A DNA stretch of 64,000 bases from the NCBI GenBank assembly GCA_003569365.1, contig BGOS01000005.1, positions 1 to 64,000 of the forward strand, read 5' to 3'. This document shows, piece by piece, positions 1 to 64,000 of the stretch (its first letter is position 1; every line of letters begins with the position of its first letter). The DNA comes from Anaerolineaceae bacterium. Lineage in GTDB: Bacteria; Chloroflexota; Anaerolineae; Anaerolineales; UBA11657. The notes under the pieces are model-generated. The model was not told where the DNA came from, did not search any database, and saw only the letters and a program-made list of their open reading frames with translations. The translations under genes were made by a program, and so were the position numbers.

Positions 1-1814
1 CCATCATCTCGATGCTTGACCGCGAAGCGCGCGTTACAGCAGAAGGCGGACCCTACGCGGGTCTCGATCGCTTTGAGGCGCGCACTCGACTGTGGGCTGA
101 CATGCGGGCAGCCGGCTTGGTAATTCAGGAACAAGCCACACGCTGAATGTGCCGCGCAGTCAGCGTGGCGGCGAGATCATCGAACCAATGATCTCCACGC
201 AGTGGTTCGTTAAAATTGAAACTCTCGCAGCCAAAGCACTCGCCGCGGTTCGCGATGGCCAGATTCGAATTGTGCCGGAGCGCTTCGAGAAAGTTTATTT
301 TAATTGGCTTGAGAATATTCAGGACTGGTGCATCTCGCGCCAGCTGTGGTGGGGGCACCGCATCCCGGTGTGGTACGCGCCGGATGGCAGCGTGTTTTGT
401 GCGCACAGCGCGGCTGCGGCCATGGCGCAGGCAGAGGCGCACTTTGGGCACGCCGTAACGCTGGAGCAAGACCAGGATGTGCTTGACACATGGTTCTCAA
501 GCGGCCTGTGGCCGTTCTCCACGCTGGCTGGCCGGATGAAACTGCGGACTTCAAGCGCTTCTATCCAACCAGCGTGCTTGAGACCGGCTACGATATTTTG
601 TTTTTTGGGTGGCGCGCATGATCATGCTGGGCTTGGAGTTCACCGGCAGAGCGCCGTTTGATACGGTGTACCTGCACGGGCTGGTGCGCGACGAGCAAGG
701 GCGCAAGATGAGCAAGACGCTCGGCAATGTGATTGATCCGTTGGAAGTGATGGATGAGTTTGGAACCGATGCGCTGCGCTTTACCCTGCTCACTGGCTCA
801 ACGCCCGGCAATGACACAAACCTGAGCCTCGAACGCGTGCGCGCAAACCGCAACTTTGCAAACAAAATCTGGAATGCAGCGCGCTTCGTGATTGGCAAGT
901 TGGACAGTGCAGCAATTGCGCCGGCCGCACCACCCACGCTGGCCGACCGCTGGATTCTTGCGCGCTTGCAAACAACGATTGCCGAGTGCACCCGCCAAAT
1001 GGAAAGCCACCAGTACGGCCAAGCCGGGTCGCAGGCCTACGAATTTATTTGGAATGAATATGCGGACTGGTACATTGAAGCTGCAAAACAGCAGCTTGAC
1101 GATCACGCGCTGGCTGCCACAACGCAGCACACTTTGGTGGCAGTGCTGGAGCAAACGCTGCGCCTGCTGCATCCGTTTGTGCCGTTTGTGACCGAAGAGA
1201 TTTGGCAGAATTTGAAGGCAGCTTGCGCAGGGCTGAGCCCTGCGTTCCAGCATGCGGGCGCGTGGCCGGATGCGCTGATCATCGCGGCGTGGCCGGCTGC
1301 CAGCCCGGCAACCGCTGCCGGGAGCGCCGCAGCGACTGCAGATGTTGCCGCCTTCAATCATGTGATTGAAGTGGTGCGGGCAATTCGCAACGCACGCGCA
1401 GAAAATAAGATTGACGCAACGCTGCGCCTGACCGCGCATGTGGCCGGCCACGCGCGCAGCGCGTTGATGAAATCACAAAGCCGGGCATTGGCGCAGCTGG
1501 CACGCCTTGATGAGGCCGCGCTTGTGATTCAAGATGAAGGTGCGGCAGCGCCCGCCGGATGCATTGCAATTGTTATTGGCACAACCGAGGTGTTCCTGCA
1601 GCGCCCGGGCGCGGGCAATGCGGCAGACGAACGCGCCCGCCTTGAAAAAGAACTGACCGAACTCGAAGCGCAGATTGCGCGCCTCGAAGCGCTGCTAAAT
1701 GGCAGCTTTGCCGGGCGCGCGCCGGCCGAAGTGGTGGAGCGCGAACGCGCAAAGTTGGCGGAATACCACGCAACCCGCACCAGCCTGCAAGGCCGCTTGG
1801 GCGCCGCGTTGTAG
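1..1814 (+). CDS. valS: Valyl-tRNA synthetase, 3' part, with three apparent frameshifts
   Basis: Class I aminoacyl-tRNA synthetase that charges tRNA-Val in the cytoplasm; the 5' part lies outside the window. The reading begins at base 3. It shows the valine/isoleucine family signatures [26 protein letters not shown], the KMSKT form of the KMSKS loop (about 709-723), the anticodon-binding region, and a C-terminal coiled-coil arm rich in E/A/R (about 1630-1810). The frame breaks three times. Each break is repaired by restoring one base to a run: CC to CCC near 137, GG to GGG near 526-527, and T6 to T7 near 601-606. With these repairs the protein is continuous to the stop at 1814, so the gene is probably intact in the organism. 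The identification is very secure; the frameshifts are probably sequencing errors. Confidence 0.93.
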
Positions 1815-1826
1815 CCAGCTGCGCGC

Positions 1827-1844
1827 AGCCAACCGTGGCTTTTT
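1827..1844 (+). terminator. Probable terminator of valS
   Basis: A short hairpin AGCCA-ACCG-TGGCT (5 bp stem, 4 base loop) followed by TTTT lies 12 bases after the valS stop. It touches the stop codon of the convergent S9 peptidase gene. The stem is short, so the call is moderate. Confidence 0.45.
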
Positions 1845-3699
1845 AGCGCGGGCCGATATTTGCGCGCAAAAAGCGCTCCAAGGATGTGTAGCAGGCCTCG
1901 ATAGTTTCGGCCTTGCGCCACCCGTGCCCCTCGCCCTGATATACGTGGTACTCATGGCGTACATTGCGGCGGCGCAACGACTCCACAATCCGGTCAGACT
2001 GATTTTGCTTTACAACATTGTCATCGCTGCCCTGAAACACGATCAGTGGATCCACAATATTGTCCGCAAAGAAAACAGCTGAGCGCTCGCGGTAAACGGC
2101 TGCCGCCTGGGGCAGCGCACCCAGCATAGTGGCGTTGTAGTGCGCCTCAAACTTGTGCGTCTCTTCGTCCAGCCCGAACATGTCCGACACTCCGTACAGG
2201 TTCACGCCCACCCGAAACACGCCGGGATGCAGCGCCAGCGCCATCAGCACGGTAGTGCCGCCCGCACTGCCGCCCATCACCACCATGCGTGCTGCATCTG
2301 CCAGCCCACGCTGCGCAAGGTGTTGTGCGCCGCTGACCGCATCCTCGCGATCCACCTTGCCCCAGCCGCCGCGCAGCTGCAGCATGTACGCCCGGCCATA
2401 ACCAGTGCTGCCGCGGTAGTTCAGCAGCAGCACAGCGTAGCCGCGTGCCGCCAGAAATTGCACATCGCTATGAAAGCCCATGCGCCGCTGCGAAGTAGGC
2501 CCACCGTGGCTGATGACAACCGCCGGCGGCGGCGTACCCAACGCACTGCCCACCGGCGCGTAATACAAACCATGCGTCAACTGCCCGCCAGCGCTCTGCC
2601 AGCTGATTGGCTCGCCCGCGGCAAGCTGTTCCGGCAGCAGCGTCTCCGAGCGGGAGCGCCGCACAACTGCCGCCGGCTGCTGCGGCAGGCAAAGCACCAC
2701 GCGCAATGGAATGCCGCTGGCCGACGCCACACACGCTAGCGCTGAGTCACTGGGCGCTGCTGCCAGCCCCTCAACATCCGTGTAAGCAGCCAGCGGCTCA
2801 AACACCACCGGCGTGCCAGCAAGTGGAATTTCCCAAACTGACATACTTGCGGCCGCATTGCGCAAGCCAAAGAGCGCGCGGCTGTCGTGGCGCCATGCAA
2901 TTGTGCGCATGCCTTGCGCCCATGCGGGCACCGCAAACTCGCACTCGCCGTGCGTGAGCTGCTTGTGCGTTTGATTCTGCAAGTCATACAGCCGCACATG
3001 CGCCCAACCGCCATCATCAGAAACATACGCAAGCCAACGGCCATCGGGCGAAAAAGCGGGCTGGAAAACTGCGCAGTCGGCGTTGCCCGCCAGCGTTTGC
3101 ATTGCAGCCAGCTGCGGCAGTCCCTGCGCGCCAACTTCCAATTCACACAGGCGCAGCTCGGTGCCATCCCACGGCATCTGTGGTTTGTTCCATGCCACGC
3201 AAGCCACTTGCGTACCGGCTGCGCTCCACACCGGTTGCATGTAAAAATCGTCGCCGCTAATCAGGCGCTGCGGCCAGAATTTGCCATGCACATCCACCAC
3301 CGCCACGCAATCCACGCCTTCATGCGAATGCACAAACAGCACCCAACGCCCGTCCGGTGAAACTGCCGGTGCTGCGCAATCGCCAAAGACTGGCGTGATC
3401 GCACTAGCGCTGCCACCGGCCAACGGCTGCCGCCACAGCCGGCCGTCCGCCACAAACACCACGTGCCCGTGCGCCACCGTAAAGTCACCGCCGCCATAGC
3501 CCACACGCGCCCGCACAGACCGGTCCGTGGTCAGATCATTTGGCGCCAGCCCGCGCCGTTGCGCCACCAGCACGCCCTGCGCCGAGCGCCCCTCGAGCCA
3601 GACCAGCGTCTGCCCGTCGCTATCCCATTGCACATCGCCCAGCCGGATGCCCTGTGCCAGCGTGCGCGGATTGAGAGTAGAGGTTGAGATGTTCTGCAT
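1843..3699 (-). CDS. S9 family prolyl oligopeptidase / acylaminoacyl-peptidase-like serine peptidase
   Basis: Predicted cytoplasmic serine peptidase of 618 residues that would cleave short peptides. The N-terminal about 370 residues contain repeated beta-propeller blade signatures (SPDGRWVLFV near 114, SPDGRWLAYV near 217). The C-terminal alpha/beta hydrolase domain has GGSAGG with nucleophile Ser478, Asp560 (GSDDNVV) and His592 (GEGHGW). The open frame continues upstream to 4728, but that part is antisense to the next gene. I chose ATG 3699 because GGGAGG lies about 10 bases before it, a TATAAT on the same strand lies just upstream of that, and the protein then starts at the propeller. It is divergent from the isoaspartyl peptidase gene. 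Family assignment is firm; substrate specificity (dipeptidyl versus acylaminoacyl) is not decided by what I can see. Confidence 0.92.
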   Translation of the reverse strand: MQNISTSTLNPRTLAQGIRLGDVQWDSDGQTLVWLEGRSAQGVLVAQRRGLAPNDLTTDRSVRARVGYGGGDFTVAHGHVVFVADGRLWRQPLAGGSASAITPVFGDCAAPAVSPDGRWVLFVHSHEGVDCVAVVDVHGKFWPQRLISGDDFYMQPVWSAAGTQVACVAWNKPQMPWDGTELRLCELEVGAQGLPQLAAMQTLAGNADCAVFQPAFSPDGRWLAYVSDDGGWAHVRLYDLQNQTHKQLTHGECEFAVPAWAQGMRTIAWRHDSRALFGLRNAAASMSVWEIPLAGTPVVFEPLAAYTDVEGLAAAPSDSALACVASASGIPLRVVLCLPQQPAAVVRRSRSETLLPEQLAAGEPISWQSAGGQLTHGLYYAPVGSALGTPPPAVVISHGGPTSQRRMGFHSDVQFLAARGYAVLLLNYRGSTGYGRAYMLQLRGGWGKVDREDAVSGAQHLAQRGLADAARMVVMGGSAGGTTVLMALALHPGVFRVGVNLYGVSDMFGLDEETHKFEAHYNATMLGALPQAAAVYRERSAVFFADNIVDPLIVFQGSDDNVVKQNQSDRIVESLRRRNVRHEYHVYQGEGHGWRKAETIEACYTSLERFLRANIGPR

Positions 3700-3771
3700 A
3701 ATTGCCTCGCCTCCCATTATAAGTTGCGCCTGCCGCACCGGAGATACGTAGAGTAAAATTTTGCATTGGCA

Positions 3772-4665
3772 ATGAGTGAATCTGCAATCATTGTGCACGG
3801 CGGTGCTGGCGACATTCCGGACGAGCATGCTGCCGAACACGTGGCTGGCTGCCGGCTGGCGGCAGCTGCCGGTTGGCGCATCTTGCAAGCCGGCGGCAGC
3901 GCCATGGACGCAATGGAAGCTGCAATTCAGATCCTTGAGGACCTGCCGGTGTTTGATGCCGGCCGTGGCTCCTACCTTACAACGGACGGGATTGTTGAGA
4001 TGGACGCGATTGTGATGGACGGCGCCACGCTGCAGATGGGCGCCACAGCCGGCGTGCAGCACGTGCGCCACCCCATTACGCTGGCGCGCCGCATTATGGA
4101 GCGCGCACCGCATAACATGCTCATCAGCGCGGGCGCAGAAAGTTTTGCGCGCGCGTGCGGCTTGGAGCTGTGCGCAGCAGAGTGGTTTGAAACGCCGTAC
4201 ACCCGCGCCGTGTGGCAGGAGTACGGGCGCCTGCCACTGGCAACCGGCACAGTGGGCTGCGTCGCACGCGACGCCACCGGCACGCTGGTTGCAGGCACCT
4301 CCACCGGCGGCACGGACCATAAACTGCCGGGGCGCGTGGGCGATGTGCCGCTGGTAGGCAGCGGCGCCTACGCAGACAACCGCAGCGCAGCAGCTTCGGC
4401 AACCGGCGAAGGCGACAAGATCATGCGTGTGGTGCTGAGCAAGACTGCCTGTGATCTGGCAGCCAGCGGCATGCCGGCAGCCGCTGTGGCACAGGCAGCC
4501 ATTGCCACGCTGGCAGAGCGCACGGGCGGAACTGCCGGCATCATCATCATCGACCGCAGCGGCCGCACCGGTTTTGCCCACAGCACAAAACGCATGTCGC
4601 GCGCTTGGATCGACGCCGACGGCGTGCTGCAGGCTGGCATCGAGCCTGCCCACGGCAGCACCTGA
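3772..4665 (+). CDS. Isoaspartyl peptidase / plant-type L-asparaginase (Ntn hydrolase)
   Basis: Hydrolyses L-asparagine or beta-aspartyl dipeptides, releasing aspartate; the precursor cuts itself into two chains. The 297-residue protein starts with the family N-terminus AIIVHGGAGDIP and carries FDAGRGSYLTTDG. The autocleavage site is G159-T160 in ATGTVGCVARD, making Thr160 the nucleophile of the beta chain, followed by GTSTGG. The frame also allows TTG at 3766, but ATG 3772 gives the conserved N-terminus. It is followed after 26 bases by the LLM oxidoreductase. It is divergent from the S9 peptidase, and together with the two M3 peptidases it suggests a peptide and amino acid salvage theme, though these are not obviously one operon. 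Confidence 0.92.
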   Translation: MSESAIIVHGGAGDIPDEHAAEHVAGCRLAAAAGWRILQAGGSAMDAMEAAIQILEDLPVFDAGRGSYLTTDGIVEMDAIVMDGATLQMGATAGVQHVRHPITLARRIMERAPHNMLISAGAESFARACGLELCAAEWFETPYTRAVWQEYGRLPLATGTVGCVARDATGTLVAGTSTGGTDHKLPGRVGDVPLVGSGAYADNRSAAASATGEGDKIMRVVLSKTACDLAASGMPAAAVAQAAIATLAERTGGTAGIIIIDRSGRTGFAHSTKRMSRAWIDADGVLQAGIEPAHGST

Positions 4666-4691
4666 GCAAGTAAGCGCAGCCACCCAACAAC

Positions 4692-5723
4692 ATGCGCCTC
4701 GGCCTGGCTCTGGGTTACAGTGGTTCAAACGTGAGCCTGCCTATGGATCTAATCCAAGAGGCGGACCGGCTGGGCTACTACAGCGTGTGGAGCGCGGAAG
4801 CTTACGGCTCAGACGCAATCACACCACTGGCGTGGATTGGCGCGCAGACACGGCAGATTCGCTTGGGCACCGCCATCATGCAAATTCCGGCGCGCACGCC
4901 GGCCAACACCGCAATGACCGCCACAACGCTTGACCAGCTTTCCGGCGGGCGCTTTCTGCTGGGCCTCGGCATGTCTGGCCCGCAAGTGGTGGAGGGCTGG
5001 CACGGGCAGGCATATGGCAAACCACTGCAGCGTACGCGCGAGTACGTGCGCATTGTGCGCACGATTTTCGAGCGCAGCGCGCCGCTCACGCACAGCGGTG
5101 CCCATTATCAGATTCCATATCAAGGCGCGGACGCCACCGGCCTTGGAAAAACTTTGAAGAGCACGCTGCACGGGCGCAGCGACCTGCCAATCTATCTGGC
5201 TGCGATTGGGCCGAAGAATGTGGAGCTGGCAGCCGAAATTGCCGACGGCTGGCTGCCCATCTTTTTTGCGCCCGAACACTACGCAGCCGCCTACGGCACG
5301 CATGTAGCAGCAGGCTTGGCGCGCGCCACGCCCGCAAAAAATATTGCCGCCTTTGACATTGCGCCAACGGTGCTGGTAATCGTTGAGCCGGACCTTGAGG
5401 CGTGCTTTAACCTGGTGAAGCCCATGCTTGCGCTGTACATCGGCGGCATGGGCGCACGCGGCCGCAACTTTTACAACGACCTGGCGTGCCGCTATGGCTT
5501 TGAAGCCGCCGCACTTAAAGTGCAAGAGCTGTATCTTTCAGGCGACAAAGTTGGCGCCATCAATGCGGTGCCGGACGCGCTGGCAGATGCGGTTTCGCTG
5601 TGCGGCTCGCCCTCCCGCATCAAAGACCGGCTGGCACTGTGGCGCGCCTGCCCGATCACCACCCTCAGCGTAATCACCTTTGACCTCAACGCGCTGCGCC
5701 TAATGGCCGAGCTGGTGCTTTGA
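4692..5723 (+). CDS. LLM-class flavin/F420-dependent oxidoreductase
   Basis: A 343-residue luciferase-like (bacterial luciferase superfamily) TIM-barrel oxidoreductase. The N-terminus [10 protein letters not shown], the segment [39 protein letters not shown] and the block [25 protein letters not shown] are typical of the subgroup containing methylenetetrahydromethanopterin reductase-like F420 enzymes. F420 use is inferred from this subgroup and from the F420 biosynthesis cluster at 25.8-29.9 kb; FMN use cannot be excluded. No substrate can be assigned. It lies 26 bases after the asparaginase and 34 bases before the M3 peptidase, so co-transcription is possible. No clear Shine-Dalgarno precedes the ATG. 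Confidence 0.85.
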
Positions 5724-5757
5724 GCGCCACACCAAACCACTCCAAAGGAACACCAGC

Positions 5758-7473
5758 TTGAACTCTAATATGCCGGCAACCGCGCAAATCGCGCTTGAGT
5801 GGGGATGGGACAAATACGCTGCGCATGCAAAGGCGCTCACCCTGCAAAAACTGACGGCAGCCAACTGCACTGCATGGCTGGCAGACTGGACGCAGCTTGC
5901 CAGCCTGGTCGATGAAGTGGCGGCGCGGCTGGTAATTGCATCCACCGTGGACACAACTGACAAAGCTGCTGAGGCGCGTTACAACGCGTATCTTGAGGGC
6001 GTGCAGCCGCAGTGGCTGGCAACGCAGCAAACGCTGCGCGAGATGCTGCTGCAATCCGGGCTGCAGCCGGCCGGGATGGAGATCCCACTGCGCAACATGC
6101 GCGCCGAAGCAGCACTTTTTCGCGAAGCAAACCTGCCGCTGCTGACTGAGGAGAAGCAGCTGGGGGTGGAGTACGACCAAACCATTGGCGCCCAGACCGT
6201 GCAGTGGGAGGGCAGCGAGCGCACGCTCAGCCAGCTGGGCCCGGTCTATCAGGAGCCCGATCGCGCACGGCGCGAAGGGGCGTGGCGGCTGGCAATGCAG
6301 CGCCGCCTCACAGACCGCCCGCAGCTAAATGCATTGTGGCAAAAGTTTCTGCGGCTGCGCGGGCAGCTTGCCGCCAATGCGGGCCTGAACAGCTACCGGG
6401 ATTACGCCTGGCAGGACCGGCTGCGCTTTGACTACACGCCGCAGGATTGCGCCAGCTTTCATGCTGCTATCGAACGCGTGGTGGTGCCCGCAGCCAGCCG
6501 GATTTACGAGCGCCGCCGCCAGCGGCTTGGCTTGCAAACGCTGCGCCCGTGGGATCTGGACGTCGATGTAGCACAGCGCCAAGCGCTGCGCCCGTTCTCA
6601 GATGCGGCGCAGCTGGTGCGCACGAGCAGCGCCATCTTCAATCGCATCAGCCCGCAGCTGGGAGAGATGTTTGACACACTGGACCGCGAACAGCTGCTGG
6701 ACTTGGATAACCGCAAGGGCAAGGCGCCGGGCGGGTATTGCACCGGCCTGCCACTTGCGCGGCGCACGTTCATCTTTATGAACTCCGTTGGCATGCACGA
6801 TGACGTGCAGACACTGCTGCATGAAGCCGGGCATGCGTTTCAGGATTTTCACATTGCGCAAAATCCGCGCCTGCCATACGCGCAACAATGGAACACGCCG
6901 CTGGAGTTTTGCGAAGTGGCATCAATGGCAATGGAGCTGCTGGCAGCGCCGCATCTGGCACTGGCCGAGGGTGGGTTCTACAGCGCAGCGGATGCCGCGC
7001 GCGCACGCGCCGAACACTTGGAAGGCATCGTGCTGTTCTGGCCATACATGGCCGTGGTGGATGCGTTTCAGCATTGGGTTTACGAGCACGCCGGCGCTGC
7101 GGCAGATCCCGCGCAGTGCGATGCGCAGTGGACGCGGTTGTGGCAGCGCTTTATGCCGGGCATCGATTACAGCGGCATGGAGGACATCCTTGCCACCGGC
7201 TGGCATCGCAAACTGCATATTTTTCAAGTGCCGTTTTATTACATTGAATACGGGCTCGCACAGCTGGGCGCCGTGCAGATTTGGCGCAATGCCATCAAAG
7301 ACAAAACAGCGGCATTGGCCGGCTATCGCGCTGCGATAGCGCTTGGCGGCAGTGTGCCGCTGCCGCAGTTGTTTGCAGCAGCCGGTGCGCGCTTTGCATT
7401 TGATGCGCAGGCACTGCAAGACTCAGTTGCGCTGCTGGAGCAGACACTGGCCGACCTTGAAGCGCAAACTTAA
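5758..7473 (+). CDS. M3 family metallopeptidase (oligoendopeptidase F-like)
   Basis: A 571-residue zinc oligopeptidase of the thimet/PepF clan that would degrade short peptides in the cytoplasm. The zinc site is HEAGH at residues 355-359 in [13 protein letters not shown], with the downstream glutamate region in [17 protein letters not shown]. The upstream segment [18 protein letters not shown] is also typical of the family. The chosen start is TTG 5758, preceded by AAAGGA with an 8-base spacing; ATG 5770 is the alternative but has poorer spacing. A second, distinct M3 peptidase (pepF) lies at 15.7-17.6 kb. Its downstream neighbour starts 18 bases after the stop. Confidence 0.9.
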
Positions 7474-7491
7474 ATCCGGATCTGGCTCGTA

Positions 7492-7848
7492 ATGCAGGCA
7501 CGGCCCGCACTGTTTCCGGCGCTGCTTGCGCAGCGCTGTCCGGTCTGCCGCCGCGGCGCAATCTTCAGCGGTTGGCTGGCATTGCACCCGGCTTGTCCCG
7601 AGTGCGGCTTGCGCTTCGAACGGGAGAGTGGCTACTTCCTTGTGGCAGTGCTGATTGGATACATGGTCGGCATTGTTGTGCTTGTGCCTGTTTGTGTGAT
7701 GCTCTTTCTTCAGGGCGCTGCGGTAACTACGGTCTTGGCTGTGCTGTGCAGCACTTCATTAATTCTTGCGCCCGTCATCCACCGCTATGCCCGTGTGCTG
7801 TGGCTGTATGTAGATCAGCAACTGCATCCGCGAACAGAAGTCTCATGA
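7492..7848 (+). CDS. DUF983 family zinc-ribbon membrane protein
   Basis: A 118-residue protein with an N-terminal zinc-ribbon-like pattern ([11 protein letters not shown] near 15-25, then [11 protein letters not shown] near 32-42) followed by [13 protein letters not shown] and two hydrophobic membrane spans (about 47-90). This layout, including the ESGYF segment, is typical of DUF983, a family without a known biochemical role. The stop overlaps the start of the MttB-like gene by four bases (ATGA), so the two are probably translated together. That coupling is the only hint of function: a role linked to the methyltransferase is possible but unproven. Confidence 0.82.
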
Positions 7849-9383
7849 ACACGCCGGGAGATAACAGTCTGAGCGCCCGGCCGGGCCTTGCAATGCTGGC
7901 ACCGGCGCTGGTCTCGCGCATCGTCGACGAGGCGCTTTCGATCCTTGCAACAGTTGGAGTTGACGTTGTCAGTCCCGGCTTGCGCACAATGCTTATGGAA
8001 CGCGGGCTGCGCGCCGACCCGGTGTCGGGCAGCCTGCTCTTCGATAGCGACAATGTGCAGCGTGCAATTGCAAGCACGCCGCGCAGTTTCACGCTTTACA
8101 ACCGCGACGGCCAGCCGCATGCCGAACTCGGTGGCGACAACGTGCACTTTGTGCCCGGCAGCAGCGGCCTGCAGGTGCTCGATCACACAACTGGCGACAC
8201 GCGCCCCGGATCCACCGCGGACTTTGTGGACTTCGTGCGCCTTGCGGACGGCCTGCCTCACATTGCTTACCTTGCCACCGCATTCTCGACCTCTGATATC
8301 GAAGTTCTGATTTCCGATGCGTGGCGCCTGTGCCTGTGCCTGGCGCACTCGCGCAAGCCAGTTGTAAGCGGTGCCTTCACGCCGCATGGTACCGGCCGCA
8401 TGGCTGCCATGATGCAGCTCTTTCGGCACGACAAAGCGGACTTGATTGCGCGCCCGCTTTCAATCTTCACCATCACCGCCGCCGGCATGTTCCGCTACAG
8501 TGAAGACTCGTGCCAAAACCTGATCGACTGCGTGGACTGGGGCATCCCGGTTGAGATTGTGCCGGTAACGCTGATGGGCTTGATTGCACCGGTCACAATT
8601 GTGGGTGCCACGGTGCTGCACTGCGTGGATGTGCTGGCGGGCCTGACCATGGCACAACTGCTGCGCCCCGGCCATCCGGTACTGTTTGGTGGTGCGCCCG
8701 CAGCCTTTCACATGAAAACCGGCAGCTCACCCATGGCAGCCATTGAAGCACTGCAACTTTATGGCGCGTATGTGGCGGTCGCCAAGGCGCTTGGCCTGCC
8801 CACGCAAGCGTACATGGCGCTCAGCGAAAGCAAGTTCAATGATGCGCAGGCCGGCGCCGAATCATTTGGCGGCGCGCTGCTGGCTGCACTGGCCGGTGTC
8901 AACTCCGTTTCCGGGCCCGGCATGCTGGATTATGTGATGGTTTATAGTTTGGAGAAGCTGGTGTTGGATAACGAACTGTGCGGGCAGGCGCTGCGTTTTG
9001 TGCGCGCCATCGAGCCCAAAAATGACCTGCCAATGATGGACATGGTGCGCGAGCTGCTGGCCGAGAAACATCTGCTCACCTCCGAGCACACGCTCAAACA
9101 TTGGCCGGGCGAAATGCATTTGCCGGACCCGGTCTTCGACCGCTTGAACCGCGATGCGTGGCGCAAGGCGGGCAGCCTCAGTATGCAAGACCGGCTGCGC
9201 GCCGAAGTTCAACGCGGACTGGCGGGCTACAACAAGCCGGCAATTGATCCGCAAATTGTGGCCGAAATGTGCAACATGGTAAAAGCCGGCATGGAGAATC
9301 CACAGACGCTCCCGGCCATTCCAGAGTTTGCTGCCGCTGCGGAATCCGGCCCCGGCCGGCGGCCGAGCCGCCGCAAAACCTGA
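7845..9383 (+). CDS. Trimethylamine methyltransferase (MttB) family protein, non-pyrrolysine
   Basis: A 512-residue TIM-barrel methyltransferase of the MttB superfamily, which moves a methyl group from a quaternary or tertiary amine to a corrinoid protein. Family features include the N-terminal segment [35 protein letters not shown], and long conserved barrel strands. The frame is open throughout with no in-frame amber codon, so it belongs to the group lacking pyrrolysine. That group includes glycine betaine methyltransferases and many enzymes of unknown substrate. No corrinoid protein or corrinoid-reactivating factor is in the window. Its start overlaps the DUF983 stop (ATGA). Confidence 0.88.
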
Positions 9384-9442
9384 GCCAACTGTTTCAATCG
9401 CAGAAAATATTGCCCCGCGAATTCTGGAAATCAGGAACAAAA

Positions 9443-11116
9443 ATGACGCTCAATAAATACAGCTCGCAGATTACGCAAGCCGCAGCGCAGGGCGCCTCGC
9501 AAGCAATGCTTTACGCCACCGGCCTCACCGAGGCCGACATGCATAAGCCGCAGGTGGGCATTGCCAGCATGTGGTATGACGGCAACTCCTGCAACATGCA
9601 TCTCAACGATCTGGCCACCACGGTGCGCACCGGCGTTGCGGCTGCCGGAATGGTGGGCATGCGCTTCAACACCATTGGCGTCAGTGACGGCATATCAATG
9701 GGCACCGGCGGCATGTCCTACTCGTTGCAATCCCGCGACCTGATTGCGGACTCAATTGAAACGGTGATGAGCGCGCAATGGTATGACGCGCTGATTGCGC
9801 TGCCCGGCTGCGACAAGAATATGCCGGGCTGCCTGATTGCCATGGGCCGCCTGAACCGCCCCAGCCTGATGGTTTACGGCGGCACCATCCGTGCCGGCCA
9901 CGCCAACAACCAGGCACTGGACATCGTGTCCGCGTTCCAATGCTACGGCGAGTTCATTGCCGGCCGCATCAACGACACACAGCGCCGTGAAATTGTGCGG
10001 CACTCCTGCCCCGGTGCCGGCGCCTGCGGCGGCATGTACACCGCCAACACGATGGCCTCGGCCATCGAAGCACTCGGCATGAGCCTGCCCTTCTCCGCGT
10101 CCGCCCCTGCCACCGACCCCGCCAAGCTGCGCGAATGCGAAACTGCCGGCGCAGCGATCAAGGTTCTGCTGGAGCGCGACATCAAACCGCGCGACATCAT
10201 GACGCGGGCCGCATTTGAAAACAGCATGGTGGTCGTGAGTGCGCTTGGCGGAAGCACCAACGCCGTGATGCATCTGGTGGCGATGGCGCGCACCGTCGGC
10301 GTGCCCCTAACCATTGATGACTTTCAGCGCGTGAGTGATCGCATTCCATTTTTGGCAGACTTAAAACCGAGCGGACTTTATGTGATGGAGGATCTGCACG
10401 CAATTGGCGGTGTGCCGGCTGTCATGAAATATCTGCTGGCTAACAGCCTGCTCGATGGCAGCTGCCTAACCGTCACCGGAAAGACTATCGCGCAAAATCT
10501 CGCCGATGTTCCAGACCTCACAGCCGGACAGAAAATCATTCGCCCGCTTTCCAATCCAATTAAGCCAACCGGGCACATCCAAATTCTTTACGGCAACCTT
10601 GCGCCAACTGGAGCCGTTGCAAAAATCACGGGCAAGGAAGGTGAAAGTTTTTCCGGGCCGGCGCGCGTGTTCGACCAGGAGGAAGCCATGCTCGCTGCGC
10701 TGGAGCGACACGAGATACAAAAGGGCGACGTGATTGTGATCCGTTACGAAGGGCCAAAAGGCGGGCCGGGCATGCCGGAGATGCTGACCTGCACGGCTGC
10801 AATCATGGGTGCCGGCATGGGCAAGGATGTGGCGTTGATCACCGACGGGCGTTTCTCCGGCGGCTCGCATGGGTTTTTGGTTGGGCACATTACGCCGGAA
10901 GCGCAGGACGGCGGGCCGCTGGCACTGGTGCGGAACGGCGACCAGATTGTGCTGGATGGCGTGCGCAACACCATTGACGTAAAGTTAACCAAGCGCGAGT
11001 TGGCTGCGCGTCGCAAAGTGTGGCAGGCCCCGCCGCTTAAAGCCACGAGTGGCACGCTTTACAAGTACATCAAGAGCGTGAAGTCCGCATCAGAAGGCTG
11101 CGTCACAGACGAGTAA
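9443..11116 (+). CDS. ilvD: Dihydroxy-acid dehydratase
   Basis: Fe-S enzyme of branched-chain amino acid synthesis, converting 2,3-dihydroxy-isovalerate or -methylvalerate to the 2-oxo acids. The 557-residue protein has the three cluster cysteines Cys50 (DGNSCNMH), Cys123 ([11 protein letters not shown]) and Cys195 ([17 protein letters not shown]), and the C-terminal [20 protein letters not shown] block. ATG 9443 is chosen because AGGA lies 7 bases upstream and the protein then starts at the family N-terminus; the longer frame from 9269 overlaps the MttB-like gene. No other ilv or leu gene is nearby. Confidence 0.96.
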
Positions 11117-11218
11117 GCCGCTGTCTGCGTTGCCGCGCGAAGTGGGCGACTGCGCAGCGCTACTAACGCAGCATAAACAATTGAATGCTGAACACAACAA
11201 CAAACAGGAGATATACAC

Positions 11219-11698
11219 ATGTCAACAGATACTGAACGCAAAGTCTTGATTGAAAACTTGCGCGAACTGCCGGCGCAGCTGCGCGCCGCCGTGCGTGGCC
11301 TCACGCCGGCGCAGCTCACCACGCATTATCTGGCCAAAGAGTGGACGGTCGCACAAAATGTGCACCACCTCGCTGACTCGCACATGAACGCATTCATCCG
11401 GATGAAAATATTACTCACAGAAGAACGCCCGCCAGTCAAGCCTTACGATCCGGATGCGTGGGCTGCGCTGCCTGATGGCAGCCAGCTGCCGCTGGAGCCA
11501 AGTTTGATTTTGCTGGAGGGCTTGCATGCGCGCATGGTTGTGCTGTTGACCGCAGTGCAGCCCGCACAGTGGGAGCGCGTCGCGGTGCACCCGGAACGCG
11601 GTGAGATTTCATTTGATCGGTCCCTGCAAATTTACGGAATGCATGGGATTGAGCACCTAAAGCAAATTGCCGAGGCGCTGGCTGCCGCGCCGGCATAG
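11219..11698 (+). CDS. DinB/YfiT-like metal-binding four-helix protein
   Basis: A 159-residue protein of the DinB superfamily (YfiT/bacillithiol-transferase-like subgroup). Histidines placed as in the family metal site are visible in VAQNVHHLADSHMN (about 46-59) and GMHGIEHLKQI near the C-terminus, with the KPYDPDAWA segment typical of the YfiT group. Members act as thiol transferases or metal-dependent hydrolases, but the substrate here is unknown. A strong Shine-Dalgarno AGGAG lies 8 bases before the ATG. It stands alone between ilvD and mobA. Confidence 0.85.
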   Translation: MSTDTERKVLIENLRELPAQLRAAVRGLTPAQLTTHYLAKEWTVAQNVHHLADSHMNAFIRMKILLTEERPPVKPYDPDAWAALPDGSQLPLEPSLILLEGLHARMVVLLTAVQPAQWERVAVHPERGEISFDRSLQIYGMHGIEHLKQIAEALAAAPA

Positions 11699-11809
11699 TA
11701 AACGCGCAGCCGGTGTGGAGCATGACCGCGCCGCAAGTTTGGCTTGCCCAAATTACTGCGCCTCAGTCTTGCAGCAGCGGCCCGCTGCCAAGCGCAAACA
11801 CGAGCCCGA

Positions 11810-12412
11810 ATGCATACCACGCCTGAAGTGACGGCCGCAATCCTTGCGGGTGGCAAGAGCACGCGCATGGGCACCAACAAGGCCGTGCTGCCGGTTCACG
11901 GCCGCCAGATGATTGAACTCGTGTGCGCTGCCGTCGCTGGCCTGTGCCGCGAAACAATTCTGGTTACCAACACGCCCGCGCAATACACGCACCTGCAATT
12001 GCCGATGTTTGGCGATGAGTTTCCGGAACACGGATCGCTGGGCGGCTTGTACACGGCGGTGCAGGCTGCGCGCTGGCCGCACGTGCTGGTTGTGGCATGC
12101 GACATGCCGCTGCTCAACCCTGAGCTGCTGGCCTACTTGATTGCGGCGCGCCACGCTGCGGACGCCATCGTTCCGCAATGGGACGACTTTCCCGAGCCGC
12201 TGCATGCGGTGTATTCTAAAAGCTGCGCCAGCGCGATGTTGGCCTGCTTGCAAGCCAAGCGCCTGAAGATCACAAGCTTCTTCGGCGCGTGCACCGTGCG
12301 CATTGTGCAACGCGCAGAGATTGAAGTGTTTGACCCGGCGGGCGTGTCTTTTAAAAATGTGAACACACCGGAAGAGCTTGCGGCCGTGCTTGGCGCTCCG
12401 GCCAAGCGCTAA
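11810..12412 (+). CDS. mobA: Molybdenum cofactor guanylyltransferase (MobA-like)
   Basis: A 200-residue nucleotidyltransferase that would join GMP to molybdopterin to form the guanine dinucleotide cofactor. The signature LAGGKSTRMGTNKAVL (residues about 12-27), FPEHGSLGGLYTAV, and the metal-binding VVACDMPLL are all present. ATG 11810 is chosen because the longer frame from 11744 has no family homology in its first 22 residues. The window also encodes a MocA-type cytidylyltransferase fused to YqeC at 17.7-19.1 kb, so two different Mo-cofactor nucleotide forms may be made: guanine for DMSO-reductase-type enzymes elsewhere, cytosine for the xdh enzyme here. Confidence 0.88.
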   Translation: MHTTPEVTAAILAGGKSTRMGTNKAVLPVHGRQMIELVCAAVAGLCRETILVTNTPAQYTHLQLPMFGDEFPEHGSLGGLYTAVQAARWPHVLVVACDMPLLNPELLAYLIAARHAADAIVPQWDDFPEPLHAVYSKSCASAMLACLQAKRLKITSFFGACTVRIVQRAEIEVFDPAGVSFKNVNTPEELAAVLGAPAKR

Positions 12413-12421
12413 ACCAGTAAA

Positions 12422-12461
12422 GTACCAGTCGGCAGCAGCTCAGAGTTGGCTCGGACTGTAC
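12422..12461 (+). terminator. Possible hairpin between mobA and thpR
   Basis: GTACCAGTC at 12422-12430 can pair with GACTGTAC at 12454-12461 (8 pairs around one bulged C), in the gap between two convergent genes. No T-tract follows on either strand, so a terminator role is only a suggestion. Confidence 0.25.
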
Positions 12462-12494
12462 GCTGAACCACGGCACCGCAGCCTGGCCAATCGA

Positions 12495-13073
12495 TCAGTG
12501 GCCGCCGAATGCGAACTTGTGCAGGCGCGTATATTTTGCGCCATTGGCCAGCAACTCACTGCGCATCAATGAAAACTCACTTGCGATCCAATGCCCACTT
12601 GGCGGCATCACAACTTTCTGCAGAGCAGCGGCCACTTGCCCGGCTGCCACTGCGGGCAGGTGCGCCCTAAAGCGCCCCAGCGTCAGATGCGCCCTGAACG
12701 CGCGCGTTTCCGGCTGGTGCCCCAGCGCTAGCGCAGCCGCCTCTACGGAGCGCTGGAGGCCATTGAGGGGCGTTTTGCCGCCGCTCAGCCCCACCCACAG
12801 GGCGCTGGGCATCCCGCGCTGCGAGAAGCATCCCGCCTCTCCCAAACCCAGCTGAATTGGCGCGAGCTGAGCCGCCAAGGCATGCAGACTGCCGGCCAAC
12901 GCATCGGCCTGCATATTTGAAATTTCGCCCAGAAACTTGATCGTGAGATGAATGTGATCCGGCGCCACCCAGCGCACGCGTTGACCGGGAAGAGTGGCGC
13001 GCAGTTGCGTGCCCACGCCGTCCAATACTGTCTGCACTCTCAGCGGCAGTTCGATTGCAACAAAAGCGCGCAT
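12495..13073 (-). CDS. thpR: RNA 2',3'-cyclic phosphodiesterase (LigT/ThpR family)
   Basis: A 192-residue member of the 2H phosphoesterase superfamily. The two HxTx motifs that give the family its name are visible: HLTIKFLG (about 41-48) and HLTLGRF (about 149-155). The N-terminus MRAFVAIELP is characteristic. It would open 2',3'-cyclic phosphates on RNA ends. It is convergent with mobA and lies 36 bases downstream of the FAD oxidoreductase on the same strand. The family is clear; the physiological RNA substrate is not. Confidence 0.93.
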   Translation of the reverse strand: MRAFVAIELPLRVQTVLDGVGTQLRATLPGQRVRWVAPDHIHLTIKFLGEISNMQADALAGSLHALAAQLAPIQLGLGEAGCFSQRGMPSALWVGLSGGKTPLNGLQRSVEAAALALGHQPETRAFRAHLTLGRFRAHLPAVAAGQVAAALQKVVMPPSGHWIASEFSLMRSELLANGAKYTRLHKFAFGGH

Positions 13074-13109
13074 CTTCTTGGGACGCGCTTGCCAAAACCC
13101 GCGCTTGGT

Positions 13110-14384
13110 TTAGGCCAGCGAATCTTGCAGGCGGTACCACTGCGCCACAAACGGCAGGAATAACCGCTCAAAGAATGCTACCGGATTGCGCGGATGGGCA
13201 ATGTTCAAGAATGCACTTGCTGTACGCTTGCCCGCCAGCAGCTCGCCAACCTCTTTTCCCAAATAGCTGGAAATTGAAACGCCGTGGCCGCAATAACCGT
13301 AGGCGTAGTGCACGCCGTTCACGCGCCCGATGTGCGGCATCAAATCAAAAGTGATGCCGAGCTTGCCGGTCCACGAGTGCGTCAGTGGCACATCGCGCAA
13401 TTGCGGGTACACCGCCACCATGCGCTCCTGCAGCCGCCGCGCGCTGTCATGCAAATCCAGCGCGGTTGAAAGATTATTGCGGCCGCCAAACAGCATGCGC
13501 CCATCCGGCGTGAGGCGGAAGTAGATCAGAAAGTTGGCGCTGTCGTACATCATGCGGCCACGCGGGCTGAGCTCCGCTTGCAGCGCTGCCGGCAGCGGCT
13601 CGGTAACAATGATGTAACTGCCAACCGGAAAGATTCCGGTTCGCGCGCGAAAGTTCAAGTTGGTGGTGTAGCCGTTGGTGGCCAGCAGCACTTCGCGTGC
13701 GTGCAGCGTGCCCCGGTTGGTGCGCAGCGCGTGCCCGCCCGTCTCGGCCTGCAGGTTCAACACGCGCGTGTCTTCGCACAAAAGCGCACCGCTGCGCGCC
13801 ACAGCAGCCGCCAAGCCAAACGCATATTTGGCCGGGTGCACGCTGCCGGAAACATCATCAACCACAGCGCCGTGAAAAGCGGTGCTGCCAATTTCCGTTG
13901 CCACTTCAGATGGCGCGAGCAGGCGCCCGTTGCGATAGCCAAAGTCGCGATCCAGCATGGCGAGATTGGAACGGAAGCGCTCGAAGTGCGCCGGCTTGGT
14001 TGCCAGCGCCAGATGGCCACTGCGCCGCCAGTCACACGCAATGCTGTTGTCCGTTACAACGCGCTCCACATGATCAATCGACTCGAGTGCCCAACCCCAA
14101 AAATGCCGCGCCAGCTCCAGCCCGTGCGTTTTGCGAATCCAACTCAGTGGCGCCTTGAGGCCGGGCGTCAACATGCCGCCGTTGCGCGAACTAGCCCCCC
14201 ACCCGAAAGTATTTTGCTCCAGCACCGCCACCCGCGCACCAGCTTGCGCCAGCACCAGCGCCGCGTTCATGCCGGTAAAGCCGCCGCCCACAATCGCAAC
14301 ATCCACCCGCTCCGGCAGCTGTTCGCATACTGGAATGTTTTTGGGATAAGGATGCTGCTCCGCCCAAAAGTTTTCAGTTTTCAA
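13110..14384 (-). CDS. FAD-dependent oxidoreductase, DAO (glycine/D-amino acid oxidase) family
   Basis: A 424-residue flavoprotein that would oxidise an amine or amino acid. The N-terminal Rossmann motif VAIVGGGFTGMNAALVLAQAG (about 29-49) is followed by FGWGASSRNGGMLTPG, a signature of the gamma-glutamylputrescine oxidase/PuuB-like branch. The C-terminal GYCGHGVSISSYLGKEVGELL completes the FAD fold. The start codon is TTG 14384 with GAGGA about 9 bases upstream. Putrescine or polyamine-derived substrates are possible by family, but specificity is not visible. A second DAO protein at 50.9-52.1 kb is a different paralogue. Confidence 0.88.
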   Translation of the reverse strand: MKTENFWAEQHPYPKNIPVCEQLPERVDVAIVGGGFTGMNAALVLAQAGARVAVLEQNTFGWGASSRNGGMLTPGLKAPLSWIRKTHGLELARHFWGWALESIDHVERVVTDNSIACDWRRSGHLALATKPAHFERFRSNLAMLDRDFGYRNGRLLAPSEVATEIGSTAFHGAVVDDVSGSVHPAKYAFGLAAAVARSGALLCEDTRVLNLQAETGGHALRTNRGTLHAREVLLATNGYTTNLNFRARTGIFPVGSYIIVTEPLPAALQAELSPRGRMMYDSANFLIYFRLTPDGRMLFGGRNNLSTALDLHDSARRLQERMVAVYPQLRDVPLTHSWTGKLGITFDLMPHIGRVNGVHYAYGYCGHGVSISSYLGKEVGELLAGKRTASAFLNIAHPRNPVAFFERLFLPFVAQWYRLQDSLA

Positions 14385-14560
14385 GAATCCACTTCCTCAA
14401 ATATTTGTTAAGCATACCGCGGTTGCGTAGTGAATTAACGATAATGAATTTAAGCGATGGAGCAATCTTGAATCAAATTGCGATGCGGCGCAGTGCACTG
14501 CAACGGCAGGCTTTAGGTGCGCTGCCGGCACATGCCCAACCTGAGCTGGATAGGCACACT

Positions 14561-15571
14561 TTACGCAGCCGGCATCAGCGCCACAATTTGTTCGGCAGCC
14601 GCAAGTCCGGAGAGAATGGCACCCTCAACCCGCGGCCCGCCAAACGCGTCACCGGCAAAAACCACCGGCACGCCACCAGCACTGCTTACGACACAACTCT
14701 CAGCCAGCGGATTGATGGGCTGGCTGTAGCGCCAGCGCTGCAGTTGTGACTCACGCACCGCGGCTCCCAAATATCGGTGCACGGCACCAAACAACTCGCG
14801 TGTCACCACTTCGTCCGGTTCATCCCAATTTTCCAGGCTGTACTGCGGGCCCGCGTGAATGGTGAGCGCCCCGTCCACATCCTTGGGAGATCGCTTGTGC
14901 GCGTTGTCTGCCAGCCATGAAACCGGCTCGCCATCAAACCAGACTGCGCCCGGAGCGGGCACAGCACTTGGTCCGTACAGGCAGGCCAGCAGCGCAATGC
15001 AGCGCTTGTACTCAATGCCGCCAAGCGCAGCAGCGTGCACCGCATCTATTTGCACATCGCCCGCCGAAAGCAACTCCAAGCTCTGCGGCACCGGCGCGGT
15101 GAGGAGCAGCGTGCGCGCAGCATAAACTGCGCCGGATTCCGTTTGCACCTCCCAGCCTGCAGCGCCAATGCGGACACTCGCAACCCGCACGCTGGTTGTT
15201 ACCGGCAATCCCGTCGCCAGCAGCTTGGCCAGCACATTCATTCCCTGCGGCGCAATGTAGCGCGGCACTTCATCCAGCTTCTTGCCACCACCAGCCAGCG
15301 CAAAACCACGCGCCCACTCTTGCAGCGTGCCGTCTTCAAACCAGGCGGCCAGCAGATTGCGCGCCTGCGCGCTGCGCAGCGTGAAGTACTGCGCGCCGTG
15401 GTCCAGCACTGCTGCACCCATGCGCCGCGACGCCAGCCGGCCGCCAACGCCGCGCCCTTTGTCCAGCACGCACACACTGCGCCCGGCGCGCTGCAACTCG
15501 CGCGCAGCACAAAGCCCGGCAAGGCCGGCGCCCACAACCAATACATCAACCGGCGCAGACGCGGCGGTCAT
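14561..15571 (-). CDS. Renalase-like FAD/NAD(P)-dependent amine oxidoreductase
   Basis: A 336-residue flavoprotein with N-terminal VDVLVVGAGLAGLCAARELQRAG (FAD-binding Rossmann) followed by KGRGVGGRLASRRMGAAVLDHGAQYFT, the hallmark of the renalase group, and a C-terminal FAGDAFGGPRVEGAILSGLAAAE FAD-binding block. Bacterial renalases oxidise off-pathway dihydro-NAD(P) isomers, and that is a reasonable but unproven function here. It is separated from the next gene downstream by 176 bases with no obvious gene in it. The start ATG 15571 gives a tight fit to the family N-terminus. Confidence 0.85.
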   Translation of the reverse strand: MTAASAPVDVLVVGAGLAGLCAARELQRAGRSVCVLDKGRGVGGRLASRRMGAAVLDHGAQYFTLRSAQARNLLAAWFEDGTLQEWARGFALAGGGKKLDEVPRYIAPQGMNVLAKLLATGLPVTTSVRVASVRIGAAGWEVQTESGAVYAARTLLLTAPVPQSLELLSAGDVQIDAVHAAALGGIEYKRCIALLACLYGPSAVPAPGAVWFDGEPVSWLADNAHKRSPKDVDGALTIHAGPQYSLENWDEPDEVVTRELFGAVHRYLGAAVRESQLQRWRYSQPINPLAESCVVSSAGGVPVVFAGDAFGGPRVEGAILSGLAAAEQIVALMPAA

Positions 15572-15731
15572 TGCGAGGGACTGTGCGTGCCGCTTGCGCA
15601 GCAGCCGTCAATGTGCAGCACCCAATTGGGTGATGCATGGCCGCAGCGGGCTTGCATATTTCCAAATTGAGGCTGCCGCCTGCACGCGGGCAAAGAACTC
15701 TCAATCAGGGGCAGTCGCCGTAACCAGCTCA

Positions 15732-17555
15732 TTAGCGGGTTAGCTCATCCAACTTGTCTACGTACGCCGACAGCACTCCAAACGCCGACTCAACCGGCTT
15801 GGGCGTGGCAAGATTGACACCGGCTTTCTTAAGCAGCTCAAGCGGATATTGCGAGCCACCGGCTTTTAGAAAATCGACATAGGCTCCGGCTGCACCGGGC
15901 ACGCCATCCAAAATGCGCTGGGCGAGTGCATTGGCACCGGAGATGCCGGTGGCGTACTGGTAAACGTAGTAGTCGCTGTACATGTGGCCGAAGGTAGCCC
16001 AGGTGATTCCCACCTGCTCGCGGTCCACATGCATTTGCTCGCCGTAGCCCTCGGTGAACAGATCCGCCATCAATGCATTCAGGTCGGAGGCTGTTAGGCC
16101 GGCGCCGCGCTCGATGCGCTGGTGCACCTCCAGCTCAAAGCGCGCCAGCGTGGGCATGATGAAAAAGTAGCGGTGAAAGTTGGAGAGCGCCTCTTCAAGC
16201 ACATTTATCTGGAAGGCCTTCTCTGTATTTGACTTTAACAAATGGCCGCGCGTCATGGCTTGATTGAAGTTGGAGGCAACCTCCGCCACAAACAACGAGT
16301 AGTTGGAATAGACCAGCGGTTGGGTTTGCCACGCCAGGTAAGAGTGCATGGAATGGCCAAGCTCATGCGCCAAAGTGCTTACACTGAAAATGTTGTGATC
16401 CCAGCTCATCAATATAAACGGATGTGTGCCGGGCGAGCCGGCTGAAAATGCACCGTCGGTTTTGCCTTTGCTGGGCATGGAGTCCACCCAGCGCTGCTCC
16501 AAGCAGCCGCGCCGCATGGCTTCCACATATACTTCGCCAAGCGGTGCCAGCCCGGCGCACACCCAATCCACCGCCTGCTCGTACGTCACCGAAGGCCGGC
16601 TCGCTGCCATTGGCGCCCAGATGTCATAAGGCTGCAGTGTGTCCACGCCCAGGGCGCGCTTGCGCACCGCCCAGTACTTGTGCCACGTCGGCAGGTTCTT
16701 GCGAAAAATTGAGAGCAGGTTTGTGAAGACGCGCCCCGGAATGTTGCTCTCAAAGAGCGCCATATCAAGCGTTGTGCGCTGGCGCCGCGCCCGCATCATC
16801 AGGACGTTTTGCTTGACGCTGCTGACCAGATTTTGCGCAGAGGTATTTTTGAATGCAAGGTACTGCCCCGTGTAGCTTTCAAAGGCGGTGCGCCGCACCT
16901 CGCGGTCAGGGTTTGCCATGAGCTCGTCAAATGTGCTTTGCGCCACAGGCAACTCCAGACCCGCTGTGCTGCGCGCCGGCCGGAATTGAAAGTCTGCGCT
17001 GGTGAGCATGTTATTAAGCATGTGCGGGCCGCTAAACGGATCTGCAAGCATGCCCAGCACTTCCTCCACTTCGGCTGAACGCACATGCTTCTGTTTGCGA
17101 AACAGGTCGTCATAGTAGTGCGCGTATTTAGCCAGCAGCGGCTCTGCCTTCATCCACTGGCGCAGCTTGGTGCGCCCGATCTGCAAAAGTTGCGGATCCA
17201 GAAAGGACGCAGCAGACATGGCCTGCCCCACAAGGCCCATTGCGCGCCCGTAAAGCCGGGCAGCTTCCGGTTGCGTGGTTTCCACATGGTGATCCATTAC
17301 GGCATAGGTTACAAGCTGCCCCGTGCGGCGCGTGAGCGCCTCGATGTCACGCATCGCCGCCAGCAACTGCTTGCGGCCCTTGCCAATCAGTCCGCTATGG
17401 CGCCGCACGCGCGAAACCGAGGTCATCGCGCGTTTGAATTCCGCCTCCCACGCAGCGCGCGTGGCGAACACACTGCTTGCATTCCATTTGTAGTGATCGG
17501 GCACATTGTCTCGGGCTGGGAGGTCTGATGCACTCATAGTTACGTTGGTCTCCAT
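15732..17555 (-). CDS. pepF: Oligoendopeptidase F
   Basis: A 607-residue M3B zinc metallopeptidase cutting oligopeptides of intermediate length in the cytoplasm. The zinc motif HELGH is at residues 397-401 in LAHELGHSMHSYLAW, followed by the family segment YSLFVAEVASNFNQAMTRGHLL with the third zinc ligand Glu. The length matches the usual about 600 residues. A minus-strand TATAAT lies about 30 bases upstream of the ATG, giving a plausible own promoter. It is the last gene downstream of the Mo-hydroxylase accessory genes, but a 184-base gap makes it a separate unit. It is only distantly related to the M3 peptidase at 5.8-7.5 kb. Confidence 0.94.
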   Translation of the reverse strand: METNVTMSASDLPARDNVPDHYKWNASSVFATRAAWEAEFKRAMTSVSRVRRHSGLIGKGRKQLLAAMRDIEALTRRTGQLVTYAVMDHHVETTQPEAARLYGRAMGLVGQAMSAASFLDPQLLQIGRTKLRQWMKAEPLLAKYAHYYDDLFRKQKHVRSAEVEEVLGMLADPFSGPHMLNNMLTSADFQFRPARSTAGLELPVAQSTFDELMANPDREVRRTAFESYTGQYLAFKNTSAQNLVSSVKQNVLMMRARRQRTTLDMALFESNIPGRVFTNLLSIFRKNLPTWHKYWAVRKRALGVDTLQPYDIWAPMAASRPSVTYEQAVDWVCAGLAPLGEVYVEAMRRGCLEQRWVDSMPSKGKTDGAFSAGSPGTHPFILMSWDHNIFSVSTLAHELGHSMHSYLAWQTQPLVYSNYSLFVAEVASNFNQAMTRGHLLKSNTEKAFQINVLEEALSNFHRYFFIMPTLARFELEVHQRIERGAGLTASDLNALMADLFTEGYGEQMHVDREQVGITWATFGHMYSDYYVYQYATGISGANALAQRILDGVPGAAGAYVDFLKAGGSQYPLELLKKAGVNLATPKPVESAFGVLSAYVDKLDELTR

Positions 17556-17739
17556 TCGAAGAATTTCTTTCGGGTATCGGAATGCATTATATCTGCCAGC
17601 AAATTGCAGCGTGGCCGCAGATTAATCAATTTGAGCACATACAAAACAATAAACAGCTTGGCTTTGATAGAAAATACTTGAGGACGAATTTCTGATTCTT
17701 CCAGCCTTCAAACCTGATGCCTGCAGCCGGCAATCAGTT

Positions 17740-19089
17740 TTACTCAGCTGCTGCACGCAGCGCTGCGTAATCTTCGGGCGTATCAATGTCCTGCAGAATG
17801 TCCGCCGACCAATCCACCCATGCAGTTTGAGCAACATATTTTTCAGCCACCGCACGCCCACCCACATCACCGTGCAGCGCCAGCAGCTCGGGGAACAGAG
17901 CACGATCAAACAACATGGGATTTGCACGCCGGCCATCAACACGCGGCGCAACAATCAGTGCACCCGTGCTGCGGTGCAGCGCAATCAGCGCCGCAAGCAG
18001 CTCGGTGCCAACGTGCGGCAAGTCAACTTGCAAAAAAATTGCAGCGCCCACAGCCGAATCCATTGCGCGCAGCGCAGCAACTACAGAAGTGCTCAAACCG
18101 GCCTGCCAGTGCTCATTTGGCACCAGTTGAATATTGCGGGTGCCAAGCACCCTCTGCACAGAGCCACTTAAGTTGCCAACGACCACCTGCGTGTGGGCGC
18201 TGCCTATGCGCAGCGCCGCGTCCACCGCCCGCGTGAGCAAATTCCCATCTCCCCACGCAAGCAGGGGCTTTGGGACGCCGAGCGCAGCCATGCGGCTCGA
18301 TGCTCCAGCGGCAAGGACCACAACCGTCACCGGTTCCACCCGCTCGCAAACCGGCTCTTTTTCAAGGGCAGATCCGACCAGCGCCGGAAGGCCATGCACC
18401 GCCAGCAGTCGCTCTGCCAGCGCGCGCGCCGCAAGCAGCTGCGCACCAGACTCCACTTTATTTATAAATGCTGTCCAATGGGCCGCCGCAGGCACGGCTT
18501 TGCGGCCTCCCAACGGGTGCGCCAGAATCGCAGCGGCCATCTCAACGGTAACTGGCTGCCCTAAGCCGGCTTCTGCCAGCCCGGCCGCACGCTCCGCCCG
18601 GTGAACGTTGTCCTCCCCGAGCGGCTTCCCAAAGACATCCGCCCCCACAACCGCAACAACATTCGTGGTGCAGTCCGGAATTACGGGTTCGTGCTCGGCG
18701 GGCGCCTTGAGCGGCCGCATGCGCGACCCGTCTGCCTCCACCAACACTGCATCCACGCCACTGCGCGCCAGCTCGGCCACAATTTGTGGCGAGACTCCAA
18801 ACGCCTTGCCGGCCGATGCATCGATGGGACCGGTAATTAGCACGTGGTTGTGGCCGGCCAACTGAGCTATGACAGCTGCTGGCAGGTGCTCCGGGTCCGC
18901 GAGGGCAATGTGATGCGGTGCAAGTGCAGTCTGGTTTGCAAAAATGCGCGTGGTGGTGGTGGTGATTACGCGCCCGCCACCAGCCACAATCTCAGCCGCG
19001 AGCCGAAACATCAGGCTGGTCTTGCCACCGCCGCCCACAAACGAGACCACAGCCTGCGGCTGCAAGCGCAGCGCGGTGCGCAAATTCAT
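17740..19089 (-). CDS. YqeC-MocA fusion: Mo-hydroxylase maturation factor and molybdenum cofactor cytidylyltransferase
   Basis: A 449-residue two-domain protein. Residues 1 to about 235 match YqeC: a nucleotide-binding VSFVGGGGKTSLMFRLA, TTTTRIF, and VEADGSRMRPLKAPAEHEPVIP. YqeC is a genomic marker of selenium-dependent molybdenum hydroxylases. Residues about 250-449 form a MocA-type nucleotidyltransferase (VVLAAGASSRMAALGVPKPLLAW, QVDLPHVGTELL), which would make molybdopterin cytosine dinucleotide, the cofactor form of xanthine-dehydrogenase-family enzymes. The fusion places two maturation steps on one chain. It lies downstream of yqeB and the xdh genes on the same strand, after a 126-base gap. 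Confidence 0.87.
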   Translation of the reverse strand: MNLRTALRLQPQAVVSFVGGGGKTSLMFRLAAEIVAGGGRVITTTTTRIFANQTALAPHHIALADPEHLPAAVIAQLAGHNHVLITGPIDASAGKAFGVSPQIVAELARSGVDAVLVEADGSRMRPLKAPAEHEPVIPDCTTNVVAVVGADVFGKPLGEDNVHRAERAAGLAEAGLGQPVTVEMAAAILAHPLGGRKAVPAAAHWTAFINKVESGAQLLAARALAERLLAVHGLPALVGSALEKEPVCERVEPVTVVVLAAGASSRMAALGVPKPLLAWGDGNLLTRAVDAALRIGSAHTQVVVGNLSGSVQRVLGTRNIQLVPNEHWQAGLSTSVVAALRAMDSAVGAAIFLQVDLPHVGTELLAALIALHRSTGALIVAPRVDGRRANPMLFDRALFPELLALHGDVGGRAVAEKYVAQTAWVDWSADILQDIDTPEDYAALRAAAE

Positions 19090-19215
19090 CGTCGAGTCCT
19101 ACTTAGCAACATTCGATTAAATTTCCCGGGATTGCGTCCCATGCTGCGCAGACAAGTTTGTATTGACCGGCGCAATTACAAGTGCGCCAGCGCAGCGAGC
19201 GGCAGTTGCCCCACT

Positions 19216-20085
19216 TTACTGCGAGCTGGCATGCAGCACGGCTTCCAATACCCCACCGGCAATTGCCAGCGCCTTGTCTGAGATCATGAAGCAGTGCGCC
19301 GGGTTGGAGCGCGGATCCACGTCACCAATCTTCTCGCCCGCTGCCACTTGCAGGCCGGACTGCAACAGGCCGCGCAGCACACCCGCAAACGGCGCGCTGA
19401 CGCCCTGCCCCGCCACCGTGCACACCACGGCACCCGGCTCAAGCAGCGCGCCAATTTCAAAATTCGCAAGCAGTTCGCCGCTGCAAGGAGCGCGCAGCAC
19501 GCGCGCACCCGCATGGCCCGCCACCGCTTCCGGAATGCCAGTATCAGCCAATGCAGCTGCGCCTTGCGCCGCGTACACACGGCCGAGGGTATGCCCGCGC
19601 TGCGTTTCTACAACAGCGTGGCAATGCTGGCCCACCACAAAACCGGGGCCGAGGCCAACCACCAGCGGCGCCATTTCCAAGCGCGTATCTATCCCGCGCT
19701 TCTTGAGGCGGGCATCAATCAGTACATGCGCGTTGAGCGCCGCCCGCAGCTCAAAGTGTTCATCAATGAAAACCGGCACGGCAGCATCAGACTTTTCCAC
19801 ATCAACATTTGCGGAGACAGAAGCAGCAGGAGTTGGCTGCACAATGCCAGCCCACGGCTGCCCTTTCGCAAATGCTGCGGCCTGCGAGTGAGGAGCAGCC
19901 ACAAAGCGCAAGCCTTCAACTGTGTGGCTGCCGGCAAAGACAGCTTGCGCTGCGGAAACGGCACGCCGCACCGCGCGCGGCTGCGCCAGCTCCAAGATTG
20001 CAATTCGAAAACCAGCGCGCTGCAGGCGCCATGCAACTCCAGTTGCGAGATCCCCGCCGCCGCGCAGGACGACCAGCGGGCGCAT
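19216..20085 (-). CDS. yqeB: YqeB / EF2563-family selenium-dependent molybdenum hydroxylase system protein
   Basis: A 289-residue protein with N-terminal VVLRGGGDLATGVAWRLQRAGF (Rossmann-like), VFIDEHFELRAALNAHVLIDARLKK, LVVGLGPGF, and the C-terminal biotinyl-like half LRAPCSGELLANFEIGALLEPGAVV. This layout is that of the EF2563/YqeB family, used with YqeC as a marker of selenium-dependent molybdenum hydroxylases. The biochemical role is unknown. GTG 20097 overlaps the xdh Mo-subunit stop (GTGA) and is an alternative start 12 bases upstream of the ATG chosen here, so translational coupling with the catalytic subunit is likely. Confidence 0.87.
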   Translation of the reverse strand: MRPLVVLRGGGDLATGVAWRLQRAGFRIAILELAQPRAVRRAVSAAQAVFAGSHTVEGLRFVAAPHSQAAAFAKGQPWAGIVQPTPAASVSANVDVEKSDAAVPVFIDEHFELRAALNAHVLIDARLKKRGIDTRLEMAPLVVGLGPGFVVGQHCHAVVETQRGHTLGRVYAAQGAAALADTGIPEAVAGHAGARVLRAPCSGELLANFEIGALLEPGAVVCTVAGQGVSAPFAGVLRGLLQSGLQVAAGEKIGDVDPRSNPAHCFMISDKALAIAGGVLEAVLHASSQ

Positions 20086-20093
20086 GCCAGCCG

Positions 20094-22307
20094 TCACACC
20101 GCTGCGTGCAGCGCCGCCAGAACGCGCGCCGGCGTCAGGGGAAACTCGTCGATCCAAACTCCGATGGCTGCATGCACCGCCGCAGTCACTGCCGGTGCGT
20201 ACGGCAGATACGGCATCTCCGCCATGCCGCGTGCGCCCCACGGCCCCTGCGGGTCGGCGTACTCCAGGATCACAGACTGGACGCGGTCCGGCACATCGAG
20301 CACGGTGGGAATGAGATACGTAGAAAGCTGTTTGGTCTTGATTGCGCCGTCGTCCGAAATAAAATTTTCGAGTACAGCATACCCGTGCGCCTGCACGATG
20401 CCGCCTTCAATCTGCCCTTCCACTTGCTGCGGATTGATGGCGCGCCCCACATCATCGGCGCAAACCACATTCAGCACGTGCACGTGGCCGGTTTCAATAT
20501 CCACCTCCACATCCACGACTTCGGCGACATAGCCGTAGGAAATATTCGGGTCGCATTGGCCAGTCTGGGGATCCAGCATGGTGGTCGGGCGCGGCACATA
20601 GCGAAACGTGGCCAGCGCCGGCCGTTCCTCATCGTGCCACTTTTGCAGCGCAAGCTCGGCAGCGCCGCGGATGGAGTTGCCGGACATGAAAGTGAGCCGC
20701 GATGCCGACGCGCTGCCGGAGTTTCCGCTGCTGGCGGTGTCCGAAAAATCACCGCTGACTTTTTGCAGTGGCAGGCTCAGCGCACTGGCGGCCATCTGCA
20801 GCAGCACTCCATGCGCACCCTGCCCGCATTCAGCGGCGGCGTGGCGCAGCACCGCGCGCTCAATCTGGGCGGTGCCGTGCAGCTCAATCGTGGCCACGCA
20901 CTCTTCGGGCGCGCCGAATGAGAAGCCAATATTTTTTAGCGCGCAGGCAATGCCACGCCCGCGCTTGAGATGGGCTGCGCCAGCAGCCGGCAGCTGCCCG
21001 CCCCAGCCCGCTTGCTGTGCGCACTGGTCAACCACCTGCCGGATTGTGACCCCCGCCGGGAACGCGGTGCCGAATGCGCCGATGGCTCCCTCGCCAATTA
21101 AATTGCGGCGCCGCAGTTCAACCGCATCCATGCCCAGCTGATGCGCCAGCTTGTTCATTTGGCTTTCAACGAGGAACGCACCTTGTGGTCCGCCAAATCC
21201 GCGGAACGCGCCACTGGGCACATTGTTTGTAAGCACGGCGTAGGCATCGATCGCCACATTGGGAATGTCGTACGGGCCGATGCACATGAGCGTGGCGTTG
21301 TTGAGCACTTTGGTGGAGGTGTACGTGTAGGCGCCAGCGTCTGCCACCAGCTCGCACTCGGCTGCAAGCACGCGGCCGCTGGCATCTGCGCCAAACTTGG
21401 CGCGCATGAAATACGGGTGACGTTTGTGGTGGCCGACAATCGACTCTTCTCGGCTCCAAATTATTTTCACGGCGCGGTGCACGCCGCGTTGTGCCAGGCG
21501 CCAGGCTGCGAGTGCCAGCACCACTTGCACGGTCATATCTTCACGGCCGCCAAACGCGCCGCCAATGCTGGCATAACGAATGCGCACTTGATCCACAGGC
21601 AGGCCAAGCGCATGCGCCACTTGCGTTTGGTCCTCATGCGTCCACTGCCCCGCCACTTCCACCATCACGCGCCCCGCATCATCTATGTAGGCAAGCCCGG
21701 CCTCGGGCGCAAGGTATGCATGCTCCTGCCATGGCGTGTGATAGGTGCCGCTTACCACCGCCGCACAGTTCGCCCACGCGCCGGCCACATTGCCCTGCCG
21801 CAAACGGTTGTGCTGCAAAATATTAGTGTCGAGAGTGTCGGACAGCAGCGGTGCGCCTGGCAGCATCGCCACGCGCGGATCCGTGACAATCGGCAGATCC
21901 TCCCAATCCATTTGCAGCAGCTTCGCTGCGGCTGCTGCCTGTTGTTCGCTTTCGGCCACCACCAGTGCCACTGTGTCGCCTTCGCAGCGCGCCACATCGC
22001 TGCCCGCTTTGGCGGAGCCCGGCCCCACAATCACCGGCTGGTCATACGTAATCAGACCGTACTCATTCACTGGCACATCGGCGGCGGTGAAGACGGCCAC
22101 CACACCAGGCGCGGCAAGCGCCGCGGAAGTATCGAGGCGCAGCAGCCGCGCATGCGGCCGGCCGGCAAATACTGTTTTCATGTGCAGCATGTCGGGCCGC
22201 ACCAAATCCCCGGGGTAAAGCGACCGACCGGTTACCTTGTCCAGCGCATCGGCCCGCAGCGGCACAGCGCCGATGGAGCTGGCGCCGTTTGCAGCTGGCT
22301 TAGCCAT
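20094..22307 (-). CDS. Xanthine dehydrogenase-family molybdopterin-binding catalytic subunit
   Basis: A 737-residue large subunit of a molybdenum hydroxylase, the part that hydroxylates a purine, nicotinate-like or other N-heterocyclic or aldehyde substrate. It shows IGGAFGGREDM, GAFRGFGGPQGAFLVESQMNKLA, ECGQGAHGVLLQMAASAL, and near the C-terminus GARGMAEMPYLPYAPAV, in which the Glu occupies the place of the catalytic base. ATG 22307 is chosen: it overlaps the upstream stop by 8 bases and starts shortly before the domain; ATG 22340 would overlap more. Next to yqeB and yqeC it is a candidate selenium-dependent enzyme. The selenium would be a labile cofactor ligand, so no selenocysteine codon is expected. 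The true substrate is unknown. Confidence 0.92.
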   Translation of the reverse strand: MAKPAANGASSIGAVPLRADALDKVTGRSLYPGDLVRPDMLHMKTVFAGRPHARLLRLDTSAALAAPGVVAVFTAADVPVNEYGLITYDQPVIVGPGSAKAGSDVARCEGDTVALVVAESEQQAAAAAKLLQMDWEDLPIVTDPRVAMLPGAPLLSDTLDTNILQHNRLRQGNVAGAWANCAAVVSGTYHTPWQEHAYLAPEAGLAYIDDAGRVMVEVAGQWTHEDQTQVAHALGLPVDQVRIRYASIGGAFGGREDMTVQVVLALAAWRLAQRGVHRAVKIIWSREESIVGHHKRHPYFMRAKFGADASGRVLAAECELVADAGAYTYTSTKVLNNATLMCIGPYDIPNVAIDAYAVLTNNVPSGAFRGFGGPQGAFLVESQMNKLAHQLGMDAVELRRRNLIGEGAIGAFGTAFPAGVTIRQVVDQCAQQAGWGGQLPAAGAAHLKRGRGIACALKNIGFSFGAPEECVATIELHGTAQIERAVLRHAAAECGQGAHGVLLQMAASALSLPLQKVSGDFSDTASSGNSGSASASRLTFMSGNSIRGAAELALQKWHDEERPALATFRYVPRPTTMLDPQTGQCDPNISYGYVAEVVDVEVDIETGHVHVLNVVCADDVGRAINPQQVEGQIEGGIVQAHGYAVLENFISDDGAIKTKQLSTYLIPTVLDVPDRVQSVILEYADPQGPWGARGMAEMPYLPYAPAVTAAVHAAIGVWIDEFPLTPARVLAALHAAV

Positions 22308-23751
22308 GAGCTGGTGCTGTGCCGGCGTGCTGCAGTGCATCCAATATTTTGTAGTAGCCGGTGCAGCGACAAAGATTTCCGGTAATGGCTTGCTGCGCTT
22401 CCCAGCGCGAAGGCTGCGGGCATTCTTCCAAAAGTTTTACGCCGGCCATCAACAGGCCGGGCGTGCAATAGCCGCACTGCACCGCGCCCTGCTCCACAAA
22501 GGCGCGCTGCACCGCGTGCAACGTGCCATCCGGCGCGGCCAATCCTTCCACTGTCACAATCTCCGCGCCCTGCGCACATGGCGCCGGCACCATGCACGCC
22601 ATCACGGCAGCGCCATTCAAGAACACGGTGCACGCACCACATTCGCCTTCTGAGCAGCCTTCTTTGGTGCCTGTGAGGCCTGCGTCTTCGCGCAACATGC
22701 GCAATAGCGTCTTTTTGGACGCGCCGCTAAAGCTGGCTCGATTACCGTTGATGCGCGTAACAATCGGCGGCGCGCCGGCATCGCCATCTGACCGCCACGC
22801 TGCGTTCAACGCAGGGGCTGCACTGCTGCGGCTCCCGCCCCACAACATCACGGGCTTCTCAGCCGGGAACCAGCCCCGCGTATCGCCGGCCACAATTGCG
22901 CGCAGCGCACGCGCTACTGCAACGCGCACAATCTTGCGCCGGTACGCAGCCGGGCTGCGCAAGTCATCAATCGGGCGCGCTTGTTGCGCGGCAAGCTCGG
23001 ACGCCGCCTCTATTGCCGGCTCATCCAAAACTTTTCCGCTGAGGTGTGCTTCGGCTTGGTGTGCGCGAATTACCATCGGCGCAACAGCGCCGAGCGCAAT
23101 GCGCACATTATTCGCGCGCACGCCGGCAGCTGTCTCTGCCACATCCACAATCACCGTGGCATTTGCCAAAGAGATAGCTTGCGCCTTGCGCAAGCCCATC
23201 TTTACAAACATGCCGCGCTCTGTGGCTTTCATGGGCGCAAAAGTAATCGCGACCAGCAGCTCATCCGGCTGCATCACGCTGCGGCGGACGCCGGTGTAAA
23301 AGTCGCGCAGTGCAACGCGCCGCTCGCCGCGCACCGAACGCAGCGTAACCGCCGCATCCAGCGCCAGCAGCGGCGTGATCGTGTCGTTCGCCGGCGATGC
23401 CGTGATCAAGTTTCCGGCAACCGTGGCGCGGTTGCGGATTTGCGGCGCGCCCACTTCCCAACACGCTTGCGCCAGCGGCCAGGCCCGCTCCACAATCAGC
23501 GGCGCAGCCACGCATTGGTTGTGCGTCACAAGCGCACCCAACTGAATTTCTTCAGCCGCATTCAGCTCGATCGTAGCCAGACCGGGCACGTTGGAGATGT
23601 CAACAATCACACTCACGTCCGGGCGCACGTGCCGTTCCAACTCGTTCAGCAGATCCGTGGCGCCAGCCATGATGCGCGCCTGCGGCCCGTGCTCGGCAAG
23701 CAGCGCAAGCGCCTGCTCCAGTTCACTTACAAGGTGATAGGTTTGCCACAT
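22300..23751 (-). CDS. Fused FAD-binding and 2Fe-2S subunit of the molybdenum hydroxylase
   Basis: A 483-residue electron-transfer subunit. The N-terminal about 290 residues are the FAD module (IMAGATDLLNEL, GAPQIRNRATVAGNLITASPANDTITPLLALDA). The C-terminal about 160 residues are the 2Fe-2S module with all eight cluster cysteines visible: GCSEGECGACTVF plus the following ACMVPA, and QCGYCTPGLL with GNLCRCTGYY. Electrons would pass from the Mo site through the two clusters to FAD. In many bacteria these are separate XdhB and XdhC proteins; here FAD precedes Fe-S in one chain. It overlaps the catalytic subunit start by 8 bases. Confidence 0.92.
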   Translation of the reverse strand: MWQTYHLVSELEQALALLAEHGPQARIMAGATDLLNELERHVRPDVSVIVDISNVPGLATIELNAAEEIQLGALVTHNQCVAAPLIVERAWPLAQACWEVGAPQIRNRATVAGNLITASPANDTITPLLALDAAVTLRSVRGERRVALRDFYTGVRRSVMQPDELLVAITFAPMKATERGMFVKMGLRKAQAISLANATVIVDVAETAAGVRANNVRIALGAVAPMVIRAHQAEAHLSGKVLDEPAIEAASELAAQQARPIDDLRSPAAYRRKIVRVAVARALRAIVAGDTRGWFPAEKPVMLWGGSRSSAAPALNAAWRSDGDAGAPPIVTRINGNRASFSGASKKTLLRMLREDAGLTGTKEGCSEGECGACTVFLNGAAVMACMVPAPCAQGAEIVTVEGLAAPDGTLHAVQRAFVEQGAVQCGYCTPGLLMAGVKLLEECPQPSRWEAQQAITGNLCRCTGYYKILDALQHAGTAPAHG

Positions 23752-23849
23752 AGTTTATTTTGGAATTGGGAATGGTGAAGTAATGGAGCCTTCTTCTGCA
23801 AAACTTTTACCTCGAGGGCCGCAAGCAGCCCGCCGCGATACCTTGCACA

Positions 23850-24674
23850 TCAGGCGCTGCCGCCGGCAGCTGCCGGCTTGACGGCTGCAGCCATCGGCGC
23901 GCCAGTGCCGCCCCGCCGCAGCATAATGATCTCAGCCAGAATGCTCACCGCAATTTCTTCCGGTGTTTCGGCGTTTAATTCCAGACCCATCGGCGCTCGT
24001 ACACCGGCAAGCTGCGCAGCGCTAATGCCGCGTTCGTGCAGTGCGTCCACAGTTGTGGCCCAGCGGCGCTTGGAACCAATCACACCAAAGTAAGCGTGCG
24101 GCTGCGCCAACAGCATGGGCACGTAGTCCAAATCCACAGCCATGCCACGCGTGGGCAGCACAATGTACATGTTGCGGTGAAATGTGAGCGCAGCCGGCAG
24201 TGCCGCCGCAGCCAGCACCAGGTACTCATCCGCGCCCGGCACAGCCTGCGCGTTGCAAAACTCCGCCCGGTCATCCGTGAGTACCACGCGGAACCCCAGC
24301 CAGCCGCCGAGCCGCACAAGTGCAGCGCCCACATGCCCGCCTCCGATCACAAGCAAGGTTGGCAGTGGCTCAGCGGGCTCCACAAAAATCTCCATGGTTC
24401 CACCGCATATGCCGGGATCCCCGACCTTTAGATCCATAAGTGAATAGTGCAGCAACTGCGGCTGGCCGCTGCGCAGCGTCTCGCGCGCCGCATCGATCAC
24501 ACGGCTTTCCATCTGACCGCCGCCCACCGTTCCCAGCAGGCTGCCGTCGAGCCGCACCAGCATTTTTGTGCCGACGCTGCGCGGGACGGAGCCGCGTGTG
24601 CTCACCACCGTGCACAACGCCGCACTCTCGCCGCGCCGCAACAACGCATCCAGCTCGGCCAGTACGCGTTGCAT
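23850..24674 (-). CDS. XdhC/CoxI family molybdenum-hydroxylase maturation factor
   Basis: A 274-residue protein with the XdhC/CoxI N-terminal module (CTVVSTRGSVPRSVGTKMLV, GTVGGGQMESRVI) and C-terminal Rossmann module (LLVIGGGHVGAALVRLGGWLGFRVVLTDDR, GVIGSKRRWATTVDALHERG). In characterised systems such proteins bind molybdenum cofactor and insert its sulfurated form into the apo-enzyme. The gene is 98 bases upstream of the FAD/Fe-S subunit. Its ATG overlaps the thioesterase stop by one base (TGATG), so the two are coupled. Confidence 0.9.
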   Translation of the reverse strand: MQRVLAELDALLRRGESAALCTVVSTRGSVPRSVGTKMLVRLDGSLLGTVGGGQMESRVIDAARETLRSGQPQLLHYSLMDLKVGDPGICGGTMEIFVEPAEPLPTLLVIGGGHVGAALVRLGGWLGFRVVLTDDRAEFCNAQAVPGADEYLVLAAAALPAALTFHRNMYIVLPTRGMAVDLDYVPMLLAQPHAYFGVIGSKRRWATTVDALHERGISAAQLAGVRAPMGLELNAETPEEIAVSILAEIIMLRRGGTGAPMAAAVKPAAAGGSA

Positions 24675-25138
24675 CAGCCAGCACGCACAAACCAGCCCAG
24701 GTCCGCGGGCGCGCCAACCAACTGCTGCTCCGCCGGCACATCCAGCAGCAACGCTTCAGCCTCGGCTGCAATCGTACCGCCCGGCAGCTGCAGTTCCGCG
24801 CATGCCTGCGTGCTGCGGCCGCGCTGGCGCACCAGCCAGCCGCGCCCGCGCAGCTCCATGCCCACCGGCACGGGGCAGCGGTAGCGCACTTCCAGCTTGC
24901 CGGTAAAAGTAAAGTGCGCCGGGTTTGCAACCATCAGCGTGCGGCCGCACAGTTCATCCAGCACCGCCGCCACCACGCCGCCATGCGCTATGCCCGGATA
25001 GCCCTGAAAATTTTCGGGGATCGAAAATGTGCAGCCCACTCCGGCTTCACCTTCGTCTTCAAATGCAAGGCGCAGCCCAAACGGATTTTGCACCCCGCAT
25101 ACAAAGCACATATTAGAACTGGGTTGGCGGCGGCTCAT
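24674..25138 (-). CDS. PaaI-like hotdog-fold thioesterase
   Basis: A 154-residue hotdog protein. The segment FQGYPGIAHGGVVAAVLDELCGR (about 44-66) is the typical active-site helix of PaaI/YdiI-type acyl-CoA thioesterases, and LEVRYRCPVPVGMELRGRGW is the matching strand. The N-terminal CFVCGVQNPFGLRL is a common variant in this group, with two cysteines and an NPxGL motif. It is probably co-transcribed with the xdhC-like factor, with which it overlaps, although no link to purine metabolism is obvious. The substrate is unknown. Confidence 0.85.
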   Translation of the reverse strand: MSRRQPSSNMCFVCGVQNPFGLRLAFEDEGEAGVGCTFSIPENFQGYPGIAHGGVVAAVLDELCGRTLMVANPAHFTFTGKLEVRYRCPVPVGMELRGRGWLVRQRGRSTQACAELQLPGGTIAAEAEALLLDVPAEQQLVGAPADLGWFVRAG

Positions 25139-25243
25139 AAAATTTCTACTTCATGATGATAGCATGCGCCGCCCAAGAGCACTGCATCAAGCGCTGCAGC
25201 GTGCAGCTATCTTACGGGCTCACCAGCGGGCTGCCCGCCGCGA

Positions 25244-25732
25244 TCAGTTTTTTAGGGCAGAGAGCATGCTGATTAGTTCGGGCAACATTTGCTGTGCCCT
25301 GTCCACCTGCTTCAGCACCGGAGAGAAATCACTCACGCTGTAAGTTTCGGTAAAACTGCGCAGTGCGGTTGCACCGGCAAGCTGCAGCTTCAACGCCTGC
25401 AGGAAGTGCGCATGCAAATCCGCCGCCTCTGCGGGCGGCACATAGGCAAGCGCCAATTCGTTAAGCACCGTCAGGTCTTGCGCCAAGTCTGTCACATCCG
25501 CCCGCCAGCCGGCATCAAACACCTGCAACGGCTCGCGCACCTCGCGCTCCACAATCGTGCGCTGGCGCTGCAGCAGGTCTGTGGTCTGGGCCAGTGCCGG
25601 CCGCATGAATGCTGCGTAATGGATGAGCTGCCGCCCGCTTTGCACGGCCGCAATTTGGCAGCCGCAAAGCAGCAGCGCAGCCAGCAGCCCGCCGGCAGCT
25701 TTCGCCACGGCCCGTCCGGTTGATTTATTCAT
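25244..25732 (-). CDS. Small predicted lipoprotein of unknown function
   Basis: A 162-residue protein beginning MNKSTGRAVAK, then a hydrophobic stretch (14-23) ending in a lipobox-like LCGC with Cys25, suggesting a lipid-anchored extracytoplasmic protein. The rest is mostly helical with no motif I recognise. ATG 25732 is preceded by AAGGTGA at about 7 bases; the longer frame to 25759 would put charged residues ahead of the signal and lacks this site. It sits between cofC and the thioesterase, so it may merely separate the F420 and molybdenum clusters. Confidence 0.7.
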   Translation of the reverse strand: MNKSTGRAVAKAAGGLLAALLLCGCQIAAVQSGRQLIHYAAFMRPALAQTTDLLQRQRTIVEREVREPLQVFDAGWRADVTDLAQDLTVLNELALAYVPPAEAADLHAHFLQALKLQLAGATALRSFTETYSVSDFSPVLKQVDRAQQMLPELISMLSALKN

Positions 25733-25783
25733 GGCAGTCACCTTAGCAGGTGGTGCCATTTCCGTGCCAGTCCGGCCGGCTGG

Positions 25784-26395
25784 CTACGCCGGTTTGCCGT
25801 TCGCGAGCCCGTTGATCATGTGCAAATCCTCCGGCAGATCAACATCCATTGCGAGGCCGGGCAATTTGCGCTCGCAGTACGGCACGCCAGCCGCCCGCGC
25901 TGCTGCCGCATGGGCCTGCAGGCTGTCCGGGCCAAAAGCGTATTTGATTGCGCCCGGCGGCTGCACAAATAGTGCATTGGTGCCACTGCCATGGCGGTCC
26001 GGCGCAGCCACAACTTGCGGGCCGGATCCGGCGTCCGCCAGCAGCGCTTCCAAATCCGCAGCCACCAACAGTGGCAGATCAATCGGCAGGATGAGCACAG
26101 CAGCAGCGCCCTGCAAGCGCGCTGCTTCCGTTGCCCGCTCCAGTGCCGCATTTAGTTCTGATGCAGGACCCTCGCTCACGGTTTGCACGCCCAGGTCGCG
26201 GGCAATGCGCAGCGCGCGCTGGTCCCGGCTCACCACAAGTGTGTGCTGCACGGCCGGAATATTTACAAGGATGCGCAGCGTGTGCTGCAGCCAAGCTGTG
26301 GCCAGCGCTGCGCGCTCCTTCTCCGTCAGCACTCCAGCCAGCCGGCTCTTGCCATTTTGCAAATGCTTCACCGGCACCAGCGCCCACAACGCCAT
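25784..26395 (-). CDS. cofC: 2-phospho-L-lactate guanylyltransferase
   Basis: A 203-residue nucleotidyltransferase that activates 2-phospho-L-lactate, or phosphoenolpyruvate in some bacteria, with GTP for F420 synthesis. Conserved parts include ALVPVKHLQNGKSRLAGVL (residues about 5-23), ILPIDLPLLVAADLEALL with the metal-binding Asp, and the C-terminal DVDLPEDL. The start overlaps the cofD stop by one base, so the two steps of F420-0 assembly are translationally coupled. Which three-carbon acid is used cannot be read from the sequence. Confidence 0.92.
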   Translation of the reverse strand: MALWALVPVKHLQNGKSRLAGVLTEKERAALATAWLQHTLRILVNIPAVQHTLVVSRDQRALRIARDLGVQTVSEGPASELNAALERATEAARLQGAAAVLILPIDLPLLVAADLEALLADAGSGPQVVAAPDRHGSGTNALFVQPPGAIKYAFGPDSLQAHAAAARAAGVPYCERKLPGLAMDVDLPEDLHMINGLANGKPA

Positions 26396-27351
26396 CAGCC
26401 CCCGTCCTTGCGCACAGTGAGCGTGGCCGCAAACTCCAAAGTCTCGCGCGCAAGGCGCGTGCGGTCGGCATCGGTAAGCATTACAGTGTCCGCCACCAGC
26501 ACTTCAACACCAGTAGCCCGAATCAGTTCCGCCTGCTGCGCATCGGCGCGGTCAATCACAAAGCCATCAAGCAGGCCGGAGTAAAACTGCGCCACTGCAG
26601 CCGCAGATGGAACATGGCCCAGCTCAGTCATCATTTTGGCAGCCGGCCCCTTCAACGCCAGCCCGCCCACAATTGGCGAAACGGCAACTGCCGGCGCCGG
26701 GCGCGCCTGCAGTTGGTCGCGCACTCCGGGCAGCTCCAATATCGGACCAATACTTACGTAAGGATTAGAAGGACAAATCACAATTGCGCTGAGTCCGGTT
26801 TGAGAAATGCTATTCAGGGTGAAATTTGCACTTGCATACTTTGCGCCATCAAATGCGAAACCAGTTACCACCGGCACGCAGCGCTGGCGCACAAAATATT
26901 CCTGGAAAGCCAAAGTGCCGGCAGCGGTATGCACGAGCGTACGCACCGGCGAGTCGCTCATCGGCAGCACGTGCGTGCCAATTCCAAGCGCATCACAAAA
27001 ACCGGCGGTGATGCGCGAGAGCGGCTGCCCGTCTGCCAGGCGCCGCGTGCGCTCCACATGCACGGCCAAGTCGCGGTCGCCAAGCCGGAACCACGCGTCC
27101 CCGCCCAAGCGCTCCAATGCTCCAAGAAACTCCCAGGTCTCTCCCGCCAGCCCCCAGCCGGTCTCAGGATTGTTGATGCCTGCGAGCGTATAAATCACGG
27201 TATCGAGGTCCGGGCAAATGCGCATGCCCAGATGTTCAAAGTCATCGCCGGTATTTACGATGACGGTCAGGTCGCCGCTTGGCAGCACAGCTTGCAGCCC
27301 GGCGGCCAGCTTGGCGCCGCCCACTCCGCCTGCGAGTGCTGTCACCATCAT
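26395..27351 (-). CDS. cofD: 2-phospho-L-lactate transferase
   Basis: A 318-residue CofD/FbiA-type enzyme that joins the activated three-carbon acid to the deazaflavin FO, giving (dehydro-)F420-0. It has the opening TALAGGVGGAKLAAGLQ, the aspartate-rich VNTGDDFEHLGMRICPDLDTVIYTLAG and NPETGWGLAGETW, all strong family signatures. ATG 27351 overlaps the nitroreductase stop (ATGATG/TGA); the frame upstream of it is antisense noise. It lies in a tight operon with cofC downstream and the FbiB-C-like nitroreductase upstream. No FO synthase gene (cofG/cofH) is in the window. Confidence 0.95.
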   Translation of the reverse strand: MMVTALAGGVGGAKLAAGLQAVLPSGDLTVIVNTGDDFEHLGMRICPDLDTVIYTLAGINNPETGWGLAGETWEFLGALERLGGDAWFRLGDRDLAVHVERTRRLADGQPLSRITAGFCDALGIGTHVLPMSDSPVRTLVHTAAGTLAFQEYFVRQRCVPVVTGFAFDGAKYASANFTLNSISQTGLSAIVICPSNPYVSIGPILELPGVRDQLQARPAPAVAVSPIVGGLALKGPAAKMMTELGHVPSAAAVAQFYSGLLDGFVIDRADAQQAELIRATGVEVLVADTVMLTDADRTRLARETLEFAATLTVRKDGG

Positions 27352-27953
27352 AGCCAGTGCACCATCTCTGCCGCCGCTCTGCGCAGCGCAGGCTTGCCAT
27401 TGGAGGCGGGGTGCCCTACCGTAATCAAGGCTTGCGGCTGCCAGCTTGCGGGCAGCTGCAGCACCGCTGCCACCGTATCCTGGCAAAACATTGGCGCACA
27501 CATCCAGCACGCGCCAAGTCCGCCCGCATGCGCAGCCAGCAGCAAATTTTGCACAGCCATCGCAGTGCTTTGCACAGCCATCATGCCCTCGGCTGCGGTG
27601 CGCCGGTCATCCGCATAAGCATCCATTTCCGCAACTGTCATGCACACCACAATCACCGCAGGCGCCTCCACAATGCGCGCCCGCGAGCGCTCCGTGTCCT
27701 GAGTCACAAGTGCCGGGTCATCGCCATCCGCAAGCCGGTCGACGCGCAATCTGTCACCCATCGCAGCCGCAAGCTTTTGTTTTACATCTTGAGATTGAAG
27801 CACCGCAAAACGCCACGGCTGCCGGTTGTGGGCTGACGGCGCCCAGCCGGCAATTTCCAAAAGTTGCAGCAGTTGTTCACGTGCGACCGGTTCGGCCGTG
27901 TAGCGTCTAACCGAGCGCCGCTCGCGCAGCGCGCGCAGCATGTCTGCTGCCAT
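27348..27953 (-). CDS. Nitroreductase-family FMN protein, FbiB C-terminal-like
   Basis: A 201-residue nitroreductase-fold protein with RRSVRRYTAEPV, WAPSAHNRQPWRFAVL and LLLAAHAGGLGACWMCAP, all FMN-binding segments of the family. In mycobacteria a homologous domain is fused behind CofE (FbiB) and reduces dehydro-F420-0. Its position between cofD and cofE suggests the same job as a free-standing protein. ATG 27953 follows the PPOX stop by one base (TGACATG); ATG 27986 would overlap that gene. The role is inferred from context. Confidence 0.82.
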   Translation of the reverse strand: MAADMLRALRERRSVRRYTAEPVAREQLLQLLEIAGWAPSAHNRQPWRFAVLQSQDVKQKLAAAMGDRLRVDRLADGDDPALVTQDTERSRARIVEAPAVIVVCMTVAEMDAYADDRRTAAEGMMAVQSTAMAVQNLLLAAHAGGLGACWMCAPMFCQDTVAAVLQLPASWQPQALITVGHPASNGKPALRRAAAEMVHWL

Positions 27954-27954
27954 G

Positions 27955-28353
27955 TCAGTCCATTGCTGATACGTGTTCAGGAACAATCCGGTAGGTTACA
28001 CGCGTCTCGCCGCGATAGAAAGGATACGGCTTGCCCAGATATTTTTCGGACAAGTGATCGATCATGTCGCGTGCGCCGTCCTCCGTTACATCCACCACGC
28101 GACCGCGAATTTGCACATAGCGATACGGGTCAGCCGGATCCGAAATGGCAAGCGCCACCGCCGGTTTGCGGCTGAGCACACGATCCTTGACGCGGCCGCG
28201 GGCGCTGTTCACAATAATGTGCTCGCCGTCGTAATCAAACCAAACCGGCGTTACTTGCGGCGTACTGTCGCGCAGCGTTAGCGCCAGGTTTGCAAATGCC
28301 TTCTTGTCATACGTCAGCAGATCTGCCAACTTGTCCGGGATTGTTACAGCCAT
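27955..28353 (-). CDS. PPOX-class F420-dependent split-barrel protein
   Basis: A 132-residue flavin/deazaflavin split beta-barrel protein. Segments VTPVWFDYDGEHIIVNSARGRVKDRVL and YVQIRGRVVDVTEDGARDMIDHLSEKYLG are typical of the PPOX (pyridoxamine oxidase-like) F420-binding group. It would reduce an unknown substrate, or bind F420, in the cytoplasm. The Shine-Dalgarno AGGAG lies 9 bases before the ATG. It stands between cofE and the nitroreductase, so it is co-expressed with F420 synthesis. Confidence 0.88.
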   Translation of the reverse strand: MAVTIPDKLADLLTYDKKAFANLALTLRDSTPQVTPVWFDYDGEHIIVNSARGRVKDRVLSRKPAVALAISDPADPYRYVQIRGRVVDVTEDGARDMIDHLSEKYLGKPYPFYRGETRVTYRIVPEHVSAMD

Positions 28354-28377
28354 GCTTGCACACTCCTAAAATATTTT

Positions 28378-29148
28378 CTAGCGAAATAGATCCTGATCTA
28401 ACGGACGGATGAGCTCGCGGGCGGTTCCACTGCGCACGCCATACGGCACACCGCGCAGATGCACAACCGGCAGTCCCTCGCCCGCCTGCCCCATGATGAT
28501 GGAGGCTGCGGCAGCCAGCTCGTCCGCCAATCCCACTTGCGTGATTTGCAGGCGCTCGCCATACAAGTCCGGCCAGCCGCGCAGGTCCATCAAGGCCGGC
28601 ACGCCCGCCACACCCAGCGCCACACCCACCGTGCCACTGCGCCATGCACGTCCGTGGCTGTCATTGATGATAACACCCGGCTCCACGCCGCAAAGCGTGC
28701 CCAGCCGCGCGCGCAGTGCTGCGCATGATGCGTCCGGGTCGGCCGGCAGCAACAACACCTGCCCGCCGTCCGCATGCTGCTCTACATTGGAGTGGTCAAT
28801 GCCGGCGTTTGCGCACACAAACCCCAGCCGGTGCTCCACCACCAGCGCTCCGGGGCGCTGGCGCAGCACTGCGCGTGACTCGCTCAGGATCAACTCCACC
28901 AGCCGCGCATCTTTCTCCACGCTCACTGCCAGCTCTACCGCGCGCGCCGATGGCGTAACGCTCCCCAGCTGCACATAGCGGTCTTCCGCCTTCGATACCA
29001 CCTTCTGCGCCACAACGAGTACATCGCCAGCCAGCAGCTGCAAACTGGCGCGCTGCAAGCCGGCAGCAATCAACGCAGCCAGATCATCCCCGGGCTGCAC
29101 AAGCGGCAACGCGGGCAGCGCCGTGAGTACCAACGTTGGATTAGTCAC
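28378..29148 (-). CDS. cofE: Coenzyme F420-0:L-glutamate ligase
   Basis: A 256-residue GTP-dependent ligase that adds the glutamate tail to F420-0. Recognisable parts are DVLVVAQKVVSKAEDR (about 42-57), SESRAVLRQRPGALVVEHRLGFVCANAGID (the metal/GTP site region), and VIINDSHGRAWRSGTVGVALGVAG. The length equals stand-alone CofE, unlike mycobacterial FbiB, which carries a fused nitroreductase; that second domain is encoded by the separate gene two positions downstream. It starts the cofE-PPOX-nitroreductase-cofD-cofC run. Confidence 0.94.
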   Translation of the reverse strand: MTNPTLVLTALPALPLVQPGDDLAALIAAGLQRASLQLLAGDVLVVAQKVVSKAEDRYVQLGSVTPSARAVELAVSVEKDARLVELILSESRAVLRQRPGALVVEHRLGFVCANAGIDHSNVEQHADGGQVLLLPADPDASCAALRARLGTLCGVEPGVIINDSHGRAWRSGTVGVALGVAGVPALMDLRGWPDLYGERLQITQVGLADELAAAASIIMGQAGEGLPVVHLRGVPYGVRSGTARELIRPLDQDLFR

Positions 29149-29231
29149 TGGCGTGCAAGGTGGTCACTTATGCCGGCATGCAGTTCGCGCACCTGCACAA
29201 CCCAAGCTGCACGCACGCGGGCAACGGCGCT

Positions 29232-29906
29232 TCAATCGCCGCGCGGAATACCCGTAATGCGAATGCCAGAGTTGGGAACCTTGTAGCGGCGGTTAAGGCT
29301 GATCAGTACCGGCGTCAGCGACTCGACCGCGACAGCGTTAGCTAGCGGGCCGGCGTGCCACGCCACCATGCCGGCAGCCACCGCCAACCGCACCACTGCT
29401 TCCCGCGCATCTGCATCATCCCCGCACACCAGCACATCACAATCAATCTCATGCTGCAGATTCACCAAGTGGCTCGCAGAAATATTTTGGAACGCAGACA
29501 CCACACGCACGCCATCCCCCAAAAGTGCTTGGGCTTCTTCGCCCGCGGACTTGCCCGCCGGCAGTTGCACGCGGCTTACCTTCGGCGGCACCAGCGGCAC
29601 CGTCACATCAATCAGAATTTTGCCTTGCAGCGCAGCCCGCACTGCAGTCAGCGTCGGATGGTGCGCCACGTATGGCACCGTCAGCGCCACAATCTCAGCG
29701 CGTGCCGCAGCCGCCAAATTTTCCATGCCTTGCACGCGCCAGCCTTTGCCCATTGCCGCAAGCTCCGCCGCCTTCTCTACAGCGCGTTCCGCCACGCGCG
29801 ACCCCAGCGTCACGTCATAGCCCGCAGCCGCCCAACGCACCGCCAAGCCAAAACCCTCCGGCCCCGTTCCACCCAGCACCGCAAGCATCGGCAAAGTTTC
29901 AGTCAT
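29232..29906 (-). CDS. npdG: NADPH-dependent F420 reductase
   Basis: A 224-residue F420H2:NADP+ oxidoreductase that moves hydride between F420 and NADP. The N-terminal LAVLGGTGPEGFGLAVRWAAAGYDVTLGSR is the NADP-binding motif of this family, followed by the conserved IVALTVPYVAHHPTLTAV, VTVPLVPPKVSRVQLP and the C-terminal ALISLNRRYK-like PVLISLNRRYKVPNSGIRITGI. It is 83 bases upstream of cofE in the same direction and could be part of the same operon or have its own promoter. It would keep the F420 pool reduced. Confidence 0.94.
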   Translation of the reverse strand: MTETLPMLAVLGGTGPEGFGLAVRWAAAGYDVTLGSRVAERAVEKAAELAAMGKGWRVQGMENLAAAARAEIVALTVPYVAHHPTLTAVRAALQGKILIDVTVPLVPPKVSRVQLPAGKSAGEEAQALLGDGVRVVSAFQNISASHLVNLQHEIDCDVLVCGDDADAREAVVRLAVAAGMVAWHAGPLANAVAVESLTPVLISLNRRYKVPNSGIRITGIPRGD

Positions 29907-30052
29907 AAAGGTTCACCCGCATAATATGTTTTTGCGCCGACCGTTGCGCACACGCAACTGTACAGCTGCCTAAGTGCCGGCACAGATCCAGCCATCAAAC
30001 TCGCTGCCAAACCGCGGCTGCCAACTCCCGGCTGCGCGCAGCAATCTGCGCC

Positions 30053-31321
30053 TCATCCAAAAAAAGCAGTTCGCGATCGCGCATCAATACCTTTGCCGCC
30101 GCAGATGGTTGTTGTCACCATGCCCGCATCAAACCCGAACAAAATCTGCCACGGCAGGTTGCCGGCCGTGAGCGGCGTCGGCGCGTGGTAATCCACAAGG
30201 ATCATGTCTGCAAAAGCACCGGCAGCCAGCACGCCCAGCGGTGCTTGCGGAAAGAAGACACCCGCCAGTGCCGCATTATTTTCAACCGCCATTTGCACAA
30301 TCACACTGCCGCCCGCCCGCTGCGGATCGCGATGCCAGGCCTTGTGCAGCAAGTAAGCCGTCTTCCACTCATCCCACATCGCATTGGAAAAACCATCGTT
30401 GCCCAGGGCCACGCGCACGCCGGCGCGCAGCAAGCCCTCCACATCCGCGACACCCACGGCGTTGTTCATGTTGGAGCGCGGCTGGTGCGTCACCCAGGTC
30501 TGCGTATCGCGCAGCAGCAGTGCCTCAGCCATATCGATGTGCACGCAGTGCGCCGCAATCGAGCGCGCACCCAAAATACCGAACGCCTGCAAGCGGTCAA
30601 CCACGCGCCGCTGATACACTTGCAGCGAGTGATACTCATCCGCCTCATGCTCGGCAACATGTACGTGAAAGCCGCCATGCGGGTTGGCGCCGGCGCACGC
30701 CCCCAGCGTCGCGTCAGAGAGCGTCAGGCCGGCGTGCAGCCCGAAGCTGGCAGCCAGCAGCGGATCCGGCTGCCGCTTGCATTGCGCGGTGAAGCGCATA
30801 TTTTCCGCAATGCCAGCGCGCGCTTCGTCCGCGCCGTTGCGGTCCGTTACTTCGTAACTTAGCACACAGCGCACTCCGCTCTGGCGCACCGCAGCCGCAA
30901 TCACATCCAGCGAGCCATCAACACATTGCGGGCTGGCGTGATGATCGATGAGCGTGGTCGTGCCTTGGCGCACTGCGTTGACGAGCGCGCCCAGCGCAGA
31001 GTAGCGCACGTCCTCCGGAGTTAGTGCGCGATCCAGGCGCCACCACAAGCGCTCAAGAATTTCAGGGAAGTCTTTGGGCGGGTCGCCCGGCACAGACATG
31101 CCGCGCGCAAACGCGCCATAGAAATGCGTGTGCGCACAAATATTGCCGGGCATCAGCAGCTGGCCGCGCGCATCCAGCCGGTCGGCAGCGGGATACTTCG
31201 CGCTCAGCTCTGCGCTTGCGCCAACCTCAACGATGCGGTCGCCACTAAAGTAAAGCGCGCCATCATTAATTACAGCGTTGGGCGTGCCCCACGTGACCAC
31301 AGTTGCATTTGTTATTAACAT
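30053..31321 (-). CDS. ssnA: SsnA-type metal-dependent aminohydrolase
   Basis: A 422-residue amidohydrolase-superfamily protein. Metal ligands are visible in AHTHFYGAFARGMS, FHVHVAEHEADE, AAHCVHIDMAE and LGNDGFSN. The block ILERLWWRLDRALTPEDV, together with TTLIDHHASP, marks the SsnA branch, which occurs with selenium-dependent molybdenum hydroxylase genes. A purine or related deamination or ring-opening is plausible, but no substrate is established. ATG 31321 is chosen over 31339 because a TAAAAT box sits 8 bases before it and the protein then begins at the family start. It is separated from the xdh genes by the F420 locus. Confidence 0.85.
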   Translation of the reverse strand: MLITNATVVTWGTPNAVINDGALYFSGDRIVEVGASAELSAKYPAADRLDARGQLLMPGNICAHTHFYGAFARGMSVPGDPPKDFPEILERLWWRLDRALTPEDVRYSALGALVNAVRQGTTTLIDHHASPQCVDGSLDVIAAAVRQSGVRCVLSYEVTDRNGADEARAGIAENMRFTAQCKRQPDPLLAASFGLHAGLTLSDATLGACAGANPHGGFHVHVAEHEADEYHSLQVYQRRVVDRLQAFGILGARSIAAHCVHIDMAEALLLRDTQTWVTHQPRSNMNNAVGVADVEGLLRAGVRVALGNDGFSNAMWDEWKTAYLLHKAWHRDPQRAGGSVIVQMAVENNAALAGVFFPQAPLGVLAAGAFADMILVDYHAPTPLTAGNLPWQILFGFDAGMVTTTICGGKGIDARSRTAFFG

Positions 31322-31367
31322 GCTGGCAAATTTTAGCATGCACAGCTTTCCGCAGTGGCAGCACAGC

Positions 31368-32057
31368 TTAGGCGGGCAACTCTTTTAATCCAGAAAGTTC
31401 AGCCACCGCTGCGGCAACTTGAGCGGCACAGCCGGCGGGATCACTGCGCACTGCGGTTGCAGGAATGTGCAAGCCCTGCCAGCCGGCTGCAGCCTGCGGC
31501 GCGCTGTCACCAATTGTGATGCCAAGCCCGCCGAGCTGGCAGAGCAGCGCCAAATCGAGGGCGGGCAGGTGCGGTGCCGGCTGGTATTGTTTCTCGGCGG
31601 GAAGATTGCGCTCGCGCAATGCGGACCAAAGCAGCTCGCGTTCAGTGCTGCCCATCATGAGCTCGTTTATTTCAGCTGCATGGTTTAGATGTTCGCCCAG
31701 CGTGTAAAAAAATGTGATCCGCCGCCACTGCGTGGAAATAATCGGCTGCGCCAGCGACTGCAGCGCACCTAGTTGCAGCTTGTAGTATTGCTCGCTCGCG
31801 CGCACATGGTCAGGTTCGTCGCGCAGCAGCTCTGCCCGCGTCACCAGCTCGTGCCCCAGCACCTGCGCAAAATGGCGGATCATCCACTTGCCATCAGCAA
31901 ACTTGCCGGTCTGATAAAACGCAAGGAAGTCCACCGCCACATTTTTTGGCGCAGTCTTCAGCGGGATCCGGTACCAGCCCAGCACGCGCGCAATCTCCAA
32001 GTCGCGCGGCGCGGGCAGCACGCCCACTAACACAAGCGCCTCAGGCGGCAACATCAT
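31368..32057 (-). CDS. Conserved protein of unknown function, possibly with a degenerate DUF559-like C-terminus
   Basis: A 229-residue protein with N-terminus LPPEALVLVGVLPAPRDLEIARVLGWYRIPL and a middle part DYY/EQYYKLQLG-like with RRITFFYT. I have the impression that this protein is conserved among Chloroflexota, but I cannot verify that. The C-terminal ERELLWSALRERNLPAEKQYQ and LDLALLCQLGGLGITIGD resembles the spacing of the DUF559/Vsr nuclease-like fold with its catalytic residues altered; this is only an impression. Start ATG 32057 has GGAGG six to seven bases upstream, which rules out the longer frame to 32174. It is divergent from the microprotein-MBOAT operon and 46 bases upstream of ssnA. 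Confidence 0.65.
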   Translation of the reverse strand: MMLPPEALVLVGVLPAPRDLEIARVLGWYRIPLKTAPKNVAVDFLAFYQTGKFADGKWMIRHFAQVLGHELVTRAELLRDEPDHVRASEQYYKLQLGALQSLAQPIISTQWRRITFFYTLGEHLNHAAEINELMMGSTERELLWSALRERNLPAEKQYQPAPHLPALDLALLCQLGGLGITIGDSAPQAAAGWQGLHIPATAVRSDPAGCAAQVAAAVAELSGLKELPA

Positions 32058-32237
32058 TTTGAACCTCCCGCCGCTAACAGCAGCGCCAATCGGTCGAGAG
32101 TGCCATGCAGCAAATGCAGCCAGCACAGGTATACTGCGCGCAGCCACCCGCAGCGCTGCTGGCAGCTGCCTCAAATTAGTTGGCTTCCATCATTGTACTC
32201 CGGTGCCAGCTTCACCTTTATTACCTCCGGCCAGCCA
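32058..32237 (+). promoter_or_regulatory. Divergent intergenic region ahead of the microprotein-MBOAT-SGNH operon
   Basis: 180 bases between divergent genes, which should hold both promoters. On the + strand TATACT at 32130-32135 is the best -10-like hexamer I see, without a convincing -35. No purine-rich Shine-Dalgarno precedes the microprotein ATG. No gene is apparent in this stretch. Confidence 0.3.
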
Positions 32238-32348
32238 ATGCTCTTCACCCGTGAAAATCTGATTGCCGTTTTGCTGTGCCTGCTGCTCGCTGCGCTTGTG
32301 ATCATCAGCGCGGACAACGCGCCGCAATGGATCTACCAGGGGTTTTAG
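32238..32348 (+). CDS. 36-residue single-span membrane microprotein with C-terminal WIYQGF (DltX-like acyl-shuttle candidate)
   Basis: The reading is short: MLFTRENLIAVLLC, a hydrophobic span (residues about 8-24), then ADNAPQWIYQGF and stop. The charged N-terminus and short polar tail predict N-in/C-out topology, placing the last residues outside. In the Dlt pathway the microprotein DltX ends in FIYNEF, whose tyrosine accepts the acyl group from the MBOAT protein DltB and hands it to DltD. Here Tyr33 in WIYQGF sits at the same place, and the next two genes are an MBOAT (14 bases downstream) and an SGNH protein. Function is therefore inferred by motif and context. There is no clear Shine-Dalgarno. 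It is too short for most gene callers. Confidence 0.75.
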   Translation: MLFTRENLIAVLLCLLLAALVIISADNAPQWIYQGF

Positions 32349-32361
32349 GGCGCGCCCAACT

Positions 32362-33795
32362 ATGACTCTGGTGCAAGTCGTTGCACTTGCAGCGCTGGCT
32401 GCCGCCGCCCGCTTCTCCGGTTCACTGGAGCGCCCGGCTGTGCGCACTTGGATATTGTGCCTGAGCAGCGCACTGGTTTTGTTCCTGTTGCAGCCAGTGA
32501 CCGGTGTACGCCAGTTGGACTACTGGCTGCCGCTTGGAACGCTGCTGATGTGTGCGGCAGTCTGGTTTATAACGCGGCCGGCCGCACAGGGGCTGGCACG
32601 CGAAGACACAGTCACGGCGACCGCCGTGGCCGCACTTTGTATTGCCGTCTCACTTACGCGCTACCTCGCACCAGAGTTGCGGTTCTCGACGGGACGCGCG
32701 CCGCCATCGGAAATTGTGGCGCTGGTACTCGCAATTTTCGCCGGGTTGATGGCGCTAACGCTGCGCCACAAAGGACGCGACCTCGGTTCACTGCCGGCCG
32801 TACTGGCGGTGCTTGCGCTCTTCATCCTGCTTAAAACAGATGCGCTGGCCACGCTTGCCGGCAGTGCGGTGCGCGGGTTGACCGGGCAGGACACCACGCT
32901 GGCAAGCAGCAGTGATCTGCGCTGGCTGGGCTTTTCATATATCGCGTTCCGGCTCTTGCACGCGCTGTTCGAATTTCGAAACGGGAAGATGCCGGCGCTG
33001 ACGCTGCGGGAATTTTTGGCATGGGTGATCTTCTTTCCCGCGTTAGTTGCCGGCCCGATTGACCGCGCAGCACGGTTTTCGCAAGATCTGCGCGCGCCAC
33101 TTGCGCCCGCGGACGCGGACCTGCGCGCCGGCATCGGCCGCATTGCCAGCGGGCTGGCAAAGAAGTTTGTTGTGGCAGACAGCCTCGCACTCTTCTGCCT
33201 CAACGAGATGAATGCTGCACAAGTCAACTCGACTGTCTGGCTTTGGATTTTGCTTTATGCATACGCCCTGCGGTTGTACCTTGACTTCTCCGGATACACC
33301 GACCTTGCAATTGGCATCGGCAACTTGTTTGGCGTACGCCTGCCAGAGAACTTCAATGCGCCCTACTTGAAGCCCAACCTCACCCAATTTTGGAATAGCT
33401 GGCACATGTCTCTGGCGCAGTGGTTCCGCGCGCACTTCTTCAACCCCGCAACGCGTGCACTGCGCGCGAGCCCGCGCAACCTGCCGCCGGCGCTCATCAT
33501 TCTGATCACGCAGCTGGCCACGATGTTGTTGATTGGCGCATGGCACGGCCTAAGCGCCGGCTTCTTAATCTGGGGCTTTTGGCACGGCGCGGGATTGTTT
33601 GTGCACAACCGCTGGGCAGAATGGATGCGCCCGCGCATGGCCGCGCTGGCCCCTACTCCGCGAACTGCCCACGTGCTGCAAGTGGCGGGCGCGGTGCTTA
33701 CATTTCACTATGTGGCCTTGGGATGGGTCTGGTTTGCAATCGCAAGCCCGCAGTTGTCGTGGTCAGTGATGCTGCGCCTGTGGGCACTCGCATGA
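32362..33795 (+). CDS. MBOAT-family O-acyltransferase (DltB/AlgI-like)
   Basis: A 477-residue polytopic membrane protein with many hydrophobic spans. Family landmarks are FSYIAFRLLHALFEF, FFPALVAGPIDRAARFSQDL, LYLDFSGYTDLAIGIGNLFGVRLPENFNAP, FWNSWHMSLAQWFR and GAWHGLSAGFLIWGFWHGAGLF. His408 in FWHG corresponds to the catalytic histidine, and the His in NSWHMSL is also conserved. It would take an acyl group from a cytoplasmic thioester (acetyl-CoA or acyl carrier) and pass it outwards. Its C-terminus (MLRLWALA) lacks the acyl-shuttle motif, which is instead on the microprotein 14 bases upstream. Its stop overlaps the SGNH gene start (ATGA). Confidence 0.93.
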   Translation: MTLVQVVALAALAAAARFSGSLERPAVRTWILCLSSALVLFLLQPVTGVRQLDYWLPLGTLLMCAAVWFITRPAAQGLAREDTVTATAVAALCIAVSLTRYLAPELRFSTGRAPPSEIVALVLAIFAGLMALTLRHKGRDLGSLPAVLAVLALFILLKTDALATLAGSAVRGLTGQDTTLASSSDLRWLGFSYIAFRLLHALFEFRNGKMPALTLREFLAWVIFFPALVAGPIDRAARFSQDLRAPLAPADADLRAGIGRIASGLAKKFVVADSLALFCLNEMNAAQVNSTVWLWILLYAYALRLYLDFSGYTDLAIGIGNLFGVRLPENFNAPYLKPNLTQFWNSWHMSLAQWFRAHFFNPATRALRASPRNLPPALIILITQLATMLLIGAWHGLSAGFLIWGFWHGAGLFVHNRWAEWMRPRMAALAPTPRTAHVLQVAGAVLTFHYVALGWVWFAIASPQLSWSVMLRLWALA

Positions 33796-34952
33796 CCACC
33801 AACCCCACCGTACAACTGCAGCGGGCTGGCGCGCGCACACTTGCGCGCCTGCTGCTAAAAACCGGTGTGCTGTTTCTGATTTTGAATTTGGTGTTTGCGT
33901 GGTCAAATCCACTGCCCGCACTCGGCCGGATATCCGCCTACAACAACTTGCTTCCTGGCCGCACGCGTCTGCCATACGGCGAGAACCCGGCGCGTGCATA
34001 CAACTTAAGCCTGTACTCATTGCCCGCGATGCTCGCGTCGCATGAGCTGGCAGCGGCGCCCGTGCCGGTGCCGGCAAGTGAGTTCCGTGTGATTGTGATC
34101 GGGGACTCCTCAGTGTGGGGATATCTTTTGCCATCCGCTGACACACTCACTGCGCAACTAAACCGCAGCAACACGACCATGCCAGACGGGCGCTTGCTGC
34201 GCGCGTACAACCTCGGTTACCCCGTCATGTCGCTCACAAAAGATTTACTGCTGCTGGACATGGCACGCAGCTTCACTCCGGACCTTGTGGTTTGGTGTGT
34301 AACCCTCGAGTCGTTTCCAACAGACAAGCAGCTCTTCCCGCCCCTGCTGCAAAACAATCCGGATGCAGTGCGGGCGCTCGCGGCCCGCTACGCGCTGCGC
34401 ACGGCGGTAGATGATGCGCGCTTTGTGCAGCGCGACTTCCTTGCCCGCACGCTGCTGGGCCAGCGCCGCAATCTGGCAGACCTGCTGCGCCTGCAGCTGT
34501 ATGCCCCGTTGTGGGCTGCCACCGCCATCGACCAGGAAATTCCGGAAACTTATGTGCGCCGCATGGAGGACTTGCCCGCCGATCTCACATTCGCCGGCTT
34601 CACGCCGGGAACACTGACGCAGCAAGATCTGGCATTTGATGTGCTGGCAGCCGGGTTCGAAGCTGCGCGCCCGGCGGAATTGCTGCTTGTCAACGAGCCT
34701 ATGTTTGTGAGTGCCGGCGCCAACAGTAACCTGCGCTACAACTTCTTTTATCCACGCTGGGCTTATGACCAGTACCGCAGCTGGCTGGCCGACGCAGCCC
34801 GTGAAAATAACTGGCGCTACGTTGATTGGTGGGATGCGGTGGCCGCTGCTGAATTTACAGACAGCGCTGTGCACATGTCGCCAGCCGGAACGGGCCAGCT
34901 TGCCAACAAACTGGCAGCCGCCATCATTGCGGCAGCTGCCAGCCCGCACTGA
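33792..34952 (+). CDS. Membrane-anchored SGNH-fold protein (DltD/AlgX-like acyl transferase candidate)
   Basis: A 386-residue protein with one N-terminal span (about 20-36) and an extracytoplasmic SGNH domain. The catalytic serine lies in VIVIGDSSVWG (GDS, Ser106). The C-terminal block TDSAVHMSPAGTGQLANKLA supplies Asp357 and His361, spaced DxxxH. By analogy with DltD, its serine would receive the acyl group from the microprotein tyrosine and move it to a polymer hydroxyl. ATG 33792 overlaps the MBOAT stop by four bases; the longer frame from 33420 lies inside the MBOAT gene and is rejected. The acceptor polymer is unknown. Confidence 0.85.
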   Translation: MTTNPTVQLQRAGARTLARLLLKTGVLFLILNLVFAWSNPLPALGRISAYNNLLPGRTRLPYGENPARAYNLSLYSLPAMLASHELAAAPVPVPASEFRVIVIGDSSVWGYLLPSADTLTAQLNRSNTTMPDGRLLRAYNLGYPVMSLTKDLLLLDMARSFTPDLVVWCVTLESFPTDKQLFPPLLQNNPDAVRALAARYALRTAVDDARFVQRDFLARTLLGQRRNLADLLRLQLYAPLWAATAIDQEIPETYVRRMEDLPADLTFAGFTPGTLTQQDLAFDVLAAGFEAARPAELLLVNEPMFVSAGANSNLRYNFFYPRWAYDQYRSWLADAARENNWRYVDWWDAVAAAEFTDSAVHMSPAGTGQLANKLAAAIIAAAASPH

Positions 34953-35040
34953 ACACCCTGGCGCCACAATCGCGCCGGCGCGCCGCATTCCGGCCGCGAC
35001 TCGCAAATCACATTCATCAAGACGCGCAAACTCACGACGG

Positions 35041-35046
35041 TATAAT
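35041..35046 (+). promoter_or_regulatory. -10 box of the site-2 protease gene
   Basis: A perfect TATAAT, 20 bases before ATG 35067, with AGAGG between them serving as a Shine-Dalgarno. No good -35 hexamer is seen 16-18 bases upstream. Confidence 0.5.
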
Positions 35047-35066
35047 CCGCCGTAGAGGCACACTCA

Positions 35067-36119
35067 ATGCTCGAATGGATTCGCAACTTGTTGATTTTTT
35101 TGGTCGTGTTCTGCGGCCTGATTTTGTTCCACGAACTCGGGCACTTTCTGGCCGCGCGCTATTTTGGAATCCGGGTCACCGAATTCGGGATTGGATTTCC
35201 GCCGCGCATGCTGCGCCTTGGAAAATGGCGCGAGACTGAGTTCACGCTGAACTGGCTGCCGTTTGGCGGATTTGTGCGGCCGGCGGGCGAAGACGATCCG
35301 ACGGTGCCCAACGGCCTCGCGTCCGCGCCGCCGCTGCAGCGCATTGTGGTGTTGGCTGCCGGTTCGCTTACGAATGTGCTGGTTGCATTTTTGCTTTTCT
35401 GGTTTGGGTTTACGACAGGCTGGCCGGACACAGTTGTGGTGGCGCGCGTCGAGCCCAACTCACCGGCAGCGGCTGCCGGCCTGCAAGCTGATGATGTTGT
35501 GCAGCTGGTTGGCGCCACTTCAATTCACACCCCGCAACAGCTTGCAGAAATTACTTACTCCAATCTGGGGCAGACCCTCACATTGCAAGTAGAGCGCGCC
35601 GGCGAGAACCTTACGATTGACATGACGCCACGCGAGAGCTGGCCGTCCGGCCAGGGCCCATTGGGCATTGGAATGACATGGAAGCTGACGACCTATAACA
35701 TGGCGCGCGCTGGCACACGCGCTGCAACAGAATTGGCGAACCAGGCCCGCGAAGTCTTTATGCTGCCAGTGCGCCTCGTGCGGCAGCAGGTGAACGCAAG
35801 CGATTTGCGTTTTGTAGGCCCCGTGGGCATCAAGGCCATCAACGACCAGGCCGTGAATGTATCCGTGGAGCTCGGTGCCATTTTCCCGCTGCTGCAGTTT
35901 GTGGGCATCATCAACCTCATGATTGCCATCACCAACCTGCTGCCGCTGCCGGCCCTGGATGGCGGGCGCATCGTGTTTGTGCTGCTGGAATTTCTGCGCG
36001 GCCGGCGCATTGCACCGGAGCTGGAAGGCCGGGTGCACTTCATTGGCATGGCATTGCTGATCACGCTGATGGTGGTGCTGGTCTATCAGGATATTTCCAA
36101 TCCACTTGTATTGCAATGA
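35067..36119 (+). CDS. rseP: Site-2 intramembrane metalloprotease (RseP family)
   Basis: A 350-residue M50 zinc protease that cuts membrane proteins inside the bilayer, usually releasing signalling factors. HELGH is at residues 22-26 in the first span, LNWLPFGGFVRPAGE follows, then a PDZ domain (VVARVEPNSPAAAAGLQADDVVQLVG, about 126-190), and the second catalytic motif NLLPLPALDGGR near residue 300. The length fits a single-PDZ member. Its -10 box and Shine-Dalgarno are visible upstream. It is followed after 41 bases by the HEAT-repeat protein. Its substrate, such as an anti-sigma factor, is not in the window. Confidence 0.94.
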   Translation: MLEWIRNLLIFLVVFCGLILFHELGHFLAARYFGIRVTEFGIGFPPRMLRLGKWRETEFTLNWLPFGGFVRPAGEDDPTVPNGLASAPPLQRIVVLAAGSLTNVLVAFLLFWFGFTTGWPDTVVVARVEPNSPAAAAGLQADDVVQLVGATSIHTPQQLAEITYSNLGQTLTLQVERAGENLTIDMTPRESWPSGQGPLGIGMTWKLTTYNMARAGTRAATELANQAREVFMLPVRLVRQQVNASDLRFVGPVGIKAINDQAVNVSVELGAIFPLLQFVGIINLMIAITNLLPLPALDGGRIVFVLLEFLRGRRIAPELEGRVHFIGMALLITLMVVLVYQDISNPLVLQ

Positions 36120-36160
36120 GCTGGTACGCAAAGCGGGCGCCACTGCGCGCATGACATTCG

Positions 36161-37141
36161 ATGCCCAGAAAACTTCTGGCACAACTGGCCGACACCGGGT
36201 CCAAGCCCACCAGCGAAGCGCTCACGGCACTATCCGGCCTGGATGCGCGGGCACTGCATGACTTTCAGCTGGTCTGGGCGAACACTAAAGTTGCGCGGCG
36301 CTGCGAAATTCTGCTGGCGCTGCAGCCGCTGCTGGAAGCCAACGCCACGCTGGACTTTAGCGCCGTGGCAACCGCCGCCCTCGCCGACCCCGACGGCGAT
36401 GTGCGCACAGCGGCTGTGCCGCTGCTGTTTGATGATGTAAACCCAAAGCCCGTAACTTTACTGCTGGACCTGCTGCAGTCAGACCCGCACGCGCCCTGCC
36501 GCGCCGCAGCCGCGCGCGAGCTGGTGGAGTACGCCGCACTTGGCGCAACCGAAGACCTGCCCAAAAACATGATGGCGCGCATTGAAGCGGGCGTTCTGCG
36601 GGCACATCGGACAGACGCAGATCCAAATGTTAAACGCACCACATTGGAAGCGCTAGGCTACTGCCTCTTGCCAGAGGTAAACGAGGCACTGCTTGCGGCT
36701 TCAAAGACGAGCGATGCCAAACTGCTTGCAAGTGCATGTCTGGCAATGGGCCACACCTGCGATAGCGCACGCTGGAGCAAGCTGGTTGCGGGCAGCCTCG
36801 ACCATGCGGTTGATTTTGTCCGCACTGCCGCGGTGCACGCCTGCGGTGAACTCCAACTGCAGTCGGCGGTCCCCCAAATATTGGAGCTGGCGATGGATGG
36901 CGAGCCAGACACCGTGTCGCAAGCGGTGTGGGCGCTTGGCGAAATTGGCGGCACCGACGCGCGCGCTGCGTTGTACCAACTGCAGGGGCTCGCCGAAAAA
37001 GATGCGGAGCTTTCTGAAGAGATTGAAGAAGCAATTGCCACCCTCGAACTACTCAGCGGTGAAATTGACTTCGACTTGATGGACGGCACTGACGACGATG
37101 ACCCCGATGTGGAGGATTCTCCCCGGCGCAAGGCAGCCTAA
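36161..37141 (+). CDS. HEAT-repeat protein with an acidic C-terminal tail
   Basis: A 326-residue all-helical protein of HEAT/PBS-lyase-like repeats, for example ALADPDGDVRTAAVPLLFD, ALGYCLLPEVNEALLAAS, AVDFVRTAAVHACGELQLQSAVPQILELA and VSQAVWALGEIGG. The last about 30 residues (LMDGTDDDDPDVEDSPRRK) are strongly acidic and probably disordered. Such repeats form a protein-binding solenoid; no enzyme motif is present. It is probably co-transcribed with the site-2 protease. Its specific partner is unknown. Confidence 0.8.
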   Translation: MPRKLLAQLADTGSKPTSEALTALSGLDARALHDFQLVWANTKVARRCEILLALQPLLEANATLDFSAVATAALADPDGDVRTAAVPLLFDDVNPKPVTLLLDLLQSDPHAPCRAAAARELVEYAALGATEDLPKNMMARIEAGVLRAHRTDADPNVKRTTLEALGYCLLPEVNEALLAASKTSDAKLLASACLAMGHTCDSARWSKLVAGSLDHAVDFVRTAAVHACGELQLQSAVPQILELAMDGEPDTVSQAVWALGEIGGTDARAALYQLQGLAEKDAELSEEIEEAIATLELLSGEIDFDLMDGTDDDDPDVEDSPRRKAA

Positions 37142-37486
37142 GCATGCGCATTGCGCCGAGCAATATTTGCGCTCACAATGCAGCGCGCAGGTTTACTTTT
37201 GAATTGGCTAACTCCGGACTGCGCCCGCACCGTCTCTGGTACAACACCGGAGAAGTACTAGCCTCACAAACCACCGCACAGGCCTCGCTGGCGCATTGAC
37301 CTTGCAATCAAAAATGCTATAAAGTTAATGTGGCATGCCATCAAATCAAAATTCGCAAACGCTATTTCTACGGGCTCTGCCTTCCTGCAATGAAATAGCG
37401 TTGGCTGCGCTCATTTTGCGAACTAAACTGCACTCACTGGTTACTGCCCGCAGCGCAGCGCGTTCAGCCGCCACGGTGCCGTAGCC
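37142..37486 (+). other. 345-base intergenic region without a gene
   Basis: I see no credible coding frame, tRNA or repeat here. It is less GC-rich than its neighbours in the central part and contains the promoter at 37296-37323, which implies a leader of about 155 bases before the FecR-like gene. No stable hairpin stood out in the leader. Confidence 0.6.
37296..37323 (+). promoter_or_regulatory. Sigma-70-type promoter ahead of the FecR-like gene
   Basis: TTGACC at 37296-37301 and TATAAA at 37318-37323 are separated by 16 bases, one of the best -35/-10 pairs in the window. It would drive the FecR-like and GT39 genes. Confidence 0.55.
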
Positions 37487-38737
37487 ATGCGCAACGATCC
37501 GCAGCGCCTCGCTTGGGTGGTGATCCTGGCTGCCTTTGGAACCTTCTGCATAACCGTGATTGCAGTTCCACTTGGTGTGCGCTGGAGTCTCAACAATGCC
37601 GGGCGCTCGCACAATGTAACGCTTACGCTCGCCACCGGCAGCGCCTATGCCAGCCGGCCCTCGGTTGGAATACCCGAAGCAGTCTTCGGTTCGCTTGAGA
37701 ATTTGCAGCCGGGCACTGCGCTCGAAACCACCGGCGCCTCCCGCGCCACACTCGATTTCTCCGCACCCTTCACCAATGAAGCATTGGGCGCTGTTAATTT
37801 ATATTCTGACACCCAACTGGTATTGCTGCGCGCCAACACACCGCGATTTGACTTCAGCCCGCAGCCCCACCTGATTGACCTTTCATTGCGCCGCGGCCGG
37901 CTGCGCGCAAGTGCCGCTGCTGGCACCACGCGCGCAATACAGCTGGTGGTCCGCACGCCGCAGGCAAACATTACGCTGGATGCTGCTGGTGTTGTTTCAG
38001 TTGAAGTGACGGCGGGTGAAACCAGCGTGAGTGTGCGCGGTGGGAGCGCCACCGTCACCACGCTGGCAGGCACGCTGCAGCTGGCAGCCGACGAGCGCAC
38101 AATTGTGCGCACGGGCGCTGCAGAGCTGGTAGTGCTGCGCGGCCAGCGCAATCTCGTGCGCAACGGGAACTTTACAGACAACATCACCACTGGCTGGACC
38201 ACCTTCCGCAACCGCGCCGATGCTGCCGAGGCAGCGGGAGATGTGCAAGTGAGTGCGCAGCAAGGCCGCACCGCTGTGATGCTTGCGCGCCGCGGCATCA
38301 ACTGGGCTGAAGCCGGCATCAAGCAGGATCTAAAGTACGATGTGCGCGACCTGCGCAACTTGAGCCTGCATCTGGACCTGTGGCTTTCGTTCCAAGACTT
38401 GCGCAACTGCGGCACGCTGGGCACGGAATGCCCGCTCATGCTGCGCATCGAATATTCTGATGCGGACGGCAGAGCCATGGAGTGGCTGCAGGGCTTCTAC
38501 TATCTGGCGAGTACGGATGCAGGTACCTCAAAGCGTTGTGTGGTGTGCAGCCCGCCCACTTCTGAGCATCAGCTGGCCGGCCGCGCCGAGTGGTATGGCT
38601 ACGACTCGCCCAACCTGCTGGAACTATTCAGAACCGGCGGGCGCCCACCCGTCAGCATCAACACAATCTCACTGTACGCCTCAGGCCACAGCTTTGAAAG
38701 CTATGTGGCTGCAGTGGAACTGCTGGCGGAAGATTGA
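37487..38737 (+). CDS. FecR-domain membrane protein with C-terminal carbohydrate-binding-like region
   Basis: A 416-residue protein with a single N-terminal span (about 11-32) and an extracytoplasmic part. Residues about 95-215 look like a FecR beta-domain (LSLRRGRLRASAAAGTTRAIQLVVRTPQANITLDAAGVVSVEV and TLQLAADERTIVRTG). The rest, from VRNGNFTDNITTGWTTF, resembles a galactose-binding jelly-roll domain often found after such domains. No FecA receptor or sigma factor is nearby, so a classic FecR role is unlikely. The stop overlaps the GT39 start, suggesting a role with that glycosyltransferase at the cell surface. Confidence 0.78.
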   Translation: MRNDPQRLAWVVILAAFGTFCITVIAVPLGVRWSLNNAGRSHNVTLTLATGSAYASRPSVGIPEAVFGSLENLQPGTALETTGASRATLDFSAPFTNEALGAVNLYSDTQLVLLRANTPRFDFSPQPHLIDLSLRRGRLRASAAAGTTRAIQLVVRTPQANITLDAAGVVSVEVTAGETSVSVRGGSATVTTLAGTLQLAADERTIVRTGAAELVVLRGQRNLVRNGNFTDNITTGWTTFRNRADAAEAAGDVQVSAQQGRTAVMLARRGINWAEAGIKQDLKYDVRDLRNLSLHLDLWLSFQDLRNCGTLGTECPLMLRIEYSDADGRAMEWLQGFYYLASTDAGTSKRCVVCSPPTSEHQLAGRAEWYGYDSPNLLELFRTGGRPPVSINTISLYASGHSFESYVAAVELLAED

Positions 38738-40352
38738 GCGGAGTGTTGGCAGCCGGCCAGCGCTGGCTGCGCAGGCCCGCTCTTCTAGACGCAGCGCTTC
38801 TGGCGCTGCCACTGCTGCTGTTTTTTTCACTGGCGGGTTATCAACTGCAACTGCCCGGCCTGCACAACGACGAAGCTCAGGAAGCCGGCTTGCAAGCTTG
38901 GCAGCTTGCAGCTGGCACAGCAATTGATGCATTCCGCGATACCGGGCTGGGGGCACGCCACTTTCCGTTGATGGTGCAGGATTACATCGGCGCGGCTTTT
39001 GTCTATTTGGCTGCGCCGTTTGTCTGGCTGCTTGGGCCGGGCACGCTCAGCGTGCGGGTGCCGGCCTTGCTTGTTGGCGGAGCCACGCTGCTCGCCACCT
39101 ATGGTTGCCTTAGCTCAGTTGCAGACAAGCGCACTGCGTTCGTCGGCGTTTTGCTGCTGGCGGTACAACCCTCTTTTGTATTTTGGAGTCGCCAAGGCGT
39201 CCTCATCGCGTCCCTAACTGTTTTGTTCACGCCGCTGGTGCTGTGGGCTGCCAGCCGCTACAGCCAAACCGGCGGATGGCAGCGCGCCGCATTGCTGGGC
39301 CTCGCTGCCGGCCTTGGCATTTATGCCAAGCTGCTGTTTGCCTGGGTGCTGCTTGGAATGTTGTGTGCGGTGCTGCTTCTCAATGCAGCGCTGTTGTTCA
39401 AGCCGGCGCGCAGCTTCTGGCCGCGGCCGCCGCACTGGCAGCAAGCTGCGCAATGCTGGCCGGTTTCGCAACCGGCTGCGCACCGCTGCTGCTCTACAAC
39501 TTGCTGAGCGGTGGCACATTTACATCAGTGCAAACAAACACAGCCGTCTCTTATTACGGTGTAGACAACAGCGCTCTGCTCGCAAACCTGGCCACCCGCC
39601 TTGAGCAGTTGCGCGCAGTAGTCGGCGGGCGTGACCACCTCTGGTACCTCGGCGGAACACTCACCAATCCATTGTGGGACGTGGCACTGATATTAAGTGC
39701 TGCGCTCATCAGCATCCAACCAGAGCGCGGGCCGCGCGCCATCGTGCTCGTGATGCTATTTGGATTTATCGCCACGGCGTTTACGGTGTCCGGCCTTTTC
39801 CCGCACCATCTCGCAATCTTCGCGCCCATCTGGGTTTCGATCGTGGCGCTGGGATTGGGGCGCCTGCTTTGGCGCCGCGACGGATTGAGTGTGGTGGCAG
39901 CCTTGATTCTCGTGCCGCTGTTTCTGCGCGATGTGCAAATGGATTTCGGCTACCACCGCATGCTCACAAAGAGCGGCGGCCGCGGCGCACACAGTGATGC
40001 GATTGAGCGCCTCGCCACCGCACTAACCGAACTCAACCCGCCGTCTGTGGCCGCGCTGGACTGGGGCTTCGCTCCGCAGGTGCGCCTGCTAACTGCAGGC
40101 CGCGTCCATCCGCAAGAAATATTCGGCTACGAGTGGAACTCAACTGCAGAGTTTGAACAGCGCCTGCGCCCCCTGCTTGCCGCACCCGGCACGCTGTTTG
40201 TCTTTCACGTGAACGATGCTGTTTTCGACCGGCGACCGGCGTTTGAAGTACTGGCCAAGTCACTGGGCTATGGCTGGAGCCGCGTGCAGCTGATCCGCCG
40301 TCGTGACGGATTTCCCATCTACGAAATCCTGCAAGTGCAGACTCCAAAATGA
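38734..40352 (+). CDS. GT39-like membrane glycosyltransferase, with one apparent frameshift
   Basis: A polytopic protein of about 538 residues resembling dolichyl-phosphate-mannose-protein mannosyltransferases (GT39/ArnT-like). It has LPGLHNDEAQEAGL with the acidic motif near the start, many membrane spans, and a soluble C-terminal part. The frame breaks at base 39411: the first part reads to KPAR, the second resumes as QLLAAAAALAASCAML. Restoring one C (CGC-CAG) joins them, so the gene is probably intact. It overlaps the FecR-like stop (TTGA, start TTG 38734) and would transfer a sugar from a lipid carrier outside the membrane. The donor and acceptor are unknown. Confidence 0.8.
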
Positions 40353-40406
40353 ATCTCCAGTCCCGGCGCCGCATTTCGAGCCCACCTACAACCTTGCGGG
40401 CTGACT

Positions 40407-40412
40407 TATAAT
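40407..40412 (+). promoter_or_regulatory. -10-like box ahead of the receiver/HD-GYP gene
   Basis: A perfect TATAAT lies 77 bases before ATG 40490 in the gap after the GT39 gene. There is no good -35. Confidence 0.3.
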
Positions 40413-40489
40413 ATGGCAAGCAACCCGCACGGCGGCCGCAATAATCTGGGGCAGCCGCGCTAGCGCTTGTGCGCAACTCGTAACATCGT

Positions 40490-41653
40490 ATGAAACCCGC
40501 CAAAATCCTGATTGTAGAGAGCAATTCATTTACTCTTGCTGAAACCCAGCGCGCGCTTTCAAATATTTACACAGTTCATACAGCCATGAACGCGCCAGAC
40601 GGCCTGCGCCTGCTGCAGCAGTCGGGGCCGTTCCAAGTTGTCATCAGTGAGCTGCAACTTGGCGAGGCCAGCGGCATTAATTTCTTGCGCGATGTAATGA
40701 GCGCAAGCCCTGCCACGATCCGCATTGCGATGACCGCCGCAACAGCTGTTGCCCCGCTAATCAGTGTGGTGAATGAGGCTGCTGTATTTCAGGTGCTTGC
40801 CAAGCCGTGTCCGGCCGAAAAACTGCAGCAGACCGTCGAGAGCGCCCTGCGGCGCCACAGCGAGTCCATGGTTGAGCGCGAGCTGGTGGATCGAACTCTA
40901 TCGGGCGCGATTACAGTGCTCAGCGAGGTGCTGTCTGCGGTGGATCCGCTTTCGTTCGGGCGCAGCATGGCTATGCGCCAAAATGTGCGCAACCTCGCCA
41001 AGGAGCTTGAACTGCGGAGCAGTTGGGAGCTGGAAGTGGCGGCAATGCTGTGCAACCTGGGCTTGATCACCATCCCCGCAAGCTTGATTGCAAAATGGAA
41101 CAGCAAGGCAAGTTTGACAGCCGTCGAAACAGAAATTGTGCAGCGCTATCCCGCGAGCGGCCGAACGCTCATTGCAAAAATTCCGCGCCTTGAAAAAGTT
41201 GCCGACATCGTGCACTATCAAAACAAAAACTATGACGGCAGCGGGTTCCCCAATGACGCGGTGAAGGGCGAACAGATTCCGTATGGGGCACGCGTGCTGA
41301 AGGTCTTGATTGACCTGGCAGAAATTGAGCTGCGCGGCATTGGCCGCCAGGAAGCACTGGCTGCCATGAACAACAGCCAAGCGCGCTACGACCCGAAGAT
41401 TTTTCAGGTGGCGCTGCGGTTTTTTGGATATGCGCCCGGCAATGGAAACGCCGTCCGCCGGCCCGTTGCCACGCCGGTGCTCGCGAAAGAATTGCGCACA
41501 GGATATGTGCTCGCATCCAACGTGGAAACAGCCGACGGCACGAAGCTAATGGCGCCTGGTTTTACAATTACAGAAACACTGTTGGAACGCATCAACAACT
41601 TCGGCGCGCTGAGCGGAATCCGCGAGCCGATCCTGGTGGAGAAACCCGCCTAG
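40490..41653 (+). CDS. Receiver plus degenerate HD-GYP domain regulator (RpfG-like)
   Basis: A 387-residue two-domain protein: a receiver domain (about 1-120) and an HD-GYP-type domain (about 130-310). Both carry odd replacements. The phospho-acceptor aspartate is Glu54 (VVISELQLG), which often mimics the phosphorylated form. The HD pair of the metal site is Cys188-Asn189 (AAMLCNLGLITIP), and the region around HYQNKNYDGSGFP retains a GYP-like GFP. A c-di-GMP phosphodiesterase role is therefore doubtful; a binding or signal-relay role is more likely. The C-terminal about 75 residues are a small beta-rich domain. It is convergent with the M23-GH gene and has no partner kinase adjacent. Confidence 0.85.
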   Translation: MKPAKILIVESNSFTLAETQRALSNIYTVHTAMNAPDGLRLLQQSGPFQVVISELQLGEASGINFLRDVMSASPATIRIAMTAATAVAPLISVVNEAAVFQVLAKPCPAEKLQQTVESALRRHSESMVERELVDRTLSGAITVLSEVLSAVDPLSFGRSMAMRQNVRNLAKELELRSSWELEVAAMLCNLGLITIPASLIAKWNSKASLTAVETEIVQRYPASGRTLIAKIPRLEKVADIVHYQNKNYDGSGFPNDAVKGEQIPYGARVLKVLIDLAEIELRGIGRQEALAAMNNSQARYDPKIFQVALRFFGYAPGNGNAVRRPVATPVLAKELRTGYVLASNVETADGTKLMAPGFTITETLLERINNFGALSGIREPILVEKPA

Positions 41654-41667
41654 CGCATCCGCCGCGT

Positions 41668-43293
41668 TTAGAAACCGCGTTTGCCAACAAGCGCCGCCAC
41701 GGCAGTGGCGCGGCCATCCTCTGCGCGCCAAACCTCATGCGGAAAGTTTGCCGACGCCGACACCACAAATGCAAACGCGGCGCCGATGCCCGGCGCAACG
41801 CGCAAGCGCCGGTAGAACTCAACATACTGCACGCCTTTGCTTTGTGCGTCCGCAGTTGGCGACGTGTTGGAGAACTCAGTGACGAACAGCAGCTTGTCTG
41901 GAAAGCGGCGGCGGTAGTCCTCATAACCCAGCCCGCCAGCTGGCTGCCGCAGGCTGGCTTCATCCTGCCAGTAACAATGGCAGCCAACCCAGTCCGCAGC
42001 GCGCGCTGCCTCATCAGACTGGTCCAAAAACAGTGCCAGCTCAAGGCGCTGCCCCGGTATGGTGTGCCCGGGTGAAAGACCCGGGAAACCAAATTTAGCC
42101 AGCGGATAAAGCAAGCGCAAGCGCCGGATCACATCAATGAACCAAGCAGCAAATTGCCGGCCATCCTGCCAGGTGTAGCCCCAGCCTTCAATTTGCAGAT
42201 TGGGCTCGTTGTGCACCTCAAAGTAGCGTACACCGCGTTCGTAAAAGGGCTTGAGCTCGTATTCCATCCATGAACAAAAGTCCGCTGGCGTCACGACCCG
42301 ATTGTTGAACCCCGCAAACATGCGCACCATAAAAAATGCGTCGGGCCGCAGTGCCCGAATCTGGTCCACATCAGCCGGCTGGGCACTGGAGAGAAACTTG
42401 ACTGCTTCAATGCGGGCGGCTTTGATCACCTCCAGGTCCGGCGGCTGCACCGGCCCGTCTGCGCGGCTGTGCAATCCCACGAGGCAGCGGTTCAGCGGCC
42501 AGTCAAACTTGGCTGCCTGCGCCGGCTTGGTGGCACCGGCAAGCGGCGCAACCAAAAACGGCGCCGGATCAACGATGTCATTTGGATATGCGGTCAGGCC
42601 CGCAGCGGTGGCACCGGCTTTCTTAAGCGTGAGGTGCAAGTGCGAGCCCGATGAATTGCCCGTTGAGTCACCCAAACCAATGCGTTCGCCCGCCACCACC
42701 CCCTGCCCCACTGTGACGAGCGCTTGTGTCAAATGCGCGTAGATGGTCTGGTATCCATCGCGGTGGTTGATGCGCACATGTATGCCATACGCGTGGTTGC
42801 CAGAGCCGTCATTCACCCGCGAGACCGTGCCGTCTGCGCACGCGTAAATGTTGGCGTTCATAGGCGCGCGAATATCAATGCCCTCATGGCCGGGCAGCCC
42901 AAAGCGCCGGTAAATGTCCGCATTGACGCCGAAGGGCTGCGTTACCACGTTGTAATCAGTGGGCCATACCAATCGCAACGGTGCATCTGCAGCACCCAGC
43001 CGGTCGCCGCTGGCAATGCGCGCAGCCAGCAGCGGAGCCAGCGCCGCCGGGCTGGCAGCCGCCAACATATCCAGTTTGGCGAGCGGATATTTTTCTGACA
43101 GATATTTGCCAGTGTTGCGCTCCGCATCCGAACCCACAACATAGGTAATCAACTGGCCTGGATAATTAAACCGGCCGGCCGAGTCAACATCGGGCGTGAC
43201 GTTAAGCTGGAACTTCAGAACATACGCCCGGCTGGCAGCCACCCACTGGTAGTAGTCCGCCTTGGGCAGCAAAATAATATGGTTATCCGGCAT
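41668..43293 (-). CDS. M23 peptidase-glycoside hydrolase fusion protein
   Basis: A 541-residue protein with three parts. Residues about 1-95 resemble a small N-terminal domain. Residues about 110-250 are an M23/LytM metallopeptidase with all zinc-site elements (HEGIDIRAPMNANIYACADGTV, YGIHVRINHRDGYQTIYAHL, GSHLHLTL). Residues about 260-541 form a TIM-barrel glycoside-hydrolase-like domain with YFEVHNEPNLQIEGW, where Glu could be the acid/base, and LFVTEFSNTS with the second Glu. No signal peptide is evident at the start, although ATG 43293 could be wrong. The fusion suggests an enzyme acting on both peptide and sugar parts of a wall or matrix polymer. Confidence 0.8.
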   Translation of the reverse strand: MPDNHIILLPKADYYQWVAASRAYVLKFQLNVTPDVDSAGRFNYPGQLITYVVGSDAERNTGKYLSEKYPLAKLDMLAAASPAALAPLLAARIASGDRLGAADAPLRLVWPTDYNVVTQPFGVNADIYRRFGLPGHEGIDIRAPMNANIYACADGTVSRVNDGSGNHAYGIHVRINHRDGYQTIYAHLTQALVTVGQGVVAGERIGLGDSTGNSSGSHLHLTLKKAGATAAGLTAYPNDIVDPAPFLVAPLAGATKPAQAAKFDWPLNRCLVGLHSRADGPVQPPDLEVIKAARIEAVKFLSSAQPADVDQIRALRPDAFFMVRMFAGFNNRVVTPADFCSWMEYELKPFYERGVRYFEVHNEPNLQIEGWGYTWQDGRQFAAWFIDVIRRLRLLYPLAKFGFPGLSPGHTIPGQRLELALFLDQSDEAARAADWVGCHCYWQDEASLRQPAGGLGYEDYRRRFPDKLLFVTEFSNTSPTADAQSKGVQYVEFYRRLRVAPGIGAAFAFVVSASANFPHEVWRAEDGRATAVAALVGKRGF

Positions 43294-43377
43294 TGTTAAT
43301 CTCGATTACAAAAATGGCAGCGTCCGCAGCGGCCGGGCAGCGTTCGGGGCTTGCAGCGGCAAGCCGCGCACAGCCCG

Positions 43378-44109
43378 CTAACTGAATCCTACACCACGCT
43401 CCTTGAGCGACACAAAGCGCTGATGGCCGACGACGATATGGTCAAGCACCGGAATATCAAGCAGCTTGCCGGCATCCACCATCAAGCGCGTAACAGCCAC
43501 GTCCTCGGGCGAAGGCGTTGGATCGCCGCTGGGATGATTGTGCGCGACGATAATATTGGCAGCATTATTGCGCACCGCAAAACGAAACAGCTCGCCGATG
43601 CGGATCATGGAGGCGTTGAGCGACCCGGTGTAGACATCCGTAATCTCAATCAACTGGTTGCGCATGTCCAGCAGCATCACCAACACATGCTCCTGCTCCT
43701 GCCCGTCGAGGCGCGGTGCCAGCAGGCGCCATGCATCTTCCGCAGAGCTTACGCGCGGGCGCTCACCGCGCTGCGCGCCGGCAACCCGCTGGCCCAGCTC
43801 CACGGCTGCGCTCAATTGTGCCGCTTTGGCTTTGCCAATGCCATGGATGGACGCGACGGCCCGCAGATCCAAATTCATGAAACCCGCAAGCCCCTTTAGT
43901 TCGACCAGTACGCGCTGCCCGAGTTGCAATGCGCTCTCACCGCGCACGCCCACCCGCAAAAGTATTGCAAGCAGTTCCGGCGTGGAAAGCTTGCTGGCAC
44001 CCAACTGCCACAAACGCTCGCGCGGCCGGTCCTGCGCACTCAGGTCTGTCATGCGCACGGCGACGGAAGCCACATCTGCGGCCGGTTGCGCTGTCACTGC
44101 TCGCGCCAT
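43378..44109 (-). CDS. radC: RadC-family JAB1/MPN metalloprotein
   Basis: A 243-residue RadC-type protein. An N-terminal helix-hairpin-helix region (SIHGIGKAKAAQLSAAVELG) is followed by the JAMM metal motif VAHNHPSGDPTPSPEDVAVT and LLDIPVLDHIVVG. The biological role of RadC remains unclear despite its name. ATG 44109 has a strong AGGAGG 4 bases away; TTG at 44112 is too close to that site. It is divergent from the zinc-ribbon gene. Confidence 0.93.
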   Translation of the reverse strand: MARAVTAQPAADVASVAVRMTDLSAQDRPRERLWQLGASKLSTPELLAILLRVGVRGESALQLGQRVLVELKGLAGFMNLDLRAVASIHGIGKAKAAQLSAAVELGQRVAGAQRGERPRVSSAEDAWRLLAPRLDGQEQEHVLVMLLDMRNQLIEITDVYTGSLNASMIRIGELFRFAVRNNAANIIVAHNHPSGDPTPSPEDVAVTRLMVDAGKLLDIPVLDHIVVGHQRFVSLKERGVGFS

Positions 44110-44142
44110 CAAGCCTCCTGCAAAACTCGCTGCGCCCGCTGC

Positions 44143-44148
44143 TATAAT
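44143..44148 (+). promoter_or_regulatory. -10 box of the zinc-ribbon membrane protein gene
   Basis: TATAAT, 27 bases before ATG 44176, in the short divergent gap with radC. No clear -35. Confidence 0.45.
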
Positions 44149-44175
44149 GCGCGCAGTTCCCCGATTCTTGCGCTA

Positions 44176-44649
44176 ATGATTCAGCTGGATCCTGTTTCGC
44201 TTCAAAACTATGCCATCGCCGGCGTCGCCCTGATTGGCGCCTTTCTGGCGGCGCTTTGGGCAGCGCTGGTTGTATGGACCTTTCGGGACATGCGCGCCCG
44301 CTCGCGCGATTTTTTTGCGCAACTGCTCGCGGCAATTGTGGTGCTGGTGCTAAACATCCCCGGATTCATAGTGTACCTGATTCTCCGGCCGCGCGAGACG
44401 GTGGCAGAGGGCTATGCGCGCTCGCTTGAAGAAGAAGCCCTGCTGCAGAGTATCGAGGAGCGGCCATTTTGCCCGGGATGCAACCGCCTGACGCGCCCGG
44501 CGTGGCTGGTGTGCCCGCACTGCCAGACTTTGTTGCGCAAAACTTGCACCCAGTGCAAGCAACCACTGGAACTGAACTGGAACATTTGCCCGCTGTGCTC
44601 CGCGCCCGCGCCCGGCCGCGAAGCCCGCGCTGCCATTGATAGCGGATAG
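44176..44649 (+). CDS. Membrane protein with double zinc ribbon
   Basis: A 157-residue protein: two hydrophobic spans (about 12-35 and 50-70), then a cytoplasmic tail with FCPGCNRLTRPAWLVCPHC and TCTQCKQPLELNWNICPLC, two CxxC-CxxC ribbons. This resembles the double zinc-ribbon domain found in many uncharacterised signalling or membrane proteins. The function is unknown. ATG 44176 follows a TATAAT box. It is followed by a hairpin terminator and convergent enolase. Confidence 0.75.
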   Translation: MIQLDPVSLQNYAIAGVALIGAFLAALWAALVVWTFRDMRARSRDFFAQLLAAIVVLVLNIPGFIVYLILRPRETVAEGYARSLEEEALLQSIEERPFCPGCNRLTRPAWLVCPHCQTLLRKTCTQCKQPLELNWNICPLCSAPAPGREARAAIDSG

Positions 44650-44655
44650 CGGCCC

Positions 44656-44678
44656 GCGCCAAAACTTCTGGCGCTTTT
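44656..44678 (+). terminator. Rho-independent terminator of the zinc-ribbon gene
   Basis: GCGCCA-AAACTTC-TGGCGC (6 bp perfect stem, 7 base loop) directly followed by TTTT, seven bases after the stop. Confidence 0.65.
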
Positions 44679-44733
44679 GCCGCGTGGCAGTTTGCACGCG
44701 CGCACATTTCAAATCAAACCTGCCCCGGCTTCT

Positions 44734-44749
44734 TGCGCAACTTTGCGCA
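44734..44749 (-). terminator. Possible hairpin at the end of the enolase gene
   Basis: TGCGCA-ACTT-TGCGCA forms a 6 bp stem 12 bases downstream of the enolase stop, without a T-tract on the minus strand. Confidence 0.25.
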
Positions 44750-44761
44750 GCCGCTGCCGCC

Positions 44762-46054
<1,293 letters not shown>

Positions 46055-46127
46055 TCATTTCCTCATTCAACCGGCGCGCGAATGCTTAGTGTTTCACCCA
46101 CGCGAAAATGGTGACTATCATCAACAT

Positions 46128-46133
46128 TATAAT
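46128..46133 (+). promoter_or_regulatory. -10 box very close to the cytochrome c start
   Basis: TATAAT ends 11 bases before ATG 46145, which would give a leader of only about 4-5 bases, close to leaderless. Confidence 0.35.
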
Positions 46134-46144
46134 CAGCAGCGCTT

Positions 46145-46531
46145 ATGCCAAAGCTTCTGTTGTGTGCGCTGCTGACCGTTTTGGCAGCAGCCTGCACGCC
46201 GGCTGCCAGCGCTGCCCGCCCGACGCTTGACCCCGCCTCCAGCGCCGGGCGCGGGGCGCAGCTCTTTACCGGTGCCGGGCGCTGCGCCACGTGCCATGCG
46301 CTCACTGCCGGCACCATAATTGTGGGGCCCGCCCTCGCGGGCGTAGCCAGCCGCGCAAGCACGCGTGTACCCGGCATGGCGGCAGAGATCTACTTGGAAG
46401 AGTCCATCTTGCATCCCAATGACTTTCTGGTTCCCGGTTTCGCAGTTGCACAAATGGACACCACCCTTGCGAAAACGCTCACCACAAATCAGGTTGCAGA
46501 CTTGGTGGCATTTCTGCAAACACTGCAGTAA
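46145..46531 (+). CDS. Lipid-anchored mono-heme cytochrome c
   Basis: A 128-residue protein with a signal sequence ending in a lipobox (LAAAC, Cys17), then a class I cytochrome c domain with heme motif CATCH at 47-51 and a possible axial Met in VAQMDTTL. It is an extracytoplasmic electron carrier. It lies 42 bases upstream of the di-heme peroxidase-like gene, which suggests it donates or accepts electrons for that protein. Confidence 0.9.
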   Translation: MPKLLLCALLTVLAAACTPAASAARPTLDPASSAGRGAQLFTGAGRCATCHALTAGTIIVGPALAGVASRASTRVPGMAAEIYLEESILHPNDFLVPGFAVAQMDTTLAKTLTTNQVADLVAFLQTLQ

Positions 46532-46573
46532 CGAAAATCTTTTGCACTGCCCCCGGCTGACAAAGGAGCGCGC

Positions 46574-48802
46574 ATGAAACTCAAGCTATGGCAAAAAACC
46601 GCCCTGTGGATTGTTGGGCTACCGCTGGCGGTTGTACTGCTGCTGGCAGCCCTGCCCACCCATGACGAGCCAGTCATCCCGGATGCTGAGTTGACAGTGG
46701 GTGCGCAGGCCCGGGGTTCCTCAAGCGGTTTGCAAGTCCCATTTCCGCAGCCGGTGGGCAACAGCGCCAACCCTAGTACGCCGGAAAAAGTAGAGCTGGG
46801 CCGCCTGCTCTTTTTTGATGCCGCGCTGAGCACCAACAATCAGCTGGCGTGCGCCAGCTGCCACAACCCGGCGCTTGGCTTTTCCGATGGCAAGCAGTTG
46901 GCGCAGGGCAGTGCCACGCTGACCCGCAACACGCCGGCCCTGTACGGCGTTGCCTACAGCCGGAGTTTGTTTTGGGATGGGCGCGCACCCACACTGGAAG
47001 AACAAAGCCTGACGCCGCTCACCAACCATGCGGAGATGGCGGTGGATCCAGCGCAGCTGGAAACCGAGCTGGCCAAAATGCCGCGTTACACGGAATTATT
47101 CTCTGCGGCATTTCCAAATCAATCCACATCAATCAAATTCGAACAGGTCACTTTTGCGCTGGCGGCATTTGAGCGCACGCTGTTTGCCAACAACACGCCG
47201 TTCGATCGCTATGCCGCCGGTGACAGCACCGCGCTGAGCAGCTCACAAAAGCGCGGGCTCGCACTCTTTCGCAGCGGTGCCACCGGCTGCTACAACTGCC
47301 ACCCCGGCCCGCTCTTCACCAACGGCAGCTTTGAACGCCTGGGCATGAACAGCAGTGACAACGGCCGCGCCGATGTGACCGGCAATGCTGCCGACCGCGG
47401 TGCCTTCAAAGTGCCAACGCTGCGCAACATTGCGCTCAGTGCACCCTACATGCACGATGGCAGCCTGCCCACGCTTGAAGCTGTGGTGGACATGTACGCC
47501 ACCGGCAAAGGCCTGCGCGCCAGCGCTGATGCCCGCCCGGCGGGTACGCTCTCGCGTTTCATCCGGCCATTTGAACTGAGCACAGCGGAGCGCACAGATC
47601 TGGTGAACTTTCTCTATGCGCTAACGGACGAAAGTTCAACACCGGCAGTTCCACAAAATGTGCCCAGCGGCCTGCCGGTTACGGATGCGCCCGCAAACTC
47701 CGGCCGCGCGGCTGCGGCTGCAGCCAACACCGGCAGCAGCCAGCCCACAGCCCGCGCAGCCACTACCTTGCGCGTAAGGTCTGGTACATCAATCCAAACA
47801 GTCGTCGACAGCGCCATCCCCGGCGACATAGTTGAAATTGAAGCCGGTACCTACAACGAAGCTGTGGTGACGGACACGCCCGGCATTACGCTGCGTGGAA
47901 TTGCAGATGCGGCCGGCAAGCAGCCGGTGCTGGACGGGAAAGGCCAGCATGCCAATGGCATATCAGCCACCGGCAACAATTTGGTGATTGAAAATCTCAC
48001 GCTGCGCAACTACCGCAACAATGGCGTGTTTGTGGATGGCGCGACCGGCATTGTGCTGCGCGATTTGTTTGTGGAGGACACCGGCGTATATGGCGTGTAC
48101 CCGGTGCACTGCAGCGATGTGCTGATTGAGCGCGTCACCGCCACCGGGGTGAATGATGCGGGCATCTATGTTGGCCAGTGCCGCAACATTGTGGTGCGCG
48201 ACAGCATTGGCTACGGCAACGTGATTGGCATAGAAGTTGAGAATTCGATTGGCGCCGAGGTTTACAACAACGAAGCCTATGGCAACAGCGTCGGCATCTT
48301 CATTGACCTGCTGCCCAACCTGCCGTCCAAAGCCTCGCGCGGCACGCGCCTGCACAACAACATCAGCCGCGACAACAATCTGGCTAATTTTTCGACGCCC
48401 GAGATGACCTCCGCCATGCTGCCAAACGGCGTGGGCATTCTGGTGCTTGGCGCGGACGATGTGGAAATTTACGACAACAAACTGAACGACAACAACACCG
48501 TTGGGCTTGCTGTTTTTAGCGCGGCGCCCTTTTTTGAAAATCTGGACATTGACCCCAATCCCGAGCGCCTGCATGCGCACGGCAATACCTATTCCAGCAA
48601 CGGCAGCGCACCGGACAAACTGGTTGTGAAGCTGGGCCTGTACGGCGCCGATGTGCTGTGGGATGCCAGCAACTGGTCCCCGCGCTTTGATGACCAGATT
48701 GAAGGCGCATTTCCGCCGGCGCTGCCCGCCACCGGCTGGCCGGTGTTGCTGCGCCGCGCCTACTGGCAGCTGCTCAATTTTGTGATCAACACGCTGGGGT
48801 AA
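46574..48802 (+). CDS. Di-heme cytochrome c peroxidase (MauG/CcpA-like) fused to a right-handed beta-helix domain
   Basis: A 742-residue exported protein with an N-terminal span (about 9-27). Residues about 70-355 match di-heme cytochrome c peroxidases: CASCH at 93-97, CYNCH at 239-243, FKVPTLRNIALSAPYMHDG with possible axial ligands, and LSTAERTDLVNFLYALTDE. After a linker rich in Ala/Ser/Thr (about 360-400), residues about 400-700 are a right-handed parallel beta-helix (ADAAGKQPVLDGKGQHANGISATGNNLVIENLTLRN, then repeated DVLIERV, RNIVVRDS, AEVYNNEAYGNSVG, DVEIYDNKL), of the NosD/carbohydrate-binding type. Shine-Dalgarno AAGGAG is 6 bases from the ATG. Peroxide reduction or oxidation of a bound polymer is possible. 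Confidence 0.88.
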   Translation: MKLKLWQKTALWIVGLPLAVVLLLAALPTHDEPVIPDAELTVGAQARGSSSGLQVPFPQPVGNSANPSTPEKVELGRLLFFDAALSTNNQLACASCHNPALGFSDGKQLAQGSATLTRNTPALYGVAYSRSLFWDGRAPTLEEQSLTPLTNHAEMAVDPAQLETELAKMPRYTELFSAAFPNQSTSIKFEQVTFALAAFERTLFANNTPFDRYAAGDSTALSSSQKRGLALFRSGATGCYNCHPGPLFTNGSFERLGMNSSDNGRADVTGNAADRGAFKVPTLRNIALSAPYMHDGSLPTLEAVVDMYATGKGLRASADARPAGTLSRFIRPFELSTAERTDLVNFLYALTDESSTPAVPQNVPSGLPVTDAPANSGRAAAAAANTGSSQPTARAATTLRVRSGTSIQTVVDSAIPGDIVEIEAGTYNEAVVTDTPGITLRGIADAAGKQPVLDGKGQHANGISATGNNLVIENLTLRNYRNNGVFVDGATGIVLRDLFVEDTGVYGVYPVHCSDVLIERVTATGVNDAGIYVGQCRNIVVRDSIGYGNVIGIEVENSIGAEVYNNEAYGNSVGIFIDLLPNLPSKASRGTRLHNNISRDNNLANFSTPEMTSAMLPNGVGILVLGADDVEIYDNKLNDNNTVGLAVFSAAPFFENLDIDPNPERLHAHGNTYSSNGSAPDKLVVKLGLYGADVLWDASNWSPRFDDQIEGAFPPALPATGWPVLLRRAYWQLLNFVINTLG

Positions 48803-48808
48803 CTTGGA

Positions 48809-48828
48809 TTGCGCGCCCGCGCGCGCAA
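48809..48828 (+). terminator. Palindromic hairpin between convergent genes
   Basis: TTGCGCGC-CCGC-GCGCGCAA, a perfect 8 bp stem with 4 base loop, lying between the stops of the cytochrome fusion and the aldo-keto reductase. It could slow both polymerases, but there is no T-tract. Confidence 0.4.
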
Positions 48829-48832
48829 CTAA

Positions 48833-49690
48833 TCAGGCAAACAGCGGCTGGTGGGCTGTTGCCGTTTGAACCAGAGCTTCTGCCGCCGCAACACTGAGCG
48901 GCGCATGCTGCGCGCAGGCGCGCAGCACCAACGGCAGCAGGCCAGCATCACCTGGCGTGCATAGGCCGGTCACATTTTGTGAGAGCACAAAATCCACGGC
49001 GCACTGCACTACGTCCGCACTTCCAAATGGTTCGTACCAGGTGTGATGCGTGGGCGGTCTTTCGCCCCACGGCGCACGCGCCACTGCCTTGATGATCATG
49101 ACCCCCACATTCGCGGCTGCACAGACGGCCAGCAATTCCTCAGCCGCAGCGCGGTAGTCCGGCAGCGCCCACTGCACAAAGTTGAGCGGAAACATCACGG
49201 TATCGAAGTCAAAGCGGCGCAGTGCCTCAAGGAATACGCGCGGCGCGTCCACGCCATGGCCGGTGATGCCCACGTGGCGCACCACACCCGCGTTCCGCGC
49301 AGCAACGATCGCATCCAGCGCGCCCCCGTGCGCCGTCACTTGGTCCAGCTCTGCCATGCTGGTAACGGCGTGCAGCTGAAAAAGATCGAAACTATCAAGG
49401 TGCAGGTAGCGCAAAGATTGGCGCAGCTCGGCCGCTGCTTCCACTTGTGTGCGCAGCTGCGTCTTGCAGCCAATAAAAAAGTTATGCGCGGGATTGCGCT
49501 GCAGCCAGTCCCCCAAGCGCTGCTCGGCTTGCGCGTAAGACGGCGCAACATCCACATGGTTGACGCCGGCAGCCACCACCTGCTCAATTACGGCATCCGC
49601 ATCGGACTGCAGCAGCTCTCCAATGGCATAGGAGCCAAAGATCGCCACGCTGCTGGCATGGCCGCTGCGCCCGAGGATGCGGGTTTGCAT
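48833..49690 (-). CDS. Aldo-keto reductase family protein
   Basis: A 285-residue (alpha/beta)8 reductase. VNHVDVAPSYAQAEQRLGDWLQ with the catalytic Asp and Tyr, FFIGCKTQ with Lys, and LFQLHAVTSM with His make up the expected catalytic tetrad. The C-terminus is short compared with typical NADPH-dependent members, and the cofactor-binding loop near 200 (VGVMIIKAVARAPWG) is of the YgdS/ferredoxin-type AKR subgroup seen in many bacteria. The substrate is unknown. It is convergent with the cytochrome fusion and downstream of the M20 amidohydrolase. Confidence 0.87.
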   Translation of the reverse strand: MQTRILGRSGHASSVAIFGSYAIGELLQSDADAVIEQVVAAGVNHVDVAPSYAQAEQRLGDWLQRNPAHNFFIGCKTQLRTQVEAAAELRQSLRYLHLDSFDLFQLHAVTSMAELDQVTAHGGALDAIVAARNAGVVRHVGITGHGVDAPRVFLEALRRFDFDTVMFPLNFVQWALPDYRAAAEELLAVCAAANVGVMIIKAVARAPWGERPPTHHTWYEPFGSADVVQCAVDFVLSQNVTGLCTPGDAGLLPLVLRACAQHAPLSVAAAEALVQTATAHQPLFA

Positions 49691-49710
49691 TGCAGTGCGC
49701 GCCGCGGAAC

Positions 49711-50897
49711 CTACGCGGCGGTCCGCGCCATCAACCGCAGCGCAGTCGCTGCCAGCATGGCGGCCCCCAGCGGCAGCGCATCCTCATCCAGATTGAAGTC
49801 AGCCGTGTGCAAGTAGCGTGCAGGTGCACCGGCCGGCTTCACACCCAAGCGGAACATGGCGCCGGCGCACTCCTGCGTCATGTAGGAAAAGTCTTCGGCA
49901 CCCATTGAAGGCTGCGCCGGGCCCAAGCCGGCACCACCCAACAACTCCCGCGCGGTCGTGCGAATTCATCCACGATGTCCGCATGATTGTGCAGCGGCGG
50001 ATAGCCGCGCTCAATCTTCAGCGTGTAATCCCCGCCCAGCGCCCGCGCCACCTGCAGGCAGCGCTCCACCTCCAGCAACAGCTGTTCCCGCACGCCGGGA
50101 TCCATGCTGCGCAGCGTGCCTTCAATATAAACCTCGGCCGGAATAATGTTGGAAGCGTGCCCGCCACGGATGACGCCCAGCGAAAGCACGCAGGGCTGCA
50201 GCGGATCAATGCGCCGCGACGGCACCGCATACAGCGCGTTCAGCACTTGTGTCGCCAGCCAGATGGGATCATTGGCAGTGTCAGGATGCGCGCCATGACC
50301 GCCGCGCCCGCGCACATTTGCATTGAACGAGTCAACGGCCGCAAGCACCATGCCGGACTCAACGCCAATCTGTCCCGTCTCCAGCGTACCGTCCACGTGC
50401 AGCGCAATCACGCTATTCACCCCGGACAGTGCACCGTCGGCCACCATGCGCGGCGCCCCGCTAATGCCCTCATCATCCGAAGTTTCCTCGCACGGTTGAA
50501 ATATAAAACGCACCTGCCCGCTCAGCTTTTCGCCGGCCAGCAGCATCGCCGCGCCCAATAGCATGGTGGTGTGCGCATCGTGGCCGCACGCATGCATCTG
50601 GCCCGCAACGGTGGATGCGTATTCCACCGCATTCAACTCATGGATCGGCAGCGCATCCATGTCCGCCCGCATCGCCACCACCGGTCCATCGCCGTCACCC
50701 AGATAGCCCACAACCCCCGTCTTGCCAATGCCAGTCTGGGCTTCTATGCCCAGCTCGCGCAGAGTGCGCGCCACCAGCGCTGCCGTCTCGTGCACTTCAA
50801 AACCCAGCTCCGGCTTGCGATGAATTGTGCGCCGCAGCTCCACCAAGCGGGGCTGCAATGCTTTGGCTTTGGAAATTAAGTTGTGCATGGGTTGCAT
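49711..50897 (-). CDS. M20 family amidohydrolase (hippurate hydrolase-like), with one apparent frameshift
   Basis: A metal-dependent N-acyl-amino acid amidohydrolase of about 395 residues. The first part has AMRADMDALPIHE, HACGHDAHTTMLLGAAMLL, PCEETSDDEG and GGHGAHPDTANDP, the metal ligands and dimerisation region. The frame breaks at base 49962: one part ends in DIVDEF, the other resumes as RTTARELLGG and contains GAEDFSYM, the C-terminal ligand. Restoring one C (TTC-CGC) gives one continuous protein, so it is probably intact. ATG 50897 overlaps the preceding gene stop (TAATG); ATG 50888 is possible, because a TATAAT box lies 6-7 bases before it. It likely works with the adjacent DAO oxidoreductase on amino acid derivatives. 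Confidence 0.85.
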
Positions 50898-52123
50898 TAT
50901 AGAGTACCGTTCGCAAAGCGCTTTGGGGAGAAGGCGTTAGCCATTATTGTTGGGGGCGCACCGAGCGCCAGTTCCGCCACACAGCAGCCGGCCATAAATG
51001 CGAGCGGCATGCCGTGGCCGGTGTAGCCCGCAGCAATGTATTCGCCGGGCCGCCCCGGCAGCGCGCCCACCAGCGGCTGCCCGTCCGGTGTGTAGCACAT
51101 CACGCCGCTCCACTCATACTCCACTGCCAGCCCTGCAAGCGCTGCAAAATGCGCGGGCAGAAATGCGCGCAGGCCGGCTGCAGTTTCCGCATCCAACTGC
51201 GTATCATCATCGCAATCACGCCCCATGTCTGCACTGCGCCAGCGCATGCCACCCAGCACAATGCGCCCGTCTGCCATCTGGCGCCAGTACTCATAGCCAT
51301 CATTGGCAACAAGGCCAAAGTCCCACATCGGTTCTGCGGGCGCAGTGGCCAGCACTTGCCCGCGCACGGGCACAAGCACATCGTGCAGCTCGGGCAGCAG
51401 GCGGCGCGCCCAGCCGTTGCTGGCGTGGATCACCGCCCGGGCCTGCAGCGCACCCGCCGATGTTTGCACTCGCAGCATTGCACCATCCGCCGTTACTGCT
51501 TGTACCTGCACGCCGCTGAACAGCTGCGCTCCGCTGCGCGCAGCGGCCACTGCCACGGCCCGCGCCAGCTTTGCCGGCCACAGCTGGCCGCCATGCGGGT
51601 AAAAGAGGCCGCCAATGAACGCATCGCTGTGCGTACGCACGGCACATTCGGCCCGCGACCATTGCTGCGCTGCAATCCCCATTGTTTGCAGCAGCGCCGC
51701 ATCTGCTTCGAAACCGGCAAGTTCATGCTCCGCAAATGCCAGCAGCGCGGTGCCGGCAAACTTCAAATCACAATCCGCATTTTCGGCTGCGACAAAATCC
51801 CGCATTGCGCTCACCGTATGCAATGTGAAATCCCAAATCTCGCGGGCGGCTGCCATGCCTAGAAGGCGCACAGTTGCAGCGGTGGAGTCAGACGGACCCG
51901 CAACAACATGGCCGCCGTTGCGGCCAGTTGCCCCGCCCACAAGCGCGCGTTGCTCCAGCAGCACCACGTGCGCGCCAAGTGCGGCAGCGCGCTGCGCGGC
52001 GCGCAAGCCTGTCATTCCACCGCCGATCACCACCACATCGCTGCGGGCCGGCAGCGCGCCGGGGTCTTGCGGCTGCCAGCTTCCAGCACGCTCAAGCCAA
52101 AATGAAGCAGTTGATTCAGTCAT
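50897..52123 (-). CDS. FAD-dependent oxidoreductase, DAO family (second paralogue)
   Basis: A 408-residue flavoprotein with SDVVVIGGGMTGLRAAQRAAALGAHVVLLEQ (about 28-58) and the signature LVGGATGRNGGHVVAGPS, plus a C-terminal AGYTGHGMPLAFMAG block. It is in the same broad family as the protein at 13.1-14.4 kb but only distantly similar. It would oxidise a glycine-, sarcosine- or polyamine-like substrate. The stop overlaps the M20 amidohydrolase start by one base, which argues for a joint pathway in which an N-acyl or N-substituted amino acid is hydrolysed and oxidised. Confidence 0.87.
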   Translation of the reverse strand: MTESTASFWLERAGSWQPQDPGALPARSDVVVIGGGMTGLRAAQRAAALGAHVVLLEQRALVGGATGRNGGHVVAGPSDSTAATVRLLGMAAAREIWDFTLHTVSAMRDFVAAENADCDLKFAGTALLAFAEHELAGFEADAALLQTMGIAAQQWSRAECAVRTHSDAFIGGLFYPHGGQLWPAKLARAVAVAAARSGAQLFSGVQVQAVTADGAMLRVQTSAGALQARAVIHASNGWARRLLPELHDVLVPVRGQVLATAPAEPMWDFGLVANDGYEYWRQMADGRIVLGGMRWRSADMGRDCDDDTQLDAETAAGLRAFLPAHFAALAGLAVEYEWSGVMCYTPDGQPLVGALPGRPGEYIAAGYTGHGMPLAFMAGCCVAELALGAPPTIMANAFSPKRFANGTL

Positions 52124-52147
52124 CGCAAATACTTGGCCGCGCGCTGC

Positions 52148-54127
52148 TCACTTTCCAAGCAGCCGCAAACCCTGCAGCGCTTCCCGATTATCGGGGTCAA
52201 GGCGCAGCGCTTCGCGGTAGTAGCCCTCTGCCCAGACCGGCTCACTAAGCAGGCGGTATGCATCGGCCAATGTGCGGTAGCCCAACGCTGCCTGCGGCTC
52301 CGCCGCAACCGCGCGCTGTGCAATCTGGAGCGCAGCCACTGCGTTGCCTTGCAAGAGCAGCACATGTGCAGACCGCCCCAGATAAAGACCGTTCTCCGGC
52401 GCAATCTTTATTGCGGCCTCGCACTGGACAAGCGCAGCCTTCAAATCCCCCAGGCTGGCAAGTGCAACACACAGTCCACTTGCGGCATCCGGCGAGTTGG
52501 CATCCAACTGCAACACTGCGCGGAATGTTTCACGGGCATGCACATACTGGCCCAGCATCAGCTCCGCCGATCCTTTGTTTACAAGAGCGCGCCCATAGCC
52601 GGGCTTTAGCGCAAGCGCCGCCGCAAACTCGGCCATTGATTCCTTGAGCTGGCCGGCACTCAACAAGGCGTAACCCAGATTGTTGCGCAGCTCAGCATCG
52701 CTGCTTTTCACACTTACTGCGCGGCGGTAAAACGCGATCTCCGCCCGCACGTCGCCGCGCCGGGCCGCAATCTGCGCCAGATAATAAGGTGGGCGAACAT
52801 CCGCAGGGTCTAGCGCCAAGAGCCTTATGTACAGCGGCGCCGCAAAATCGTACTGATTGAGAGCAAAGTACTCGCCGGCAAGATTGATGTTGCCAGTAAC
52901 CGAGTTTGGATAATCAACCAAATGATCGTGCCAAAGTCGCACATCGCTCTGCCAGACAAGGCTGCGCGAGCTGGCAGTCACAATCCAAAATATCAATAAG
53001 CTGCTGCCCATCCCGAATAGCACCGGCTGCCATTTGGCCGGCTGCGCGCGGCGCGCTGCCCACGCACCCAGCCACAAACCCACCGCCAGCAATGGCAGAT
53101 AAACATGGCGGTCCGCCCGGTGCGGGCTGAGCGGCAGAACATTGGCGACCGGCAGCATCAGCACGAGCAGCCACACGCCACCAAAGCGCAACAAGCGCCG
53201 GCCGCGATAGGCACCCAAGCTTGCCAGCAGCACACCCACCACCGGCAATAGACCCAGCCAAACGCGCCAGTTGTGGTTTAGCACGGCTAAATCATAGACA
53301 TAAAGATTATTGAGATTGAGGGGCAAAATAAATGCCCCGACATAATCCCAAGCCACCAGCAGCATGATCTGCCCCATTACAAATACACTGCCGCCGCGCA
53401 GCGCCTTGATGCCGCCGGCCTGCGCATGCGCAATTACCGTCAGCGCTGCAACAGTGGCGCCCAGCAGCAGCGGCACGAGATTGCGCTGCAAAATACGCCG
53501 CCACGAATGGCGCAACCAAAAGCGGTCGTAAAGCCCAAAAACGGCGGGCATCCCAACAACCGAGGCTTTGCAGAGCAGCGCCAGTCCCAGCAGCAGCCAG
53601 CTGGCGGCCAATAGCTGGCGCCCGTTGGCGCTCCCGTCCAACTTGCTGCTGCGCATGTAACACAGCAGTGCAAGCAGTGCGAAGGTTCCGCACAGCAGCG
53701 TTTTGCGCCCGGCAACCCACACCACCGCCTCCACCTGCAGCGGATGCACCGCAAACACAAGCGCAGCAACCAGCGCGCCACTGCCACCACCCAACAAACG
53801 CCGCGCCACGGCGTATGCCAGCGCCACGTTCAACACATGCAGCAGCAAGCTGGTGAGGTGATAGCCGAAAGGCTGCAGGCCCCACACGCGGTAGTCCAGC
53901 GCAAAACTTAGCAGCACAACCGGCGCATAGTTGGCGAAATAAAAGCGCGTTAGCATTGCCCACAGGTTGGGCAAGTCCAGGCTGCGCAAATATGGGTTCT
54001 CGGTCACATAGCGGTTGTCGTCCCAAAAGCGCAACAGTTGCGCGCTGAGCCCGTTGGCAAACACCAGCACTGCCAACAACGGCAGCAGCAAGGGCACAAA
54101 CTTATTGAAACGGTTCAGGCGCAGCAC
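52148..54127 (-). CDS. Polytopic membrane protein with C-terminal TPR repeats (TMTC-like)
   Basis: A 659-residue protein. The first about 400 residues hold ten or so hydrophobic spans with short loops, including LRFWDDNRYVTENPYLRSLD in an outer loop and a conserved VFAVHPLQVEAVVWVAGRK. The C-terminal about 220 residues are TPR repeats (for example AELRNNLGYALLSAGQLKESMAEFAAALALKPGYG). This layout resembles the eukaryotic TMTC O-mannosyltransferases and bacterial relatives. A sugar transferase role is possible but unproven. The start is ambiguous; GTG 54127 fits the beginning of the first span. It is divergent from the GT2 genes. Confidence 0.78.
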   Translation of the reverse strand: MLRLNRFNKFVPLLLPLLAVLVFANGLSAQLLRFWDDNRYVTENPYLRSLDLPNLWAMLTRFYFANYAPVVLLSFALDYRVWGLQPFGYHLTSLLLHVLNVALAYAVARRLLGGGSGALVAALVFAVHPLQVEAVVWVAGRKTLLCGTFALLALLCYMRSSKLDGSANGRQLLAASWLLLGLALLCKASVVGMPAVFGLYDRFWLRHSWRRILQRNLVPLLLGATVAALTVIAHAQAGGIKALRGGSVFVMGQIMLLVAWDYVGAFILPLNLNNLYVYDLAVLNHNWRVWLGLLPVVGVLLASLGAYRGRRLLRFGGVWLLVLMLPVANVLPLSPHRADRHVYLPLLAVGLWLGAWAARRAQPAKWQPVLFGMGSSLLIFWIVTASSRSLVWQSDVRLWHDHLVDYPNSVTGNINLAGEYFALNQYDFAAPLYIRLLALDPADVRPPYYLAQIAARRGDVRAEIAFYRRAVSVKSSDAELRNNLGYALLSAGQLKESMAEFAAALALKPGYGRALVNKGSAELMLGQYVHARETFRAVLQLDANSPDAASGLCVALASLGDLKAALVQCEAAIKIAPENGLYLGRSAHVLLLQGNAVAALQIAQRAVAAEPQAALGYRTLADAYRLLSEPVWAEGYYREALRLDPDNREALQGLRLLGK

Positions 54128-54148
54128 GGGGTATGCAAGGCGGCGGTG

Positions 54149-54154
54149 TAAAAT
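54149..54154 (+). promoter_or_regulatory. -10-like box ahead of the first GT2 gene
   Basis: TAAAAT, 15 bases before ATG 54170 in the short divergent gap. No -35 recognised. Confidence 0.25.
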
Positions 54155-54169
54155 GCACCCGCCGTAGAA

Positions 54170-55168
54170 ATGATAGCAGCGGGCAATGCGGCAGCGCAGC
54201 CCGCCGGCTCCGGCACACCACACATGCCCAGCCCAGAGCAGCCGCCAGCTGCGGCGCCCGCCCCGCAACTTTCCATCATCATCGTCACCCACAATAGCGC
54301 GGGTGTAATCGGCGCCTGCCTGCGCAGTTTGTACCGCAGTGACCCGGCGCTTGTGCTCGAGGTCATCGTCGTGGACAACGCCTCGAGCGACGGCACTGCG
54401 GATTTGGTGCAGCAGCAGTTTGCAAACACGCGCGTAATTACCGCCAACGGCAACACTGGCTATGCTGCCGGCAACAATCTTGGCTTTGCGGCCGCGCGTG
54501 CACCGTGGCTGTTGATGCTAAACCCCGACACTGAGGCGCGCGCCGGTGCATTGCAAGCCATGCTCACTGCAGCCGATCGCCGGCCGCAGTTGGGCATGCT
54601 GGCGCCACGCCTGGTTTTCGCCGACGGCAGCTTGCAACACTCAACTTTTCGCTTCCCGAATATTGCGCAGGCATTTTATGGTTTCTTTGAGAAGCTGGTG
54701 CCACTGAACTCCGTTGCCAACGGGCGCTATCCCGCTGCTGCTTACGAGCACGAGCGCATGGTCGAGCACATTTTGGGCGCCGCGATTTTGGTGCGCCGCA
54801 CACTCTGGCAGCAGACCGGCGGACTCGATGAAGGCTTTGCGCTTTACTTTGAGGAGACCGACTGGTGCCGGCGCGCACAGCTCGCCGGCTGGCAGCTTTG
54901 GTACACGCCCGACGCCGTCATTATGCACATTGGCGCGCATGCCACAAGCCGCCAGCCGGAGCGCAGCGCCGTGCTGTTCGCGCGCAGCCAGGCACGCTTC
55001 TTTCGCAAACAGTATGGCGCGGGCTGGTACCTGCTGCTGAAGCTGATTACGGTTGCCGGGCTTTTGTACTGGCTGGCACGCAGCTTGTACGCAGGGCTGC
55101 GCCAGCGCATTGACGGCGCAACGCTGGCGCGCCGCTGCGCCAGCTACTGGCAGATTCTCGGCAGCTAA
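54170..55168 (+). CDS. GT2 family glycosyltransferase
   Basis: A 332-residue inverting glycosyltransferase: LSIIIVTHNSAGVIGACLRSL (about 34-54), EVIVVDNASSDGT, NTGYAAGNNLGFAAA and MLNPDTEARAGAL, then FEETDWCRRAQLAGWQLWYTP. This is the rhamnosyltransferase-like branch of GT2 with a C-terminal membrane-associated stretch. The first about 30 residues are a Pro/Ala-rich tail that may be an extra N-terminus; an internal ATG at residue 19 is possible. It would transfer a sugar to a growing envelope glycan on the cytoplasmic face, and is followed after 2 bases by a second GT2. Confidence 0.9.
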   Translation: MIAAGNAAAQPAGSGTPHMPSPEQPPAAAPAPQLSIIIVTHNSAGVIGACLRSLYRSDPALVLEVIVVDNASSDGTADLVQQQFANTRVITANGNTGYAAGNNLGFAAARAPWLLMLNPDTEARAGALQAMLTAADRRPQLGMLAPRLVFADGSLQHSTFRFPNIAQAFYGFFEKLVPLNSVANGRYPAAAYEHERMVEHILGAAILVRRTLWQQTGGLDEGFALYFEETDWCRRAQLAGWQLWYTPDAVIMHIGAHATSRQPERSAVLFARSQARFFRKQYGAGWYLLLKLITVAGLLYWLARSLYAGLRQRIDGATLARRCASYWQILGS

Positions 55169-55170
55169 CC

Positions 55171-56094
55171 ATGCGCGACCTGGCCATCATCATTCTTTGC
55201 CACAACTCGCGCGAGTATCTGGGCGCATGCCTGCGCAGCGTCAAGGCTGCGATTGCCGGCATTGATGCAGCCGTATGGGTGGTGGACAACGCCGGCGACG
55301 ACGGCACCCCGCAATTTGTGCGCACCGAATTTCCGTGGTGCGACGTAATTGAGAGCACCCACAACGGCGGCTATTCCTACGGCAACAATCTTGGCTTGCA
55401 CGCCGCCGGCTTCCCTGCCGCGCAACAATTCCGCCACGCAATGCTGCTGAACCCGGACACGGAGCTGCCTGCCGATGGTTTGCGCAGGCTGCTGATTTAC
55501 CTGGATGCCAATCCAACCGTTGGTGTAGTGGGCCCCAAGCTGTTGCTGGCCGATGGCACGCTGGACAAAGCCTGCCGGCGCGGCGCCCCAACGCCTGCGA
55601 CCGCGCTTTACCACTTGCTCGGCTTGAGCCGCATCTTTCCCCACAGCGCCCGTTTTGCGCGCTACAACATGACCTTTTTACCCGTGGATGAAACTGCCGA
55701 AGTGGACTCCACCGTGGGCGCATGTCAGCTGATGCGCGGCAGCGCGCTCGCCAAAGTAGGCTTGATGGACGAAAGTTTCTTTATGTACGGCGAGGATTTG
55801 GATCTCAACCTGCGCATTCAGCGCGCCGGTTATGCGGTGATGTATTACCCGAGCGTTGTGGTGCGCCACCACAAAGGCACCTCAACCAGCAAAGATAGTG
55901 CGCGCATGATCCGGGCGTTCCATGCGGCGATGAAAATTTTTCACCGCAAGCATTACGCCATGCAGACACCGGCAATAGTGAACGCCGCAATCTACGCTGC
56001 GGTAAATCTTCTGTGCGCATACCGCCTGCTGCGGAATCGTTTGCGCCCGCAAGCAGAGCGGACGGTGGGCTCCGCACCTGGCCAGCGCATTTAG
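55171..56094 (+). CDS. GT2 family glycosyltransferase
   Basis: A 307-residue paralogue of the upstream enzyme: LAIIILCHNSREYLGACLRSV, AVWVVDNAGDDGT, HNGGYSYGNNLGLHAA, MLLNPDTELPADGL and MYGEDLDLNLRIQRAGYAVMYYP. It starts 2 bases after the previous stop, so both are one transcription unit and probably act in turn on the same glycan. No flippase or polymerase is in the window. It is convergent with the SerA-like gene. Confidence 0.9.
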   Translation: MRDLAIIILCHNSREYLGACLRSVKAAIAGIDAAVWVVDNAGDDGTPQFVRTEFPWCDVIESTHNGGYSYGNNLGLHAAGFPAAQQFRHAMLLNPDTELPADGLRRLLIYLDANPTVGVVGPKLLLADGTLDKACRRGAPTPATALYHLLGLSRIFPHSARFARYNMTFLPVDETAEVDSTVGACQLMRGSALAKVGLMDESFFMYGEDLDLNLRIQRAGYAVMYYPSVVVRHHKGTSTSKDSARMIRAFHAAMKIFHRKHYAMQTPAIVNAAIYAAVNLLCAYRLLRNRLRPQAERTVGSAPGQRI

Positions 56095-56120
56095 CAGCAA
56101 GCCGGCAACGTTGATGCGGG

Positions 56121-57086
56121 CTAGCTGGCGGTATCCGGCTGCACGCGCCAGCGCAACGGCTTGCCGGTAAGCGCTGCCGCAACTTCATCGCCGATATCCA
56201 CGCCAGCCCGCTCCTGCGCTTCTGCCGTTTGCGCTCCAACGTGGGGTGTGGCAATCACTTGCGCGTGGCGCACCAGCTCGCTGGCGCCCGGCGGCTCGGT
56301 TGCAAAAACATCCAGGCCGGCAGCCGCCACCCGGCCGCTTTGCAGCGCGGACAGCAAAGCTGCCTCGTCTATCAAGCCGCCGCGCGCGGTGCATACAATG
56401 CGCACGCCCGGCTTGCAGCTTGCCAGCGCCGCCGCATCAATGATGTTGCGCGTGGCGCTTGTGACCGGCACGTGCAGTGAAATGTAGTCAGCCGCAGCCA
56501 ACACCTGCGGCAGCTCCAGTAGTGTGGCCAAATGGGCAACCGATGCCGGGTCAATCGGAATAACCTCGTAGGCAACAATGCGCATGCCAAAGGCCTGCGC
56601 CCGCCGCGCCACTTCGCGCCCGATGCGGCCAAAACCAATCAACCCCAGCGTCTTGCCTTCCAGCTCTGCGCCTTGCAGTTTTTTCTTGGGCCACTCACCT
56701 TGCTTCATCGCCGCATCAGCCAGCGGCACCTGCCGCGCCACTGCCAGCATCAGCGCAAGCGTCAGCTCAGCCACTGCTGTGGTTGCAGCCAGCGGCGAGT
56801 TAACCACAATCACACCGCGCGCCGCAGCGGCCGCAACATCCACATTGTCCACTCCCACACCAGCCCGCCCAACCACACGCAATTGCGCTGCCGCAGCCAG
56901 TAATGCGCCGTCAACTTTGGTGCGGCTGCGCACTACCAGCGCATGATATCCGGGAATGCGCGCCAGCAATTGTGCAGCCGTGATCTCCGCCTCGACGTCC
57001 ACCTGCGCCACTGTGCGCAAGCGCTCCACGCCAGCCGCAGCAATATCATCAGCAACCAGCACTCGCAAGTCCGAGGATGTAGGCAT
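56121..57086 (-). CDS. D-3-phosphoglycerate dehydrogenase-like (SerA family), without ACT domain
   Basis: A 321-residue D-2-hydroxyacid dehydrogenase with GRAGVGVDNVDVAAAAARGVIVVNSP, the NAD motif LGLIGFGRIGREVARRAQAFG, CTARGGLIDEAALLSAL and TPHVGAQTAEAQERAG with the catalytic histidine. Phosphoglycerate dehydrogenase of serine synthesis is the best match, but members of this family use several acids, and the protein lacks the regulatory C-terminal domain of many SerA proteins. ATG 57086 is set by GGAGAA 8 bases upstream. It shares a divergent promoter region with the ParB-USP gene. Confidence 0.85.
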   Translation of the reverse strand: MPTSSDLRVLVADDIAAAGVERLRTVAQVDVEAEITAAQLLARIPGYHALVVRSRTKVDGALLAAAAQLRVVGRAGVGVDNVDVAAAAARGVIVVNSPLAATTAVAELTLALMLAVARQVPLADAAMKQGEWPKKKLQGAELEGKTLGLIGFGRIGREVARRAQAFGMRIVAYEVIPIDPASVAHLATLLELPQVLAAADYISLHVPVTSATRNIIDAAALASCKPGVRIVCTARGGLIDEAALLSALQSGRVAAAGLDVFATEPPGASELVRHAQVIATPHVGAQTAEAQERAGVDIGDEVAAALTGKPLRWRVQPDTAS

Positions 57087-57126
57087 TTTTATTCTTCTCC
57101 AGTCAAACCAAACCAGCGGGCAAAGC

Positions 57127-57134
57127 ATTATACT
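57127..57134. promoter_or_regulatory. Overlapping -10 boxes of a divergent promoter
   Basis: The ATTATACT block reads TATAAT on the minus strand (57132-57127, towards SerA) and TATACT on the plus strand (57129-57134, towards the ParB-USP gene). A shared symmetric -10 could fire both ways. No good -35 was found for either direction. Confidence 0.4.
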
Positions 57135-57156
57135 CACGCCGCCCGATTGAAACCTG

Positions 57157-58872
57157 ATGGAAGATCATTTTCGACTGCGTGCGGCGCACGACTTTCGCAG
57201 TGCACGCTCTAGAGCAGCGCTCGAACAAACTTTGGCGCGCCTGCGCGGCCGGCCGGCTGGCCTGCTTTCGTTTGAGGACGTTCGCCAGCAATTAAAGCTG
57301 GCGCATTCCACGCCGCGCGGCCTGCAGGAAGTGGCGCTGGATGCGATTGTAGGCAGCGTAGGGCGCTATGCGGACTTCACGCGCAGCTTTTTGCCGCTCC
57401 ACGACTCCGACCAAACCCGCTGGGCTGGCGTGCGCGCTGCAGCCGAGCAGATGGGCCTGCCGCCTGTGGAGCTCTACCGCATCGGTGACGCGTACTTTGT
57501 TTTGGACGGCAACCATCGCATCTCTGTCGCACGCGAGCTGGGCGCCAAATCAATTCAAGCCTACGTGTTGGACATCCCCACCCGCGTGCCATTCAGCGCC
57601 GACGATAACCCCGACGACTTGATCTGCAAAGCGCGCTACGTGGAGTTTTTGGAACGCACCAGCCTCGACCACTTGCGGCCTGGCGCAAACCTGCTCATGA
57701 CGGTGCCGGGACAATACCGCATCCTCGACGAGCACATTGATGTGCACCGTTACTTTTTGGGAATGGAAACTCAGGCGAATGTGAAACTGGAGGACGCGGT
57801 GGCCAGCTGGTACGACACTGTCTACCTTCCGGTTGTGGAAGTTATCCGCGGCCAGAGCCTGCTGCAATCGCTGCCGGACCGCACGGAAACAGATTTGTAT
57901 GTTTGGCTGGCCGAGCATCGCGTTACGCTTGAGTCTGCGCTGGAGTGGAGTATGGACACGCAAGAAGTAGCCGCTGACCTTGCCGGAAAATTTGGCGTGC
58001 GCGGCAGGCAGGTGCTGTCACGCATGTGGAATGCGGCTTCGAACCTGCTTGTGCCGGCCAGCCTGCGCAGTGGCACGCGCATCGGCAAGTGGCGCAAAAG
58101 CTCCGTTGCCACACGCGACACGCTGCAGCTATTCTCCAAAATTCTGGTGGGTGTATCGGGTGACGAACAGGCTTGGCCCGCGCTTGACACTGCCTTGCTG
58201 TTTGCCAAACACGAATCAGCCGAACTGCGCGGACTTCACATCAGTGACCACGTGGACCCGGCTAACGCTGTGTCCTTGCGCAGCAACTTCACAAAACGCT
58301 GCGCCGCCGCCGGCATCAACGGGCAGCTGGCGATTGAAACTGGCCCCGTGCGCAACGCGCTGCTGGCGCGCGCCGTCTGGGCGGACCTGTTAGTGTTGCA
58401 TCTGGCGCATCCCCCCGCAAATGATATTGGCAGCCGGCTGGCATCCGGCTTGCGCGCCATCATTCAGGCGTGCCCGCGCCCGGTGCTGGCCACGCCCGCT
58501 CTTCCCGCCGGCTTGCAGCGCGTTCTACTCGCGTTTGATGGCAGTGCGAAGGCGCGCGAAGCGCTGTACGTGGCGGCTTACATGGCTGGCGCCTGGGATG
58601 CCGCACTGGTGGTGCTGCACTGCAGCACCGGTGCGCCCGATGCGCTGCCCGAAGCACGCGCATACCTGGAAACGCACTGGACGCCGGCAGAATACATATC
58701 TGTTAAGAACAGCGCGGTTGCCGCATCAATATTGCAAACAGCGGCGGACAAAAACTCGGACTTAATTGTGATGGGCGGTTACAGCACAAACCCGCTGCGT
58801 GCGATTGCCTTCGGTGGCAGCCTTGACGCCGTGCTGCAGGCGCGCTCCCACTCCGTGCTGCTTTGCAGTTGA
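57157..58872 (+). CDS. ParB-like domain fused to two universal stress protein domains
   Basis: A 571-residue protein. Residues about 90-150 contain a ParB/sulfiredoxin-like motif (YFVLDGNHRISVARELGAKSI), seen in nucleotide-dependent partition and modification proteins. After a helical linker region (about 160-310), residues about 325-450 and about 455-571 are two UspA-type domains. The second ends with SDLIVMGGYSTNPLRAIAFGGSLDAVL, close to the GxxG-type ATP-binding pattern; the first has a weaker match. Such an arrangement suggests a nucleotide-sensing regulator, but no characterised homologue is known to me. It has its own divergent promoter. Confidence 0.8.
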   Translation: MEDHFRLRAAHDFRSARSRAALEQTLARLRGRPAGLLSFEDVRQQLKLAHSTPRGLQEVALDAIVGSVGRYADFTRSFLPLHDSDQTRWAGVRAAAEQMGLPPVELYRIGDAYFVLDGNHRISVARELGAKSIQAYVLDIPTRVPFSADDNPDDLICKARYVEFLERTSLDHLRPGANLLMTVPGQYRILDEHIDVHRYFLGMETQANVKLEDAVASWYDTVYLPVVEVIRGQSLLQSLPDRTETDLYVWLAEHRVTLESALEWSMDTQEVAADLAGKFGVRGRQVLSRMWNAASNLLVPASLRSGTRIGKWRKSSVATRDTLQLFSKILVGVSGDEQAWPALDTALLFAKHESAELRGLHISDHVDPANAVSLRSNFTKRCAAAGINGQLAIETGPVRNALLARAVWADLLVLHLAHPPANDIGSRLASGLRAIIQACPRPVLATPALPAGLQRVLLAFDGSAKAREALYVAAYMAGAWDAALVVLHCSTGAPDALPEARAYLETHWTPAEYISVKNSAVAASILQTAADKNSDLIVMGGYSTNPLRAIAFGGSLDAVLQARSHSVLLCS

Positions 58873-58909
58873 CGCCCGGCGGCGCTGTTGCCGCCCGCGC
58901 TGCAGCAGC

Positions 58910-59023
58910 CTAACGGACCAGAATCGCGAGCAGAATATTTGTGGCCAGCAATGCACCCAGCAGCACAACCACTGCTGTGAGAAACGCGGCCGGTTTCGAG
59001 ATTACGGTTGATGGAATGCGCAT
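58910..59023 (-). CDS. 37-residue single-span membrane microprotein
   Basis: Reads MRIPSTVISKPAAF then a hydrophobic span (about 13-35) ending in ILVR. The strong site GGAAGGAGAACTGCA before the ATG, with AAGGAG about 7 bases away, supports real translation. No known family. It lies convergent to the ParB-USP gene. Confidence 0.6.
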   Translation of the reverse strand: MRIPSTVISKPAAFLTAVVVLLGALLATNILLAILVR

Positions 59024-59179
59024 TGCAGTTCTCCTTCCCTACCATCTACTGTGCCACAAATTGCGGCCCCTGCCCCGGAACATCCCGCAAACAAGCCATT
59101 AACACAGCGTTCAGTATGGCTGCAGTGCGCGTAAAGGACAGCAGTTCTTCAAGCTGCGTCCGCTGTTGTCCGGAGCGGT

Positions 59180-59208
59180 TTGACGGCGCGCCGGCGCCAT
59201 CATAAAAT
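59180..59208 (+). promoter_or_regulatory. Sigma-70-type promoter of the 86-residue protein gene
   Basis: TTGACG at 59180-59185 and TAAAAT at 59203-59208 with a 17-base spacer. The start GTG lies 24 bases after the -10, with AGAGG between. Confidence 0.6.
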
Positions 59209-59231
59209 GATCTTACCTAAGAGGTAACCCG

Positions 59232-59492
59232 GTGTCATCCAGCAATCGCCCCATTTCGGTTCTGCCCACTGCCCGCCAGCCGGAGCTGCGCGCTGCTCTG
59301 GAACGCTTGCGTGCCAACGCGCGCGTCACAAGTATTGTCATCGGCGTAAGCGACGATGCGTGCCCGGCAGCGTGCGCGGTGCAAGGCACCTACGCCAAAG
59401 CTGAAACGCCCGACATTCCGCTTGAAGCCTGCTCGCGGGCTGGTGGCTGCAACTGCCGCTACCTGCCTGTGCTCAACGACATCTTTCCTTAA
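59232..59492 (+). CDS. Small cysteine-rich protein of unknown function
   Basis: An 86-residue protein with a GTG start preceded by AGAGG and a good promoter. Cysteines cluster in DDACPAACAVQGTY and at the C-terminus in CSRAGGCNCRYLPVLNDIFP. The latter looks like a conserved short motif of small bacterial proteins, but I cannot name the family. Metal binding is possible. It precedes the histidine kinase by 36 bases and could share its transcript. Confidence 0.6.
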   Translation: MSSSNRPISVLPTARQPELRAALERLRANARVTSIVIGVSDDACPAACAVQGTYAKAETPDIPLEACSRAGGCNCRYLPVLNDIFP

Positions 59493-59528
59493 GCCCTGCG
59501 GCCGGCGCCGCCGCTAACCTCCCCGAAC

Positions 59529-61118
59529 ATGCTCACGGATTACCGCATTCAGCAGCGCGACCACTTGCTGGACATTGTGCGCGGGCTCAACCAGGAACTG
59601 GACTTGAGCACTGTGCTGACGCGCATTCTTGAAGCTTCCACCAACATGCTCAATGGCCGCGCCGGCTTGATTGCACTGCGTGAAACTCCGCCGGGAACTG
59701 AAGCCCAATCGCATGTGCGCTTCAACATTTACGCGCAGTACCGTGTGGCACCGGAATACCTGCGCCACTTTGCCAGCATCTTAAAAGATATTCCCATCGG
59801 CGATGTTAAGCACGCGGCGCCGCATCTCATCAGCGAGTTGAACCGCCGCTTGTATGTGGCGCGCAGCCGCGGGCTGGTCTCACTGGAGGGCGCGTTTGGG
59901 CTGCCGCTTGAATCGCGCGGCGAACTGATTGGCCTGCTGCTGGTGTTCCGCGCAACGACCGCCCCCTTCGGCACCAACGAGCAGGAGCTGCTGGATGTGT
60001 TCGCAAACCAAGCCGCGGTTGCCGTGACCAATGCGCGCTTGTTCGAAGCCGTAAACCAGGAACGCCGCCAGCTGGATGCCATCTTGGAAAATGCTGCCGA
60101 CGGCTTCTGCATTATGAGCGTCAGCCACAAGGTGGAGCGCTGGAACCGCGCACTGGCGCGCCTCACAAACATCACTGCAGCGCATGCGATTGGGCGCAAT
60201 TACGATGACCTGTTTCGCTGGGCGCAGCGCACACGCGGCTTAAACCTTGCGGACGCGGAAGCTGCTGGCTGGCCCAGCCCGGCATCTGCTCCGATTTATG
60301 TGGAAGGCGAACTGCTGCGCCAGGATGACAACCCGCTGGCAGTTGGCGTCACTTACGCTGCGCTTTTCGATCGCGACGCACACCTTGTTAACCTGATTGC
60401 CAGCGTGCGCGACATCACGCGCTTTCGGGAAGCTGAGCAGCTCAAGAGCACATTTATCTCTGTCATCAGCCATGAGCTGAAAACACCGGTCTCGCTCATC
60501 AAAGGTTACGCAGGCACGCTGCGCCGCGAGGATGCCAACTGGGAGCCGGCGGTGGTGCAGCAAAGTTTGGCGGTCATTGAAGAGGAGGCGGACCGCCTCA
60601 CTGGCCTGATTGAAAATTTACTGGACGCATCGCGCCTGCAAGCGGGCGGGCTGCGCCTGCAACGGGAAGAATGCCAGCTGGCAGAAATCGCCGCCCGACT
60701 CGCGGCCCGCTTCCAAACGCAAACAACCATCCACCGCATCAGCACGCACTTCCCGGACAACTTTCCAATCATCAAAGGCGACGAGGAACGCCTCGGCCAA
60801 GTGCTCAGCAACCTCATCTCCAACGCCATCAAGTATTCGCCGGAAGGCGGCGCCATCAAGATTGCGGGGCGGGTGCTGGCGCAGGAGATTGTGGTGAGCG
60901 TGAGCGACGAGGGGCCGGGCCTGCCACCGGACGAAGTACAGCGCGTGTTTGACCGCTTCTACCGCGCGACCACGCTGGCCACTGAGCGCGCCTCCGGCGC
61001 CGGCCTCGGGTTGTATCTTGCGCGCGCAATTGTGGAGGCGCATGCCGGCCGCATCTGGGTCGAGTCGCCGATTGGCACCGGCGCAGCTTTTCTGTTCAGC
61101 CTGCCGCGCCAGGACTAA
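59529..61118 (+). CDS. GAF-PAS sensor histidine kinase
   Basis: A 529-residue cytoplasmic sensor kinase without membrane spans. A GAF domain (about 25-170) and a PAS-like region (about 180-300) precede the dimerisation helix with His315 in SVISHELKTPVSLIKGY. The ATPase domain contains LSNLISNAIKYSPEGG (N box), SDEGPGLPPDEVQRVFDRFYR (G1/F) and GAGLGLYLARAIVEAHAGRI (G2). No response regulator is adjacent; the receiver/HD-GYP protein at 40.5 kb lacks the Asp it would need. It is followed after 11 bases by the CpXC protein. Confidence 0.92.
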   Translation: MLTDYRIQQRDHLLDIVRGLNQELDLSTVLTRILEASTNMLNGRAGLIALRETPPGTEAQSHVRFNIYAQYRVAPEYLRHFASILKDIPIGDVKHAAPHLISELNRRLYVARSRGLVSLEGAFGLPLESRGELIGLLLVFRATTAPFGTNEQELLDVFANQAAVAVTNARLFEAVNQERRQLDAILENAADGFCIMSVSHKVERWNRALARLTNITAAHAIGRNYDDLFRWAQRTRGLNLADAEAAGWPSPASAPIYVEGELLRQDDNPLAVGVTYAALFDRDAHLVNLIASVRDITRFREAEQLKSTFISVISHELKTPVSLIKGYAGTLRREDANWEPAVVQQSLAVIEEEADRLTGLIENLLDASRLQAGGLRLQREECQLAEIAARLAARFQTQTTIHRISTHFPDNFPIIKGDEERLGQVLSNLISNAIKYSPEGGAIKIAGRVLAQEIVVSVSDEGPGLPPDEVQRVFDRFYRATTLATERASGAGLGLYLARAIVEAHAGRIWVESPIGTGAAFLFSLPRQD

Positions 61119-61129
61119 CGGCCCGCAAA

Positions 61130-62494
61130 ATGGCAAGCAACGCCCCCAACACAACCGTCGCATGCCCGCAATGCCGGCAGCCCGTGGCCGTGCACCTTGA
61201 ACAGCTGGTGGACGCGGGCGCTGATCCCGGCGCCAAACAGCGCCTGCTAAAAGGGCAGCTCAATCTGCTCTCGTGCCCGCTATGCGGCCAAACCTCCATG
61301 CTCGGCACACCGCTGGTGTATCACGACCCGGCCAAAGAGCTGCTGCTTACGTTTGTGCCAATGGAACTCAACATGCGGCTGCAGGACAAGGAGAACCTGC
61401 TGGGCAGCCTGACGCGCCAAGTTGTTAGCCGCACGCCTGCAGACCAGCGCAAAGGCTACCTGCTGCGCCCGCAAGAAATGCTCTCGCTGCAAAACCTCAT
61501 CAACCGCATTTTGGAAGCCGATGGCATCACGCCGGAAATGCTGGACTCGCAGCGTGCCAAGCTGCAACTACTGCAAGACCTGCTCAAAGCCGATGCCAGC
61601 GCCCTGCCCGCATTGATACAACAACGCGACGCGGAAATTGACGTGCCGTTTGTGCAAATCCTGGGCGCTCTGCTGCAACGCGCCACCGGCAATGGCGCTG
61701 CCGAACAGGACACAGCGGTGCGCCTCGCAGCACTCAGCGAGCAGGTGGCGCAGCACTCAACGATTGGCCGCAGTGCCAGCCGCCAGACACAAGTGCTGGA
61801 AGAAGTGGCGGAGGAGCTGCAAGCACTGGGCACAAACCTTACGCGCGATACGCTGCTGCAATTGGTGTGCAGCAATCCGGACGAACTGCGTACGCGCGCG
61901 GTGGTAACGCTGGTGCGCCAGCTGGTGGACTATGAATTTTTTGTGGGTCTCACCAAGCAAATTGATAAAGCCGCCGGCGAACAGCGCAAGAAGCTGGAAG
62001 CAGCGCGCCAAGTGTTGCTGGATGCAGTTGCGCGCAGTGATGCGGCCGCAAAGGCGCAGGGCACTGCTGCGGCGCAGCTGCTGCAAGCGTTGCTGCAGGC
62101 GCCAGACGAAACCGCTGCTGTGCGCGAGGCATTGCCCGAGATTAGCGATCTAACCCTGGCCATACTAAACCAGAACATTGAAGCCGCCCAAAAAGCCGGC
62201 CAGCAAGACGCGATTGCGCGCCTCACACAACTGCGCGCCACGATTATGGCTGAGCTGGATGCCAGCACCCCACCCGCCCTGCGCTTCATCAATGACCTGA
62301 TGCAGTCAGACACCCCGGAGGCCGCGGCCGAAATGCTGCGCAATCGGTCCGCAGAGCTAACTGAAGAACTGCTGCAATCGATGGTTGAACTTGCACAAGA
62401 CCTTGAGGCGCGCGGCCATGCAGATATGAGCGCCAAGCTAAAGGAGTACCACGGGCTCGCACAACGCGAGCTGTCGCTGGCAAAGTGGCGCTAG
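61130..62494 (+). CDS. CpXC-domain protein
   Basis: A 454-residue protein. The N-terminal about 90 residues match the CpXC domain with two CPxC knuckles (ACPQCRQPV and LLSCPLCGQ) and AKELLLTFVPMEL. The rest is long and helical, probably coiled-coil, rich in Ala, Gln, Leu and Glu. CpXC proteins are thought to bind metal but have no assigned role. It is co-directional with the histidine kinase and 38 bases from the convergent FHA gene. Confidence 0.85.
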   Translation: MASNAPNTTVACPQCRQPVAVHLEQLVDAGADPGAKQRLLKGQLNLLSCPLCGQTSMLGTPLVYHDPAKELLLTFVPMELNMRLQDKENLLGSLTRQVVSRTPADQRKGYLLRPQEMLSLQNLINRILEADGITPEMLDSQRAKLQLLQDLLKADASALPALIQQRDAEIDVPFVQILGALLQRATGNGAAEQDTAVRLAALSEQVAQHSTIGRSASRQTQVLEEVAEELQALGTNLTRDTLLQLVCSNPDELRTRAVVTLVRQLVDYEFFVGLTKQIDKAAGEQRKKLEAARQVLLDAVARSDAAAKAQGTAAAQLLQALLQAPDETAAVREALPEISDLTLAILNQNIEAAQKAGQQDAIARLTQLRATIMAELDASTPPALRFINDLMQSDTPEAAAEMLRNRSAELTEELLQSMVELAQDLEARGHADMSAKLKEYHGLAQRELSLAKWR

Positions 62495-62531
62495 CGCATG
62501 GCATCCCAGCCGCCGGCTACACGCTGGCGCG

Positions 62532-63182
62532 CTACAGCTGCGGGTTGCTAAATCGGAAGCCGTGCCCGCGCACAGTCAGGATGTAGTCGTGCCCGTCATC
62601 CAGTTGGCCGAGGCGGTCGCGCAAACGCTTCACCAGTGCATCGATCATCTGCTCTGTAATGCCGGCCTGGTCAGCCTCCGTCCAGACGGCGCGTGAGACT
62701 TCATCGCGGGTCCGGATTTCATCGCCGCTCAGGTATAAAAATTCCAGCAGCCGGTATTGCGCCAAAGATAATGCTGGATCCAGCAACTGGCCGCGCAGCC
62801 GCACTTCATGCGTTTTGAGGTCAATGTGCATACGGCCGATTGCCTGACCCTCCTCCAGCAAAAGTGGCACAGTGTCCTCTGGGCCCGCAAAATAAAGCTG
62901 CGCAGCCGTGGAGATTGCAATTTTGTCCCCATTGGCGAGTGCCAGCGCACCTGTGACCCGCCGGCTGTTCACATGCGTGCCATTTTTTGATGTGTCTGTG
63001 ATGAACCATTTTTCTTCAATGCGCTGCAACAGCGCATGCTTCCGGGAAACGGTAGCGTCGTCGATCAATAAATCACAGTGCTGCTCGCGCCCAATCACAA
63101 ATGCATCGCCGGTTAAATCATAGCGATGCCCCTTGAGCGCACCCCTAATCACCACCAGAGCTGCCGCGCCGCCAGGACTCAT
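62532..63182 (-). CDS. FHA domain fused to a winged-helix DNA-binding domain
   Basis: A 216-residue regulator. Residues about 25-95 are an FHA domain with VIGREQHCDLLIDDATVSRKHALLQ and SKNGTHVNSRRV, which binds phosphothreonine. Residues about 115-216 are an OmpR/PhoB-type winged helix (SLAQYRLLEFLYLSGDEIRTRDEV, then VKRLRDRLGQLDDGHDYILTVRGHGFRF). So a Ser/Thr kinase could control it. The divergent kinase gene starts 44 bases away and is the obvious partner. Confidence 0.9.
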   Translation of the reverse strand: MSPGGAAALVVIRGALKGHRYDLTGDAFVIGREQHCDLLIDDATVSRKHALLQRIEEKWFITDTSKNGTHVNSRRVTGALALANGDKIAISTAAQLYFAGPEDTVPLLLEEGQAIGRMHIDLKTHEVRLRGQLLDPALSLAQYRLLEFLYLSGDEIRTRDEVSRAVWTEADQAGITEQMIDALVKRLRDRLGQLDDGHDYILTVRGHGFRFSNPQL

Positions 63183-63214
63183 CGCACGCGATCCCGCGCC
63201 AGCCCAAGCGCCGA

Positions 63215-63220
63215 TATAAT
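63215..63220 (+). promoter_or_regulatory. -10 box immediately before the Ser/Thr kinase start
   Basis: TATAAT ends 6 bases before ATG 63227, so a transcript from it would start at or next to the start codon (leaderless). Confidence 0.4.
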
Positions 63221-63226
63221 GCCAAT

Positions 63227-64000
63227 ATGATTCCGGCTGCGGGCGACGTCCTCAACCAGCGCTATCGCGTGCTGGGCACACAGGGCAAAGGCGGCATGGG
63301 CACCATCTTTCTTGCGGAAGACTTGCGTTTGGAAGGCCGCCAATGCGCACTGAAACAGGTAAGCGGCGATCCGCGCGCCACGCCGGAGGCGCAGCGCCAG
63401 GCGCGCGCCCAGTTCTATCAGGAGGCGTCGGTGCTTGCGCGCCTCGATCATCCGGCGCTGCCCAAAGTCTCGGACTTTTTCTCGCTGGGCGAGACCGAAG
63501 TTTTGGTGATGGATTATGTGGCGGGGGTGGACCTGCGCCAGCGCATCGAAACCGCGCGCGCCGCTGGTACCCTGATCCCGGAATTGCTGGTGCTGGACTG
63601 GGCCCGCCAACTGCTCGATGCACTTGTCTATTTGCATGGCCAGCAGCCACCCGTTGTGCACCGGGATATCAAGCCCGCCAACATCCGGCTGACGCCGGGC
63701 GGCGCGATTAAGCTTGTGGATTTTGGACTCGTGAAACTCATGGTGCCAAACGACGGCACAATCACCGTGGTGCAAGGGCGCGGCACCATTCACTACACCC
63801 CGCTGGAACAGTACGGCGGTGACACCGGCCACACCGACGGGCGCACCGATGTCTATGGCCTTGCGGCTACGCTTTACCACTTGCTCACCAACACACCTCC
63901 CACGGAGGCTAAAGTGCGCTTCCTGCAAACGGACAGCCTGGTGCCGGTGCGCGACATCAACCCGGCGCTGAGCGCGCGTACGGAGCGCGCCTTGCACTGG
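63227..64000 (+). CDS. Ser/Thr protein kinase, 5' part (runs off the window)
   Basis: The first 258 residues of a Hanks-type kinase: glycine loop GKGGMGTIFLAED with Lys43 in CALKQV, the catalytic HRDIKPANIRL, the DFGLVK metal motif, GTIHYTPLEQYGG of the activation loop region and DVYGLAATLYHLLT. All catalytic residues are present. The rest of the protein is beyond the window. It is divergent from the FHA-winged-helix gene, and kinase-FHA pairing is a common signalling arrangement. No Shine-Dalgarno precedes the ATG; see the -10 box at 63215. Confidence 0.94.
   Translation, partial: MIPAAGDVLNQRYRVLGTQGKGGMGTIFLAEDLRLEGRQCALKQVSGDPRATPEAQRQARAQFYQEASVLARLDHPALPKVSDFFSLGETEVLVMDYVAGVDLRQRIETARAAGTLIPELLVLDWARQLLDALVYLHGQQPPVVHRDIKPANIRLTPGGAIKLVDFGLVKLMVPNDGTITVVQGRGTIHYTPLEQYGGDTGHTDGRTDVYGLAATLYHLLTNTPPTEAKVRFLQTDSLVPVRDINPALSARTERALHW

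Follow-up and report, generated by a model that had tools for sequence, protein, structure and literature searches.

A conserved membrane microprotein in Anaerolineae and a probable Dlt-like relay for another acyl cargo

Introduction

The Dlt pathway of teichoic acid D-alanylation (DltX, DltA, DltB, DltC and DltD) comprises an adenylating enzyme, a carrier protein, an MBOAT acyltransferase without a C-terminal tail, a free single-span microprotein and a membrane-anchored SGNH transferase. The microprotein, DltX, has a single transmembrane segment, with a short cytoplasmic N-terminus and an extracytoplasmic C-terminus (PMC5541007). In both DltX and PatA, the tyrosine of a C-terminal hexapeptide is acylated, and the group is then passed to a serine of the SGNH protein (PMC12148441). 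MBOAT/SGNH pathways other than Dlt have been described as having neither a DltX-like microprotein nor a carrier protein (PMC12148441). In the O-acetylation systems of PatA/PatB and AlgI type, the MBOAT itself bears the motif, on two additional transmembrane helices fused to it. Lipopeptide, polyketide and mycobacterial lipid pathways have loading modules in which a stand-alone ACP is paired with a fatty acyl-AMP ligase (FAAL), and there the partners are NRPS or PKS enzymes.

Here we describe an operon of Anaerolineae that resembles each of these systems in part, and that was examined starting from a stretch of 64,000 nucleotides (the window). It contains the same five kinds of component as Dlt, its microprotein likewise ends in aromatic-x-Tyr-x-x-Phe, and its MBOAT groups with DltB by fold and tree. 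In contrast to Dlt, its ligase is assigned to the FAAL family and not to DltA, the curated Dlt models are passed by none of the five proteins, the genes run in the order X-B-D-(lipoprotein)-C-A, and additional conserved secreted lipoproteins are present. An MBOAT and an SGNH protein with an acyl-Tyr shuttle motif are shared with the PatA/PatB and AlgI-type systems, but here a separate microprotein bears the motif, and there is a linked ACP. The pairing of FAAL and ACP is that of the loading modules, although the partner is a membrane relay of MBOAT, microprotein and SGNH protein. The Anaerolineae operon is an exception to the published statement on non-Dlt pathways (PMC12148441).

Results

A conserved microprotein gene

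The microprotein gene occupies positions 32238..32348 of the forward strand and encodes a single-span, DltX-like protein of 36 residues (sequence MLFTRENLIAVLLCLLLAALVIISADNAPQWIYQGF), which reads 'MLFTRENL...ADNAPQWIYQGF' and terminates in the hexapeptide WIYQGF (32328..32345, +). The gene for an MBOAT acyltransferase follows after 13 bases, and the start of the SGNH gene overlaps the MBOAT stop through an ATGA. An earlier sequence-only reading of this DNA had described these features correctly, except that it gave the first gap as 14 bases. No Pfam or NCBIfam model matched the microprotein.

Among 39 aligned microprotein sequences A10, P29, W31, Y33, Q34 and F36 are invariant, and the C-terminal hexapeptide is the best conserved segment. 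Synonymous codons are used inside the motif (ATC, ATT or ATA for Ile, TAT or TAC for Tyr, CAG or CAA for Gln, all four for Gly, TTC or TTT for Phe). Since homologues are encoded near an MBOAT in 49 of 55 loci, residues are invariant and the motif codons vary synonymously, the ORF is a real and conserved gene, beyond what chance would produce.

Lysine and arginine residues average 2.8 on the N-terminal side of the span and 0.03 on the C-terminal side, with an N-side excess in 39/39 sequences. This excess predicts an N-in/C-out orientation and therefore an extracytoplasmic Tyr33, in agreement with the relay that the earlier reading had proposed. The layout is that of DltX, with a single hydrophobic span, a positive-inside bias and a C-terminal motif in which Trp replaces the first Phe, and WIYQGF is placed as is the FxYxxF acyl-shuttle motif in DltX and PatA (motif as given in PMC12148441). 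It is the conservation of the hexapeptide, its codon variation and this position that make Tyr33 the proposed acyl acceptor. Anaerolineae carry a conserved, previously unannotated membrane protein of 36-45 residues that appears to hand an acyl group across the membrane between enzymes, a role that DltX has for D-alanine in Gram-positive bacteria.

Linkage of microprotein and MBOAT across genomes

We compared 55 MBOAT loci (L002-L056), a set that includes the window locus and in which some genomes are present twice via two collections; L001 is the same locus as L002 and was counted once. Short ORFs ending in W[IL]YQ[GA]F are found near the MBOAT in 49/55 loci (47 with WIYQGF, one with WLYQGF and one with WIYQAF), which is the conservation beside MBOAT genes of relatives that the earlier reading had called for. 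The other six loci are two truncated contigs (L047 and L052), one locus with a tailed MBOAT (L056), and L034, L038 and L041, whose genomes each encode one microprotein elsewhere.

Across 151 relatives, the microprotein occurs in 70/72 genomes with a window-type MBOAT and in 0/79 genomes without one (Fisher 2e-41, with genomes treated as independent); the two MBOAT genomes without it (G014 and G032) have partial MBOAT matches only. The distance to the MBOAT match is at most 600 nt for 68/70 of these microproteins, and for the remaining two the MBOAT match is split in two. The order in L040 is microprotein-SGNH-MBOAT, with all three genes kept. A 400-genome sample of the phylum contained the microprotein in 34 genomes, all from the same class. 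A plasmid search yielded no microprotein match, viral contigs yielded two pattern matches but no relative, and a sample of 299 genomes from the phylum to which L056 belongs, which had no positive control, contained no microprotein.

The nine nearest relatives (G001-G009, from the genus and family of the window) show an MBOAT match only in G003, where it is a distant paralogue; this pattern could reflect gene loss, transfer, or assemblies that are only 68-93% complete. One of the nine, G002, has a FAAL although it has no MBOAT match. More than one microprotein copy is encoded in genomes G457, G462 and G529. Locus L050 also has two copies (477-597 and 1670-1790), one before an SGNH gene and one before an MBOAT gene, on a contig that contains an N and may be misassembled.

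A DltB-like MBOAT without the fused tail

The MBOAT gene (32362..33795, +) encodes a DltB-like protein of 477 residues, the sole PF03062 match in its genome (2.2e-20), which scores 219 bits on TIGR04091 (cut-off 375). Its closest solved structures are DltB (PDB 6bug, E 3.5e-41). Pairwise alignment to 6bug pairs His348 (codon 33403..33405, +) with DltB His289 and His395 (codon 33544..33546, +) with DltB His336, and these two replace the His408 that the earlier reading had named for mutation. A model of the orthologue in L053 aligns with 6bug at Z 27.7 over 359 residues.

The protein lacks the C-terminal tail of two transmembrane helices that bears FxYxxF in PatA/AlgI-type MBOATs, so that it has the DltB combination of MBOAT fold, both histidine equivalents and a tail-less C-terminus. 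Tailed MBOATs have 141-192 residues after the catalytic WHG, except for one that gave 422 because its first WH[G/A] match is located elsewhere; the number is 66 in DltB and 77-87 in window-type proteins, among which one incomplete row has 53. Twenty other MBOATs from the same order were inspected: 17 have a fused [F/N]xYxxF tail (FIYFQF, FLYGNF, FIYQGF and others), two are the DltB of true dlt operons and one ends otherwise, and a microprotein is found near 0/20 of them. In a maximum-likelihood tree, 30 window-type MBOATs form one group (support 100/99), and the same tree, an unrooted one with just two DltB sequences, separates window-type proteins plus DltB from the tailed ones with support of 100/99.

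The MBOATs of L053, L042 and L044 are shorter and lack the first hydrophobic segment, with two more missing in L053, which suggests that N-terminal MBOAT spans are dispensable. Another genome encodes two tandem tailed MBOATs ending in FIYFQF (L103 3521-8400), both with a partner gene behind them whose product has about 340-360 residues, a few kilobases upstream of its microprotein operon.

The SGNH protein

The SGNH gene (33792..34952, +) encodes a membrane-anchored, DltD-like protein of 386 residues with a weak PF13472 match. Its structure model (pLDDT 88.8) has an N-terminal helix at residues 5-38. Ser106, the GDS nucleophile (codon 34107..34109, +) and the serine named in the earlier reading, is invariant together with His361 in 16 aligned SGNH sequences. 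The canonical Asp of block V, at three positions before His361, is absent from these 16 sequences, which have Ser or Thr there (with one Ser-Gly variant nearby); Asn or Asp is frequent one position further upstream.

The model aligns with DltD 3bma at Z 14.6 (265 residues, rmsd 4.3), and for DltD chains in general the alignments span 265-279 residues at Z 14.1-14.6. Comparable Z values are obtained with TesA-like and other GDSL proteins, for which about 170 residues are aligned. In these model comparisons Z alone does not place DltD clearly above other GDSL folds, and the longer aligned length is the sole point in favor of DltD. The predicted protein has a DltD fold with an N-terminal membrane anchor and catalytic Ser and His.

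In L053 the microprotein, MBOAT and SGNH genes share one reading frame and form a natural read-through. The AF2 model of this fusion (pLDDT 83.7, pTM 0.60) has confident domains, with the SGNH part matching DltD at Z about 14 over 284-296 residues, while the motif and linker (residues 31-53) have pLDDT below 50.

A FAAL-family ligase with its own ACP

Clustering of neighboring genes from 45 loci gave a recurrent order: a lipoprotein of about 130 residues without a Pfam match, the microprotein, the MBOAT, the SGNH protein, a secreted GDSL-like lipoprotein of about 316 residues, an ACP of about 82 residues and an AMP-binding enzyme of about 560 residues. Fatty acyl-AMP ligases are the best-scoring family for the AMP-binding enzyme (342-350 bits on NF006624, a subfamily model with a cut-off of 600), and its top structures are FAALs in PDB (3pbk, E 5e-70). 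The segment from A5 to the next motif spans 51-54 residues in the operon ligases (39 in L042) versus 32 in DltA. By sequence, the operon ligase is classed in the FAAL family and paired with a dedicated ACP; membership of this family does not fix the chain length. The ACP lies beside the FAAL in 26/26 loci. FAAL is found in 68/72 MBOAT genomes versus 6/79 others, and lies within 8 kb of the MBOAT in 44/68.

The window genome encodes its FAAL on another contig (C22:92531-94282, - strand, = L128 6532-8283; 57% identical to the FAAL of L036), near which tblastn located the ACP (C22:95395-95652, - strand, = L128 9396-9653). With both encoded on C22, the system of this genome is complete but split, as it is in only some of the genomes, and their role there rests on relatives for the same reason. 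A PF00550 scan of the genome reported a FAS-type AcpP as sole carrier, the relay ACP scoring 20.0 bits, below the 20.8 cut-off. The sequence-only reading had observed that DltA and DltC are lacking nearby, which is true locally but misleading, as a carrier and an adenylating enzyme are present on C22 and are operon-adjacent in many relatives.

Between ACP and FAAL on L128 lies a frame recognized by eye as an FkbM-like methyltransferase, with GDSL-like lipoproteins nearby. The secreted GDSL-like lipoprotein found 3' of the SGNH gene often has GDC, with Cys at the nucleophile position, and in other cases GDS (examples are L103 12595-13524, L113 8760-9686 and, on C22 of the window genome, L128 1703-2866).

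Comparison with genuine Dlt proteins

Genome G045 encodes both a genuine dlt operon and a microprotein operon, and G145 also has DltX, DltA and DltB. The true Anaerolineae DltX proteins from these two genomes, ending in FIYQGF and FIYQGY, reach 32.1 and 33.9 bits with PF12459, whose cut-off is 25, whereas the window microprotein and two relatives have no match to this model at E<=1. From G045, DltA (571 bits, cut-off 559.85), DltB (446, cut-off 375), DltC (73, cut-off 52) and DltD (170.8 and 174.7 on TIGR04092 / PF04914, with a cut-off of 150 for 171) all pass. All five window-type relay proteins fail: the window SGNH protein has no match to TIGR04092 / PF04914, the best DltA score in the window genome is 89 bits versus 559.85, and the linked ACP has 16 bits on the dltC model (cut-off 52). 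The microprotein profile does align with the two Anaerolineae DltX sequences over 21 columns (probability 86.5%, E 4.6e-6); this likeness covers a short stretch, and convergence could account for the motif. On these sequence comparisons, we interpret the system as a second, paralogous Dlt-like relay in which a FAAL replaces DltA. The Asp of the A4 motif was dropped as a discriminator of D-Ala and fatty acid, as both FAAL ('HDMG') and DltA ('FDLS') align an Asp.

Discussion

We consider with good confidence that these genes are best explained as an acyl relay of Dlt type that carries another cargo. According to family membership and linkage, the FAAL-family ligase would adenylate a carboxylic acid, for which a fatty acid is the likeliest candidate, and load it onto the dedicated ACP. 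By homology to DltX/DltB and PatA, the MBOAT would accept the acyl group at the cytoplasmic face, from its thioester linkage to the ACP, and His395 and His348 of the MBOAT would esterify Tyr33 at the extracytoplasmic C-terminus of the microprotein. The acylated motif may then swing to the SGNH protein, where Ser106 would take the group and pass it to an extracytoplasmic acceptor, the whole path leading from FAAL through ACP, MBOAT, Tyr33 and Ser106 to the acceptor. We infer Tyr33 acylation and docking into the MBOAT funnel by analogy. The earlier reading had proposed a Dlt-like relay with a free motif, and this part stands, supported by conservation, linkage, complementarity with tailed MBOATs, charge bias and the DltB- and DltD-like folds. 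Its account of the donor does not: it had argued from the missing DltA and DltC to, for example, O-acetylation, which is disfavored by the dedicated ACP and FAAL-family ligase. Given these two genes, the donor is most likely acyl-ACP, and a fatty acyl cargo, more likely than acetyl, is probable from the sequence assignments.

The idea that would revive O-acetylation, namely that the system, like PatA, draws on acyl-CoA to transfer O-acetyl or other short acyl groups while FAAL and ACP serve another pathway, finds some support in the description of characterized non-Dlt MBOAT/SGNH pathways as CoA-dependent (PMC12148441) and in imperfect linkage, FAAL being missing from 4/72 MBOAT genomes, present in 6/79 without MBOAT, and not within 8 kb in 24/68. 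We nevertheless think it unlikely, given the co-occurrence of FAAL and MBOAT (68/72 versus 6/79), the common direction and arrangement of their genes within the operon at many loci, the constant company of ACP and FAAL (26/26) and an MBOAT that is of the ACP-using DltB type, and not of PatA type, by tail and tree. Still less credit is due to the view that the operon is a divergent but authentic D-alanylation pathway: the five part types are alike, the MBOAT reaches 219 bits on TIGR04091, and the fold of the SGNH protein and the microprotein are DltD- and DltX-like, but true dlt proteins from the same order pass the curated models for DltX, DltA, DltB, DltC and DltD that window-type proteins fail, G045 holds both systems, and the ligase is of FAAL family, with an A5-A6 segment longer than that of DltA.

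Equally improbable in our estimation is a microprotein that acts as a structural subunit only, joining MBOAT and SGNH protein without its conserved Tyr bearing an acyl group. In favor of this view, DltX too forms a complex in which it is bound to both DltB and DltD (PMC12148441). However, the hexapeptide is the most conserved part of the protein, with an invariant Tyr and terminal Phe, its position is that of the acyl-Tyr motif demonstrated for PatA and DltX (PMC12148441), and the microprotein motif takes the place of the fused tail of other MBOATs. Returning to the acyl relay fed by ACP, we lean towards the proposal that a fatty acyl group of long or medium chain length crosses the cytoplasmic membrane on the Tyr of the free microprotein, to lipidate an extracytoplasmic polymer or protein, which would extend the DltX mechanism from D-alanine to fatty acids.

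In the open-access literature, we found no paper joining FAAL, MBOAT and ACP, and none joining DltX and Chloroflexi; the gene of 36-45 residues named here goes undetected by every curated model applied. A conserved operon that unites a microprotein and a carrier with a different ligase implies that the design which pairs a carrier with a microprotein is not confined to D-alanine. Should the cargo be a fatty acid, a protein tyrosine would be the vehicle on which an activated lipid chain crosses the membrane, and this would point to an undescribed lipid-modified component of the Anaerolineae envelope.
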